Of a DNA stretch of 47,978 bases, positions 1 to 47,978 are shown in pieces; the first letter of the stretch is position 1, and the number at the start of each line of letters is the position of its first letter. A program made the translations under genes and the position numbers. The notes beneath the pieces are model-generated. The model saw only the letters and a program-made list of their open reading frames with translations. It was not told the origin of the DNA and made no database searches. The stretch comes from Thermodesulfovibrionales bacterium (GTDB taxonomy: Bacteria; Nitrospirota; Thermodesulfovibrionia; Thermodesulfovibrionales; SM23-35): the NCBI GenBank assembly GCA_031082155.1, contig JAVHLL010000022.1, positions 1-47,978 of the forward strand, given 5' to 3'.

Positions 1-1152
1 AAGCTTGTGAACGGTATTCTCATAAATGCGATAAAGGGCGGGGCGAGTGATATTCATATTGAACCCTATGAAACTGCCCTGCGGGTGCGGTACCGGGTTG
101 ACGGAGTTCTCTTCAACGCAATGAATCTGCCGTTAAAAATAAAAAACCCTATCACATCGCGTCTCAAAATCATGTCAAAGCTTGATATCGCCGAGAGAAG
201 GCTCCCTCAGGACGGTAGAATAAAGTTGAGACTCGGGAAGAAAAAAGAGATCGATTTCCGCGTATCGGTTCTCCCCTGCCTTTTTGGAGAAAAGACCGTT
301 CTCAGGATACTTGACAAATCGAACCTTCAGGTGGACCTCACAAAACTCGGCTTTGAAGAGGAGTCATTGAAGAGGTTCCTGGATGTTCTTGATAAGCCGT
401 ACGGCATGATTCTTGTTACCGGACCTACGGGAAGTGGTAAGACAACGACCCTCTATTCTGCACTCAGTTACCTCAATAAACCCGGCATCAATATCATGAC
501 GGCCGAAGATCCTGTTGAATATAATTTTCTGGGGATGAACCAGGTGCAGGTAAGGGAAGAAATCGGATTGACCTTTGCTTCTGCCCTGCGGGCATTCTTG
601 CGCCAGAGTCCGGATATTATCCTTGTAGGCGAAATACGTGATTTTGAGACGGCGGAGATCGCTGTCAAGGCAGCCCTCACAGGTCATCTTGTCCTTAGCA
701 CGCTCCATACAAATGATGCCCCAAGCAGTATAAGCAGGCTATTGAATATGGGGATCGAGCCGTTTCTCGTCTCCGCATCAGTCATACTTATCGCAGCCCA
801 GCGGCTTGCACGGAAGATCTGCCTTCAGTGTAAACAGGAAGAAAAAGTCCCTATGCAGGCCCTTGTGCAGGTAGGGTTTTCTGAGGAAGAAGCCGAGACG
901 GTAAAGGCCTATAAAGGGAAAGGATGCCCGACCTGTAATAATTCAGGGTACAAGGGAAGGATAGCGCTCTATGAAGTTATGCTTATTGGTCCGGAAATCA
1001 AGGAGATGGTGCTCGAAGGAGCATCTGCAGATGAATTGAAGAAGACAGCTATGAGAATGGGAATGAAGACATTGCGGCAGAGCGGCCTGTCAAAAGTGAA
1101 GGAGGGGACAACGTCACTGGAAGAAGTGATGAGGGTTACCTTTGGAGACTGA
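1..1152 (+). CDS. pilB: Type IV pilus extension ATPase PilB, 5'-truncated by window edge
   Basis: This is a secretion-superfamily ATPase that powers pilus assembly at the cytoplasmic face of the inner membrane. The reading frame is open from base 1, so the N-terminal MshEN region lies outside the window; the GTG at 7 is internal. Counting from that GTG, the ASDIHIEPYE motif is at 13-22, Walker A GPTGSGKTT at 139-147, and the Walker B/Asp box DIILVGEIRD at 203-212. A zinc-binding set C272, C275, C307, C310 is typical of PilB/GspE extension ATPases and absent from PilT. The pilT, pilC, pilS and pilR genes follow on the same strand, which favours PilB over GspE. GspE remains the alternative family name. 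Confidence 0.93.
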   Translation, partial: KLVNGILINAIKGGASDIHIEPYETALRVRYRVDGVLFNAMNLPLKIKNPITSRLKIMSKLDIAERRLPQDGRIKLRLGKKKEIDFRVSVLPCLFGEKTVLRILDKSNLQVDLTKLGFEEESLKRFLDVLDKPYGMILVTGPTGSGKTTTLYSALSYLNKPGINIMTAEDPVEYNFLGMNQVQVREEIGLTFASALRAFLRQSPDIILVGEIRDFETAEIAVKAALTGHLVLSTLHTNDAPSSISRLLNMGIEPFLVSASVILIAAQRLARKICLQCKQEEKVPMQALVQVGFSEEEAETVKAYKGKGCPTCNNSGYKGRIALYEVMLIGPEIKEMVLEGASADELKKTAMRMGMKTLRQSGLSKVKEGTTSLEEVMRVTFGD

Positions 1153-1175
1153 TCATGCACCCAGTTGATCAGGTG

Positions 1176-1204
1176 TTATCAGACTCCGGATACTATGATA
1201 TAAT
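1176..1204 (+). promoter_or_regulatory. Candidate sigma-70-type promoter for pilT
   Basis: TTATCA (1176-1181, 4/6 match to the -35 consensus), a 17-nt spacer and a perfect TATAAT (1199-1204) lie in the 106-nt gap between pilB and pilT. Transcription would start near 1211 and give a leader of about 48 nt. That leader begins near the small inverted repeat TTGCCA (1212-1217) / TGGCAA (1227-1232). A separate promoter would let retraction be expressed apart from extension. This is inference from pattern only. Confidence 0.4.
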
Positions 1205-1258
1205 GGTTTGGTTGCCAATTGAAATCTGGCAATAAGAATGCTACTAAAGGGGTGAGTT

Positions 1259-2353
1259 ATGGCAACGCTGTATGAGTTGTTGAAGATGATGATAGAGAAA
1301 AATGCTTCCGATCTGCACATCACTACGGGGAGCCCGCCGAGATTGAGAGTGGATGGAAAACTGATCAGTGTGGATAACCCTCCCCTGAACCCTTCTGATA
1401 CGAAGGCCCTCTGTTACAGTATCCTCACCGACGCCCAGAAACACAAATTTGAGGAAAGTAACGAGCTTGACCTGTCATTCGGAGTGAAAGGACTAAGCAG
1501 ATTCAGAGGGAATATCTTTATGCAGAGAGGCGCTGTGGCCGGAGCATTCAGGACCATCCCCTTTGAGATACGGGGATTTAAAGAACTCGGGTTGCCGGAG
1601 ATAGTCAATGAGATGGTGAAAAAACCAAGAGGACTTATCCTGGTTACCGGACCGACCGGAAGCGGAAAATCGACGACACTTGCCGCTATGGTTGACCGGA
1701 TAAATACGGAGCGTTATGACCACATCATAACGGTAGAGGATCCGATTGAATACCTTCACCCGCATAAGAAGTGTCTTATCAACCAGCGTGAAGTGAATGC
1801 AGATACCGCATCATTCAAGTTAGCGCTCAGATACGTCCTTAGACAGGATCCGGATGTCGTGCTTATCGGAGAGATGCGCGACCTAGAAACGATCGAAGCG
1901 GCGCTCACGGTTTCTGAAACCGGTCATCTCACCATGGCGACGCTCCATACCAATTCGGCGGTGCAGACAATCAACCGTGTCATTGATGTTTTCCCGCCGC
2001 ATCAGCAGGAACAGATCAGGGTTCAGTTATCTTTTGTTCTCGAGGGCATATTCGCCCAGCAGCTTATTCCAAAAAAGTCCGGGACAGGCCGGGTTCTTGC
2101 AGTCGAATTGCTGGTGCCCAGTCCTGCAATAAGAAACCTGATCAGGGAAGACAAAATCCATCAGATCTATTCAATGATGCAGACAGGCCAGGCAAAATAC
2201 GGCATGCAGACAATGAACCAGTCTCTTTACGAACTGTACGCAAAGGGTTTGATTACTTATGAAGACGCACTCGGACGGTCAACGATACCCGATGAGATTA
2301 TCCAGATGATCCAGAAGGGACTGCCAGCAACTTCTGGTAAAGGGAGGGGGTAA
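1259..2353 (+). CDS. pilT: Type IV pilus retraction ATPase PilT
   Basis: A hexameric ATPase that depolymerises the pilus and drives twitching motility. The 364 residues match the usual PilT length. Walker A GPTGSGKST is at 131-139, the Asp box/Walker B DVVLIGEMRD at 199-208, and the PilT-specific C-terminal signature AIRNLIRE at 290-297. The tetracysteine zinc site of PilB is absent, as expected for a retraction motor. The ATG is preceded by AAGGGGTGAG, a good ribosome-binding site at about 1246-1255. Its stop is one base before the pilC start, so the two are almost certainly co-transcribed. Confidence 0.96.
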   Translation: MATLYELLKMMIEKNASDLHITTGSPPRLRVDGKLISVDNPPLNPSDTKALCYSILTDAQKHKFEESNELDLSFGVKGLSRFRGNIFMQRGAVAGAFRTIPFEIRGFKELGLPEIVNEMVKKPRGLILVTGPTGSGKSTTLAAMVDRINTERYDHIITVEDPIEYLHPHKKCLINQREVNADTASFKLALRYVLRQDPDVVLIGEMRDLETIEAALTVSETGHLTMATLHTNSAVQTINRVIDVFPPHQQEQIRVQLSFVLEGIFAQQLIPKKSGTGRVLAVELLVPSPAIRNLIREDKIHQIYSMMQTGQAKYGMQTMNQSLYELYAKGLITYEDALGRSTIPDEIIQMIQKGLPATSGKGRG

Positions 2354-2354
2354 A

Positions 2355-3566
2355 ATGGCTATTGTATTTCAATGGTCAGGCAAAACAGTAAGGGGTACTG
2401 TCGAAACCGGAGAAATAACTGCCGCAACAAAAGAAGAGGTAATCACCCAGCTACGACGGAGAAATATTACTCCCACGATTATTACGGAGAAACAGAAAAA
2501 AGATTTATTCTCAATGAAGTTTGGCGGCAGAGTCAAAGACAAGGATATTGTTGTCTTCACGCGTCAGTTTGCCACAATGATTGATGCCGGCCTGCCGCTT
2601 GTTCAGGCGCTTGATATCCTTTCAACCCAGGTCGAGAATAAATCGCTCGGGAAAACGCTTCAGGAGGTGAAAGGGGATGTCGAATCAGGCGCCACTTATG
2701 CCGATGCGCTCAAAAAGCATCCACGAACTTTTAGCGAACTCTATGTAAACATGGTTGCCGCAGGTGAGGCAGGCGGAATACTCGATACAATATTGAACAG
2801 GCTCGCATCCTATATCGAAAAAGCGATGAAGCTCAAGAAAAAAGTAAAGGGTGCGATGATCTATCCTGCTGTCGTTAGCACAATTGCGGTAGGTGTAATT
2901 GCGGTGATCATGATCTTTGTCGTCCCTACCTTTGGAAAGATGTTCGCTACGCTTGGTGGAACGCTTCCGTGGCCTACACGACTAATAGTAAATATGAGCG
3001 ACTTCCTTGCAGGGGTCGGTGGTCTCATGATAGTGGGCGCAATGATCGGGATTGCAGTTTTTATCGTGCAGATTCGAAGAACAGAGAAAGGCAAACATAT
3101 TATTGACAAGATCCTCTTAAAGCTGCCTATATTCGGGCCTCTCCTCAATAAAGTTGCTGTTGCCAAGTTTACCAGGACACTCGGTACGCTGGTGAGCAGC
3201 GGTGTTCCGATCCTTGACGGACTTGAAATTACTGCAAAGACATCAGGGAACAAGGTCGTCGAATATGCAATTATGGAAGTAAGAAAAGGAGTTGTCGGTG
3301 GAAAAACACTTGCTGAACCCATTACGAAAGCAAAGGTTTTCCCTCCCATGGTTACCCATATGATTGCAGTCGGTGAGTCGACGGGTGCGCTCGATGCGAT
3401 GCTTGCAAAGATTGCCGATTTTTATGATGATGAAGTTGACAATGCGGTGAATAACCTTACCGCTATGATGGAGCCTTTGCTGATGGTCTTTCTGGGCGGC
3501 GCGGTCGGGTTTATTGTTGTAGCTATGTATATGCCGATATTCAAACTGATTACCCTGATAAAATAA
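2355..3566 (+). CDS. pilC: Type IV pilus inner-membrane platform protein PilC
   Basis: The polytopic platform on which PilB and PilT act to add or remove pilin. Two T2SSF repeats are visible: the first starts with FTRQFATMIDAGLPLVQAL (68-86) and the second with FTRTLGTLVSSGVPILDGL (272-290). Three hydrophobic segments lie at roughly 168-190, 218-240 and 372-397, the classic PilC/GspF topology. The 403-residue length is normal. The start is one base after the pilT stop, and the SD-like GGGAGGGGG lies at the end of pilT. A GspF annotation is excluded mainly by the pil context. Confidence 0.95.
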   Translation: MAIVFQWSGKTVRGTVETGEITAATKEEVITQLRRRNITPTIITEKQKKDLFSMKFGGRVKDKDIVVFTRQFATMIDAGLPLVQALDILSTQVENKSLGKTLQEVKGDVESGATYADALKKHPRTFSELYVNMVAAGEAGGILDTILNRLASYIEKAMKLKKKVKGAMIYPAVVSTIAVGVIAVIMIFVVPTFGKMFATLGGTLPWPTRLIVNMSDFLAGVGGLMIVGAMIGIAVFIVQIRRTEKGKHIIDKILLKLPIFGPLLNKVAVAKFTRTLGTLVSSGVPILDGLEITAKTSGNKVVEYAIMEVRKGVVGGKTLAEPITKAKVFPPMVTHMIAVGESTGALDAMLAKIADFYDDEVDNAVNNLTAMMEPLLMVFLGGAVGFIVVAMYMPIFKLITLIK

Positions 3567-3583
3567 CCATATATGCGAAGAGC

Positions 3584-5179
3584 ATGGCATCTGAAGATAT
3601 CGGGGGGCTAAAGAACAGAATTAAGGCCCTGATTATATTCAGGGCCTTATTCGTAACCCTTTTCCTCAGTTCCACATATTTTTTCAGGGTCTTTGAGCAA
3701 TTTCCCTTTGTACGTCCCTTTACCTATCTTGTCGTTGCATTCTATAGCGTTACGCTTATTTACTTCCTCCTTTTCAATAAGATTCAGAATCTGCAGGCAT
3801 TTGCGTATATTCAGCTGATCCTTGATGTTTTTTTTGAAATAGCGCTCATTTATCTGACAGGAGGCATCGACAGCTGGTTCTCCTACACGCTTGTCCTTAC
3901 GATACTTGCCTCGAGTATAGTATTAAATCAAAGGGCAGGGTATATCATCGCAACAATGAGCAGCCTCCTGTACGGAACGCTGATCGTCCTGCAGTTCCAA
4001 AGGGTTCTGCCGGTAATCACGGATTATCAGGAAGCGGAAAATTATCTGTATAACATATTCATTCATATCTCCTCTTTCTATCTCATAGCATTTCTCAGCG
4101 GGTACCTTTCTTCACGGCTCGAAAAGACAAAAGAGAAACTGGCTGAAAAGGACCTGAATCTCCGGAACCTGGAATTTTTTAATCAGGAGGTGGTGGAAAG
4201 CCTGCCAAGTGGTCTCTTGACAACAGATATGTCCGGAACCGTCTTGCTCTTTAACCGTTCTGCAGAGCGGATAACAGGCATAAAAAGAGAGGCGGTAGTA
4301 GGAAAGGGGTATGATCTTGTTCTGCCGTTTCTGCGTTTTCCCTTTTCAGAAGGGCGGACAGAAGAGATGCTTTCTGCTGATGGAGTTCAGAAGATAGTCG
4401 GGGTGGGGATTTCCATGTTCAGGGGTGGAGATGAGAGCATGAAAGGATATATCGTGATTTTTCAAGACCTTACTGAATGGAAAAAACTTGAGGCAGAAAT
4501 GAAAAAGAGGGAAAAATGGGCGGCGATTGGCGAGCTTTCTTCGAACATCGCTCATGAGATCCGGAACCCCCTTGCATCTCTCAAGAGTTCCATCGAAATT
4601 CTCAAAGAGGATACGGTGGCAACGAACTATAAAAACCGCCTTATGGACATAGCCCTCCGGGAGATGAACCGCCTTGACAGAATTATCAAGGATTTCCTCA
4701 CTTACTCCCGCCCTATTCCCCCGTTGTTCAAACAGTTCAATATTCATGAACTGCTTGATGAGACTTTGGACCTCCTGAGGAATATCGATCAGAACAGGGA
4801 CACTATCAGCATACGCAAGCAGTATAGCGGGGTGTTTGAAGTGATCGCTGATCCACAGAAAATGCGGCAGGTATTCTGGAATCTCGGGTTAAATGCGCTC
4901 GACGCGATGCCCGATGGCGGAGAACTTGCAATTTCGACGAAGCACGAAAACAAGAGCCTGGTTATCACTTTCAGGGATACGGGAACCGGGATTGAAGAGA
5001 ATAAAATTGAGAAAATATTCTATCCCTTTTTCACCACAAAAGATCAGGGTACTGGACTTGGACTTGCGATCGCATACCGTATCATGGAAGAGCACAACGG
5101 CGCACTTACGGTTGAGAGTGTCCCTGGAATCGGCACGACTTTTAAGGTTATACTACGGGATACAAATGAAACGTCATAA
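3584..5179 (+). CDS. pilS: Sensor histidine kinase PilS
   Basis: Membrane sensor kinase expected to phosphorylate PilR and so control pilin transcription. About six transmembrane helices span 15-175, as in PilS proteins that sense pilin in the membrane. A PAS domain follows (about 200-300), then HisKA with the phospho-acceptor H324 in NIAHEIRNPLASLK. The HATPase domain has the N-box around N437, the G1 box DTGTGI (465-470) and the G2 box GTGLGLAI (489-496). No strong ribosome-binding site precedes the ATG; translation may be coupled to pilC 17 nt upstream. The 3' end overlaps the pilR start by 14 nt. Confidence 0.9.
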   Translation: MASEDIGGLKNRIKALIIFRALFVTLFLSSTYFFRVFEQFPFVRPFTYLVVAFYSVTLIYFLLFNKIQNLQAFAYIQLILDVFFEIALIYLTGGIDSWFSYTLVLTILASSIVLNQRAGYIIATMSSLLYGTLIVLQFQRVLPVITDYQEAENYLYNIFIHISSFYLIAFLSGYLSSRLEKTKEKLAEKDLNLRNLEFFNQEVVESLPSGLLTTDMSGTVLLFNRSAERITGIKREAVVGKGYDLVLPFLRFPFSEGRTEEMLSADGVQKIVGVGISMFRGGDESMKGYIVIFQDLTEWKKLEAEMKKREKWAAIGELSSNIAHEIRNPLASLKSSIEILKEDTVATNYKNRLMDIALREMNRLDRIIKDFLTYSRPIPPLFKQFNIHELLDETLDLLRNIDQNRDTISIRKQYSGVFEVIADPQKMRQVFWNLGLNALDAMPDGGELAISTKHENKSLVITFRDTGTGIEENKIEKIFYPFFTTKDQGTGLGLAIAYRIMEEHNGALTVESVPGIGTTFKVILRDTNETS

Positions 5180-6530
5180 GGGCAAAATCCTCATTGTTGA
5201 AGACGAAAAGAGTATGCGGGAGATACTCAAGATTCTCCTTGAAGAAGAAGACTATATTGTTTCTCCAGTAGCAGAAGGGCTTGAAGGCCTCGCCAGCATT
5301 GAAAAGGACATTTTCGACCTGGTTATCACCGACATGAAAATGCCCGGGGCTGACGGGTTTGAGGTGCTCAAGAAGGTCAAGGAGATATCACCTGAAACCA
5401 TGGTGATTATGATTACCGCCTTTGGGACTACCGAGACCGCAATTCAGGCAATGAAACTCGGCGCCTATGACTATATCCATAAACCGTTCAACATAGAAGA
5501 GATCAGGTTAATTGTTAGAAAAGCGATCGAAAAGAAGAGGTTGAGCGAAGAACTTTCCCTCCTCCGCCAGAAGGTGGAGACAGCATATTCTCTTCAGAAT
5601 ATCATTGGTAAGAGTCCCGGGATGCAGGAGTTGTTCAAGCTTATTCCGAGGATCGCCCAGAGCAACTCAAATGTCCTGATCACCGGCGAAAGCGGTTCAG
5701 GGAAAGAATTGTTTGCGAATGCCCTGCATACCCTTAGTGAAAGAAAAGACAAGAACCTTGTGGCGATTAATTGTGCTGCATTCCCTGAAGGCCTTCTCGA
5801 GTCAGAGCTTTTCGGCTATATGAAAGGTTCGTTCACCGGTGCATCGTCAAATAAACAGGGACTTTTTGAGATTGCAGACACCGGCAGCATTTTTCTTGAC
5901 GAGATAGGAGAAATGCCGCTTAATCTCCAGGTCAAACTTCTCAGGGTTCTTGAAAACGGCACCTTCCGGCGGCTGGGGGGAACAACAGACATCAGAGTCG
6001 ATGTAAGAATAATATCCGCAACGAATAAAGATTTGAAAGAAGAGATCTCAGCAGGAAGATTCCGTGAAGATTTGTATTATCGGCTGAACGTTATTCCGAT
6101 TCATATCCCTCCGCTGAGGGAGAGGCAGGAAGACATCCCGTTGCTTGTAGATCATTTTCTTGCAAAAACACCATCACAGGCAAAAATTATTACCCCTGCA
6201 GCTATGAAGCTCCTTGTGCAGTATGCGTGGAGGGGGAATGTGCGGGAACTCGAAAATGTTCTCCAGAGGATCTCACTGCTTGTCGACACACGTGAAATCA
6301 CTCCTCATGATCTTCCCCCGGAGATAACGGATACTGAAGAAGACTTTGCCGGCCGGGTTTTGATCACTGCTGGCGGGATTGATGTCGATGAAATTATCGG
6401 CAATATCGAGAAGCGTTATATTCTTCAGGCACTCGACAAAGCGCACGGGGTGAAAACAGAAGCTGCAAAACTGCTGCGCCTCTCGTTCCGTTCGTTCCGT
6501 CACAGACTGCAGAAATACGGGATAAAGTAG
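5166..6530 (+). CDS. pilR: Sigma-54-dependent response regulator PilR
   Basis: NtrC-family activator paired with PilS. The frame stays open upstream inside pilS, but the biological start is the ATG at 5166 (MKRHKGKILIVEDE), which gives 454 residues and a 14-nt overlap with pilS. The receiver domain has phospho-acceptor D56 in ITDMKMPG and K106. The AAA+ domain has Walker A GESGSGKE (174-181), the sigma-54 loop as GSFTGA (221-226; the Ser variant is frequent in PilR proteins), Walker B IFLDEIGEM (242-250) and GNVRELEN (357-364). A Fis-type helix-turn-helix closes the protein at about 428-452. The pilin target genes are not in this window. Confidence 0.93.
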   Translation: MKRHKGKILIVEDEKSMREILKILLEEEDYIVSPVAEGLEGLASIEKDIFDLVITDMKMPGADGFEVLKKVKEISPETMVIMITAFGTTETAIQAMKLGAYDYIHKPFNIEEIRLIVRKAIEKKRLSEELSLLRQKVETAYSLQNIIGKSPGMQELFKLIPRIAQSNSNVLITGESGSGKELFANALHTLSERKDKNLVAINCAAFPEGLLESELFGYMKGSFTGASSNKQGLFEIADTGSIFLDEIGEMPLNLQVKLLRVLENGTFRRLGGTTDIRVDVRIISATNKDLKEEISAGRFREDLYYRLNVIPIHIPPLRERQEDIPLLVDHFLAKTPSQAKIITPAAMKLLVQYAWRGNVRELENVLQRISLLVDTREITPHDLPPEITDTEEDFAGRVLITAGGIDVDEIIGNIEKRYILQALDKAHGVKTEAAKLLRLSFRSFRHRLQKYGIK

Positions 6531-6597
6531 CGAGCCGGATCATGTCTTTTGGAGATGAAAGCAATCCGGACACTTTGGAAATTATACGGAGAATAAT

Positions 6598-6975
6598 ATG
6601 AGCACATTTATTCGTTTCGGAAAATATCTTGAGGGAAAAGGGCTGATCACCGCGGATGCGATTATTAGTGCAAGGCTGCTCCAGAGAGGAAATAACCGAA
6701 AGATCGGGAAACTCGCCAGGGACAAGGGATGGCTTACAGAAGATGACATCCTCAGGATATTAGTTATACAGGAAGAGACAGGTGAAAAATTTGGTGATAT
6801 CGCAGTCAGGGAAAAGTATTTAACCAATGAACAGGTTGAAGAACTTTTACAAATACAAAGTGATTCCTATATGTATTTTGGAGAAGCGCTGGTCAGGATT
6901 GGAGTTCTTTCGGATGAAGAGGTAAAAAAGCAACTTCAGGAATACGACAGATTAACCGAAGAAGCAAGGACTTAA
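6598..6975 (+). CDS. Four-repeat MshEN-like small protein
   Basis: A soluble 125-residue protein of unknown role. After six residues it consists of four tandem 29-residue units: 7-35, 36-64, 65-93 and 94-122. Each begins with F/I-G, has a buried hydrophobic and a (G/K)x(L/I)(T/S) turn near unit positions 9-12, then an acidic helix ending in L..Q or similar. This pattern resembles the helical motifs of MshEN/GSPII_E_N domains at the N terminus of pilus ATPases, some of which bind c-di-GMP. Here they stand alone, without any ATPase. The ribosome-binding site GGAGA lies 7 nt before the ATG. Position 67 nt after pilR suggests a pilus-related adaptor, but that is inference. Confidence 0.75.
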   Translation: MSTFIRFGKYLEGKGLITADAIISARLLQRGNNRKIGKLARDKGWLTEDDILRILVIQEETGEKFGDIAVREKYLTNEQVEELLQIQSDSYMYFGEALVRIGVLSDEEVKKQLQEYDRLTEEART

Positions 6976-7044
6976 CCCGGGGCTTTCTTTTTCTGCCCTT
7001 CCCGTGTCTCTGTAGTTTTAAAAATAAAAAAACTGTAAATCTCA

Positions 7045-7617
7045 ATGGTGATTATGAAGATTCCACGAAATAATCGGCACTCAATGAAGGGGTTTCAGGT
7101 AAAGAAAGGACTGCTTTTGCTGTTTGTGCTGGGAGTATCTCTCCTTATTAGTTCCCATGTTTTTGCATATACCACAGAGGTACACGCAAACATTCATACT
7201 GTTCTGCTCGCATCAGGCAATGGACCACAATTCACCAAAGGAGGCGAATTGTTATTTTTCAGTAAAACGGGCGGGAAGAGAATAACTATTGATATCGAAA
7301 TACCAGACACCCGGGAAGAAAGATCAAGAGGATTAATGTACAGACGGAGCATGGCAGACACCGAGGGGATGCTATTTGTGCATAACATGCCGAAAGGCTT
7401 TTTTTTCTGGATGAAGAATACCTATATTCCTCTTGATATGATTTTTGTCGATAAGAGGATGCAGATCATTCAAATCGAAAAAAACACAACGCCGCTCTCT
7501 GAAGAGCCTATTTTCGTACCTGCGAAAGCACAATATACCATTGAAGTGAATGCCGGATTTTGTGACCGGCATGGCATAAAGACCGGGGATTCCATTCAGA
7601 TGAGAAAAATACCCTGA
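7045..7617 (+). CDS. Exported DUF192 family protein
   Basis: A DUF192 protein of 190 residues preceded by a signal peptide or N-terminal anchor. The hydrophobic core LLLLFVLGVSLLISS lies at about 22-36, followed by a possible cleavage site after VFA. The DUF192 domain covers about 78-190, with RSRGLMYRRSM, the WMKNTYIPLDMIFVD block and the GFCDRHGIKTGD C-terminal motif. Family function is unsettled; members are small beta-rich exported proteins. No start has a clear ribosome-binding site. ATG 7084 would give a more typical signal peptide (MKGFQVKKGLLLL) and may be the real start. It converges on fdhD. Confidence 0.82.
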   Translation: MVIMKIPRNNRHSMKGFQVKKGLLLLFVLGVSLLISSHVFAYTTEVHANIHTVLLASGNGPQFTKGGELLFFSKTGGKRITIDIEIPDTREERSRGLMYRRSMADTEGMLFVHNMPKGFFFWMKNTYIPLDMIFVDKRMQIIQIEKNTTPLSEEPIFVPAKAQYTIEVNAGFCDRHGIKTGDSIQMRKIP

Positions 7618-7705
7618 GGGCATAAGGCTCTTCCGTTTTTTATCGCAAAATTTAATCAATAGGTATTGTATGTTCAAATTCCTTGCCCGGCCAATATGTG
7701 AATTA

Positions 7706-7740
7706 GCCGTATTCATCAGGGAATTCATGAATGCTATGGG
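7706..7740. repeat. Dispersed intergenic repeat, copy 1
   Basis: A 35-nt stretch beginning GCCGTATTCATCAGGGAA and containing ATTCATGAAT. It matches 29 of 35 positions with 46797-46831. Both copies lie between convergent gene ends. The ATTCAT...ATGAAT halves make it partly palindromic. A shorter relative, GCAGTATTCATGAATATGG, is at 9945-9963. Confidence 0.45.
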
Positions 7741-7751
7741 GCAGGGACTGT

Positions 7752-8507
7752 TTAAGCCCGGATTCTTTGCGGGTGGGTATAGATATTCATGCTGTCTCCC
7801 CTCACGAACCCGATGAGTGTCATGCCCGATTCTTCGGCGATCCTGATTGACAATTCTGTGGGAGCAGCCTTGCTTGAGAGGACCGGTATATCCCAGCGCA
7901 GACATTTGGAGATGATGTCTGAAGAAACACGGCAGCTTACCAGCATGATCATCCCTTCAAGCGGGATATTGTTGAGCACTGCATATCCTATTGCCTTGTC
8001 GACAGCGTTATGCCTCCCGATATCCTCGGCAAATGCAAGGATTTGTTCTCCATCTGACACTGCAGCGCTATGAAAACAGCCCGTGAGACGAAAAAGTTCC
8101 GACCTGTGCAGGAATTCTTTGCATACTGATTTGAGGGATGCTGCAGGAAGAGAGAAATATCTCTGTATCTTTTTCTGAAACGCCCCCTCCGTGCTGACGG
8201 TTATCCCGCCGAGAGAGCGAGACAAGGCAGGGAGTCCGTTCATGGCATCCGCCGGGAGTTCAACAAAAATATCTTTTCCGTACTGAATGCTGACAGCAGC
8301 TGCAGATGCGGCATCGGGGACTATATTTTCAGTAAGCAAAAACCCGGTGATCAGTTCCCGGACCATCGATGGTGTGCACGAAAGAGAAAGAAGATCCTTC
8401 CCCTTCGCAGTTATCCTTACCTTTGTTTCGACCGCTACAGGATCAACAACATCGAGGTATTCAGCGCCACGGTTTTTTATTACTTTAATTCTTCTGTAGA
8501 CATCCAT
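7752..8507 (-). CDS. fdhD: FdhD-family sulfurtransferase lacking the CGxCG motif
   Basis: FdhD relays sulfur from a cysteine desulfurase to the molybdenum/tungsten cofactor of formate dehydrogenases. The 251-residue protein carries family blocks LTGCFHSAAV (141-150), EDIGRHNAVDKAIG (161-174), SCRVSSDIISKC and a C-terminal FVRGDSMNIYTHPQRI. The catalytic CGxCG motif, expected shortly before the LTGC block, is missing; the matching stretch reads STEGAFQ (105-111). Its sulfur-relay chemistry is therefore uncertain, although C144 of LTGC remains. The ATG is 3 nt after the malic enzyme stop, so the two form an operon. No formate dehydrogenase gene is in the window. Confidence 0.85.
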   Translation of the reverse strand: MDVYRRIKVIKNRGAEYLDVVDPVAVETKVRITAKGKDLLSLSCTPSMVRELITGFLLTENIVPDAASAAAVSIQYGKDIFVELPADAMNGLPALSRSLGGITVSTEGAFQKKIQRYFSLPAASLKSVCKEFLHRSELFRLTGCFHSAAVSDGEQILAFAEDIGRHNAVDKAIGYAVLNNIPLEGMIMLVSCRVSSDIISKCLRWDIPVLSSKAAPTELSIRIAEESGMTLIGFVRGDSMNIYTHPQRIRA

Positions 8508-8510
8508 ACG

Positions 8511-9923
8511 CTATCGTTCTTTTCGGTTAACCCCTGTCCGGTACACCGCATCTGATACCGCAGAAGCTACTGCCTGTACTACTTTCCGATCAAAGATACT
8601 CGGTATGAGGTACTCTTCGCTTAAATGCTTTTCGTCGACAACGGATGCAATCGCCTGCGCTGCGGCTATCTTGATCTCTTCGTTCACCATCGTTGCACGG
8701 GAATCGAGAAGCCCCCTGAACAGACCGGGAAAACAGAGCATATTGTTGATCTGGTTCGGATAGTCGGAGCGGCCTGTCGCAAGAATTCTCACATAAGGGG
8801 AAGCTTCTTCCGGGGAGATTTCAGGGTCAGGATTCGCGAGCGCAAACACAATCCGTTCCTCTGCCATGAGCTTGATATCTTCTGTTTTTATTACATCAGA
8901 CGCGGAAACGCCGATAAAGACGTCTGCGTGGACTAATGCATCTGAGATACTTCCCTGTAGCCTTTTTTTGTTTGTATGCTCTGCAATCCACTGTTTAGAC
9001 GGGTTCATATGGTTTTTTCTTCCCTGATGGAGAATGCCTTCCCTGTCGCAGACAATGATATGGTTCACCCCAATCTCCAGAAGAATTTTGCAGATCGCTG
9101 TTCCGGCAGCCCCGGCACCTGAGATGACCACCTTCATGTGTTCAAGAGGTTTTTTCACAATCTTGCCCGCATTGAGCAGGGCGGCGAGAGTAACGACCGC
9201 AGTTCCGTGCTGGTCGTCGTGAAAAACGGGGATGTCGAGTTCCTGCTTCAGCCTTTCCTCAATTTCAAAACAGCGTGGAGCAGAAATGTCCTCGAGGTTG
9301 ATTCCTCCGAAAGCCGGCGAGATATAGTGTATCGTTTTTACAATTTCTCCGGTATCCTGCGTTGCAAGGCAGAGAGGAAAGGCATCGATATCCGCAAACT
9401 CCTTGAAGAGCATCGCCTTGCCCTCCATCACCGGCAGCGCGGCTTCAGGCCCGATATTGCCCAGACCGAGGACAGCGCTTCCGTCGGTGATTATGGCGAC
9501 CGAGTTTCTCTTGATGGTGAACTTGTATGCCTTATTTCGGTCGTGGTGGATTGCCATGCATATGCGGCTTACCCCCGGGGTGTAGACACGGGAAAGATCG
9601 TTCCGGTTTCTGACGGGTATCTTGTTATGAATTTCTATCTTCCCCCCTTGATGCATAAGAAATGTCCTGTCGGTGACATGAATTACCCTGACCGCACCGA
9701 CCCTCTTCACCGATTCGACAATCTGTTTTTCATGTTCCTCATCGCGGGCGTTGACTGTTATGTCTCTTACAATGACCCCTTTCCCTGTCCGCACTATGTC
9801 TACCGCCATAACGTCACCGTCGATCTCGCTGATTGCGGTCGCAATCTTGCCGAAGATGCCGGGCTGATGAGGCATCTCGAGTCTCAGTGTTATCGCGTAA
9901 CTTGGACCTGGCGTTCTTGTCAT
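8511..9923 (-). CDS. NAD-dependent malic enzyme with N-terminal ACT domain
   Basis: Oxidative decarboxylation of malate to pyruvate, linking the TCA cycle to pyruvate and acetyl-CoA pools. An ACT domain (about 8-85, starting [18 protein letters not shown]) precedes the catalytic part, which suggests allosteric control by an amino acid or other small ligand. Catalytic-domain landmarks are YTPGVSRIC, the [25 protein letters not shown] run, the [11 protein letters not shown] metal/substrate block and the Rossmann motif [14 protein letters not shown]. At 470 residues it is the short bacterial type without a phosphotransacetylase tail. The ATG has no Shine-Dalgarno sequence, but TATAAT ends 6 nt upstream, suggesting a leaderless mRNA. 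fdhD follows after 3 nt. Confidence 0.93.
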
Positions 9924-9929
9924 AGGATT

Positions 9930-9935
9930 ATTATA
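9930..9935 (-). promoter_or_regulatory. -10 box placed for leaderless transcription of the malic enzyme gene
   Basis: On the minus strand TATAAT (9935 to 9930) is followed by six bases, AATCCT, then the ATG at 9923. A start 7 nt after a -10 box falls on the A of ATG. The -35 region is poor (TTCATG at a 17-nt spacing) and lies within an ATTCATGAAT palindrome, 9949-9958. Confidence 0.5.
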
Positions 9936-10057
9936 CAGCCAATCGCAGTATTCATGAATATGGTTTCCTGCAACAGGCGAAAGTGTATGCTATGCGTTAT
10001 ACTTTTTTCATCAAAGATGTCGCTTGCATGAGCTTCATCTTTTATGCATCTTTGCAT

Positions 10058-10552
10058 TTAATAACAGATGGATATCACAACGAAAGAAGCTGTACCGTCA
10101 GGTCTGCGCACAATAATTTCTTCACCCTCTGTTTTGCGTAACAATGCTTTCGCCATCGGGGAATCAATACTGATAAAACCTCTGTCAGCATCAAATTCAT
10201 CAGGACCGACAATACGATATCGGTACATATTCCCATCGGTATCCTCAATTTCAACCCATGCGCCAAAAAAAACTCTTGAAGTATCTTTAGGTATTCTATC
10301 CACTACAATCAACTCGTTCAATCTGCCCGTAAGAAACCGTATGCGGGAATCAATTTGTCGCAACTGTTTTTTTCCGTAGATATACTCTGCATTCTCGGAA
10401 CGATCCCCCATAGCAGCAGCCTCAGCAACCGCCTGGGTAACCTGGGGGCGTTTGATCTTCCAGAGATAGGAGAGTTCCTCACTTAAATGTTTATGTCCTT
10501 CAGGGGTAATATACGGTGAGACGTTTGTTTTATTCGGGAAAGGTTTGCTCAC
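10058..10552 (-). CDS. greB: Transcription elongation/cleavage factor GreB
   Basis: Binds the RNA polymerase secondary channel and stimulates cleavage of backtracked transcripts. The 164 residues read YITPEGHKHLSEELSYLW at 14-31, the tip MGDRSENAEYIYGKK at 48-62 with the catalytic acidic pair D50 and E53, then VFFGAWVEIED and RIVGPDEFD...ISIDSPMAKALL. The LSYLWK and FFGAWVEIED segments are GreB rather than GreA hallmarks. The start is a GTG (MSKPFPNK) with AAGGAA about 5 nt upstream. That ribosome-binding site directly abuts the T-run of the terminator at 10559-10590. Confidence 0.93.
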   Translation of the reverse strand: MSKPFPNKTNVSPYITPEGHKHLSEELSYLWKIKRPQVTQAVAEAAAMGDRSENAEYIYGKKQLRQIDSRIRFLTGRLNELIVVDRIPKDTSRVFFGAWVEIEDTDGNMYRYRIVGPDEFDADRGFISIDSPMAKALLRKTEGEEIIVRRPDGTASFVVISICY

Positions 10553-10558
10553 AGTTCC

Positions 10559-10590
10559 TTAAAAAAGGGCGAGAAAAACCTCGCCCTATC
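10559..10590 (-). terminator. Rho-independent terminator between the 367-aa gene and greB
   Basis: On the minus strand GGGCGAG (10586-10580), loop GTTTTT and CTCGCCC (10573-10567) are followed by TTTTTT (10566-10561). It lies 21 nt after the stop of the upstream gene. Its T-run ends at the greB ribosome-binding site, so greB must be reached by read-through or by a promoter just upstream of the hairpin. Confidence 0.85.
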
Positions 10591-10611
10591 GTAATGTTAT
10601 TAACCTGAGAT

Positions 10612-11715
10612 TTAATGATAACTTACACCGCTGACAACAGCACTGACAAGGTCATCAGTCCATGTTTCAACTGCAACACCATTTTGCGTGGATATGCTGA
10701 TTGACTTTACCTTGCCCACGCCCTTTGCCAACCATATGGTCATCTCATTTGTTTCCGTGCTGCCATTCACAGTCAAAATACCCTTTAGCCTAAGGCAGTT
10801 ATTAAATGTTCCTGCGGGTACGGTTACGCTATCAATACCCTCAATACTAAATACATAAGAGACGGTTAAAGTAGCTGAACCACCGGTGCAATCTGTTTTA
10901 CTAACAGTAGAAGTAGAGGCATATGTTGATCCAATGGAGACTATAGCGCCTGATGCAATGATAGGCGGATTAAAATTGAACTGTTCCCAGCCGCAACCCG
11001 GTACGTCGTCAGCGTCATACTCTTTATGCCATGCAAGTCCATCATTGTTAGTCCATAGATAATAGTCTCCATCTTCATCTATAATCTTTGCAGCATCTAT
11101 GCTGTTGATTTTCTCTGTGCCTGATATAGTCTTTACAGTTAAATCATCATCATCTTCCCTGTATGTCCATGTATCTCCCTGGCCAAGTGGGAAATACTCT
11201 GACATCGTGAACGTTGTCCCATCATCAGGCGGATTGTCTGCTATCTTTATGCCAGTGAATTTCGCGTTCACTGTCAGTTTCCCTGTACCCGCTGAAGTTG
11301 TAATCACTGCAACAATTTTATATGTTCCTTTTATAGAACCATCTTTTTTCATCGTCCCGCTAGCTTTTGTTGAGGTGATAGTAACTACAGTATCGCCGGG
11401 GAATCCCGCATCCTGAAGATTATTTGCCAGAATAACCCCTACCAGCGATTCGTCAAGGTATACTGCAAAGTTATTTCCGACTATACCCCATGTTCCTAAC
11501 GTTATCCCATTAATTGTAAATTGACCATCAGTTTCAAATGACCAAGTGTCTGAGAAGTCATCAGTATATTTGGCAGTTGCCACATTTTTTACTTTTGCAC
11601 TCACCTTTTCAATGACGTACATGTCCCATTCGCCTTCAACAAAGGCTTGTGCCTGATGGGAGAAAGCAATTAAGAAAACAGAGGTGATGAGAACCGCAAG
11701 TAGTTTTTTATACAC
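10612..11715 (-). CDS. Secreted protein of unknown function
   Basis: I do not recognise the family. The start is set at GTG 11715: AGGAGG (11724-11729) sits 8 nt upstream and translation then opens with VYKKLLAVLITSVFLIAFSHQAQA, an ideal signal peptide cleaved before FVEG. That gives 367 residues. The N-terminal half (about 25-165) is beta-rich and lipocalin-like in texture (GEWDMYVIEK, WSFETDGQFTINGITLGTWG). The C-terminal half starts with YFPLGQGDTWTYRED and ends with a block about a lipid- or lipoprotein-like adduct (IWLAKGVGKVKSIS), seen in assorted bacterial export proteins. Only two cysteine clusters are visible. A terminator follows at 10590. Confidence 0.7.
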   Translation of the reverse strand: MYKKLLAVLITSVFLIAFSHQAQAFVEGEWDMYVIEKVSAKVKNVATAKYTDDFSDTWSFETDGQFTINGITLGTWGIVGNNFAVYLDESLVGVILANNLQDAGFPGDTVVTITSTKASGTMKKDGSIKGTYKIVAVITTSAGTGKLTVNAKFTGIKIADNPPDDGTTFTMSEYFPLGQGDTWTYREDDDDLTVKTISGTEKINSIDAAKIIDEDGDYYLWTNNDGLAWHKEYDADDVPGCGWEQFNFNPPIIASGAIVSIGSTYASTSTVSKTDCTGGSATLTVSYVFSIEGIDSVTVPAGTFNNCLRLKGILTVNGSTETNEMTIWLAKGVGKVKSISISTQNGVAVETWTDDLVSAVVSGVSYH

Positions 11716-11804
11716 AAAAAATACCTCCTGTGGGAAAAAGAATGAATAGTATTGTATATGAAGAATATACAAAAAACAATGTGTTCTTTGTCGATCGATA
11801 TGAG

Positions 11805-11810
11805 ATTATA
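11805..11810 (-). promoter_or_regulatory. Possible -10 box for the secreted protein gene
   Basis: TATAAT on the minus strand, 90 nt before the GTG at 11715. The -35 region is weak. The leader between them includes the inverted repeat GTATAT (11754-11759) / ATATAC (11765-11770). Nothing else was found in the 246-nt gap between 11716 and 11961. Confidence 0.25.
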
Positions 11811-11961
11811 CTGCTTACATTTTTATCTGCTTCGTTATTGTTGAGTTCAGTCGCTTGGCCGCTGGAACGACTGGTTGGAAATCATCGCCTTTCTCTCTCT
11901 GTCCGCAAGATGTTCAAGTGGCATCGACTCCTCGTTCTTCCCTTTTTCCTTTAAGTTGGTG

Positions 11962-12798
11962 TCACTGTTTGACCAATTCCACCCGTCGGTTCTTAGCCTT
12001 TCCGTCTTCTGTATCGTTCGATGCAACAGGTGAAAGGGAAGCTACGCCATAAGACTTCAATCGTGAGACGGCTATCCCGTATTGAGAGGTCAGTGCTTTG
12101 GCCACTGCATCCGCACGGTCTTTTGAGAGTTTCATATTGGAATCAAAGGAACCAACGTTGTCCGTATGACCCACGACATATATATTCAGAGTGCCGTTAT
12201 TCTTAAGGAGCGTTGCTATTTCCGAAATAGCAGCGTCGGATTCGGGCTTTATCTCTGATTTCCCGGTGTCAAAGTATATGCCGTATACCGGAACGTGGCC
12301 GGTGGTATTGATGTCATTGCCCATCGCTGCTGCGTCGGCTACCACCTCCTGCTTCATTACCTCTTTTTCTACGATTGTCAGCCGGTACATGTTATTGTAG
12401 GCCCTGACCTCTACCCACGTCTCTTTGGCCTCTTTTTGGACCACGATGGTGGAGACTTTGTTGAAGTTGTCGTCGAAGACAACCTTTCCTCCAATCTTCT
12501 TGAGGGCGTCCTGGATGTTTCTGCGTATCTTTAATTCTCCGGGCTCCGCCGCACCCTTGTTCAGGCGGTATTCGATGTAGTACTTGTGTCCCTCGACGCT
12601 GACCGGCTTTTTGTCGTGGTCGATGAATCTATGACTGTTGAACTCAGTGTCCTTATAATTCGATACATGGAAGTCGGGCATCCTCGAAAGCAGGGGGTGG
12701 TCCTTGCCCCCTTTCTCATCCTGGTCGGCTGCCATAGAGAAACCGAAACTTGCCAGTACAAAGAACAGACTGAAGATTGCTGCCATAACTTTTTGCAT
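11962..12798 (-). CDS. OmpA-family outer-membrane/peptidoglycan-binding protein
   Basis: A 278-residue periplasmic or outer-membrane protein. A signal peptide ends near A23-A24 (FGFSMAAD). The middle (about 30-150) is a DUF4892-like or unassigned region with IEYRLNKGAAEPGELKIRRN and repeated beta segments. The C-terminal OmpA domain (about 165-278) has IYFDTGKSEIKPES, the peptidoglycan-contact block GHTDNVGSFDSNMKLSKDRADAV and the closing NRRVEL. AGGAGG lies 7-8 nt before the ATG. No classic eight-strand OmpA barrel is evident at the N terminus. Confidence 0.88.
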   Translation of the reverse strand: MQKVMAAIFSLFFVLASFGFSMAADQDEKGGKDHPLLSRMPDFHVSNYKDTEFNSHRFIDHDKKPVSVEGHKYYIEYRLNKGAAEPGELKIRRNIQDALKKIGGKVVFDDNFNKVSTIVVQKEAKETWVEVRAYNNMYRLTIVEKEVMKQEVVADAAAMGNDINTTGHVPVYGIYFDTGKSEIKPESDAAISEIATLLKNNGTLNIYVVGHTDNVGSFDSNMKLSKDRADAVAKALTSQYGIAVSRLKSYGVASLSPVASNDTEDGKAKNRRVELVKQ

Positions 12799-12827
12799 AT
12801 CATTGCCTCCTTGAATGTAAATGCATA

Positions 12828-12856
12828 AGAATACTGCATCGAAATAAAAATGTAAA
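12828..12856 (-). promoter_or_regulatory. Promoter of the OmpA-family gene
   Basis: On the minus strand TTTACA (12856-12851), a 17-nt spacer and TATTCT (12833-12828). Predicted transcription start near 12821 gives a short leader of about 23 nt that holds the AGGAGG ribosome-binding site. Confidence 0.5.
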
Positions 12857-13191
12857 CGCCTGTGATTAAGTATAACATGACATAATTTTTTATTAATTAA
12901 CGGTGTGTTTCCCCCTGTACTACCCAGGTCTGACTCCCTCTTATGCCATATGGTAATCTTTAGGATGTTATTTGGTGTTCAGGCTTTCTATTTTATATGT
13001 AGCGGTGATCATTTCCAACTTGTAACGTGAGGGATGTCGGGAATACGCACAGCGTTTGCTCCTGAGAAAGAGAGATTTCTCCGAAACCCATGAAATTTCT
13101 CCAAGAGGACGGTGGGGACCGGGTGAGCGACGGCCTTATTGAATCCCGGGCACGAGCCGAATCATTCTATTAAAGGACACAGATGACAGGG
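12857..13191. other. Non-coding stretch between the divergent ompA-like and thermonuclease genes
   Basis: No gene was found in these roughly 335 nt. Small structures only: the inverted repeat GAGAAA (13064-13069) / TTTCTC (13076-13081), with a second copy of ATTTCTCC about 20 nt later. An open frame of 19 codons from ATG 13034 has no family resemblance. It does not resemble a riboswitch class I know. Confidence 0.5.
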
Positions 13192-13197
13192 TATAAT
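13192..13197 (+). promoter_or_regulatory. -10 box placed for leaderless transcription of the thermonuclease gene
   Basis: TATAAT is followed by ACAAC and the ATG at 13203. No Shine-Dalgarno sequence precedes the ATG. No convincing -35 element is seen at 16-18 nt. Confidence 0.5.
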
Positions 13198-13202
13198 ACA
13201 AC

Positions 13203-13760
13203 ATGCCAACGAAGAAGAAACGGAGAAGCGGTAATTTTATCGCTATGGTTTTTTTCCTGCTGGCTGCCTTGTTCTATCTTGTGAACGAAAAATATCCTCT
13301 CGCAGGCAAACAGGAAGAAGAGCCCTATGTGTCTGTCATCGCGGTGCATGACGGAGATACCGTGAGTGTGCTTTTGGATAAAAAACAGGAAAAAATCAGG
13401 CTGATCGGAATCGATGCCCCCGAAATGGGACAGAAACCATGGGGAGAAGGGGCGAAAAACTATCTTGAGAGCATCCTGAATGCATCGGGACAGCAGGTCC
13501 GGATTGAACGTGATGTTGAAGAGAGAGACACATACGGACGTATGCTTGCATATTTCTGGACCACGAAAGGGGAAATGGTGAATGTCATGATGGTCAGGGG
13601 CGGGTTTGCAATGCTCTATACTTTTCCCCCTAATGTACGGTATGTTCACGAACTCACTGAGGCACAGACAGAAGCAAGAAATGCACGGGCAGGTGTGTGG
13701 AGTGAGAACGGGCTGCAGGAAAAACCGAGAGATTACCGGAAAGAAAACCCCAGGAAGTAA
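13203..13760 (+). CDS. Membrane-anchored thermonuclease (staphylococcal nuclease-like)
   Basis: Ca2+-dependent nuclease fold facing the periplasm or outside. A basic N terminus (MPTKKKRR) is followed by one transmembrane or uncleaved signal segment at about 13-30. The SNase OB-fold covers about 42-172: HDGDTVSV (49-56), RLIGIDAPEMG with the candidate catalytic R66 and E74 positions, and DTYGRMLAY with the second catalytic arginine. The C-terminal tail is basic (KPRDYRKENPRK). All three expected catalytic residues are present, so it should be active. Role: extracellular DNA or RNA degradation for nutrients, or DNA processing; not decidable here. Confidence 0.9.
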   Translation: MPTKKKRRSGNFIAMVFFLLAALFYLVNEKYPLAGKQEEEPYVSVIAVHDGDTVSVLLDKKQEKIRLIGIDAPEMGQKPWGEGAKNYLESILNASGQQVRIERDVEERDTYGRMLAYFWTTKGEMVNVMMVRGGFAMLYTFPPNVRYVHELTEAQTEARNARAGVWSENGLQEKPRDYRKENPRK

Positions 13761-13773
13761 CTCCCCCGGCAGA

Positions 13774-14424
13774 TCAGGACTTCTGATCCAGAACAGAGCT
13801 TTTAAACTCCCGGAGTATATCGCAGACCTCGTCAGTGTTGTCAACAAGCTTAATGAGGTTCATGTCTTCAGGTGATATTGTACTATGAGGGATAAGGTTT
13901 GTCGTGAACCAGTCGAGGAGGCCTTGCCAGTATTCCTTACCGAAGAGAATTATTGGGAACGGATAAATTTTCTTTGTTTGGGCGAGCGTGAGCGCTTCAA
14001 AAAGTTCATCCATGGTGCCAAAGCCGCCGGGGAAAATGATGAATGTGATGGAATATTTCACGAACATGAGTTTTCTGATAAAGAAATATCTGAATGAGAG
14101 CGAGAGGTCCTGGAAGTCGTTTCGTTCCTGCTCAGCCGGTATCTCGATGTTCAGTCCGACCGATTTGCTTTTCCCCTGTTTCGCCCCCTTGTTTGCTCCC
14201 TCCATAATGCCGGGGCCGCCGCCGGTGATGACCGCAAACCCCGCGTCTGAGAGTTTCTTCCCCAGTTCAACCGCTTTTTCATAGTGATATGATCCGGCTT
14301 TCATCCGCGAGCTCCCGAAGATTGCGACCGCAGGACCGAGTTCATTAAGGGTTTCGAACCCTTCTACAAGCTCTGATTGTATCCTGAAGACACGCCATGT
14401 TTCGGAATGTTTGAGGTCTTCCAT
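13774..14424 (-). CDS. LOG-family phosphoribohydrolase (TIGR00730 type)
   Basis: LOG-fold proteins hydrolyse nucleoside 5'-monophosphates (cytokinin ribotides in plants; purine or pyrimidine nucleotides in bacteria). Start at ATG 14424 (MEDLKHSETWRVF) is supported by AAGGAG 7 nt upstream; a longer frame to 14490 lacks one. The 216-residue protein has AIFGSSRMKAGSYHYEKA, the Rossmann GGGPGIMEGANKGA and the signature FPGGFGTMDELFEALT. The KLMFVKYSITFIIFPGG run matches the longer bacterial LOG subgroup. It converges on the thermonuclease gene and is divergent from lemA. Confidence 0.9.
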   Translation of the reverse strand: MEDLKHSETWRVFRIQSELVEGFETLNELGPAVAIFGSSRMKAGSYHYEKAVELGKKLSDAGFAVITGGGPGIMEGANKGAKQGKSKSVGLNIEIPAEQERNDFQDLSLSFRYFFIRKLMFVKYSITFIIFPGGFGTMDELFEALTLAQTKKIYPFPIILFGKEYWQGLLDWFTTNLIPHSTISPEDMNLIKLVDNTDEVCDILREFKSSVLDQKS

Positions 14425-14484
14425 GCGATTCTCCTTATTGATCGTTTTCCATAAGTTTAAATGAAATTTTATGAAAAAACCATT

Positions 14485-14512
14485 TTGCACTTCGTATGTC
14501 GTATGGTAAAGT
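14485..14512 (+). promoter_or_regulatory. Candidate promoter for lemA
   Basis: TTGCAC (14485-14490), 16-nt spacer, TAAAGT (14507-14512). Transcription would start near 14519. If correct, the upstream in-frame ATGs at 14461 and 14503 are not used. Confidence 0.3.
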
Positions 14513-14565
14513 GTAAGAGATATGCATGTATTAAGAGAGAAACCCGAAAATACGGGCAGCAGTCA

Positions 14566-15123
14566 GTGGTAGTCTGGGTTCTCATCCTCTCGGCAGTCAT
14601 CCCGCTGTTCTGGATAATCATAATTTACAACAGTCTCGTCTCGCTGAGAAACGATGTAACAAATGCCTGGCACCAGATTGACGTCCAGCTTAAGCGGCGC
14701 CATGACCTTATCCCCAATCTCGTATCTGTTGTGAAAGGATACATGGAGTATGAGCGGAATGTCCTGGAAAGGATAACGACTGTGAGGACAAAAGCAATAA
14801 CTGCGGCAGATATGCGGGCGAAGGCTGCCGCTGAGGACAGCCTGACCCAGTCTTTGAAAAGCCTCTTCGCAGTCATGGAAAATTATCCCGTGCTGAAAAG
14901 CAACGAGAATGTCATGGAACTTCAGGAGGAGCTTGTATCAACCGAGAATAAAATCGCTTTCTCAAGGCAATTATATAATGATCTGGTTGCCAATCTCGCA
15001 ACAAAAATCGAGATATTCCCGAACAATATGGTCTCATCACTCTTCGGGTTCAGGAAGACTGAATATTTCTCTGCAGACGGGCACGGAACTAACAATCTGC
15101 AGGGGACAGAAAAACACGAGTGA
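14566..15123 (+). CDS. lemA: LemA family protein
   Basis: Single-pass membrane protein of the LemA family. A transmembrane segment (VVWVLILSAVIPLFWIIIIY) leads into the invariant NSLVSLRNDVTNAWHQIDVQLKRR...DLIPNLV block, then a long helical region and the C-terminal FPNNMVSSLFGFRKTEYFSAD motif. The start is uncertain: GTG 14566 gives 185 residues, the normal family length, but has no Shine-Dalgarno sequence; ATG 14503 or 14461 would add 21 or 35 basic residues. LemA genes commonly sit beside M48-type peptidases, as here (80 nt before one). The molecular role of LemA is not established; membrane quality control is the usual suggestion. Confidence 0.88.
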   Translation: MVVWVLILSAVIPLFWIIIIYNSLVSLRNDVTNAWHQIDVQLKRRHDLIPNLVSVVKGYMEYERNVLERITTVRTKAITAADMRAKAAAEDSLTQSLKSLFAVMENYPVLKSNENVMELQEELVSTENKIAFSRQLYNDLVANLATKIEIFPNNMVSSLFGFRKTEYFSADGHGTNNLQGTEKHE

Positions 15124-15203
15124 AGAGCGAAGAGCCAAGAGCAGGAAGGGCATTGAAGATAGAGAGCATTTTAAATCTGTTTTGAGGAAGCAATAGCCCG
15201 TTT

Positions 15204-16841
15204 ATGCCCATAACCTTCATCGACATTGAAAAACAGAAAACAGCAAAGATAACCCTTCTTTTTCTCTTCTTGCTCTGTATGTACGTTCTGGTTACGATTG
15301 CATTATTTCAGGGCGCTCTGTTTTTTATTCCGTTTTTTTTCCTGAAACAAGAATTCCTTTTCTTCTGGAGCAACCCGTTATACCTCCTTTTTATTGTGGG
15401 ATTCTCCCTGGCTCTCGCCTCAATGCATTTTTTCTTTGCCACGCGCGGAGCGGTGAATTCGGTTATGAAGAGTGCCGGAGCAGTGCCGCCGGACCCGGAA
15501 GACGGAATACACAAGCGCCTGATGAATATTCTTGATGAAATTCAGGTCGTTACCGGGGACACGAGAAGGATACAGTGTCTGGTCATTCCGAGTCTTTCCA
15601 TGAACGCAGTTGCAGCGGCTGATATCGAAGGTGATGCAGCCATTGCAATTACTGAAGGACTGCTGTCACGGCTGACACGACCACAACTGGAGGCTGTACT
15701 GGCCCACGAAGCATACCATATCCTCTCGAACGATTGTATTGAAGCGACAGTTGCCACCAGCCTCTTTGGGGCATATGCTGCAATGCTTGATCAGATGGCA
15801 AGGATGGGTGAAGATGAGGAACGCGGCAGTGGGGGAATACATCCGGCCTTTTTTCTCTTCTGGATTCTTGTGAAGCTCAGTCATATGCTTGCGATGTTCA
15901 TCTCAAGGGAACGGGAATACAGGGCAGATGCTGCATCGGTGAGGATGACGAAAAATCCGGTGGCTCTCGCGGAAGCGCTCCACTCGATATCCCGGAACTG
16001 GTCAGGATCTGGGTTTATAGGCAGCGGCCTCGAAATGCTCTGTTTTGCAGACCCTCAGGGAAGCGAATTTGACGAATCTTCGGGATACTGGGAAAACCTT
16101 ATGTCTACCCATCCGCCAATTCGGAAAAGAATAAAGGTCCTGTTAAGAATGGCTCATTTGCCTCTTGCAGCACTCTCTGAAAGGAGGAAGCATGAAACAG
16201 TTCCTGTATCAGGGATCCCGTCTCCGCCTCCGGTGTATTATGCCCTTAGCCCGGAACAGCACTGGAAGGGACCCTTTATGCTCCCGGAGCTCGCTGCGTT
16301 GCCATGGCTTTCTCCCGGAAGCTGGATAAGCAGGGGCAATGAACATGAAATCGAGCGGGCATCTGAAAATATTGCAGTCAATGCACTATTCACCGACCGC
16401 ACCGGTAAGGGGGTAGGCTCATCCGAGCGGTTCTCATGCCCTCATTGCAATCAGAAATTGTACGGAATTTCTTATGAGAGGGCGAAACTCTATGAATGCC
16501 GTTTCTGCAGGGGGGTGCTTGTTCAAAGCACGAAAATACCGAGAATCATCGTGAGAAGGGAAAAAGACTGTACAGAAAGAATAGCTGTGCTTGCCCAGGC
16601 GGTTATGGCTGATAATCAGAAGAAGTTGACGATGAAGAAATTGCAGAAGATTACAGAAAAGGCACTGAATCTTGTTCCATGCCCGGAGTGCAGAAATCTC
16701 ATGATGCGGAGATTTTACAGCCTCGCCTATCTTATTGAGATCGACCGGTGTACCTATTGCGACCTGACATGGTTTGATAAGGATGAACTGGAAATGCTCC
16801 AGTGTGTCATTGAGTACAAAATGACAACAAAAATGGAGTGA
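15204..16841 (+). CDS. M48-family membrane metalloprotease with C-terminal zinc ribbons
   Basis: An HtpX/Ste24-type peptidase of 545 residues. Two or three transmembrane helices lie at about 15-47 and 53-80, and another hydrophobic helix at about 213-233. Zinc ligands are HEAYH (168-172) and E238 in REREYRADA. The C-terminal third is unusual: C412/C415 with C432/C435, then C493/C496 with C516/C519, two four-cysteine zinc ribbons, the second of zf-TFIIB type (DRCTYCDLTWFDKDELE). They probably bind substrate or a partner on the cytoplasmic side. LemA lies just upstream, a recurrent pairing. No clear ribosome-binding site; GAGGAAG is 15 nt upstream. Confidence 0.88.
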   Translation: MPITFIDIEKQKTAKITLLFLFLLCMYVLVTIALFQGALFFIPFFFLKQEFLFFWSNPLYLLFIVGFSLALASMHFFFATRGAVNSVMKSAGAVPPDPEDGIHKRLMNILDEIQVVTGDTRRIQCLVIPSLSMNAVAAADIEGDAAIAITEGLLSRLTRPQLEAVLAHEAYHILSNDCIEATVATSLFGAYAAMLDQMARMGEDEERGSGGIHPAFFLFWILVKLSHMLAMFISREREYRADAASVRMTKNPVALAEALHSISRNWSGSGFIGSGLEMLCFADPQGSEFDESSGYWENLMSTHPPIRKRIKVLLRMAHLPLAALSERRKHETVPVSGIPSPPPVYYALSPEQHWKGPFMLPELAALPWLSPGSWISRGNEHEIERASENIAVNALFTDRTGKGVGSSERFSCPHCNQKLYGISYERAKLYECRFCRGVLVQSTKIPRIIVRREKDCTERIAVLAQAVMADNQKKLTMKKLQKITEKALNLVPCPECRNLMMRRFYSLAYLIEIDRCTYCDLTWFDKDELEMLQCVIEYKMTTKME

Positions 16842-16896
16842 TACTTGAGCTTCTGGCACTGAGACAGCGTCTGCTTAATTCAGGATGAGAATCTGA

Positions 16897-16902
16897 TATA
16901 AT
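16897..16902 (+). promoter_or_regulatory. Extended -10 box placed for leaderless transcription of the RNase J gene
   Basis: TGATATAAT: an extended -10 (TGn) with TATAAT at 16897-16902, followed by AAAGTTCA and the GTG at 16911. No Shine-Dalgarno sequence is present, and no good -35 element. Confidence 0.5.
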
Positions 16903-16910
16903 AAAGTTCA

Positions 16911-18566
16911 GTGGAAAACGCTCTTTCTGTGATTCCTCTTGGCGGGGTCGAGGAGATTGGCCTCAATATGACGGCTCTGGAATATGACAGCGATATTATT
17001 GTCGTTGATGCAGGGCTGATGTTCCCTGAAGAAGATACGCTCGGGGTGGACTTTATCATCCCCGATTTCTCCTATCTGCTCCAGAACAGGGAGAAGGTGA
17101 AAGCTGTGTTTCTCACCCATGGCCATGAAGACCACACCGGGGCACTCCCGTTTCTCCTCAAAGCACTGCCGGTCCCTGTGTATGGAACTCCCCTGACCCT
17201 TGGCCTGGTGAAGGAAAAACTCCGCGAACATAACCTCGAGAATGCCGAACTGATTCCTGTTATGCCGAGAGATATCGTCCAGGTTGGGGTATTTAACGTG
17301 GAGTTCGTCAGGGTAACCCACAGCATTGTTGACGGTGTCGGACTCGGAATAACAACACCCGTAGGCCTCGTGGTACACACAGGTGACTTCAAGCTTGACC
17401 CGACACCGGTTGACGGACAACTTATGGACTTCCTCAGATTTTCCGAATACGGAGAAAGAGGCACGGTTCTCCTCATGTCCGACAGTACCAATGCGGAAAA
17501 AGGAGGCTTCACGTTTTCGGAGAAGGAGGTAAGAAGGGCTTTTGAAGATATCTTTGCACAAACCAGGGGCAGGATCATTATCGCGACCTTTGCATCCAAT
17601 ATTCACCGAATTCAGCAGGCGATCGATGTGGCAGTAAAATTCGGAAGAAAAGTCATCCTCTGCGGTAAGAGCATCGTATCAAATGCTCAGATCGCTTTGA
17701 ATCTCGGATATCTGAACATACCTCTGGATACTTGGCTGACGCTTGACGACCTTAAGAATCTGCAGGACCATGAAGTGGTTATTATTACAACAGGAAGCCA
17801 GGGCGAACCCATGAGTGTCCTTTCCCGGATTGCAATAGACGAACATAAACATATAAAAATAAAAGAAGGAGACATGGTCATCCTTTCCGCCAAGATGATA
17901 CCGGGGAACGAACGCTCAATCGGAAAGATTATCAACCATTTGTTTAGAAGGGGCGCCCAGGTTGTCTATGAAAAGGTTTCCGAGGTCCATGTCTCCGGAC
18001 ATGCGTCGAAAGAGGAACTGAAACTTATGCTTAACCTCATCAAGCCGAAATATTTCATGCCTGTTCATGGAGAATACAGGCATCTTGTATACCATTCGAT
18101 GCTCGCCAGAAAATGTGAAATTCTCAAGGAACATATCTTTCTCATGAAAGACGGGGAGATTCTTGAAATATCAGAGACAGAAGCGAAGAAGAACGGTTCG
18201 GTGAACTCGGGCCGCATATTCATAGACGGGAAAGGTGTCGGTGATGTCGAGGAAATGGTGCTCAGGGACAGACTGCGGCTTGCCCATGACGGGATTGTTT
18301 TGATCCTCCTCGGTATCGAAAAACTTTCCGGCACTATCGTTTCAGGCCCGGACATCATATCCCGGGGGTTTGTTTTCGAAGATGTCTCTCAGGATGTTAT
18401 CAATAAAGTAAGAGAACTTGTCTCGGATACGATCCATGGCCTTGACAAAGAAATGCTGTCTGATGCGTCCCTCCTCAAGGCAAAACTGAGAAGCACCCTG
18501 AAGAAATACCTTAGGGATACGATGGACAGAAGACCGATGATCATGCCCATCATCTTGGAGGTATAA
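16911..18566 (+). CDS. rnj: Ribonuclease J
   Basis: Metallo-beta-lactamase/beta-CASP ribonuclease with 5'-3' exo- and endonuclease activity, used for mRNA decay and rRNA maturation. Opens with SVIPLGGVEEIGLNMTALEY; the zinc motif HGHEDHTGALP is at 70-80. Later landmarks are HTGDFKLDPTPVDG, the beta-CASP ATFASNIHRIQQ, TTGSQGEPMSVLSRIA and the HVSGHASKEELKLML motif, then PVHGEYRH. Length 551 is normal. Starts with GTG. uppP follows 5 nt after the stop, and its ribosome-binding site lies within the last rnj codons. Confidence 0.95.
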   Translation: MENALSVIPLGGVEEIGLNMTALEYDSDIIVVDAGLMFPEEDTLGVDFIIPDFSYLLQNREKVKAVFLTHGHEDHTGALPFLLKALPVPVYGTPLTLGLVKEKLREHNLENAELIPVMPRDIVQVGVFNVEFVRVTHSIVDGVGLGITTPVGLVVHTGDFKLDPTPVDGQLMDFLRFSEYGERGTVLLMSDSTNAEKGGFTFSEKEVRRAFEDIFAQTRGRIIIATFASNIHRIQQAIDVAVKFGRKVILCGKSIVSNAQIALNLGYLNIPLDTWLTLDDLKNLQDHEVVIITTGSQGEPMSVLSRIAIDEHKHIKIKEGDMVILSAKMIPGNERSIGKIINHLFRRGAQVVYEKVSEVHVSGHASKEELKLMLNLIKPKYFMPVHGEYRHLVYHSMLARKCEILKEHIFLMKDGEILEISETEAKKNGSVNSGRIFIDGKGVGDVEEMVLRDRLRLAHDGIVLILLGIEKLSGTIVSGPDIISRGFVFEDVSQDVINKVRELVSDTIHGLDKEMLSDASLLKAKLRSTLKKYLRDTMDRRPMIMPIILEV

Positions 18567-18571
18567 GATCA

Positions 18572-19339
18572 GTGTTCGAGGCAATAATCCTCGGCATCGT
18601 TCAGGGGGTAACAGAATTTTTACCGGTCAGCAGCACCGCACATCTTATCTTATTCCCCTGGTTTTTCAACTGGGGCGGAAGTGTCGATACACTCACTTTT
18701 GATGTTGCTCTCCATGCAGGAACACTTTGTGCCCTGTTCCTCGTATTCTGGAAAGACTGGATAGACCTCTTCCTCAGAAAACAGAAACTCCTCTGTCTGA
18801 TAATTCTTGCAACAATTCCAGGCGGAGTTGCCGGATATTTCCTGAATGATATTGTCGAGAGCAGTCTGAGAAATCCGTTCCTCATCAGTTTTATGCTCAT
18901 TGCGGTGGGAATCGTTATGCTCATCGCTGAAAAAACAATGAAAAAGAAGGACATGGAAATGGTAGGCATCAGAGATGCGCTTCTTATCGGGGTAGCACAG
19001 GCCCTTGCCATCGTCCCCGGTGTTTCCCGCTCAGGCATCACGATCTCGACAGGACTCTTCCTGGGCCTGAAGCGGGAGGAAGCTGCGCGGTTTTCTTTTC
19101 TGCTCTCCACGCCGCTTATTGCCGGTGCTACACTCCTCCATTTCAAGAAAGCTTTTTTTGGACAGGCGAACCCTGACCTCATGTTGTTTGCTGTTGGATT
19201 GACCGCTTCTTTTATCACCGGATTTTTCACAATAAAATTTCTCCTCGGATTTCTGAAACGGTACCCCATGAACATCTTTGTGTATTACCGGTTTGTCCTC
19301 TCGGTTGTTATAATAGCAGGGATATGGTTGAAAGGATAA
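18572..19339 (+). CDS. uppP: Undecaprenyl-diphosphatase UppP (BacA)
   Basis: Integral membrane phosphatase that recycles undecaprenyl pyrophosphate to the lipid carrier for peptidoglycan and O-antigen; family members confer bacitracin tolerance. Both catalytic signatures are present: GIVQGVTEFLPVSSTAHLI (8-26) and PGVSRSGITISTGLFLGLKR (149-168 region). Eight hydrophobic helices are visible. The 255 residues are slightly short of the 265-280 typical. GTG start with GGAGGT at 18557-18562, 9 nt upstream. Its end overlaps the ftsK start by 16 nt, so rnj-uppP-ftsK is likely one transcript. Confidence 0.95.
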   Translation: MFEAIILGIVQGVTEFLPVSSTAHLILFPWFFNWGGSVDTLTFDVALHAGTLCALFLVFWKDWIDLFLRKQKLLCLIILATIPGGVAGYFLNDIVESSLRNPFLISFMLIAVGIVMLIAEKTMKKKDMEMVGIRDALLIGVAQALAIVPGVSRSGITISTGLFLGLKREEAARFSFLLSTPLIAGATLLHFKKAFFGQANPDLMLFAVGLTASFITGFFTIKFLLGFLKRYPMNIFVYYRFVLSVVIIAGIWLKG

Positions 19340-21420
19340 AGCGCATCAGGGAAGAAATACTCGGTGTTCTCGCGGTTATGGGAAGTCTCTACCTTCTTAT
19401 GACCCTCTTTACGCACTCTCTTAGTGACCCTGTCCTCTTTTTCAGAACAACAGAGCCCCTGGAACCACTCAGAAATCTCGGGGGGGTTATGGGTGCGTAT
19501 CTGTCGGGATGGATGATAATCTTTTTTGGAGTTACTGCGTACACTGTCCCGCTATTTCTTATCGTTTTTGGCGTCAAACGGCTTTTAGGGAAGGAAGGGC
19601 ATAGGATATATCTCCTCGGTGGGGCTCTGTTCCTCATATCTTCCGCCTCTCTCGCAGCACTGATTGGAAACACATTTCATGTTAACTTTGAGCAATATCC
19701 GGACGGGGTCGGAGGGCTTATGGGTAGGGGCATAGCGTATAGTGCCCATCAATTGCTGTCCGTCCCGGGTGCATACCTGTTTACGCTCGCACTCTTCCTG
19801 TCTTCTCTTATCCTGATCGGCCCGGTCTCTGTAACCGGTATCGCCCTGCAGAGAAAAGACAAGGGGATAAAAAGAAAAGAAAAAGAATTTGCCGGGGAGG
19901 AAGTACTTCCTAACTATGAAAACCAGGAAATTCTCATCAAGGAACCCGAGTTTCAGGATGAGACGCCGGTATCCGATATCCGGCCGGTTTCTCCACCGGC
20001 CCCCCTGTTGCCGGGACAGCAGGGGGGGTATACCCTGCCGCCGCTGGAACTGCTCAGTACTCCTGATTCTTCAACCATCCGTCCGGCAAAAGAAGAGCTG
20101 CTGAACGACTCGGCGCTCATTGAACAGAAGCTTGATGATTTCGGTGTTGAGGGAAAAGTTCTCCAGGTAAACCCGGGCCCTATTGTCACTATGTATGAAT
20201 TTGAACCCGCCCCCGGTATAAAGATCAATAAAATTGTTGCGCTCGCCGATGATCTTGCGCTTGCCCTGAAAGCACAGAGCGTGAGGATTTCTCCAATCCC
20301 GGGCAGGGCGGCGATCGGGATCGAGGTCCCGAACAGGCAGAGAGAGACGGTAGCGTTGCGTGAGGTTCTCTCATCAGAGAATTTCAAAAAGAGTAAATCA
20401 AAGCTGACGCTGGGACTCGGTAAGGAGATTTCCGGTCTGCCGGTTGTGGCGGACCTATCGAGGATGCCCCATCTCCTCGTAGCCGGAGCGACGGGATCAG
20501 GAAAAAGTGTTTCGATAAACTCGATGGTCATGAGTATTCTCTATAAGGCGACGCCTGCCGAGGTGAAGATGCTCATGGTCGATCCGAAACTGCTCGAACT
20601 TTCTGCATATGAGGGGATCCCTCACCTTATCTCCCCGGTGATAACAAACCCAAAAGAGGCATCAGATGCCCTGAAAAAAATGGTCATCGAAATGGAACGG
20701 CGGTACAGGGTCCTTGCCGAAAAGTCCACACGGAATATCGAGAGCTATCACCAGGTTCAGGCAACAGAGGAAGAGAGGCTTCCTTACATAGTTATTCTTA
20801 TCGATGAACTTGCAGACCTTATGTTTACTGCACCGACCGACGTCGAAGACTCGATCACCAGACTTGCCCAGATGGGAAGGGCGGCGGGTATTCACCTCAT
20901 CCTTGCGACCCAGCGGCCCTCGGTCGATGTAATCACCGGTATCATAAAAGCGAATTTCCCTGCCCGGATATCATTCCAGGTCTCCTCAAAGGTTGATTCC
21001 AGGACCGTACTTGATTCCCAGGGAGCTGAGCAGCTTCTCGGCAAGGGAGACATGCTCCTGATGCTTCCAGGCACAAAGGTTGTGCGTGTCCATGGAGCGC
21101 TGATCACCGAGGAGGAGATCAAGGCTGTCACTGAATTTGTGAAAGTCCAGGGAAGTCCGGATTATGCCATCATGGAAAGTATACAGACCACCGAAGAAAC
21201 CGGCGAAGACGAGGGGCTTTCCGGAAGGGATGAGATGTATCAGAAGGCGCTGGACTTTGGAGAGGCGGTCGGAGAAATATCCATATCCTCCATACAGCGG
21301 CGTCTTAAGATAGGGTATAACCGTGCAGCACGGATCATGGAGCTGCTGGAAGAGGACGGACTCGTCGGTCCGCCGAAAGCTGCAGGGAAACCGAGGGATT
21401 TCCTGCGGAGAAGAAGATAA
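19324..21420 (+). CDS. ftsK: DNA translocase FtsK
   Basis: Hexameric motor that clears chromosome dimers and terminus DNA at the septum. The N-terminal 170 residues hold four transmembrane helices. A short linker (about 180-250, with a Pro-rich stretch near 225) replaces the long linker of E. coli FtsK, so this is the compact 698-residue type. The motor has Walker A GATGSGKS (388-395), Walker B VILIDELADLM (490-500) and ATQRPSVDVITG. A gamma winged-helix domain at the C terminus (about 635-690, SISSIQRRLKIGYNRAARIME) should read KOPS-like sites. The start overlaps uppP by 16 nt. Confidence 0.96.
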   Translation: MVERIKRIREEILGVLAVMGSLYLLMTLFTHSLSDPVLFFRTTEPLEPLRNLGGVMGAYLSGWMIIFFGVTAYTVPLFLIVFGVKRLLGKEGHRIYLLGGALFLISSASLAALIGNTFHVNFEQYPDGVGGLMGRGIAYSAHQLLSVPGAYLFTLALFLSSLILIGPVSVTGIALQRKDKGIKRKEKEFAGEEVLPNYENQEILIKEPEFQDETPVSDIRPVSPPAPLLPGQQGGYTLPPLELLSTPDSSTIRPAKEELLNDSALIEQKLDDFGVEGKVLQVNPGPIVTMYEFEPAPGIKINKIVALADDLALALKAQSVRISPIPGRAAIGIEVPNRQRETVALREVLSSENFKKSKSKLTLGLGKEISGLPVVADLSRMPHLLVAGATGSGKSVSINSMVMSILYKATPAEVKMLMVDPKLLELSAYEGIPHLISPVITNPKEASDALKKMVIEMERRYRVLAEKSTRNIESYHQVQATEEERLPYIVILIDELADLMFTAPTDVEDSITRLAQMGRAAGIHLILATQRPSVDVITGIIKANFPARISFQVSSKVDSRTVLDSQGAEQLLGKGDMLLMLPGTKVVRVHGALITEEEIKAVTEFVKVQGSPDYAIMESIQTTEETGEDEGLSGRDEMYQKALDFGEAVGEISISSIQRRLKIGYNRAARIMELLEEDGLVGPPKAAGKPRDFLRRRR

Positions 21421-21451
21421 AAAAAGGGTGAGGGGTTGCCTCACCCTTTTT
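21421..21451. terminator. Bidirectional terminator between ftsK and the porin gene
   Basis: GGGTGAGG (21426-21433) pairs with CCTCACCC (21439-21446) around a GGTTG loop, flanked by AAAAA on the left and TTTTT (21447-21451) on the right. It serves the convergent ftsK (+) and porin (-) transcripts; the hairpin begins within 6 nt of the ftsK stop. Confidence 0.88.
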
Positions 21452-21462
21452 GCATTATTCTT

Positions 21463-22722
21463 TTACCAGTTGTACCAGATTGAACCCTGATAGCGGGTGC
21501 CGTGCTGGTCACCGGTCGCCCAGTCTGTTTGTACATGTGCTACCTCAACACCGGCAGTTATATCCTGCATAAGCTTGACCTGTATATTGCCGAATGTGTA
21601 TTGGCTCTTCTGATAAAAATCGCTGCGAACATCAGCATTCTTCGGATCGTTCAAACCGTACCCCAGATTAATCTGGACAATTTTTATCGGATTTGCGCTT
21701 GCCTGTATCCAGGCGCCTCTTGTGAGGATCGCGTTTCCGTCAGCATTGAAGGTTCCGCCTTTGTTGAAATATTCTCCTCCAAGCCCCTGGCCCATATAGG
21801 CTTCACCGCTGATCTCGACGAATGGAAACGGAACTTTTAGTTCAAGCGCTGTCAGATACGGGGTTACATCATTCCCTGCAGCTTCTCCGTCCCTCACCGC
21901 TGCGCCGAGTGCAATATATGCTTTCTGCTGGCTTCCCATGAAAGGAGCCGAATAGGCAAGTTTTGCACCGATCCATGGCATATGAATCTGGGCGTTATCA
22001 TCGTCACTCCAGCGATAACGATATGCGGTAACAAGCCCTTTAAATCCACCACCGAGGTCCTGATGCACTGTTACCTGAGGTACCCTGTTCCAGAGGTTGC
22101 CGTTATATCCCATAATTGCGAAGTCGATGGTATTCGGGTTCAAGCTTGCAATCTGGTTCCAGTCCTGTCCTACCCTGAATAACGTGCCTCCCTTTTCCAG
22201 GTCAATATATGCAAGGCGAATCCTTAGCTGGCCGTTGCTTGAAGAATCAGTGCCGTAGAAATCAGACTCGAAGCGGCCCCGTGCCGTCCATCCGTTCAGA
22301 GAAGGACCGTCAATGGCAACTCCGAACCGTGTATCACGGACGTTGAATGTTGTTTTGTCTCTTCCATCAGCAGAGCGGGGGATATAGGTGATAAACTCAT
22401 CCTTTCCCATATTGTTCGTATCGTAGATCGAATCGAATTTGATTTTTCCATAGAGCTTGATATTGTATTTGGAAGTGACTTTCACATCCTGTGCAGCGGC
22501 TGCCGGCGTAGCCTCCATTCCCTTGATTTCCCTGATCTTCTTCTGCAGCGCTTCGATCTCGTCCTTCTGAGCCTTCATCGCTGCATCCATGTCCTTGACC
22601 TGCTTCATCAGCTTGTCCATCTGTTTCTCAAGTTGCTTGGATGTAGGTTCATCACCCAAGACGGGAGCTGCCAGAAAAGCAATCAGGCAGATAATCAAAA
22701 ACCCTCTGAAAATCCCTTTCAT
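21463..22722 (-). CDS. Outer-membrane porin with N-terminal coiled coil
   Basis: A 419-residue exported beta-barrel. A signal peptide (MKGIFRGFLIICLIAFLAAP) is cleaved near VLG/DEP. Residues about 27-70 form a charged heptad-like coiled coil (KQLEKQMDKLMKQVKDMD..), which could trimerise or reach the peptidoglycan. From about 88 the sequence alternates as in 16-18-strand porins (YNIKLYGKIKFDSIYDTNN) and ends in an aromatic strand, SIWYNW, the usual Bam signal. AGGAGG precedes the ATG. Position at the end of the acetate cluster makes small-anion or carboxylate passage plausible, but that is inference. Confidence 0.87.
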   Translation of the reverse strand: MKGIFRGFLIICLIAFLAAPVLGDEPTSKQLEKQMDKLMKQVKDMDAAMKAQKDEIEALQKKIREIKGMEATPAAAAQDVKVTSKYNIKLYGKIKFDSIYDTNNMGKDEFITYIPRSADGRDKTTFNVRDTRFGVAIDGPSLNGWTARGRFESDFYGTDSSSNGQLRIRLAYIDLEKGGTLFRVGQDWNQIASLNPNTIDFAIMGYNGNLWNRVPQVTVHQDLGGGFKGLVTAYRYRWSDDDNAQIHMPWIGAKLAYSAPFMGSQQKAYIALGAAVRDGEAAGNDVTPYLTALELKVPFPFVEISGEAYMGQGLGGEYFNKGGTFNADGNAILTRGAWIQASANPIKIVQINLGYGLNDPKNADVRSDFYQKSQYTFGNIQVKLMQDITAGVEVAHVQTDWATGDQHGTRYQGSIWYNW

Positions 22723-22751
22723 ATAACCCTCCTTTTAATAAAAATATATAT

Positions 22752-22768
22752 TGCCCCTACGGGGGTGA
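22752..22768 (-). other. Hairpin in the porin leader
   Basis: GCCCC-TAC-GGGGGT forms a 4-5 bp GC-only hairpin inside the predicted 49-nt porin leader. On the minus strand it is followed by an AT-rich run, AATATATATTTTT, so it may instead be a weak terminator for the gene ending at 22836. Confidence 0.3.
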
Positions 22769-22778
22769 TGTGTGTAAA

Positions 22779-22807
22779 AGTTTACCCTTTAATAAAAATT
22801 TTTTCAA
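22779..22807 (-). promoter_or_regulatory. Promoter of the porin gene
   Basis: On the minus strand TTGAAA (22807-22802, 5/6), a 17-nt spacer and TAAACT (22784-22779, 4/6). Start predicted near 22772. The porin can thus be expressed apart from the upstream synthetase. Confidence 0.45.
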
Positions 22808-22835
22808 CCCTGGCGTCTGTGCCGGTTATATCTTA

Positions 22836-25520
22836 TCAAAGTTCAAGCAGCACCCGAACGGAGTCATCATCGGACGATATCCTCCTGAAGCCCATTTTTT
22901 CAGCCCGGTACATCATCCTCGCATTCATCTGGAGGATTTCCATCCACATCTTCGTGATGCCCAGTTCTTTGGCGATTTTCAGGCAATGTACGCAGAGCGC
23001 TTTCCCGATTCCCTGTCCCTGCCATTGATCCCCGACAATGACCGCCATCTCTGCGCTCTCCATGTCAGGGAGTTTGCTTATCCGCACTTCGCCTATAAGT
23101 GTCTCACGGTCTCCATCCCGGATCACCCCAACGAAGGACATCTCCCGGTCATAGTCTGTGTGGCAATATCTGACAAGCTGTTCATGGGTAATTTCAGTGA
23201 CCTTGCGGAAAAACCTCATCATAAGGGTTTGCTCTGAAGAAGTCCGCAGAAGTTCGGCGAGAAGCGGTTCGTCCTCAGGCCTGATAGGCCTTATGATTAC
23301 CGTGGGACCGTCTTTTAATTTAAAGAGGTCGATATACTGGTCCGGATAGGGACAGATCGACAGGTGAGGGGGACAGAAATCACCCCGGACAGGAACAAAC
23401 CCCTCAAGCACATCAGCCTCGAGCAGGATACTGGCATCCAGCACAAAACATTCTTTTTCTGTGACAAAGAACGGATTGATATCAATCTCCTTGATATGGG
23501 GGAAATGTATGATGAGATGGGAAAAGCGCACCAGAATTTCTTCAAGAAAGCGCAGGGTATTTTCGAATTCATTTTTTGTCTTGAGATACTTGCCTATCTT
23601 TGTCTCGATCATCATGCGTCGGGTAAGGCTCTGGTTGAGAGGCGGGAGCCCTATGGAATAGTCTTCAACCGCCTCAAGAAGCTCTCCACCAAGGCCAAAA
23701 AGGATTACGGAACCGAATGTCGGGTCTTTTTTCCCTCCGATTACCAGTTCATACCCCTGTCGAATTACCATCGGTTGTATAAGCACTTTCGCCGTAGGGT
23801 CGTTCAGGGAGGTTGCAAGACCATCGAGTTTCCTGAACGCTTCTCTTACTGACTGCTCATCTTTTATGTTCAGAATAACTCCGCCATGTTCAAGTTTATG
23901 GATAACCTTCTGTGAATCGATTTTCAAGACAACAGGATATCCGATAGACTGTGCACTAAGGACCGCTTCCTGCTCTGTTTGTGCCTTCTGTGTCGGGATC
24001 ACCGGTATGCCGTAATATTCGAAAAGCTCTTTCACTTCGTGAAAATTCAGGATGAGTCTCTTTTCTTCGGAAATCTTTCTGATCACTTCTTCTGCCCGAT
24101 ACTCGTCGGGTTCAAAGTCCTTGAGAATAACCTCGGGTGTCTCGTGGAGGAGCCGCAGGTTATAGTCGTAACGATACATGTACATAAAACTCCGGACAGA
24201 TTGTTCAGGCGATACGAATGTCGGTATCCCATGTGTATTCAGCAGTTCCCTCGCAGTGATCACCTGTTCTTCGCCCATCCATGCAGTAAAGACCGGTTTA
24301 TAGGAATATGCCGCTGCTGCAGTCACCACCGCCTGTGCGATATCCCGTGAATTAGTTGCGTATGATGGGGTATGGATCACGAGAACCCCGTCAACCTCTT
24401 TGTCCTTTAAACAGCTTTTTATGGCGAGTTCATAATCTTCCGAAGATGCCTCGAACATAAGATCTATAGGATTATGAATATGTTTGAGGTACGTAAGATG
24501 CGACTGCAGCAGTTCAATCGTTGTGTCACTGAAATCAGCCAATTCTCCGTCCAGCCGCAAAAGGGCATCGACCGCTATGATAGCCGGGCCTCCGGAGTTT
24601 GTAATGATTGCGAGTCGTTTCCCTTTGGGTCTGCGCTGTTTCGCAAGCGACTCGGCCAGATAGAAAAGATCGAGTATCTCATCGACTCTTATTACCCCTG
24701 CCCGTTCAAAGGCGGCATCATATACTTTGTCTTCCCCTGCCATATACCCTGAATGGGTGAGGGCAACATGTGCCGAAAGGTCGAATTTGCCAGATTTGAT
24801 CACCATAATCGGTTTGCTCGATGCAAAACTTCTCACCGAGGTCATGAACCTGCGGCCGTTCTTGATGGATTCGATATAAAGGATAATCGCCCGCGTTTCA
24901 GGATCTACCCCGAGGAAGTCTATGAGGTCTGCGAACTTTATGTCAATTTTTGACCCGACCGAGATGAAATAGCTGAAGCCAATGTTTTTGCTCGCTGCCC
25001 AGTCGAGCAGTGCAATGGAAAGCGTTGTGCTTTGTGATATGAGCGCGATATTCCCTTTCGGGGGTATCCGGGGAAAGAGACTTACGTTCAGGTTCCTGCT
25101 CGGTTTGATAAAGCCGAGAGAGTCCGGGCCGAGAATCCTGATCCCATACTTTTCCGAAGCCTGTTTCATTTTCATTTCTATTGCCGGCAGATTTTGAACG
25201 TGGGTTTTGAAATCAAAGCAGGGAATGATTACTCCCTTCACCCCCTTTTCGCCGCATTGTTCCAGTGCCTCTTCTATCTCTGACGGGGGAACTGCCAATA
25301 CTGCGAGGTCTATGTCGCGCTGAATGTCGGTGATCTTCGGATATGCCTCTACACCCTGAATAGCTTCCCTGCGGGGATTGACCGGATAGACCGAGCCTTT
25401 ATATCCCTTGCCCAACAGATTCTTGAAAATGTTATATCCGATAGAAAACTTGTCTTCGCACGCTCCTATGACCGCAATCCGTTTCGGGTTGAAAAAGAAA
25501 TCAAGGTACTTAACTGACAC
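22836..25520 (-). CDS. ADP-forming acyl-CoA synthetase fused to GNAT acetyltransferase (Pat/PatZ type)
   Basis: An 894-residue fusion. A CoA-binding Rossmann domain (about 8-130, KRIAVIGACEDK), a succinyl-CoA-synthetase-like domain (about 150-300) and an ATP-grasp domain (about 480-700) make up the NDP-forming synthetase. A GNAT domain (about 735-894) has the acetyl-CoA loop QGQGIGKA. In the PatZ protein-acetyltransferases the synthetase half is often catalytically dead, but here the phospho-histidine region THSGYMAG keeps H256, so it may still make acetyl-CoA with ADP/ATP turnover. The start is GTG 25520 after GGGAGAG. It follows acs by 144 nt; the Acs acetylation lysine is intact, making Acs a likely substrate. 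Confidence 0.9.
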   Translation of the reverse strand: MSVKYLDFFFNPKRIAVIGACEDKFSIGYNIFKNLLGKGYKGSVYPVNPRREAIQGVEAYPKITDIQRDIDLAVLAVPPSEIEEALEQCGEKGVKGVIIPCFDFKTHVQNLPAIEMKMKQASEKYGIRILGPDSLGFIKPSRNLNVSLFPRIPPKGNIALISQSTTLSIALLDWAASKNIGFSYFISVGSKIDIKFADLIDFLGVDPETRAIILYIESIKNGRRFMTSVRSFASSKPIMVIKSGKFDLSAHVALTHSGYMAGEDKVYDAAFERAGVIRVDEILDLFYLAESLAKQRRPKGKRLAIITNSGGPAIIAVDALLRLDGELADFSDTTIELLQSHLTYLKHIHNPIDLMFEASSEDYELAIKSCLKDKEVDGVLVIHTPSYATNSRDIAQAVVTAAAAYSYKPVFTAWMGEEQVITARELLNTHGIPTFVSPEQSVRSFMYMYRYDYNLRLLHETPEVILKDFEPDEYRAEEVIRKISEEKRLILNFHEVKELFEYYGIPVIPTQKAQTEQEAVLSAQSIGYPVVLKIDSQKVIHKLEHGGVILNIKDEQSVREAFRKLDGLATSLNDPTAKVLIQPMVIRQGYELVIGGKKDPTFGSVILFGLGGELLEAVEDYSIGLPPLNQSLTRRMMIETKIGKYLKTKNEFENTLRFLEEILVRFSHLIIHFPHIKEIDINPFFVTEKECFVLDASILLEADVLEGFVPVRGDFCPPHLSICPYPDQYIDLFKLKDGPTVIIRPIRPEDEPLLAELLRTSSEQTLMMRFFRKVTEITHEQLVRYCHTDYDREMSFVGVIRDGDRETLIGEVRISKLPDMESAEMAVIVGDQWQGQGIGKALCVHCLKIAKELGITKMWMEILQMNARMMYRAEKMGFRRISSDDDSVRVLLEL

Positions 25521-25620
25521 GGTTTCTCTCCCTGCTCTGTTTATTTTTTGACCGCAGTGCCTTGAAAAAGTGATGCATGCCCGGAAATTTTTTTCGACGC
25601 TGAGACTGTAACAGGATACA

Positions 25621-25652
25621 GGGCAGAGAGACGGATTGCCGTCTCTCTGCCC
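25621..25652. terminator. 14-bp perfect hairpin after acs
   Basis: GGGCAGAGAGACGG (25621-25634) and CCGTCTCTCTGCCC (25639-25652) pair perfectly around ATTG, 12 nt past the acs stop on the minus strand. It lacks a T-run, so it may be an mRNA-stabilising or processing element that separates acs from the downstream synthetase rather than a strict terminator. Confidence 0.55.
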
Positions 25653-25664
25653 GTTTCCGTATCT

Positions 25665-27635
25665 CTATTGTTTTCCCTTAAGAATTTCGTTCACTACAGA
25701 AGGATCGGCAAGGGTGGAGGTGTCTCCGAGATCTTCGGTATCGCCTCTTGCTATCTTCCTCAGAATCCTCCGCATTATTTTTCCACTCCTGGTTTTGGGA
25801 AGCCCGGGAGAGAACTGGATCTTATCAGGCGTAGCGATCGGTCCGATGACCTGCCTGACATGCCCGACGAGAATCTTCTTTAAATCGTCTGACGGATCGT
25901 ACCCTTCTTTGAGGGTAACATACACGTAGATGCCTTCACCTTTGATCTCGTGGGGATACCCGACTGTCGCAGCCTCTGCAACTGCTTCGTGGCTCACCAG
26001 CGCCGACTCTACCTCTGCGGTGCCGATTCTGTGCCCTGAGACGTTGATGACGTCATCGATCCTTCCCATGAGCCAGTAATCGCCGTCCTCATCGAGACGC
26101 GCGCCGTCACCGGTGAAATACACCCCGGGGAATCGGGTAAAGTACACTTCCTTTAACCGTTTGTTCTCAGGGTCTCCATACGTGCCACGGAGCATTCCGG
26201 GCCAGGGTTTTTCGATGATAAGATAGCCGCCTTCGTTCCTCCCTGCCTGCGAGCCGTCTTCCTTGAATACTTTCGGGACGACACCGGGGAACGGTCTGCT
26301 TGCGGATCCGGGTTTTGTGGTCATTGCTCCGGGAAGTGGTGTTATCAGTATCCCTCCTGTCTCTGTCTGCCACCAGGTATCGACAATCGGGAGTTTTTTC
26401 TTGCCGACATTGGTGTGATACCACATCCATGCCTCGGGATTGATCGGTTCTCCTACTGTCCCAAGCACTCTAAGAGACGAGAGATCGTGTTTTGTTACCC
26501 AGCCCGGACCCTCTCTCATGAGGGCCCTTATTGCAGTGGGCGCTGTGTAAAAGATGCTCACCTGAAATTTATCTACAATTCTCCAGAACCTTCCGGGATC
26601 AGGATAGGTAGGGATTCCTTCAAACATGAGGCTTGTAGCCCCGTTGCTCAACGGTCCGTACACAATGTAGCTGTGGCCGGTAACCCATCCGATATCAGCA
26701 GTGCAGAAGTGAATATCTTCATCGTGGTAATCGAAAATCCAGCTGAAAGTAAGATTTGTGAAGAGCATATACCCGCCGACTGTGTGGAGCACTCCTTTCG
26801 GTTTTCCGGTGGAGCCTGATGTGTAGAGTATGAAGAGCGGGTCTTCGGCATCCATATGCTCAGGTTCACAGTAATCCTTGATTTCCGGGTCGTTCATTTC
26901 ATCATGCCACCATATGTCTCTTGTCGGTTCCATATCAACATTACCGACCCTCTTCACGACGATCACTTTTTCTATCGTCGGGCATTCCTGGAGTGCATGG
27001 TCGGCATTTGCCTTGAGAGGAACAAACCTTCCGCCGCGGGCCCCTTTGTCCGAGGTGATGAGCAGTTTGGATTTGCAGTCCTGTATCCTGTCTTTCAGCG
27101 CAGTTGCGCTGAATCCGCCGAACACAATGCTGTGGATAGCGCCGATCCGTGCGCAGGCAAGCATCGAGATAACAAGTTCAGGGACCATGGGAAGATAGAT
27201 GGTGACCCTGTCTGCCTTCTTAACCCCGTATTTTTTCAGGACATTGGCGAACCTGTTTACCTCATGATAAAGCTGCTGGTAGGTATATGTTTTGTATGTT
27301 CCGTCGTCTGCTTCCCATATTATTGCCGCTTTGTTTTTGACAGGAGTCTTCATAAACCTGTCGAGGCAATTATATGCCGCATTCAGTTTCCCTCCGCTGA
27401 ACCATTTTATCTGCGGTTTGAGGAAGTCATATTCAAGAACCTTGTCCCATTTTTTGAACCAGGTCAGACGTTTTTCCGCCATTTCGCCCCAGAAACCCTC
27501 AGGGTCTTCGATCGACCTTTTGTAAAGGGCTTCATACTCTGCAAGGCTCTTGATATGGGCTCTTTCACTGAAAGCTTCCGAGGGCGGAAATGTTCTTTTT
27601 TCTGCCATTAACACATCGATACTTTCTTTCGACAT
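25665..27635 (-). CDS. acs: Acetyl-CoA synthetase (AMP-forming)
   Basis: Activates acetate with ATP and CoA via acetyl-AMP, the high-affinity route. All 656 residues of the usual length are present. Landmarks: the P-loop-like [15 protein letters not shown], the acetate-pocket [41 protein letters not shown] and the C-terminal [11 protein letters not shown] with K619, the lysine acetylated in Acs of other bacteria. Start MSKESIDVL has GGAGGG about 10 nt upstream. It lies 52 nt after the ActP-like permease and precedes a Pat-type acetyltransferase, so uptake, activation and its control are together. Confidence 0.97.
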
Positions 27636-27687
27636 TCTCTATACTCCCTCCTTGCCTGTATTTCAGTATATATGAATATTCTTTAGT

Positions 27688-29574
27688 TTAATCTTCAGCG
27701 CCTATCCCTATGCACGACCTGATCTTTTCATCTTCATATTTTGCTTCAGCTTCTTTCTCGCGGCTCATCAATGAGAAGAGAATACCAACAAGAAAAGCAG
27801 CTCCCATCGAAAAAATACCGGGGTTTTTCAACGGAAAGATCGGTTGTGGTTTAGGCGATACCGAGGTGACAGCTTCGACCTTTTCCCTGTATATTCTCGG
27901 GGACTCGGTCACAAGCATCTGGTCTATCTGATCGTTTACCTGCTTGTTGTTATCAGCGTCAGCAGGTGAGAGGATAACACCCTCGGGTGCAGTCTTGAGC
28001 CCTTTTTTTAGGGTATCGATCTTTCCCTTGACCGCTATATCTGCTGCTATTATCTCCGTTGCTGCGTCTTTTTCAAGCTTCCTGTTTGCAGCTTCATCTT
28101 CAAGGGTAAGCGTCTGACCGGGTGCAGCTATCTTCAGGTCTTTATTGATCTTCTCGACCTTTTCCTTTATGTCCCAGGCGGCTTTCTCGTTCTTATGGAC
28201 AATATCCACCCAAACGGTCGGGCTCAATATAAGAAGGACTGTAGCGACTGTGAGTCCGGTATAGATGCTTGCTACAGCACCTTTTGTAGTAAATTTTTTC
28301 CACATGATTGACATTGCCAGTGCAGGGAAATTGGCGCTCGCAGCAATAGCAAAGGTCAGTCCGACCAGAAATGCGACATTCTGTCCCTTGAAGAGTATAC
28401 CGAGGAGCATTGCAGTAATGCCGAGGCCTACAGTTGCTATCTTGGCTACCTTAACCTCTTCTTTCTCTGCAGCAACACCGCGCCTGATAACGCCAACGAA
28501 GAGGTCATGTGAAAATGCAGATGCCCCTGCAAGGGTCAGTCCTGAAACAACTGCAAGGATTGTAGCAAAAGCAACGGCTGCAAGGAACCCGAGGAATAGA
28601 TTTCCTCCAAGAGCTTCAGCAAGCAGAGGTCCGGCCATATTACCGCCTTTATCGATGCTCATAATGAGTTTCTGTCCAACGATTACGGCTGCGCCGAACC
28701 CTATAGTAACGGTAAGGATATAGAAATAGCCGATAAAACCGGTGGCGTAGAAAACCGATTTTCTTGCTGCCCTTGCATCCGGTACGGTATAAAACCTCAT
28801 GAGAATATGAGGAAGTCCTGCAGTACCGAACATGAGGGCCAGTCCAAGGGAAAAGGCATCGAGCGGACTGGTAACAAGACCACCGGGTTCAAGAAATTTA
28901 TTTGTGTAGAGTGCTTCAGCCTGTTTGAAAAGTTCACCATAGCTGAAACCGAAATGGTACAGGGTCATGAGCACAAGAATTGTTGCACCGCCCAGAAGCA
29001 GCCCGGCCTTTATGATCTGGACCCACGTAGTTGCGATCATTCCACCGAAAAGAACATACGAGATCATCAAAGTGCCGACTACTAAAACAGCAACCTCAAA
29101 GGGTATGCCGAACATGAGTTTGATGAGTGTCCCTGCTCCAACCATCTGCGCGATAAGATAGGTAAGGACTACAACAAGTGAGCCGGCGGCGGCAGCAGCC
29201 CTGATCGGCCTCTGATTTAATCGGTATGCAACAACATCAGCAAAAGTATATTTGCCGAGGTTTCTCAACGGCTCGGAAATCAGGAACATAATAATCGGCC
29301 ACCCGACAAGCCAGCCAACAGAATAAATGAGACCATCATATCCCTTTGTCGAGACCAGGCCTGCGATTCCGAGAAACGAAGCAGCACTCATGTAATCTCC
29401 GGCAAGAGCGAGTCCGTTCTGAAAGCCGGTGACACTCCGTCCGGCAGCATAGAAATCCTTTGTGGTCCTTGTCCTCTTTGCTGCCCAGTATGTTATCCCC
29501 AGTGTGGAGATAACAAACAGGAGAAAAAACATTACCGCGATAGGATTGTATTGTCCAATAATCGTCTCTTGCAT
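27688..29574 (-). CDS. actP: ActP-like cation/acetate symporter with a hydrophilic insertion
   Basis: Sodium:solute-symporter family (SSS) transporter for acetate and related carboxylates. About 13 hydrophobic helices; family motifs [29 protein letters not shown] (41-69) and [17 protein letters not shown] (250-266) are intact. At 628 residues it is about 80 longer than E. coli ActP (549). The extra length is a charged, probably helical segment at about 461-577, rich in Lys, Glu, Asp and Ala. It sits between WVDI and [13 protein letters not shown], which are adjacent in ordinary ActP. The yjcH-like gene is 4 nt upstream and acs 52 nt downstream, as in the E. coli acs-yjcH-actP cluster but in another order. 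Confidence 0.93.
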
Positions 29575-29578
29575 TGCC

Positions 29579-29896
29579 TTACCCTCCTATCTTTTCTCTG
29601 ACTTTTTTGACAAGAACATCATACTTATTGTTGGCCCAAAAGATGTAAATACCTGTCAGTACCCATGAGAAAAAAATAGTACAGACCGCGATGGGTATCC
29701 CTATTGTTATAGAACCGGAGAATTTTTGAGCGAGGAACGGTTTATTGAAGGCGATAAGTCCAATAAACCCGAAATAGAGTACCAGCTCCAAAATAGTGAG
29801 GATGATTGAAATGGTGTTCTTCTGGCTTGACAATGATTGAAAATCGCTGTCATTGAGGATTTCTTCTGTAGTTTTTTTGCTGCTCTTACTACTCAT
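29579..29896 (-). CDS. yjcH: DUF485/DUF4212-type small membrane protein (YjcH-like)
   Basis: A 105-residue protein with two transmembrane helices (about 27-50 and 61-88) joined by [20 protein letters not shown], the conserved turn of the family (ITIGIP...[14 protein letters not shown]). It always accompanies ActP-type symporters and is thought to be a partner subunit. The ribosome-binding site GAGGGGGG precedes the ATG; actP starts 4 nt after its stop. Confidence 0.9.
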
Positions 29897-29924
29897 TTGT
29901 AACCCCCCTCTTCTTTTTTTTGGA

Positions 29925-30629
29925 CTAAAAATTACTTATTTCGCTTGATATCTTGTGTGTATCACCTCCTTCTAACGGATGACCTATTTTTAAAAGATCA
30001 CCTATGGTAGTTATGCCAATATCGATGAGCACCGGCATAAAGCGCTGTAAAAGCTGGGCTGTTATAAAGGCGTCTATAAGGGCATTATGCGCTCCCCGTA
30101 CGGCGATACTGAAGCATTTTGCGATTTCATACAGAGATGAATCTTGTGGAGAAGATGAGAAGCAGGTCTTGGTCGGAACCTTTTTCCTGAGCCATTCATA
30201 CACCTTATAAGTGTCTATGAGAGGATTCTGGATGGTATTTCTATAAATTCTCTTCATCTCACGGTTGATAAAACTCATGTCTATCGATAAGCAGTGTCCG
30301 ACAAGAATATCACTACCACAAAACTGGAGGAACTCCGAGAGGATCACATCGATGGTCGGTTTTTTTAGAACATCTGACGGGGTAATCTCATGCACAACGA
30401 CACTGTCCGGCTTAAATTGAGTGTCCGGTTTTACCAGTTGATGGAAACTGTTCCCGAGTTCAATCCTTGTCCCTGCCATTCGGACTGCCCCGATCGAGAG
30501 TATGGAATCCTTTTTCTCATTCAGGCCTGTGAGTTCAGTATCAAGGACAGTATACTGAATATCCGTAAACGGCAGGTTTTTATCAATAAATGATGGCTCC
30601 TGTTTTTTCAGTTTAAAAAAATCCCGCAT
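29925..30629 (-). CDS. DEDDh 3'-5' exonuclease (DnaQ-like)
   Basis: A 234-residue exonuclease with all DEDDh residues: D30 and E32 in VLDTELTG, D117 in GHCLSIDMSF, H181 and D186 in HNALIDAFI. It resembles polymerase III epsilon subunits but has no polymerase-binding tail. Its genomic place is more telling: it lies between a DUF294/CBS gene (7 nt away) and a yjcH-actP pair (28 nt away). This order recurs in proteobacteria with acetate or solute symporters, so a signalling role (degrading a nucleotide or small RNA) is as likely as DNA repair. Confidence 0.9.
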   Translation of the reverse strand: MRDFFKLKKQEPSFIDKNLPFTDIQYTVLDTELTGLNEKKDSILSIGAVRMAGTRIELGNSFHQLVKPDTQFKPDSVVVHEITPSDVLKKPTIDVILSEFLQFCGSDILVGHCLSIDMSFINREMKRIYRNTIQNPLIDTYKVYEWLRKKVPTKTCFSSSPQDSSLYEIAKCFSIAVRGAHNALIDAFITAQLLQRFMPVLIDIGITTIGDLLKIGHPLEGGDTHKISSEISNF

Positions 30630-30636
30630 TCCCTTT

Positions 30637-32532
30637 TTACCAGATCATAGCCTTGTATCGTTCGATAATCAAGTCCTGAATCTTCGATATGAGCTGAAAT
30701 GTTTCTTTGGCGATTCTTTTTTCAAGATTACTCAGGTTATTGGGGTTAATGAAATTATTAATCTCCTTGCTTTCTTTTATCTGCTCGAACTGGAGCTGAA
30801 TTCTGATCATCATGATGAATTCAAAGGCATGTATCAGTTCGTCGGCGTATTCCTTGACTATCGTATGTTTATCTCTTAAGACTTGTATTCTTTCGATTGT
30901 TGAGGTTTCTTTTATTCCTTTTTCCAGCGCAAAAAGTCTCATTATGTCCACTAATGGAGCAAGGCCTTTAATCTTCATATTCAATTTATCTTTATGCTCA
31001 CCGCTTTTTTCAACAACAAAGGTTTTGAGAAACCCGATCGGCGGTCTATTTTTGATAGCGAGATTTGCAATATAGCCCAGAAAAATTTTTGAATCTTTGG
31101 CCATAGACAAGGTGAAATCCTTGAGCCAGTCAAGAAGTCTTGTCTCGCCATACACAGCCCTGAAATCAAAAAAAGTGACAGTATTCAGAACAGCCTCTGA
31201 TGTCGGAGTAGATATCCAGTTTGTAAAATATTTTCTCCAGACATGCAACGGCTGACGCCACATGGGGTTGGTTGCCATAAAATCTGCAGGACACGGCGGA
31301 AACCCACATTTCAGCAACCCATCCCTGACAAAGAAGGTAAAATCCCTGAAATATTCCTGTGCTGCTTTTTCCATTTCAGGATCAGTCGGATCATGATAGA
31401 TGAGTGCATTATCCTGGTCCGTCTTAAAAGTCTGTTCCTTGCGTCCTTCGCTTCCGAAGACTATCCAGCAAAAAGGAAGAGGTGGCTCGCCAAACCGATC
31501 TTCGGCGAGTTCGATGATTTTTCTTACAAGCCTGTCGTTTATCTCAGAAATAATTCTGGTGATGCTGCTTGCCTTTGCCCCCTCGTTCAGGAGCAGGCCA
31601 ACAATGTTATTGATTTTCCTGGATACCGGAACCAGGGCACCGACAGTGCTCTGGCTCTCGATGTCTTTCACGATCGACAGGGGGGAGGTCCCCTGGATGA
31701 GCATGAGATCATGATTGGTGAGGACGCCCTGAAGTTTATCATCCTTCATGACAAGCAGATGGTGCACATTGTGTTTCACCATCTTGAGAATGGCCTCGAA
31801 ACAGTATTCCTTTACATCTGACCTTATATGCGGAACACTCATGATATCCTTGACCGGATGTTTACAATCCTTCCCCTTTGATACTACTTTATCCCTGAGG
31901 TCCCTGTCTGTGATTATCCCTGACGGAACACCCGCTTCATCAACCAAAATGAGTGAGCTGATCCTGTAATTTGCCATTATCTCTGCCGCCTCCTGAATGG
32001 AGATATTATGGGAAGCGCTTATGACCCCCTTGGAAGCCAGCTCTCCGACAGGCATGGTAAACAGGATTTTATCACCCCCACTGTACACTAAATTTTTATT
32101 CTTTATCTCTTTGAACGTCTTATCAAGATATCGGGTGAGAAAGGACTTATTAAAGAATTCCCTGACAGCAGGGTTTAAATATAAGAGGTTCTGTATTGTT
32201 TCCCGTTTGATAAGATAGCAGATGGTATCATCTATTGCCGTGACATTCGCCCGTGCCTTGGTCCCGCCGAATATCAGGAGATAGCCTATTAAGTCTCCTT
32301 CACCCCGGTAATCAAGGAATACGTCTTCATTTTCATTTTTTATGGATACTTTTACCTCCCCTTTTTTAATGATATAGAGGTAATCGGCTGGTCCGCCCTG
32401 GGTTTGAATGAAGGTCCCTTTCGGGTAGAATTCCATGGAAATACTGCCGGTTATATCTTTTAATGTGCTGTCATCGAGGAACTGAAAAGGAGGCACCTTT
32501 CTTAGGAAATCTATGACATCTTCAATGATCAT
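30637..32532 (-). CDS. cNMP-binding / CBS / DUF294 nucleotidyltransferase-like regulator
   Basis: A 631-residue soluble signalling protein. A cyclic-nucleotide-binding domain covers about 12-135 (GEGDLIGYLLIFGG), a CBS pair about 165-280, and a DUF294 GlnD-like nucleotidyltransferase from about 320, with GSEGRKEQTFKTDQDNALI at 360-378 including the metal-binding acidic motif TDQDN. The DUF294 C-terminal domain follows to the end. It probably senses an adenine nucleotide and modifies, or once modified, a partner. It is the first gene of the acetate cluster and is transcribed with the exonuclease; control of the permease or Acs is a reasonable guess. Confidence 0.9.
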   Translation of the reverse strand: MIIEDVIDFLRKVPPFQFLDDSTLKDITGSISMEFYPKGTFIQTQGGPADYLYIIKKGEVKVSIKNENEDVFLDYRGEGDLIGYLLIFGGTKARANVTAIDDTICYLIKRETIQNLLYLNPAVREFFNKSFLTRYLDKTFKEIKNKNLVYSGGDKILFTMPVGELASKGVISASHNISIQEAAEIMANYRISSLILVDEAGVPSGIITDRDLRDKVVSKGKDCKHPVKDIMSVPHIRSDVKEYCFEAILKMVKHNVHHLLVMKDDKLQGVLTNHDLMLIQGTSPLSIVKDIESQSTVGALVPVSRKINNIVGLLLNEGAKASSITRIISEINDRLVRKIIELAEDRFGEPPLPFCWIVFGSEGRKEQTFKTDQDNALIYHDPTDPEMEKAAQEYFRDFTFFVRDGLLKCGFPPCPADFMATNPMWRQPLHVWRKYFTNWISTPTSEAVLNTVTFFDFRAVYGETRLLDWLKDFTLSMAKDSKIFLGYIANLAIKNRPPIGFLKTFVVEKSGEHKDKLNMKIKGLAPLVDIMRLFALEKGIKETSTIERIQVLRDKHTIVKEYADELIHAFEFIMMIRIQLQFEQIKESKEINNFINPNNLSNLEKRIAKETFQLISKIQDLIIERYKAMIW

Positions 32533-32860
32533 CTTATTTTCGCGCTGCTCGGGGAGAGTTTTGTTGTGAGAAGTGTCCGACTATATTCAGTAAGCTCGCT
32601 CGTCGCATAAAATTAAGAGTATAAAATAGCCTCTGTATTGAAAAAAGTGACATAGTATCACTCCTTCGGTCAATACATGAGGCCTTTGTGCAAAGTACTA
32701 TAACAAAAAATAATTTGTCAATGCAACTTTATTATAATTTTTATGTTTCATGCGGCAGTAATCACACAAAAATACCAGGAAACAGAAATGCACAGAGAGA
32801 AAAGTTCTATCGTAACAAAAGGAAATATAAGTCTAATCCTAATTCCAGCGATAAAAAGTT
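32533..32860. other. AT-rich stretch upstream of the DUF294 gene
   Basis: No gene was found. On the minus strand TTGACA (32721-32716) is followed after only 13 nt by TATAGT (32702-32697), too close for a normal promoter. The promoter for the acetate cluster must lie here but I cannot place it. A palindromic repeat element follows at 32861. Confidence 0.4.
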
Positions 32861-32936
32861 GTCATTGCGAGCGACGTGAAGCAATCCCGTCATTCCCTGT
32901 GAGATTGCCACGCACCCTTCAGGTGCTCGTAATGAC
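32861..32936. repeat. REP-like palindromic repeat element
   Basis: 76 nt with imperfect termini: GTCATTGCGAGC (32861-32872) and GCTCGTAATGAC (32925-32936), one mismatch between arms. An inner AAGCAATC pairs with GATTGCC. This GTCATTGCGAGC...GAAGCAATC sequence resembles a dispersed palindromic repeat common in many bacterial genomes. It lies in the gap between divergent genes; no coding role. Confidence 0.7.
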
Positions 32937-32973
32937 ACAAGAGAGAAGGCTTATGTAATCTTCCGGATTTGGG

Positions 32974-32979
32974 TATAAT
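32974..32979 (+). promoter_or_regulatory. -10 box of the phosphofructokinase gene
   Basis: TATAAT with a poor -35 region (TTATGT at 17 nt). Transcription would start near 32986 and give a leader of about 40 nt containing the ribosome-binding site AAGGAGG (33011-33017). Confidence 0.45.
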
Positions 32980-33024
32980 GTTACATAAAGAGAGGTTATT
33001 AAAACCGGATAAGGAGGAACTGCC

Positions 33025-34239
33025 ATGCCTGAAATTAAAAGAATAGGCGTGATAACCAGTGGAGGAGACTGCGGCGGATTGAATGCGGTCATTAAAGGAG
33101 TTGCACGGGAGGCATATGCCCTCGGCATCGAGTCGGTTGTGGTTCCTCACGGCTATGCAGGCCTCTATAATCTTGTCAAACTCGATGACGTGGTATTCCT
33201 TAATGCGGAAAGGGTGAGCAAAATAGAGGCGTCCCTGGCCGGTTCCGAGGCCGGTCATTCACGGGTGAAGATAAGCAAGATAGCAGATCCGGAAAAATAT
33301 GAACGGATAAAAGAAGGACTTAGGAAATTCAAGATCGATGCGCTTGTAATCAGCGGGGGTGACGATACCGGAAGCGTTGTGGTAGACCTTACTCAGAAGG
33401 GAATCCCCTGCGTGCATGTCCCGAAGACGATGGATCTCGACCTTCAGCCATATAGTGTCGGAGGCGATTCAGCGATCAACAGGATTTCAGTATTCGCGAG
33501 GGACCTGAAGACAACCGGCATGAGCCACAACCGAATCCTTGTCATAGAGGTATTCGGAAGGTATGTCGGTCATACTGCCTTCAGGGGAGGGGTCGGGGCC
33601 GAGACCGATTGTATCCTCATACCGGAAATCCCTGTTGACTTTGATGTTGTGTATGATCATATGAAAACAACGTTTTTTGCACGCATTGAAAGAAGTGATG
33701 TAAAGGCAGGAACATACATTATAGTTGTTGCAGAGGGGCTAAAACAGGCAAGCGGTGAAATGCTCTATGATGAGTCTATCCCCCCTGATGCGTTCGGACA
33801 CCGGAAGCTTACAGGAGCAGGGAAATATGTACGGCAGCAGCTCGAAAAGAGGCTGAAGAGCGACCCCGCGGTAAAAGATTTTATGGAGCGGACGGGGATG
33901 TTTGCCCCCGGGGTCTATGAAGTTCCGGAAGTAAGGGAAGTCACCCCGGGACATCTTGTCAGGTCAGGACATTCTTCTGCCTTTGATGTGAATTTCGGCT
34001 ACAAGGTAGGGGCTGCGGCTGTATTGCTCCTGAAAGAGGGGAAATTCGGGGTGACGGTGGTTGAAGTGGAAGGAAACCATATCCGCTATATGCCGACCGA
34101 AGAAGCAATCATGCGGAGAGAAGTTGATGTGAGGGAAATTGCTATTTTTGAAAGCCTCGGCACGTGCTTCGGAAGACAACCTGAAAAATACGAATACGAA
34201 CTGATAGAGCAGAGAAGTCATATAGACAGGCATCTGTAA
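33025..34239 (+). CDS. pfp: 6-phosphofructokinase, PPi-dependent type
   Basis: Phosphorylates fructose 6-phosphate; reversible if PPi is used. The 404 residues begin with the nucleotide loop IGVITSGGDCGGLN. The donor-specificity site reads GGDDTGS (111-117): ATP enzymes have Gly at the second position after GGD, PPi enzymes have Asp. The next motif is PKTMDLDL (133-140), with Lys as in PPi enzymes and the catalytic Asp in TMD conserved, though the usual TIDND is altered. MSHNRILVIEVFGRYVG and the FRGGVGAETDCILIPEIP block follow. AAGGAGG is 7 nt before the ATG. Donor assignment is inference from these residues. Confidence 0.88.
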   Translation: MPEIKRIGVITSGGDCGGLNAVIKGVAREAYALGIESVVVPHGYAGLYNLVKLDDVVFLNAERVSKIEASLAGSEAGHSRVKISKIADPEKYERIKEGLRKFKIDALVISGGDDTGSVVVDLTQKGIPCVHVPKTMDLDLQPYSVGGDSAINRISVFARDLKTTGMSHNRILVIEVFGRYVGHTAFRGGVGAETDCILIPEIPVDFDVVYDHMKTTFFARIERSDVKAGTYIIVVAEGLKQASGEMLYDESIPPDAFGHRKLTGAGKYVRQQLEKRLKSDPAVKDFMERTGMFAPGVYEVPEVREVTPGHLVRSGHSSAFDVNFGYKVGAAAVLLLKEGKFGVTVVEVEGNHIRYMPTEEAIMRREVDVREIAIFESLGTCFGRQPEKYEYELIEQRSHIDRHL

Positions 34240-34284
34240 CGGGCAAGGAATAGGTATTCTCATCGCTGCCCAAAAAATTGATGA

Positions 34285-34434
34285 GAAGGGACACGGCTCA
34301 ATTTCCGGATCGAAATCACGGGTAACCCCGATGAGACTGAAGACGAAGCAGAGGTCTCAGCCGTCACTCCAACAAAGAGCATAGAAACCGAGAAGGTCTT
34401 GAATGGCCTAATCCGGGCGTTGCGAGATGATTGA
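34285..34434 (+). other. Short open-frame scrap, possible gene remnant
   Basis: An open run of 49 codons between two stops (starts EGTRLNFRIEITGNPDET, ends VLNGLIRALRDD). It has no start codon and no ribosome-binding site, and I do not recognise it. It occupies most of the 376-nt gap between pfp and the flavoprotein gene, whose rest appears non-coding. Confidence 0.2.
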
Positions 34435-34615
34435 TATGCTTCGCCTAAATACCTGTTTGGTCATTACTCAGTCGTTTGAGAGGAATGTGGATAATGGGGA
34501 TCAGTGATGTGTGAATGAGAATGAAAATTGATTTGACTTAAAATGCGGAATGCAAGAAACAAGACCTGCCCCCAATTCTCCCAATTCTTCCAACAACAAG
34601 AGTAAGGAGACAGAA

Positions 34616-36067
34616 ATGGCAAAGTATGATTTTGACATAGGCATTCTCGGCGGTGGGGCTGCCGGACTTACTGTTGCGTCAGGGGCCGCCCAGTTTGGAG
34701 CAAAGACCCTTCTCATTGAAAAGGAAAAGAAACTGGGAGGTGACTGCCTTCATTACGGGTGTGTTCCGAGTAAAACACTCATCAGGACTGCCAATATCTA
34801 CCATCTTATGAAGAATGCGGAAAAATACGGGCTTCCGCGTACCGACCTCAACCCAGTGGATTTTCAGGCAATTGCAGCACGGATTCAAACGGTAGTTAAT
34901 ACCATACAGGCGCATGATTCAAGGGATAGATTCTGTAAACTCGGGGCAAGAGTTGAATTCGGCGATGCAAAATTTATAGACGAGCATTCAGTCCTGCTGA
35001 ACGGCCAGATGTATTCTGCGAAAAACTGGGTGATCGCCACGGGCTCATCCCCATTTGTCCCCCCGACAGAAGGAATTGATAAAACACCCTATCTTACGAA
35101 CAAAGAGCTTTTTTCTCTGAAAACTCTTCCCAAATCCATGATCGCGATTGGCGGCGGCCCTATAGCAATCGAGATGGCACAGGCTTTCAATCGTCTGGGG
35201 ACTAAAGTAACTGTAGTTGAACTTGCGCATCAGATTCTCGGGGCTGAGGATAAAGACATGGCTGAACATCTCATGAGCATCCTGATTTCCGAGGGGATAA
35301 CATTTCATCTGGGCGCTCTGCCTCTCAGTACAAAAGACCTTAGGAATGAAAAAGAGATAATCATTAAAAATACAGAGGGTAAAACCATCAGTCTGAAGGC
35401 TGAGACCATTCTTGTTGCGGTCGGAAGGAGAGCAAACCTGCAAGGTCTTGGACTCGAAGACATTTCAGTGGAAAGAGATAGGAAGGGCTTAAAGATAGAT
35501 GACAGGTTAAGGACAAAGCACAAGCACATTTATGTTGCAGGTGATGCAACAGGTTCATATCAATTTACCCATGCAGCCGGATATGAAGGCGGTATTGTGC
35601 TCAGTAACACTATCCTGCATCTGCCAAGAAAAGCAGATTATACCTATCTGCCGTGGTGTACCTATACAGACCCTGAACTTGCAAGTATAGGGATGAACGA
35701 AAAAAGGGCTGTTGCAGCAGGTATATCGTATTCTGTCTGGTCGGAGGAGTTCAGGACCAATGACCGGAGCCTTGCAGAAGGTAAAGAGACAGGGAAAATA
35801 AAGCTTCTTCTCGATGAAAAAGAAAAGCCCATCGGTATTCAGATACTCGGCCCAAGCGCTGGCGAATTAATCAGTGAATGGGTTGCAGTCATGAACGGGA
35901 ATGTAAAGCTTTCAACTATTGCATCAGCCATTCATCCTTATCCTACCCTCGGTGAGATCAATAAAAAGGTTGTCGGAAAGTTCTTTTCCGGCAAGATATT
36001 TTCAGAAAAAGTGAAGTGGGCGTTAAAATTTTTCTTTAACCTGAAAGGAAGGGCTTGTGGGGAATAA
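34616..36067 (+). CDS. Pyridine nucleotide-disulfide oxidoreductase (mercuric reductase / Lpd-like)
   Basis: FAD flavoprotein of the dihydrolipoamide dehydrogenase family. The start is ATG 34616: TAAGGAG (34603-34609) precedes it, and translation begins AKYDFDIGILGGGAAGLTVASG, the FAD motif. The redox pair is in GGDCLHYGCVPSK (C44, C49). NAD(P)-binding GGGPIAIEMAQAF and the family C-terminal block IHPYPTLGEINKK follow. 483 residues is normal. A C-terminal hydrophobic tail (KWALKFFFNLKGRACGE) is unlike Lpd and MerA and may aid membrane contact. No MerR, lipoate-complex or mercury genes adjoin, so the substrate is unknown. Confidence 0.88.
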   Translation: MAKYDFDIGILGGGAAGLTVASGAAQFGAKTLLIEKEKKLGGDCLHYGCVPSKTLIRTANIYHLMKNAEKYGLPRTDLNPVDFQAIAARIQTVVNTIQAHDSRDRFCKLGARVEFGDAKFIDEHSVLLNGQMYSAKNWVIATGSSPFVPPTEGIDKTPYLTNKELFSLKTLPKSMIAIGGGPIAIEMAQAFNRLGTKVTVVELAHQILGAEDKDMAEHLMSILISEGITFHLGALPLSTKDLRNEKEIIIKNTEGKTISLKAETILVAVGRRANLQGLGLEDISVERDRKGLKIDDRLRTKHKHIYVAGDATGSYQFTHAAGYEGGIVLSNTILHLPRKADYTYLPWCTYTDPELASIGMNEKRAVAAGISYSVWSEEFRTNDRSLAEGKETGKIKLLLDEKEKPIGIQILGPSAGELISEWVAVMNGNVKLSTIASAIHPYPTLGEINKKVVGKFFSGKIFSEKVKWALKFFFNLKGRACGE

Positions 36068-36127
36068 TTAATAAGTAACGCTCATAGGAAACTGTCAGGT
36101 GACGATTGCCGTATATGAGGTTACGTA

Positions 36128-36270
36128 ATGTTCAAGTATGACCCCGAAAAAGCTTCTTTTGGACAAAAGATCAAATATGGCTTGGCTAAACAATCTATAT
36201 AGCATTTGTAACTGATCCACCGGCAATTACCAGTCTTGCGGTAATGAATGATTCAGAATCCCAAATGAGG
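36128..36270 (+). pseudogene. Possible BrnT-type toxin remnant
   Basis: From ATG 36128 the frame reads MFKYDPEKASFGQKIKYGL and stops at 36202. A second frame then gives FVTDPPAITSL and SESQMRI. The spacing of the F-x-(W/Y)-DP-x-K, K-(H/Y)-G and DP-x-A-(I/L)-T elements is like a BrnT ribonuclease with one frameshift. No BrnA partner is seen. The resemblance is by eye and weak. Confidence 0.25.
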
Positions 36271-36274
36271 ATAA

Positions 36275-36528
36275 GAGAGTGGACATTTTCTCAAAATGGT
36301 GCATAATGGAATTGAATACTGGATGACATTTCAGGAACAATATCGCACAGTGGAGAAGGTTCATGGACAGTCAAGGAAGCAAAAGAATTTGGGATCCCTG
36401 TGCCTGTTATTGAGGGCGCTCTTAATCTCAGGATACAATCTCATGCTCATCCAAATTATACGGGACAGATTCTGTCTGCCGTGAGAAATTAATTCGGAGG
36501 GGACGAGGTTTTCAGGAAAACTTCGTGA
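36275..36528 (+). pseudogene. gnd: Decayed 6-phosphogluconate dehydrogenase gene
   Basis: Two out-of-frame blocks match 6-phosphogluconate dehydrogenase. The first, 36275-36325, reads ESGHFLKMVHNGIEY. The second, 36349-36528, reads SGEGSWTVKEAKEFGIPVPV and ends in SAVRN-stop-FGG, where a functional enzyme has a codon instead of TAA 36490-36492. The roughly 70-residue stretch between them in live enzymes is gone, the frame shifts, and the N-terminal NADP domain is absent. It abuts transketolase, so the loss removed the oxidative pentose-phosphate step at its usual neighbour. This fragment encodes no enzyme. Confidence 0.8.
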
Positions 36529-36537
36529 AAAAGCAAA

Positions 36538-38370
36538 ATGCATGAGAGAGAAAAATTAGAAAAGATAGCAAAGTTAATCCGTTACTTCATTATCTCTTCT
36601 ACCACTACAGCCGGATCAGGGCATCCAACTTCTTCTCTGTCAGCAACAGACCTTATGACCGCCCTTTTTTTTGGAGGTTTTTTCAGGTTCGATCCTGATC
36701 ACCCGGAACATCCGAACAACGACCGGTTGATCTTTTCTAAAGGTCATGCCTCTCCTCTTTACTATGCTTTGTGGACAGCAGCCGGCAAACTAAGAGAAGG
36801 TGATCTATCGTCAATGAGAAAGTTTGGCAGTTCTTTGGAAGGTCATCCTACTTCTACTTTTAAATACACAGAAGCAGCAACGGGCTCTCTGGGTCAGGGC
36901 CTTTCTGTAGGTGTCGGGATGGCTTTAAATGCAAAGTATATTGATAAGGTATCTTACAGAACATATGTGCTTCTTGGAGATAGTGAGATGGCAGAGGGTT
37001 CACAGTGGGAAGCCATACAGATTGCCGCACATTACAAATTAAATAATCTTATCGGGATTATTGATGTAAATCGACTGGGACAGCGTGGTGAAACAATGTA
37101 TGGGCATAATCTGGAAGCCTATAAAAAACGTATTACACCGTTCGGCTGGAAAACAATTGTGATCGACGGGCATTCATTTCCCGAAATTCTGAATGCGTAT
37201 GAGAAAGCTTCCAAGGTCAAGAATAAACCGGTTATGATCGTCGCGAGAACAATAAAAGGGCAAGGGGTCTCATTTCTTGAAGATAAGGGCGGCTGGCATG
37301 GGAAGGTTATGAACAGAGATGAATCAGAAAAAGGACTCCGGGAATTGGGAACTCTTGATACATCGATCAGAGGAGAGATAACAAGACCAAAGGACCTGAG
37401 ACCGCATACCACCACACTTGGAAAATCGACTGGACTTTTTTACCTGGCCGATAAACCTGTTGCCACACGGAGAGCATATGGAAATGCACTGGTGCGAATC
37501 TTTCCGGAACATCCTGAAATGGTGGTTCTTGATGCTGAAGTAAGCAATTCGACCTATTCAGAGTTATTCAGGGAAAAATACCCGGAACGGTTTTTTGAGA
37601 TGTATATTGCTGAACAGAATATGGTTGGTGCAGCCTTGGGTCTTTCCCGTCGTGGCAAGATACCTTTCGTATCCACTTTCGCAGCATTTTTTAGCCGGGC
37701 ATTCGATCAGATCAGGATGAGCCAGTATTCAGACGCAAACATAAAATTTGCAGGGTCTCATGCGGGAGTATCCATCGGCGAAGATGGACCGTCTCAGATG
37801 GGACTTGAGGATATTGCCATATTCAGGGCAGTTTTAAATAGTGTTGTTTTGTATCCATCTGATGCTTTATCAACAGAGAAACTCGTTGAAGAGGCTGCCA
37901 GGCATCACGGGATAGTCTATATACGCACAACACGAAAAGATACCCCGATTCTTTATCAGAATGATGAGGAATTCCCTATTGGTGGAAGCAAGATATTGCG
38001 GAAAAGCGATGATGATCGTGTAACAGTTATTGGAGCGGGGATAACGCTTCACGAGGCTCTATCTGCGTATGAAGAATTGAAAAAGGAAGGAGTTTTCATC
38101 CGTGTTATTGATCTTTACAGCATAAAGCCGATAGATAAGGAAACGGTGAAGGAAGCTGCTCAATCAACCAAGGCTGTCGTGATCGTTGAAGACCACTTTG
38201 CTGAAGGTGGAATTGGTGAAGCGGTAAGAAGCGCACTTGGTTCTTTCGCTGTTCCCCTCTATTCTCTTGCGGTAAGAAGGATGCCAATGAGCGGAAAGCC
38301 CGGTGAACTGCTCGATTATGAAGAGATATCGAAGAACGCTATCATAAAAACGATAAAGGATCTGGTATGA
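36538..38370 (+). CDS. tkt: Transketolase
   Basis: Transfers two-carbon units between sugar phosphates with thiamine diphosphate. Single chain of 610 residues, on the short side but complete. Landmarks: AGSGHPTSSLSATDLMTALFF near the N terminus, SKGHASPLYYALW, the TPP block LGDSEMAEGSQWEAIQIAAHYKLNN, the FIN-like AEQNMVGAALGLS and the C-terminal domain VIVEDHFAEGGIGEAV. No Shine-Dalgarno sequence is close to ATG 36538 (MHEREKLEK); GGAGGGG lies 34 nt upstream in the gnd remnant. It is bracketed by the gnd remnant and a possible tal scrap. Confidence 0.94.
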   Translation: MHEREKLEKIAKLIRYFIISSTTTAGSGHPTSSLSATDLMTALFFGGFFRFDPDHPEHPNNDRLIFSKGHASPLYYALWTAAGKLREGDLSSMRKFGSSLEGHPTSTFKYTEAATGSLGQGLSVGVGMALNAKYIDKVSYRTYVLLGDSEMAEGSQWEAIQIAAHYKLNNLIGIIDVNRLGQRGETMYGHNLEAYKKRITPFGWKTIVIDGHSFPEILNAYEKASKVKNKPVMIVARTIKGQGVSFLEDKGGWHGKVMNRDESEKGLRELGTLDTSIRGEITRPKDLRPHTTTLGKSTGLFYLADKPVATRRAYGNALVRIFPEHPEMVVLDAEVSNSTYSELFREKYPERFFEMYIAEQNMVGAALGLSRRGKIPFVSTFAAFFSRAFDQIRMSQYSDANIKFAGSHAGVSIGEDGPSQMGLEDIAIFRAVLNSVVLYPSDALSTEKLVEEAARHHGIVYIRTTRKDTPILYQNDEEFPIGGSKILRKSDDDRVTVIGAGITLHEALSAYEELKKEGVFIRVIDLYSIKPIDKETVKEAAQSTKAVVIVEDHFAEGGIGEAVRSALGSFAVPLYSLAVRRMPMSGKPGELLDYEEISKNAIIKTIKDLV

Positions 38371-38403
38371 GCTCCCAAAGAGATGCTCAAGCAAGAATAA
38401 GGA

Positions 38404-38493
38404 ATGTTTCTCTTGATTCCAAAAGTTCAAGTCAGATTTCCAGCAACAGAAGAAGGATTACAGGCAGCAGACATTCTAACAAACATACTTTAA
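38404..38493 (+). pseudogene. Possible transaldolase remnant
   Basis: A frame of 30 codons reads GMFLLIPKVQVRFPATEEGL and continues QAADILTNIL before TAA. The VxVRFPATEEGLQAAD part resembles the transaldolase strand-and-loop VxIKIPATxEGLxAx. No catalytic lysine or other domain remains. Together with the gnd remnant it hints at a lost pentose-phosphate cluster. Short match; weak. Confidence 0.3.
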
Positions 38494-38513
38494 ATTGATT
38501 TCGGCCCAAAAAC

Positions 38514-38551
38514 CTCTATATACCTACGGGCTTGCCCGTAGGTATATAGAG
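38514..38551. repeat. Perfect 38-nt palindrome
   Basis: CTCTATATACCTACGGGC (38514-38531), TT, GCCCGTAGGTATATAGAG (38534-38551): an 18-bp perfect stem with a 2-nt centre. No T-run follows, so it is not a classic terminator. It lies 44 nt before the kinase start. It may be a regulator site, a cruciform or part of a small mobile repeat. Confidence 0.6.
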
Positions 38552-38594
38552 TAACGTGTTTAAATAAATAAATTTGCTGCTGAGGTTTTGTTCC

Positions 38595-41500
38595 ATGAGG
38601 AAAAAGAATGAAAACGGAAGATTTGCCGCGAAAGGCATAATCGCGCTTGCAGTTATGGTAATCATGACTGCCGGAGCATTTTTTGCCTGGTGGACGGCGC
38701 GCATAACCGAGCGGGATATGAGGGCAGACTTACTCAGGAAGACCCGGCTGCTGGCTGATGCGATTCACCTCAAGGGCATGGCAGCATTGAGCGGCACAGA
38801 AGCAGATTTAACCACTCCGCAATATCTGCGGTTCAAAGACCAGCTTGCCGGTGCCCGCCATGTATTCCCAAACTGCCGATTCCTCTATCTGATGGGACAG
38901 AAGCCTGACGGCGCAATATTCTTCTTCGTGGATTCCGAACCAGAAGGTTCTGCAGATGAATCGCCTGCCGGACAAATATATGAAGAAGCATCAGAAGTGA
39001 CCCGCCGTGTTTTTTCGACTGGCCGTGCGGATACCGATGGGCCGACCACTGACCGATGGGGCACGTGGGTGAGTGCGCTTGTCCCGTTATCCGACCCTCG
39101 CACGGGCAAGATTATGGCAATCGTCGGCATGGATGTGGACGCACGGAATTGGCAGGCGGTTGTGATGCGCAAGATGATACTTCCCATCGCATTTACGGTG
39201 ATGCTGGTCATAATAGTTCTGGCAGCAGCCGCACTTCTGAAATGGCGTACGCGTCTGCCCGCAGGGCGGCAAAACGGGTGGTTGCCCCGCCATATTGAAA
39301 CGGTGATTACAGCCGCTGCCGGCCTGGCGCTTACCTTGATTTTTGCGTATAAGGCGTATGATGTTCAGGATAACGCCCGGCGGGAAACGTTCTCACGTCT
39401 GGTAATGGCGAAAGCAGCACGTATTACAGAGGCCATGCGCGACATACGCACCAACCAGCTGGAGGGGTTATCGCGTTTCTTTGAATCAAGCGTGCACGTA
39501 GAGCACTGGGAATTCGAGACGTACGCGAGATATTTGACCGAGGGCCCCACAGTACAATCCTGGCAGTGGATTCCTGCGATTCCTGCAAAAGAAAGATTTC
39601 AGATACAGGAGGAAGCCCTCAGGAACGGCACAGGAAAGTTTGTCATATGGGAGCGGAATGCGGAAGGGAAACGAACAGCGGTCACGGCGCGAAATACCTA
39701 CTATCCTGTTTTCTATGTTGAACCACTAACGGGAAACGAGGCCATCCTGGGGTATGATATGGGTTCAGAAGCGAAGCGCCGGACGGCGATGGAGACAGCG
39801 GCGAGAACCGGTCTGATCACAGCTACCGACTCAATTGCACTGCTTGAGGAAAAGGAAACTCAGAAGGGAATAATAGTATTTCGGCCGATTTTTGGTCAGC
39901 AAGATCACCTGCAAGGTTTTACCGCGTGTGTCTTGCACATTGAAACTATACTCATACGTACAGTCAGGCAGCCCGGTGACAGAGAGGCTGCTGTCATCCT
40001 GGAACTGTTTCAACTTCAGGCTGGCGGACAGCAGCAGTTTCTGGCTTCAACATCGCCGGAGCACGCATCGAGTGAAAGAGTGGAGTCCGCACTCTGGCAA
40101 TACCCCGATGAAGCATTCACGGTTATTGCGCCGCTCTTTGCATACGGGAAAACCTATGCGGTGGTGGCGCATCCGGGGCCGGCTTTTGCAGGACTCTATC
40201 CGGTACGGGCCGGGTGGATGACAGCGGCAGCAGGAATAGCCCTGACATCCATGCTGTCGTTAATGATCGGTTTTCTGGGTAATCGCCGCTTCGCCCTCGA
40301 GCAGCAGGTGCTTTGGAGGACTGCTGAATTGAGGGAGAGCGAGGAGCTTTTCAGGAATCTTTTCGAATACCATGCCGCGGTGAAGGTTATCATTGATCCT
40401 GATACCGGTGCTATCATTGATGCGAATGAAGCGGCAGAAAACTTTTATGGATGGTCGCGTGAACAGCTTAAAAATATGACAATACAGGACATCAACACGC
40501 TTCCTCCTCATGAAGTGAAAAAAGAGATGGACGAGGTAGGGCAAAACAATCGGGTGCATTTTGAATTCCGTCACAGACTGGCTGATGGTTCCATAAGGGA
40601 TGTGGAGGTGTTCAGCAGCAAAATAAACACGAAAGAAAAAGATTTTCTTCATTCCGTTATTCATGATATCACCGACCGCAAACGGGCAGAAAAAGCGCTG
40701 CTTAAGGAGAAGACATTCTCTGAAACGGCAATCAACAGCCTGCCCGGGCTCTTCTACCTTTTTGATGAAAGTGGACGTATTCAGCAGTGGAACAGAAATT
40801 TCGAAAAAGTTTCAGGATATTCACCCGAAGAGATAGAAAAAATGAATCCACTGGATTTCTTTCCGGAGGAAAATAAACAGTTGGTTGCGGATGTAATGAA
40901 GGAAGTTTTTGTAAACGGTGACTCCCGGGTGGAAGCAGATTTTGTCTCAAAAGACGGAAGAAGGACGCCCTATTATTTTACAGGGTTACGTTTTGTATTG
41001 GACAACAGACCTTATCTGGTCGGCATGGGCATTGATATCACCGAGCGCAAGCTGGCTGAGGAAGAGCATAGATTGAATGAGTCCCGTATTTCTGCACTTC
41101 TTGAACTCAGCCGTATGGCACACCAGCCAGACCAGATGCTTACAGGCTTTGCCCTTGAAAAGGCCATAGAACTCACAGGCAGTGAAATAGGCTATCTTGC
41201 TTTTATGAACGAAGACGAAACGGTATTGACCATGTACTCTTGGTCCAGGCAGGCAATGCAGGAATGCATGGTTGAACAAAAGCCGATTGTCTATCCGGTT
41301 GAAACAACAGGGCTTTGGGGTGAAGCAGTTCGTCAGCGTAAGCCTGTAATTACCAATGATTATCAGGCGTCAAACCCTCTTAAAAAGGGGTATCCCGAGG
41401 GACATGTACAGGTTATACGACATATGAATATACCGCTTTTTGATAGAGACAGGATTGTGCTGGTGGCAGGTGTGGGGAATAAGAAAGATCCTTATGGAGA

Positions 41501-43082
41501 CAGGGATATACAGGAATTAACCCTGCTGATGGATGGAATGTGGAAAATTATCAAGCAAAAGCGCGCGGAAGATGCATTAATGGAATCTGAAAAAAGGTAC
41601 CGCCTGCTTTTCGAAAATGCAACAGACGCTATTTTCATAGCTCAAGATGAACGAATCAAATTTCCTAATCCCCGGCTCGAATTACTCTCAGGCTATACAA
41701 CCCATGAATTAACCGGGATGTCTTTTTTGGATTTCGTCTATCTTGCGGATAGAGACATGGTTTTAGAAAAGCAAAGGAAAATGCTGAGGGGTGATATTTT
41801 CTCCGCTACCTATTCTTTCAGGTTCATCACGAAATCCGGTGAAGATATCTGGGTGGAACTGAGTAACGTGATCATTGAATGGCAGGGAAGGCCGGCGACC
41901 CTTAATTTTTTGAGAGACATTACGCAGCAGAAAAAAATGGAGGCACAGCTCTTTCAGGCACAGAAGATGGAAGCTATAGGCCAGCTTGCAGGAGGGCTGG
42001 CGCATGATTTCAACAATCTTCTGACAGCTATTATAGGTTACGGGCACCTCCTGCAGAATAAAGTGAGTCGGAGTGAAAGCACGAGTGCTTATGTCGATCA
42101 TATATTAAGCGCAGCCGAAAGGGCTGCTATTTTAACGAATGATCTCCTGACCTTCAGCAGGAAACAGATCGTCAATCTTCAGCCTGTGGATCTGAACAAG
42201 ATAATCAAAAATATGGAAGGTCTTTTATCGCGGGTTATTGGAGAAGACATAGAACTTTCGACCATTCTGGCAGATACTGAATTGACCATCATGGCTGATA
42301 GTACGCAGATAGATCAGATACTCATGAATCTTGCCACAAACGCAAAGGACGCAATGCTCAAGGGAGGGAGTGTATTGATCAGGACAGACCGTATGGAAAT
42401 AAATGGTGAATATATCAAAGCATATGGTTATGGTAACCCTGGTTCGTATGCTCTGCTTTCAGTTGAGGACACAGGAACTGGCATGGATGAGATGATAAAA
42501 GGGAGAATATTTGAGCCATTTTTTACAACGAAGGACGTTGGAAAAGGCACAGGCCTTGGGCTTGCAATGGTGTATGGTATCGTCAAACAGCATGATGGCT
42601 ATATCAATGTATATAGTGAGATTGGCAAAGGGACGACATTCAAGATCTTATTGCCATTAATTCAGGCAAAGGTTCAGGAAATTAGACCTGAGGACTCACA
42701 GAAGGTAAAAGGAGGCACTGAAACAATCCTCATTGCAGAGGATGATCAGCACGTAAGAAAGCTTCTGATAGAAATACTTTCGCATGCAGGGTATCATATT
42801 ATGGAGGCAGTTGATGGCGAGGATGCAGTAAAGGTATTTCATGAACATAGAGATAAAATCGATCTTCTTACCCTTGATGTCATCATGCCAAAGAAAAACG
42901 GTAAAGAGGTATATGCAGAGATCAAAAAGGTTAAGCCTGCTATAAAAGTAATTTTTGTGAGTGGATATAGTGCGGATATTATGCATAAGAAAGGTCTTTT
43001 AGAGGTTGGACTGAACTTTGTCTCAAAGCCTGTTTTACCCGATGAACTCTTACTGAAGATCAGAAATGTTTTGGACAAATAA
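38595..43082 (+). CDS. Hybrid sensor histidine kinase with CHASE, PAS, GAF and receiver domains
   Basis: A membrane-bound hybrid kinase of about 1495 residues. Start: ATG 38595 (MRKKNENGR), with GAGG 9 nt upstream; a TTG at 38574 is the alternative. Order: one transmembrane helix, a first periplasmic sensor (about 35-185), helix, second helix, a CHASE domain (about 255-480), helix, PAS, PAS, GAF, PAS, HisKA with H1137 in LAHDFNNLLTAIIG, HATPase with DTGTGMD and GTGLGLAM, and a receiver with D1428 in LTLDVIMPKKNG. Such fused receivers need a separate histidine-phosphotransfer protein or act internally. No partner regulator or target gene adjoins, so the input is unknown. Confidence 0.9.
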   Translation: MRKKNENGRFAAKGIIALAVMVIMTAGAFFAWWTARITERDMRADLLRKTRLLADAIHLKGMAALSGTEADLTTPQYLRFKDQLAGARHVFPNCRFLYLMGQKPDGAIFFFVDSEPEGSADESPAGQIYEEASEVTRRVFSTGRADTDGPTTDRWGTWVSALVPLSDPRTGKIMAIVGMDVDARNWQAVVMRKMILPIAFTVMLVIIVLAAAALLKWRTRLPAGRQNGWLPRHIETVITAAAGLALTLIFAYKAYDVQDNARRETFSRLVMAKAARITEAMRDIRTNQLEGLSRFFESSVHVEHWEFETYARYLTEGPTVQSWQWIPAIPAKERFQIQEEALRNGTGKFVIWERNAEGKRTAVTARNTYYPVFYVEPLTGNEAILGYDMGSEAKRRTAMETAARTGLITATDSIALLEEKETQKGIIVFRPIFGQQDHLQGFTACVLHIETILIRTVRQPGDREAAVILELFQLQAGGQQQFLASTSPEHASSERVESALWQYPDEAFTVIAPLFAYGKTYAVVAHPGPAFAGLYPVRAGWMTAAAGIALTSMLSLMIGFLGNRRFALEQQVLWRTAELRESEELFRNLFEYHAAVKVIIDPDTGAIIDANEAAENFYGWSREQLKNMTIQDINTLPPHEVKKEMDEVGQNNRVHFEFRHRLADGSIRDVEVFSSKINTKEKDFLHSVIHDITDRKRAEKALLKEKTFSETAINSLPGLFYLFDESGRIQQWNRNFEKVSGYSPEEIEKMNPLDFFPEENKQLVADVMKEVFVNGDSRVEADFVSKDGRRTPYYFTGLRFVLDNRPYLVGMGIDITERKLAEEEHRLNESRISALLELSRMAHQPDQMLTGFALEKAIELTGSEIGYLAFMNEDETVLTMYSWSRQAMQECMVEQKPIVYPVETTGLWGEAVRQRKPVITNDYQASNPLKKGYPEGHVQVIRHMNIPLFDRDRIVLVAGVGNKKDPYGDRDIQELTLLMDGMWKIIKQKRAEDALMESEKRYRLLFENATDAIFIAQDERIKFPNPRLELLSGYTTHELTGMSFLDFVYLADRDMVLEKQRKMLRGDIFSATYSFRFITKSGEDIWVELSNVIIEWQGRPATLNFLRDITQQKKMEAQLFQAQKMEAIGQLAGGLAHDFNNLLTAIIGYGHLLQNKVSRSESTSAYVDHILSAAERAAILTNDLLTFSRKQIVNLQPVDLNKIIKNMEGLLSRVIGEDIELSTILADTELTIMADSTQIDQILMNLATNAKDAMLKGGSVLIRTDRMEINGEYIKAYGYGNPGSYALLSVEDTGTGMDEMIKGRIFEPFFTTKDVGKGTGLGLAMVYGIVKQHDGYINVYSEIGKGTTFKILLPLIQAKVQEIRPEDSQKVKGGTETILIAEDDQHVRKLLIEILSHAGYHIMEAVDGEDAVKVFHEHRDKIDLLTLDVIMPKKNGKEVYAEIKKVKPAIKVIFVSGYSADIMHKKGLLEVGLNFVSKPVLPDELLLKIRNVLDK

Positions 43083-43135
43083 CTGCTATCGATCAATAAG
43101 GCATTTGTAATTCTTGGACCATATATTTCTAATTC

Positions 43136-44029
43136 TCAATCTCCCAATCCCCATAACGAAGGCCCTTCTGTCTTTACATCGGAAACGTATGCGTTCACTT
43201 CCCGGCGGTAAAGTTTTCTGAGCAACCGTGCGATTTTCCCGACAGAATAGGTTTGTGAATCGACTGCCGAGACCGGCATAACTTCCATCGTGGTATTCGT
43301 GATAAATACCTCTTCAGCAGCGTAAAGATCGTTCTTCGCGAACATTCCTTCCCGGACCGGCAATCTTTCTTTCCTGGCAAGATCTGTAATGATCCCTCTT
43401 GTTATGCCATCAAGTATTCCGCAGTCGACCGAGGGGGTGCAGAGAACGCCATCCCTGCAAAAAAATATGTTGCTGATTGTCCCTTCTGCGAGAAAAGCGT
43501 TTTCATTCAGCATGATCGCTTCGTAAGCCCCCTGCTTTTTCGCCTCGATTTTGGCAAGGATATTGTTCAGAAAATTCAGGGATTTAATCTGCGGATTGAT
43601 CGCTTTCCGGAGGTTCCTTCTCGTTTCCGCAATCATAAGCCTGATCCCGTGTTTGTAGTACGCCTCAGGGTATTCTTTGAATTCCTGGGTAATGATAATG
43701 ACTGTTGGCTTGGGGCAGAAATCAGGATCAAGTCCCAGAGAACCCTGGCCCCGTGAAATCGTTAACCGTACATAGGCATTTCTTAATCGGTTTGCAATAA
43801 GGGTCTCGTAGAGCGCGATCTTCAGATGGTTGGTGTCGAGAGGGATCGAGAGGCCTATCAGCGATGCAGAACGGAATAATCTCTGGAGATGCTCATCGAT
43901 TTTAAAAAGAACGCTGTCGTAAACCCGTAAGGTTTCATAAATACCGTCTCCATAGAGGAACCCATGATCGAACACAGAGACGGTCGCCTCTTTTGAGGGC
44001 ACAATCTCTCCATTTACAAAAACATACAT
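43136..44029 (-). CDS. Class IV PLP aminotransferase (IlvE/Dat-like)
   Basis: Fold-type IV enzyme of 297 residues. The PLP lysine is K149 in PQIKSLNFLNNILAK; E182 in LAEGTISNIFF is the second family mark. VFDHGFLYGDGIYETLRVYD is the N-terminal signature. This sequence is shared by branched-chain aminotransferase, D-amino-acid aminotransferase and aminodeoxychorismate lyase, and the sequence alone does not choose between them. The ATG has no Shine-Dalgarno sequence; TATAAT ends 7 nt upstream in an extended TGATATAAT box, so the mRNA is likely leaderless. Confidence 0.88.
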   Translation of the reverse strand: MYVFVNGEIVPSKEATVSVFDHGFLYGDGIYETLRVYDSVLFKIDEHLQRLFRSASLIGLSIPLDTNHLKIALYETLIANRLRNAYVRLTISRGQGSLGLDPDFCPKPTVIIITQEFKEYPEAYYKHGIRLMIAETRRNLRKAINPQIKSLNFLNNILAKIEAKKQGAYEAIMLNENAFLAEGTISNIFFCRDGVLCTPSVDCGILDGITRGIITDLARKERLPVREGMFAKNDLYAAEEVFITNTTMEVMPVSAVDSQTYSVGKIARLLRKLYRREVNAYVSDVKTEGPSLWGLGD

Positions 44030-44036
44030 ACACTTA

Positions 44037-44042
44037 ATTATA
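44037..44042 (-). promoter_or_regulatory. Extended -10 box placed for leaderless transcription of the aminotransferase gene
   Basis: On the minus strand TGA-TATAAT (44042 to 44037) is followed by TAAGTGT and the ATG at 44029. No Shine-Dalgarno sequence is present. Confidence 0.5.
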
Positions 44043-44068
44043 TCACGGAGAGAAACCCGGAAAAGTAT

Positions 44069-44099
44069 TTAAAAAGGCTCCCGATGTGTATCGGGACTC
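44069..44099 (-). terminator. Terminator of the octanoyltransferase gene
   Basis: On the minus strand TCCCGAT (44096-44090), loop ACAC, ATCGGGA (44085-44079), then GCC and TTTTT. Lies just beyond the stop at 44106. Confidence 0.75.
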
Positions 44100-44105
44100 C
44101 CCCCA

Positions 44106-44912
44106 TCAGCGCTGAAAATTCCACTGATGTGTTGAATATTTCCGCTCCTCCAGCTCCTCTGCAAGCCGGGTCTCTTCTGCGGAAGGCGCCGCGCGCTTGA
44201 ATTGTATGTCAAATACTTCCTCAAAGGCAGACCTGAGCGCACTCTTTAATCCGTCTATCGTAAGAAAAGGAACAATCTCGCGCAGTCCGCACATGGTTTC
44301 TTTCAAGCTCTTCGGGTCTGCACAACGGAAGATTATGGAAACCTCATCATATGAGATGATTGCGGGGATAGACCCCTGTTGCAACAAACCGTCTCTCCAT
44401 CTCTTCTGAGCTGACCCTATGATTTTTCTTTTCTGAAACGATATTTCACCGTAGGAAGCGGAATGAAAACAGAGGGGGTTTCGTGAGCGGCTGCCTGTTT
44501 TCGATTCAGTAGAGAGTTGCCGACGCTTCGTTTCGGTGACGATACCGATACGGGCAAATGTGAGTTCCAGGGCTTTGCTGATCTTTGCATAGCTGTCGAG
44601 CAGTCCAGAGGAGAATATCCCGGCATCGGTCTTTGCAGAGAAGCTGTAGGTGAGTTCCTCCCCGTGGAGGATAGCCCGGCCACCGCTCGGTCTCCTCACA
44701 ACCGGAATATTTCTGTGTGCACAGTATGCAGCATCAATATCGCTGCTTCTCTGGAAGAATCCGATGGTGACTGAAGACCTGTCCCATCCGTACAGTCGCA
44801 GGGTAGGCGGGGCGAGTTCTTTCCTCACTGCGATGGCGAGCGCCTCATCCAGAGCCATATTATAGGACGCACTGTTCACCCCTTCATCAATGTAACGCCA
44901 GGAATTATTCAT
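44106..44912 (-). CDS. lipM: LipM-type octanoyltransferase / lipoate-protein ligase family protein
   Basis: BPL/LplA/LipB-fold enzyme of 268 residues. RRPSGGRAILHGEELTYS (73-90) is the substrate loop. NPLCFHSASYGEISFQKRKIIGSAQKR holds C148, the acyl-thioester cysteine of LipM octanoyltransferases, and the conserved K163 in RKIIGSAQ. True lipoate ligases lack this cysteine, so transfer of octanoyl from ACP to GcvH or E2 subunits is more likely than lipoate salvage. No lipoyl synthase is adjacent. A promoter with TATAGT 5 nt before the ATG suggests a leaderless mRNA. Confidence 0.85.
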   Translation of the reverse strand: MNNSWRYIDEGVNSASYNMALDEALAIAVRKELAPPTLRLYGWDRSSVTIGFFQRSSDIDAAYCAHRNIPVVRRPSGGRAILHGEELTYSFSAKTDAGIFSSGLLDSYAKISKALELTFARIGIVTETKRRQLSTESKTGSRSRNPLCFHSASYGEISFQKRKIIGSAQKRWRDGLLQQGSIPAIISYDEVSIIFRCADPKSLKETMCGLREIVPFLTIDGLKSALRSAFEEVFDIQFKRAAPSAEETRLAEELEERKYSTHQWNFQR

Positions 44913-44917
44913 AGAAG

Positions 44918-44947
44918 ACTATAAAATGCGGGTCGTGTTTTTATCAA
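44918..44947 (-). promoter_or_regulatory. Promoter of the octanoyltransferase gene, placed for leaderless transcription
   Basis: On the minus strand TTGATA (44947-44942, 5/6), an 18-nt spacer and TATAGT (44923-44918, 5/6), then CTTCT and the ATG at 44912. This is the best -35/-10 pair among the leaderless candidates in the window. Confidence 0.65.
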
Positions 44948-44963
44948 GGATACAGTGCATGTA

Positions 44964-44993
44964 TTGTCAACGGAAAATTTCTTGTGGTATGCT
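44964..44993 (+). promoter_or_regulatory. Promoter of lolA
   Basis: TTGTCA (44964-44969, 5/6), an 18-nt spacer, TATGCT (44988-44993, 4/6). Start near 45000. It is divergent from the octanoyltransferase promoter; the two -35 elements are 16 nt apart. Confidence 0.5.
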
Positions 44994-45023
44994 TAAATAT
45001 CTGAAAGGATGAAAGAGGTGAGA

Positions 45024-45686
45024 ATGCATACAGTGATGCCGGGGGAAATTTTTCGTAAAAGTGGTCTCTGTTTTTTCTTGGTTCTGTTTTCTTTTCTGCT
45101 GCCCGTGACGGTACAGGGAGTGACGGTTGATGATGAAATCACCCGGATACAGCAGGCATATGAAAATCTTCAGGATATCAAGGGTAATTTTGTGCAGAAA
45201 AGCTACATAAAAGATCTGAAAAGGACCGATACATTCAAGGGGCAATTTTTCATCAAGCGACCGATGATGCTGAAATGGTGCTACCGTGGGGAGAATGAAC
45301 AGGAAGTATTCATAAAGAACGACGAGATCATCATATACCAGAAAAAAGAGAAACAGGCATTCAAGGGCAACTTCAATCGGGAAACGTATGGCCAGGCACC
45401 GATAGCGCTTCTGAGTGGCTTCGGAAGGATCAGGGAGGAATTCTCCGCATCCATGAAAAACGGGAAGCTCATTCTGAAACCCAAAAAGGCGATGGGCGGA
45501 ATTGTATCCATTGAGCTGCAGACTTCCGGCAAGGGATTCCCGATACAGTCGTTTACTGTGATCGACTTGCTGAATAACAGGTTAGACATGGTATTGAGCG
45601 ACATTCAAATAAATACAGGATTAAAAGAATCATTTTTTAGCCCTGCCCTGCCAAAGGGCGTGACTATTCTTGAGCATTCTTCGTAA
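45024..45686 (+). CDS. lolA: Outer-membrane lipoprotein carrier protein LolA
   Basis: Periplasmic chaperone that takes lipoproteins from LolCDE to the outer membrane. A signal peptide (GLCFFLVLFSFLLPVTVQG) is cleaved near VQG/VTVDD. The mature part has the family pattern IQQAYENLQDIKGNFVQKSYIKDLKRTDTFKGQFFIKRPMMLKW, an unclosed beta-barrel. ATG 45024 was chosen because GAGGTG lies 4-5 nt upstream; ATG 45009 has AAAGG too close to serve. The protein is about 220 residues, normal for LolA. tsaD starts 8 nt after its stop. Confidence 0.88.
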   Translation: MHTVMPGEIFRKSGLCFFLVLFSFLLPVTVQGVTVDDEITRIQQAYENLQDIKGNFVQKSYIKDLKRTDTFKGQFFIKRPMMLKWCYRGENEQEVFIKNDEIIIYQKKEKQAFKGNFNRETYGQAPIALLSGFGRIREEFSASMKNGKLILKPKKAMGGIVSIELQTSGKGFPIQSFTVIDLLNNRLDMVLSDIQINTGLKESFFSPALPKGVTILEHSS

Positions 45687-45694
45687 ACGGTCCT

Positions 45695-46747
45695 GTGCTG
45701 ATCCTCGGCATTGATACTTCGTGTGATGACACCTCTGCCTCTGTAGTTGCAGACGGTGCGGTAGTGCTGTCGAACATTATTTCGAACCAGACAGAGATTC
45801 ACAGGAAATATGGCGGCATCGTTCCTGAACTCGCCTCGCGCCGTCACATCGAAATGATATGGCCGGTTGTTGACGAGGCATTAACCACAGCAGGGATTCA
45901 CCTGGAAGATTTGGACGGTATCGCAGTATGCAAGGGGCCGGGCCTGATCGGTTCGCTCCTCATCGGGTGTTCTTTTGCAAAGGCGGTATGCTATGCGAAG
46001 ACAAAACCGCTGATTGCGGTGAATCACCTGGAGGGGCATATCTTTTCGGCATTCCTCGAGGAGCCGGGACCGGAGTTCCCTTTTCTCGCCCTCATCGCAT
46101 CGGGAGGGCATACCTCTCTTTATAAAATCGAAGGGTTTTCCCGCTATGAAGAGCTGGGGAGAACGAGGGATGATGCGGCCGGAGAAGCGTATGACAAGGT
46201 TTCGAAACTTCTCGGTCTCGGCTATCCAGGAGGGCCGGTTATCGACAGACTTGCGAAGGAGGGGAATCCGAAGTCGATAGACTTCCCTAGAGCATATCTC
46301 CCTGAGTCATTCGATTTCAGTTTCAGCGGACTCAAGACAGCAGTAATGAATTATGTGAAACAGCAATCAGGGATCAGGGATCAGGCGGCCGAGAAAACAG
46401 GAGACCAATCAGGGTATTTCTCCTCCATGCTTCATTCTTTATCCTTGTCTGATATTGCCGCATCTTTTCAGGCTTCTGTTGTCGATGTCCTCGTGAGGAA
46501 GACGGAATGGGCCATCAAAAAGAAATGGATCAAAAAGATTGTCCTTTCAGGCGGGGTTGCAGCCAACAGCGAGCTGCGAAGGAGGATGAAAGAGATGGCG
46601 GAAGAGCGGGGAGTGGAGCTCTTTATCCCTTCCCTTTTACTCTGTACTGACAACGCTGCCATGATCGCAACTGCAGGGTATCACCATCTCAAGGCAGGCA
46701 ACATCGCAGGGCTTGACCTGAATCCGCAAGCATATCTGCCTCTCTGA
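45695..46747 (+). CDS. tsaD: tRNA N6-adenosine threonylcarbamoyltransferase TsaD
   Basis: Transfers threonylcarbamoyl to A37 of ANN-decoding tRNAs, with TsaB/TsaE and TsaC. Opens with LILGIDTSCDDTSASVV; the metal ligands are H111 and H115 in NHLEGHIFSAF; ASGGHTSLYKIEG, DDAAGEAYDKVSKLLGLGYPGG and VLSGGVAANSELRRRM follow. 350 residues; full length. Translation starts at GTG 45695, 8 nt after lolA and without its own Shine-Dalgarno sequence, so it is probably coupled to lolA. Confidence 0.96.
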   Translation: MLILGIDTSCDDTSASVVADGAVVLSNIISNQTEIHRKYGGIVPELASRRHIEMIWPVVDEALTTAGIHLEDLDGIAVCKGPGLIGSLLIGCSFAKAVCYAKTKPLIAVNHLEGHIFSAFLEEPGPEFPFLALIASGGHTSLYKIEGFSRYEELGRTRDDAAGEAYDKVSKLLGLGYPGGPVIDRLAKEGNPKSIDFPRAYLPESFDFSFSGLKTAVMNYVKQQSGIRDQAAEKTGDQSGYFSSMLHSLSLSDIAASFQASVVDVLVRKTEWAIKKKWIKKIVLSGGVAANSELRRRMKEMAEERGVELFIPSLLLCTDNAAMIATAGYHHLKAGNIAGLDLNPQAYLPL

Positions 46748-46796
46748 TTTTCCCTTGGAGGGCGATAACCCGAGAATGAGCAAAAATACTGTATCT

Positions 46797-46831
46797 GTCG
46801 TATTCATCCGGGAATTTATGAATAATATTGG
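46797..46831. repeat. Dispersed intergenic repeat, copy 2
   Basis: 35 nt beginning GTCGTATTCATCCGGGAA and containing TTATGAAT; 29 of 35 positions match the copy at 7706-7740. It sits between the tsaD and diguanylate cyclase 3' ends and may act as a weak bidirectional stem. Confidence 0.45.
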
Positions 46832-47752
46832 CTAAACAAATTCAACCCTGTTCCCACCTTTTATTTTTGCCTGGTACATAGCAAGGTCAGCCGCCTTCAC
46901 CATCTTCTCAGTCGTGTCTAGCTTCGGGTCTGGAATACTCGCTACTCCGATACTTACAGTGATTTGATCGGGATAACCTGAAAAAGAGCTCTCCGCAATC
47001 GCGGTGCAGATTCTCGACGAAGGAATTATGATATTTTCTCTCCCAGTCTGGGGCATGAGAACACAAAATTCTTCACCCCCCCACCGCGCAACGGTATCAA
47101 CCTTCCTCACATTATTTTGTATGATCTCCGCAATCTCCTTTAGACACGTGTCCCCAACCTGATGGCCGTATTTATCATTAATGCGCTTAAAATTGTCTAT
47201 ATCGATCAGGAGGCAGGAAAGGGGCGATTGGTACCGGGAAGTCTTATTGAATTCATTCTCGAGCAAAGTCTCGAACTGCCTGCGGTTGGAAAGACCGGTG
47301 AGGGAATCTGTCGAGGCAAGGATCTCCACCTTTGCGAGTACGTCCTTCAACTGCTTGTTCATCCGCCGCAGTTCGTCATGCAATGCTTTTGTCCGGAGGC
47401 TCGCATAGATTCTCGCAATGAGTTCTTCATCGCTGAAGGGTTTGGGGAGGTAATCATCAGCCCCCGCTTTCAAGCCGTCAATCCTCTCCTCGGTTGAACG
47501 TTTCACCGTGAGGGCAATGATTGGAATTCCCCTGGTATCTTCGCCATGTTTTAACAAACGGCATATGTCATTGCCATTGATATCGGGAAGGACAAAATCA
47601 AGCACTATGATATCGAGTGGCTGAGTTTTTGCAACTTTTAGCGCTTTCTTCCCGTTTTCAGCCCAGATGATTTCGAACCCTTTGGATGTCAGAGATTTTT
47701 TTATGGCCTTTGCCTGAAGCTTGTCATCCTCAACAAGAAGTATTTTTGCCAT
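46832..47752 (-). CDS. Response regulator with GGDEF domain (diguanylate cyclase)
   Basis: Makes c-di-GMP when phosphorylated. The receiver (about 1-120) has phospho-acceptor D52 in IIVLDFVLPD and K104 in YLPKPFSD. A short helical linker leads to the GGDEF domain (about 145-306): DSLTGLSNRRQF, DIDNFKRINDKYGHQVGD and the active GGEEF at 225-229. The product-inhibition I-site RKVD (R216-D219) lies five residues before it. So both activity and feedback sites are intact, the PleD/WspR plan. The sensor kinase is not adjacent. If the repeat protein at 6598 binds c-di-GMP, the pili could be one output. Confidence 0.92.
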   Translation of the reverse strand: MAKILLVEDDKLQAKAIKKSLTSKGFEIIWAENGKKALKVAKTQPLDIIVLDFVLPDINGNDICRLLKHGEDTRGIPIIALTVKRSTEERIDGLKAGADDYLPKPFSDEELIARIYASLRTKALHDELRRMNKQLKDVLAKVEILASTDSLTGLSNRRQFETLLENEFNKTSRYQSPLSCLLIDIDNFKRINDKYGHQVGDTCLKEIAEIIQNNVRKVDTVARWGGEEFCVLMPQTGRENIIIPSSRICTAIAESSFSGYPDQITVSIGVASIPDPKLDTTEKMVKAADLAMYQAKIKGGNRVEFV

Positions 47753-47882
47753 TTAGGTATTTATGAGAAGAGCGTCCCTTTCTGAATTATCCTCAATAAC
47801 GCTTGAATTGTGTCGGTTCCCTTAATTCCACCTATATCCTTTTCAAGGACTTGTTCTACAAGACATCAAACTTATATTTAGA

Positions 47883-47911
47883 TTTATATCAAATTATTCA
47901 GTACCAGTCAA
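47883..47911 (-). promoter_or_regulatory. Promoter of the diguanylate cyclase gene
   Basis: On the minus strand TTGACT (47911-47906, 5/6), a 17-nt spacer and TATAAA (47888-47883, 5/6). Start near 47876; leader of about 124 nt with a small inverted repeat CTTGT (47850-47854) / ACAAG (47858-47862). Confidence 0.6.
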
Positions 47912-47925
47912 TAGAGTGTATGCCT

Positions 47926-47954
47926 GGGTAGTGTCAATCTTTATGTGTAAATTC
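47926..47954. mobile_element. Possible insertion-sequence end at the right window edge
   Basis: GGGTAGTGTCAATCTTTATG and the following GTGTAAATTC read, on the minus strand, GAATTTACACATAAAGATTG then ACACTACCC. This resembles the terminal repeat of IS256-family elements. The transposase would lie beyond the window. The match is from memory and only one end is visible. Confidence 0.35.
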
Positions 47955-47978
47955 TTTTAGGGGTTTCTTTCCCCATTG

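Follow-up and report, generated by a model that had tools for sequence, protein, structure and literature searches.

The protein encoded at positions 6598..6975 (+) of the window, by which we mean the whole analysed stretch of 47,978 nt from a Thermodesulfovibrionales bacterium, is read here, with a probability of roughly 60%, as a freely diffusing receptor for c-di-GMP whose one site is central and whose flanking half-units, conserved but non-binding, dock either to one another or to a partner. This 125-aa protein, which we call MSH4, is defined by the ORF call, by its match to a curated c-di-GMP motif family and by an alignable family of 46 members. All of its residues except a few terminal ones belong to an array of motifs, with nothing else attached, so that MSH4 would be a small soluble receptor built only of MshEN_N motifs. 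Because it has no output domain, it would be expected to act in trans, altering the activity of a partner as c-di-GMP rises, much as single-domain PilZ proteins do.

The first-pass annotation of the window had described four gap-free 29-residue units (7-35, 36-64, 65-93 and 94-122). This description holds in a self-comparison of MSH4, in which lag 29 scores 84 and the second-best lag -35; among 20,000 shuffles the best score at any lag is 26, and none reaches 84. The period is also kept in the 46 family members. The published MshEN motif comprises 24 residues with a 5-residue spacer and has the consensus RLGxx(L/V/I)(L/V/I)xxG(L/V/I)(L/V/I)xxxxLxxxLxxQ (Wang et al. 2016, PMC5013675), and the 29-residue period of MSH4 is thus that of motif plus spacer. 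MSH4 has four such motifs, starting in the published frame at R6, K35, K64 and Y93, one residue before the units as first annotated. Unit 1 (aa 6-29, 6613..6684, +, RFGKYLEGKGLITADAIISARLLQ) was placed by self-comparison, alignment and the contacts in PMC5013675. Units 2 (aa 35-58, 6700..6771, +, KIGKLARDKGWLTEDDILRILVIQ) and 3 (aa 64-87, 6787..6858, +, KFGDIAVREKYLTNEQVEELLQIQ) were placed by alignment, contact check and structure comparison, and unit 4 (aa 93-116, 6874..6945, +, YFGEALVRIGVLSDEEVKKQLQEY) by alignment and contact check.

MSH4 matches NF053729, a curated NCBIfam family (c-di-GMP motif, MshE-related) with a cut-off of 38 bits, at 73.5 bits (E 8.8e-21, three stretches), as do all 50 aligned relatives. 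Searched with Pfam, it gave no match to MshEN (PF05157, which includes MshEN_C) at E up to 10. That model appears to cover chiefly the C-terminal subdomain, absent from MSH4, since several of its matches in the window genome sit directly after a motif pair. No match to the T2SSE ATPase domain was found in Pfam either, in keeping with the earlier remark that this 125-aa protein carries no ATPase. When the family model was run against the DNA of the genome, units 2-3, 3-4 and 1-2 score 41.0, 36.0 and 32.3 bits in the MSH4 gene, and 24.7, 35.5 and 31.2 bits in a paralogue on contig C24. The middle pair is thus the best in one and the worst in the other, and the curated model is not enough by itself to pick it out. 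Some other matches were rejected. DUF4388 (Pfam) is below its cut-off on MSH4, and the matches to TIGR03029 EpsG and NfrB reflect the same motif present in other proteins. FumaraseC_C (Pfam) is also below cut-off on MSH4 and was not taken as homology; it matches 35 of the 50 relatives at E <= 0.001, and fumarases appear among the lower-ranking structural matches, all of which we treat as a common short helical arrangement.

The MSH4 family is conserved across Nitrospirota. Some match to MSH4 is found in 49 of 61 related genomes; many of these are MshEN regions of other proteins, but the highest-ranking ones are free-standing frames of some 125-160 residues. With a profile, matches, longer fusion proteins included, were obtained in 56 of 296 Nitrospirota genomes, counts that cover this phylum, with genomes outside it under-sampled. 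The 46 alignable Nitrospirota members have no indels over residues 6-118. The window genome carries a second copy, the C24 paralogue, which is 56% identical to MSH4. In the tree, the two copies linked to pil genes form one group (100/99), separate from the C24-type copies that these two genomes also carry, so the two types are old paralogues. Comparison with the same-genus orthologue gives dN 0.040 against dS 0.334 (dN/dS about 0.12), indicating purifying selection on the MSH4 gene.

Which units could bind a ligand can be judged from known contacts. The MshE and PilF structures show one guanine per motif. Its Hoogsteen edge is bound by Gly3 and the amide that follows; hydrophobic residues at 17 and 21, joined by position 2 of the partner motif, stack on one face of the base, the opposite face is covered by position 1, and Gln24 binds ribose and phosphate (PMC5013675, PMC11731258). 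We called a site intact if both motifs of a pair have Gly3, Gln24 and hydrophobic residues at 2, 17 and 21. Units 2-3 qualify in 40 of 46 members, MSH4 among them, and neither units 1-2 (0/46) nor units 3-4 (0/46) do so in any. Of the PilB motif pairs of relatives, 14 distinct ones served as a control and all 14 qualify; the control is lenient because these pairs were picked by a pattern itself requiring LG and the first Gln. Units 1-2 fail at a single position, Arg26 in place of the ligand-stacking Leu of unit 1, found in 45 of 46 members; Gln24 is kept in this pair, and Gly3 in both outer pairs. Units 3-4 fail at position 24 of unit 4 (residue 116), which is Phe or Tyr in 46/46, and position 1 of that unit (residue 93) is Phe or Tyr in 41/46; MSH4 itself has aromatics in place of Arg and Gln at these two positions. 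Fixed to the same degree as the canonical residues, these substitutions indicate that units 1 and 4 are selected for a purpose other than canonical ligand binding.

The first half of the predicted c-di-GMP site consists of K35, I36, G37, I51, L55 and Q58 in unit 2, and the second half of K64, F65, G66, V80, L84 and Q87 in unit 3. Each unit would clasp one guanine through the backbone amides of positions 3 and 4, a cluster of Leu, Ile, Val and Phe, Lys35 or Lys64, and Gln58 or Gln87. Arg is not found at position 1 of each motif, being replaced by K35 and K64 in these two units. The lysines do not speak against binding, because PilF GSPII-B, with Lys167 at position 1, binds with a KD of 6 nM, and more weakly once Arg is restored; there Lys or Leu at position 1 is tolerated with higher affinity, and Q190E+Q218E abolishes c-di-GMP binding (PMC11731258). 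Two features count against the reading: position 1 of unit 2 is variable across the MSH4 family (K, R, M, L or others), and position 2 of unit 3 is Phe instead of Leu. Isolated MshEN_N without MshEN_C still binds c-di-GMP, with a KD of 0.35 uM (PMC5013675). The contact residues and the modelled fold together suggest that the site probably lies between units 2 and 3 and takes one ligand.

An AlphaFold2 model of MSH4 (27 sequences) has a pLDDT of 87. Foldseek places c-di-GMP-bound MshE and PilF-GSPIIB on its residues 31-89 with an rmsd of 1.1 A over 52 columns, and VIA-align scores the same two structures at Z 8.0-8.4 over 56-57 residues. The model of the C24 paralogue (50 sequences, pLDDT 93.7) has four equal hairpins; MshE falls on its residues 36-93 with Z 11.5 and 1.3 A over 58 residues, and with an rmsd of 0.7 A over 56 columns in Foldseek. 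In both models the MshEN matches with Z > 5 fall on units 2-3, where a four-helix bundle like that of 5HTL is predicted. Since Foldseek gives weak E-values (about 0.2 for its best MshEN-type match) and helical bundles easily give middling Z, the weight of the fold comparison lies in its agreement with the sequence family and in the low rmsd. The outer pairs may fold alike, as structure aligners report just the best region. A helix at 19-42 joining units 1 and 2 in the first AlphaFold2 model was discarded in favour of the four hairpins of the better-supported paralogue model. The comparison with MshEN structures that the first-pass annotation had called for thus returned a matching fold rather than an unrelated one and, with the NF053729 match and the intact contacts of units 2-3, upholds its MshEN-like assignment.

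In the mechanism we propose, units 2 and 3 would fold as one MshEN_N four-helix bundle with a single c-di-GMP between them. Units 1 and 4 would keep the hairpin fold, their nucleotide pocket spoiled by Arg26, Phe/Tyr93 and Phe/Tyr116, and would most likely provide a surface for partner docking or dimerisation. A more tentative idea, to which we give a clearly smaller chance, is that units 1 and 4 pair with each other, within the chain or across a dimer, with side chains filling the place of a second nucleotide, or that the outer pair binds a different ligand. If units 1 and 4 do pair, MSH4 would be a switch, closed or domain-swapped, whose unit 1/unit 4 interface is governed by c-di-GMP binding at units 2-3; such a switch, or a different outer ligand, would represent a new way to build a signalling switch from MshEN motifs.

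The single central site has to be weighed against the naive pairing of four motifs, namely two MshEN_N domains in tandem (units 1-2 and 3-4), each with one c-di-GMP. Proteins of the form (MshEN_N)2 are mentioned as known by Wang et al. 2016 (PMC5013675), and the Gly3 residues of both outer pairs and the Gln24 residues of units 1-2 would fit such a layout. We nevertheless consider it unlikely: Arg at the guanine-stacking position of unit 1 is the same kind of change as the L29R listed for the non-binder XpsE (PMC5013675), unit 4 lacks Gln24 in every member and is mostly aromatic at position 1, and both AlphaFold2 models place the MshE match on units 2-3.

It is comparably improbable that MSH4 is a ligand-free structural or protein-protein module, its MshEN_N fold kept for docking and its binding lost as in XpsE or in PilF GSPII-A, a degenerate MshEN domain with the right fold that does not bind (PMC12002112). 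The degenerate outer units and the variable position 1 of unit 2 would suit this, and so would a set of fusion proteins (L049 1468-2358, also L050 and L051) in which a cyclic-nucleotide-binding domain, matched by Pfam in L049, is attached to a four-motif block whose units 2 and 3 no longer have Gly3 and whose unit 3 also lacks Gln24. However, a structural role would not need the two Gly3, two Gln24 and hydrophobic cluster that units 2-3 keep in 40 of 46 stand-alone members.

Other fusions of the four-motif block were also seen. Its fusion to CheX occurs in L047 and also in L055-L057, which are Clostridia loci. In L047 (254-1516), from a genome of the same family, a CheY-like receiver gene lies directly before the four-motif-CheX gene, and in the Clostridia loci that gene is followed by a short response-regulator-like gene, which suggests a c-di-GMP-controlled phosphatase module. 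In L052 (976-1908) the block stands behind a J-domain (DnaJ; Pfam match), and a similar sequence is present in L087 (7495-8289); these fusions link the c-di-GMP-type motif to a co-chaperone domain. In L083 and L118 the block comes after a cysteine-rich CWE..CG sequence.

The gene order in the window is pilB (cut by the contig start), pilT, pilC, pilS, pilR and MSH4. The pilR gene (5148..6530, +; ORF call, Pfam), encoding a sigma-54 response regulator, is the last of this truncated cluster. The 67-bp gap that follows (6531..6597, +) contains a purine-rich possible ribosome-binding region, CGGAGAATAAT, and the scan found no terminator-like or sigma-70-like site in it, so co-transcription of MSH4 with pilR is possible. 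The window itself begins inside pilB (1-1152). Two tandem pilB genes, each of about 600 aa, are present in the clusters of four relatives (L088, L089, L093 and L104), and the contig break at the window start therefore probably stems from such a repeat. The end of another contig (C48:1-60, locus L103) holds a PilB-like N-terminus in a frame beginning MATKLGQLLVTGNVITEE, probably the missing PilB start of the window genome.

The same order, from pilC to greA, recurs in one congener, and only in that genome and the window genome does the MSH4 gene directly follow pilR. It is not found after pilR in 15 relatives' pil clusters readable through pilR; several of these genomes carry an MSH4-family gene elsewhere. 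In genome G014, fdhD and a malic enzyme gene come straight after pilR, the same locus without MSH4 and its DUF192 neighbour. The pil neighbourhood that the first-pass annotation expected to be conserved in relatives is thus confined to the genus; by that annotation's own refuting condition, this tells against the PilB-specific part of its proposal and not against the c-di-GMP part. Elsewhere, family members adjoin tilS, nadA, ubiE, hemC, ogt, an RND transporter, TPR proteins, HDOD or HAD-PilZ. A search for recurring operon partners of the family gave none apart from lineage-wide neighbours; a HAD-PilZ protein is encoded directly upstream in two genera, and an HDOD-type protein in two genomes of one genus (Pfam tested in one). 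The pil linkage is weak, and the position beside pilus genes is a recent local accident, not the rule. The gene would have moved beside pilR in the window genus, where it may be co-expressed with the pilus regulators, and the family as a whole would not be a pilus component.

These contexts also bear on the role first proposed for MSH4, a c-di-GMP-responsive adaptor or decoy for PilB. The link to c-di-GMP is favoured by NF053729, the fold and the contacts of units 2-3; the PilB part, possible in the window genus, drew no positive support, comparative support included. PilT is present in all 61 genomes searched, which makes the presence of the gene uninformative with respect to the presence of type IV pili. 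A PilB-specific protein competing with, or relaying to, the MshEN of the pilus extension ATPase is the least probable reading: the gene follows pilR in two congeneric genomes and c-di-GMP receptors acting on PilB are known, such as FimX with PilZ, reportedly in Xanthomonas citri, but the linkage is limited to the genus and missing from the 15 clusters, many genomes with PilT lack an MSH4-family gene, relatives' PilBs carry their own complete MshEN motif pair, and other family members adjoin unrelated genes.

The window genome is rich in c-di-GMP signalling, with 20 GGDEF and 27 PilZ matches. As already annotated, a diguanylate cyclase of the response-regulator type is encoded in the window, 40 kb from MSH4 (46832-47752, -): a REC-GGDEF protein with GGEEF and, five residues upstream, an RxxD inhibitory-site pattern. 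The window also encodes a 1502-aa hybrid histidine kinase (38574-43082, +) with CHASE, several PAS, GAF and receiver domains. Elsewhere in the window genome, a 372-aa frame (L011, G000:C2, about 37.6-38.3 kb) contains three pairs of MshEN motifs, six in all, ahead of a hydrophobic stretch and a tail that may be periplasmic; it is an unusual candidate for a membrane c-di-GMP receptor.

In most bacteria the enzymes that make c-di-GMP outnumber the known receptors, and MSH4, which is conserved across Nitrospirota, is a compact candidate receptor. If it binds c-di-GMP, it would be a minimal system for MshEN signal transmission without an attached enzyme, and its partner, once found, would show what output-less receptors control. 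It also illustrates that motif count is not site count, as its four motifs probably make one site. Single-domain PilZ proteins are likewise small c-di-GMP receptors without an output domain that are expected to act in trans, although their fold and binding motif are unrelated to those of MSH4.

The closest comparison is with the MshEN_N of Vibrio cholerae MshE (PDB 5HTL; PMC5013675), in which two 24-residue motifs with a 5-residue spacer form a four-helix bundle; units 2-3 of the C24 paralogue model superpose on it at 0.7-1.3 A. Unlike MshE, MSH4 has four motifs rather than two, neither MshEN_C nor an ATPase, and outer motifs that are degenerate in a fixed manner. PilF GSPII-B of Thermus thermophilus (PDB 8PDK; PMC11731258) resembles MSH4 in that its first motif has Lys at position 1, and is 36% identical to the model across the aligned units 2-3, yet it belongs to a traffic ATPase in which each of three separate GSPII domains has a C-terminal subdomain of its own. 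Wang et al. 2016 (PMC5013675) list (MshEN_N)2 and MshEN fusions to REC, HD-GYP, CheA, CheX and kinases; MshEN_N outside pilus ATPases, also in tandem, is thus common to these proteins and MSH4, and CheX fusions recur in L047 and L055-L057. In contrast to the fusions in that list, the MSH4 family has no output domain and its intact site is in units 2-3, not in 1-2 and 3-4. Measured against the portion of that paper drawn on here, MshEN_N tandems and CheX fusions are already known; what is new is that the central site lies out of register and that the outer substitutions are fixed.
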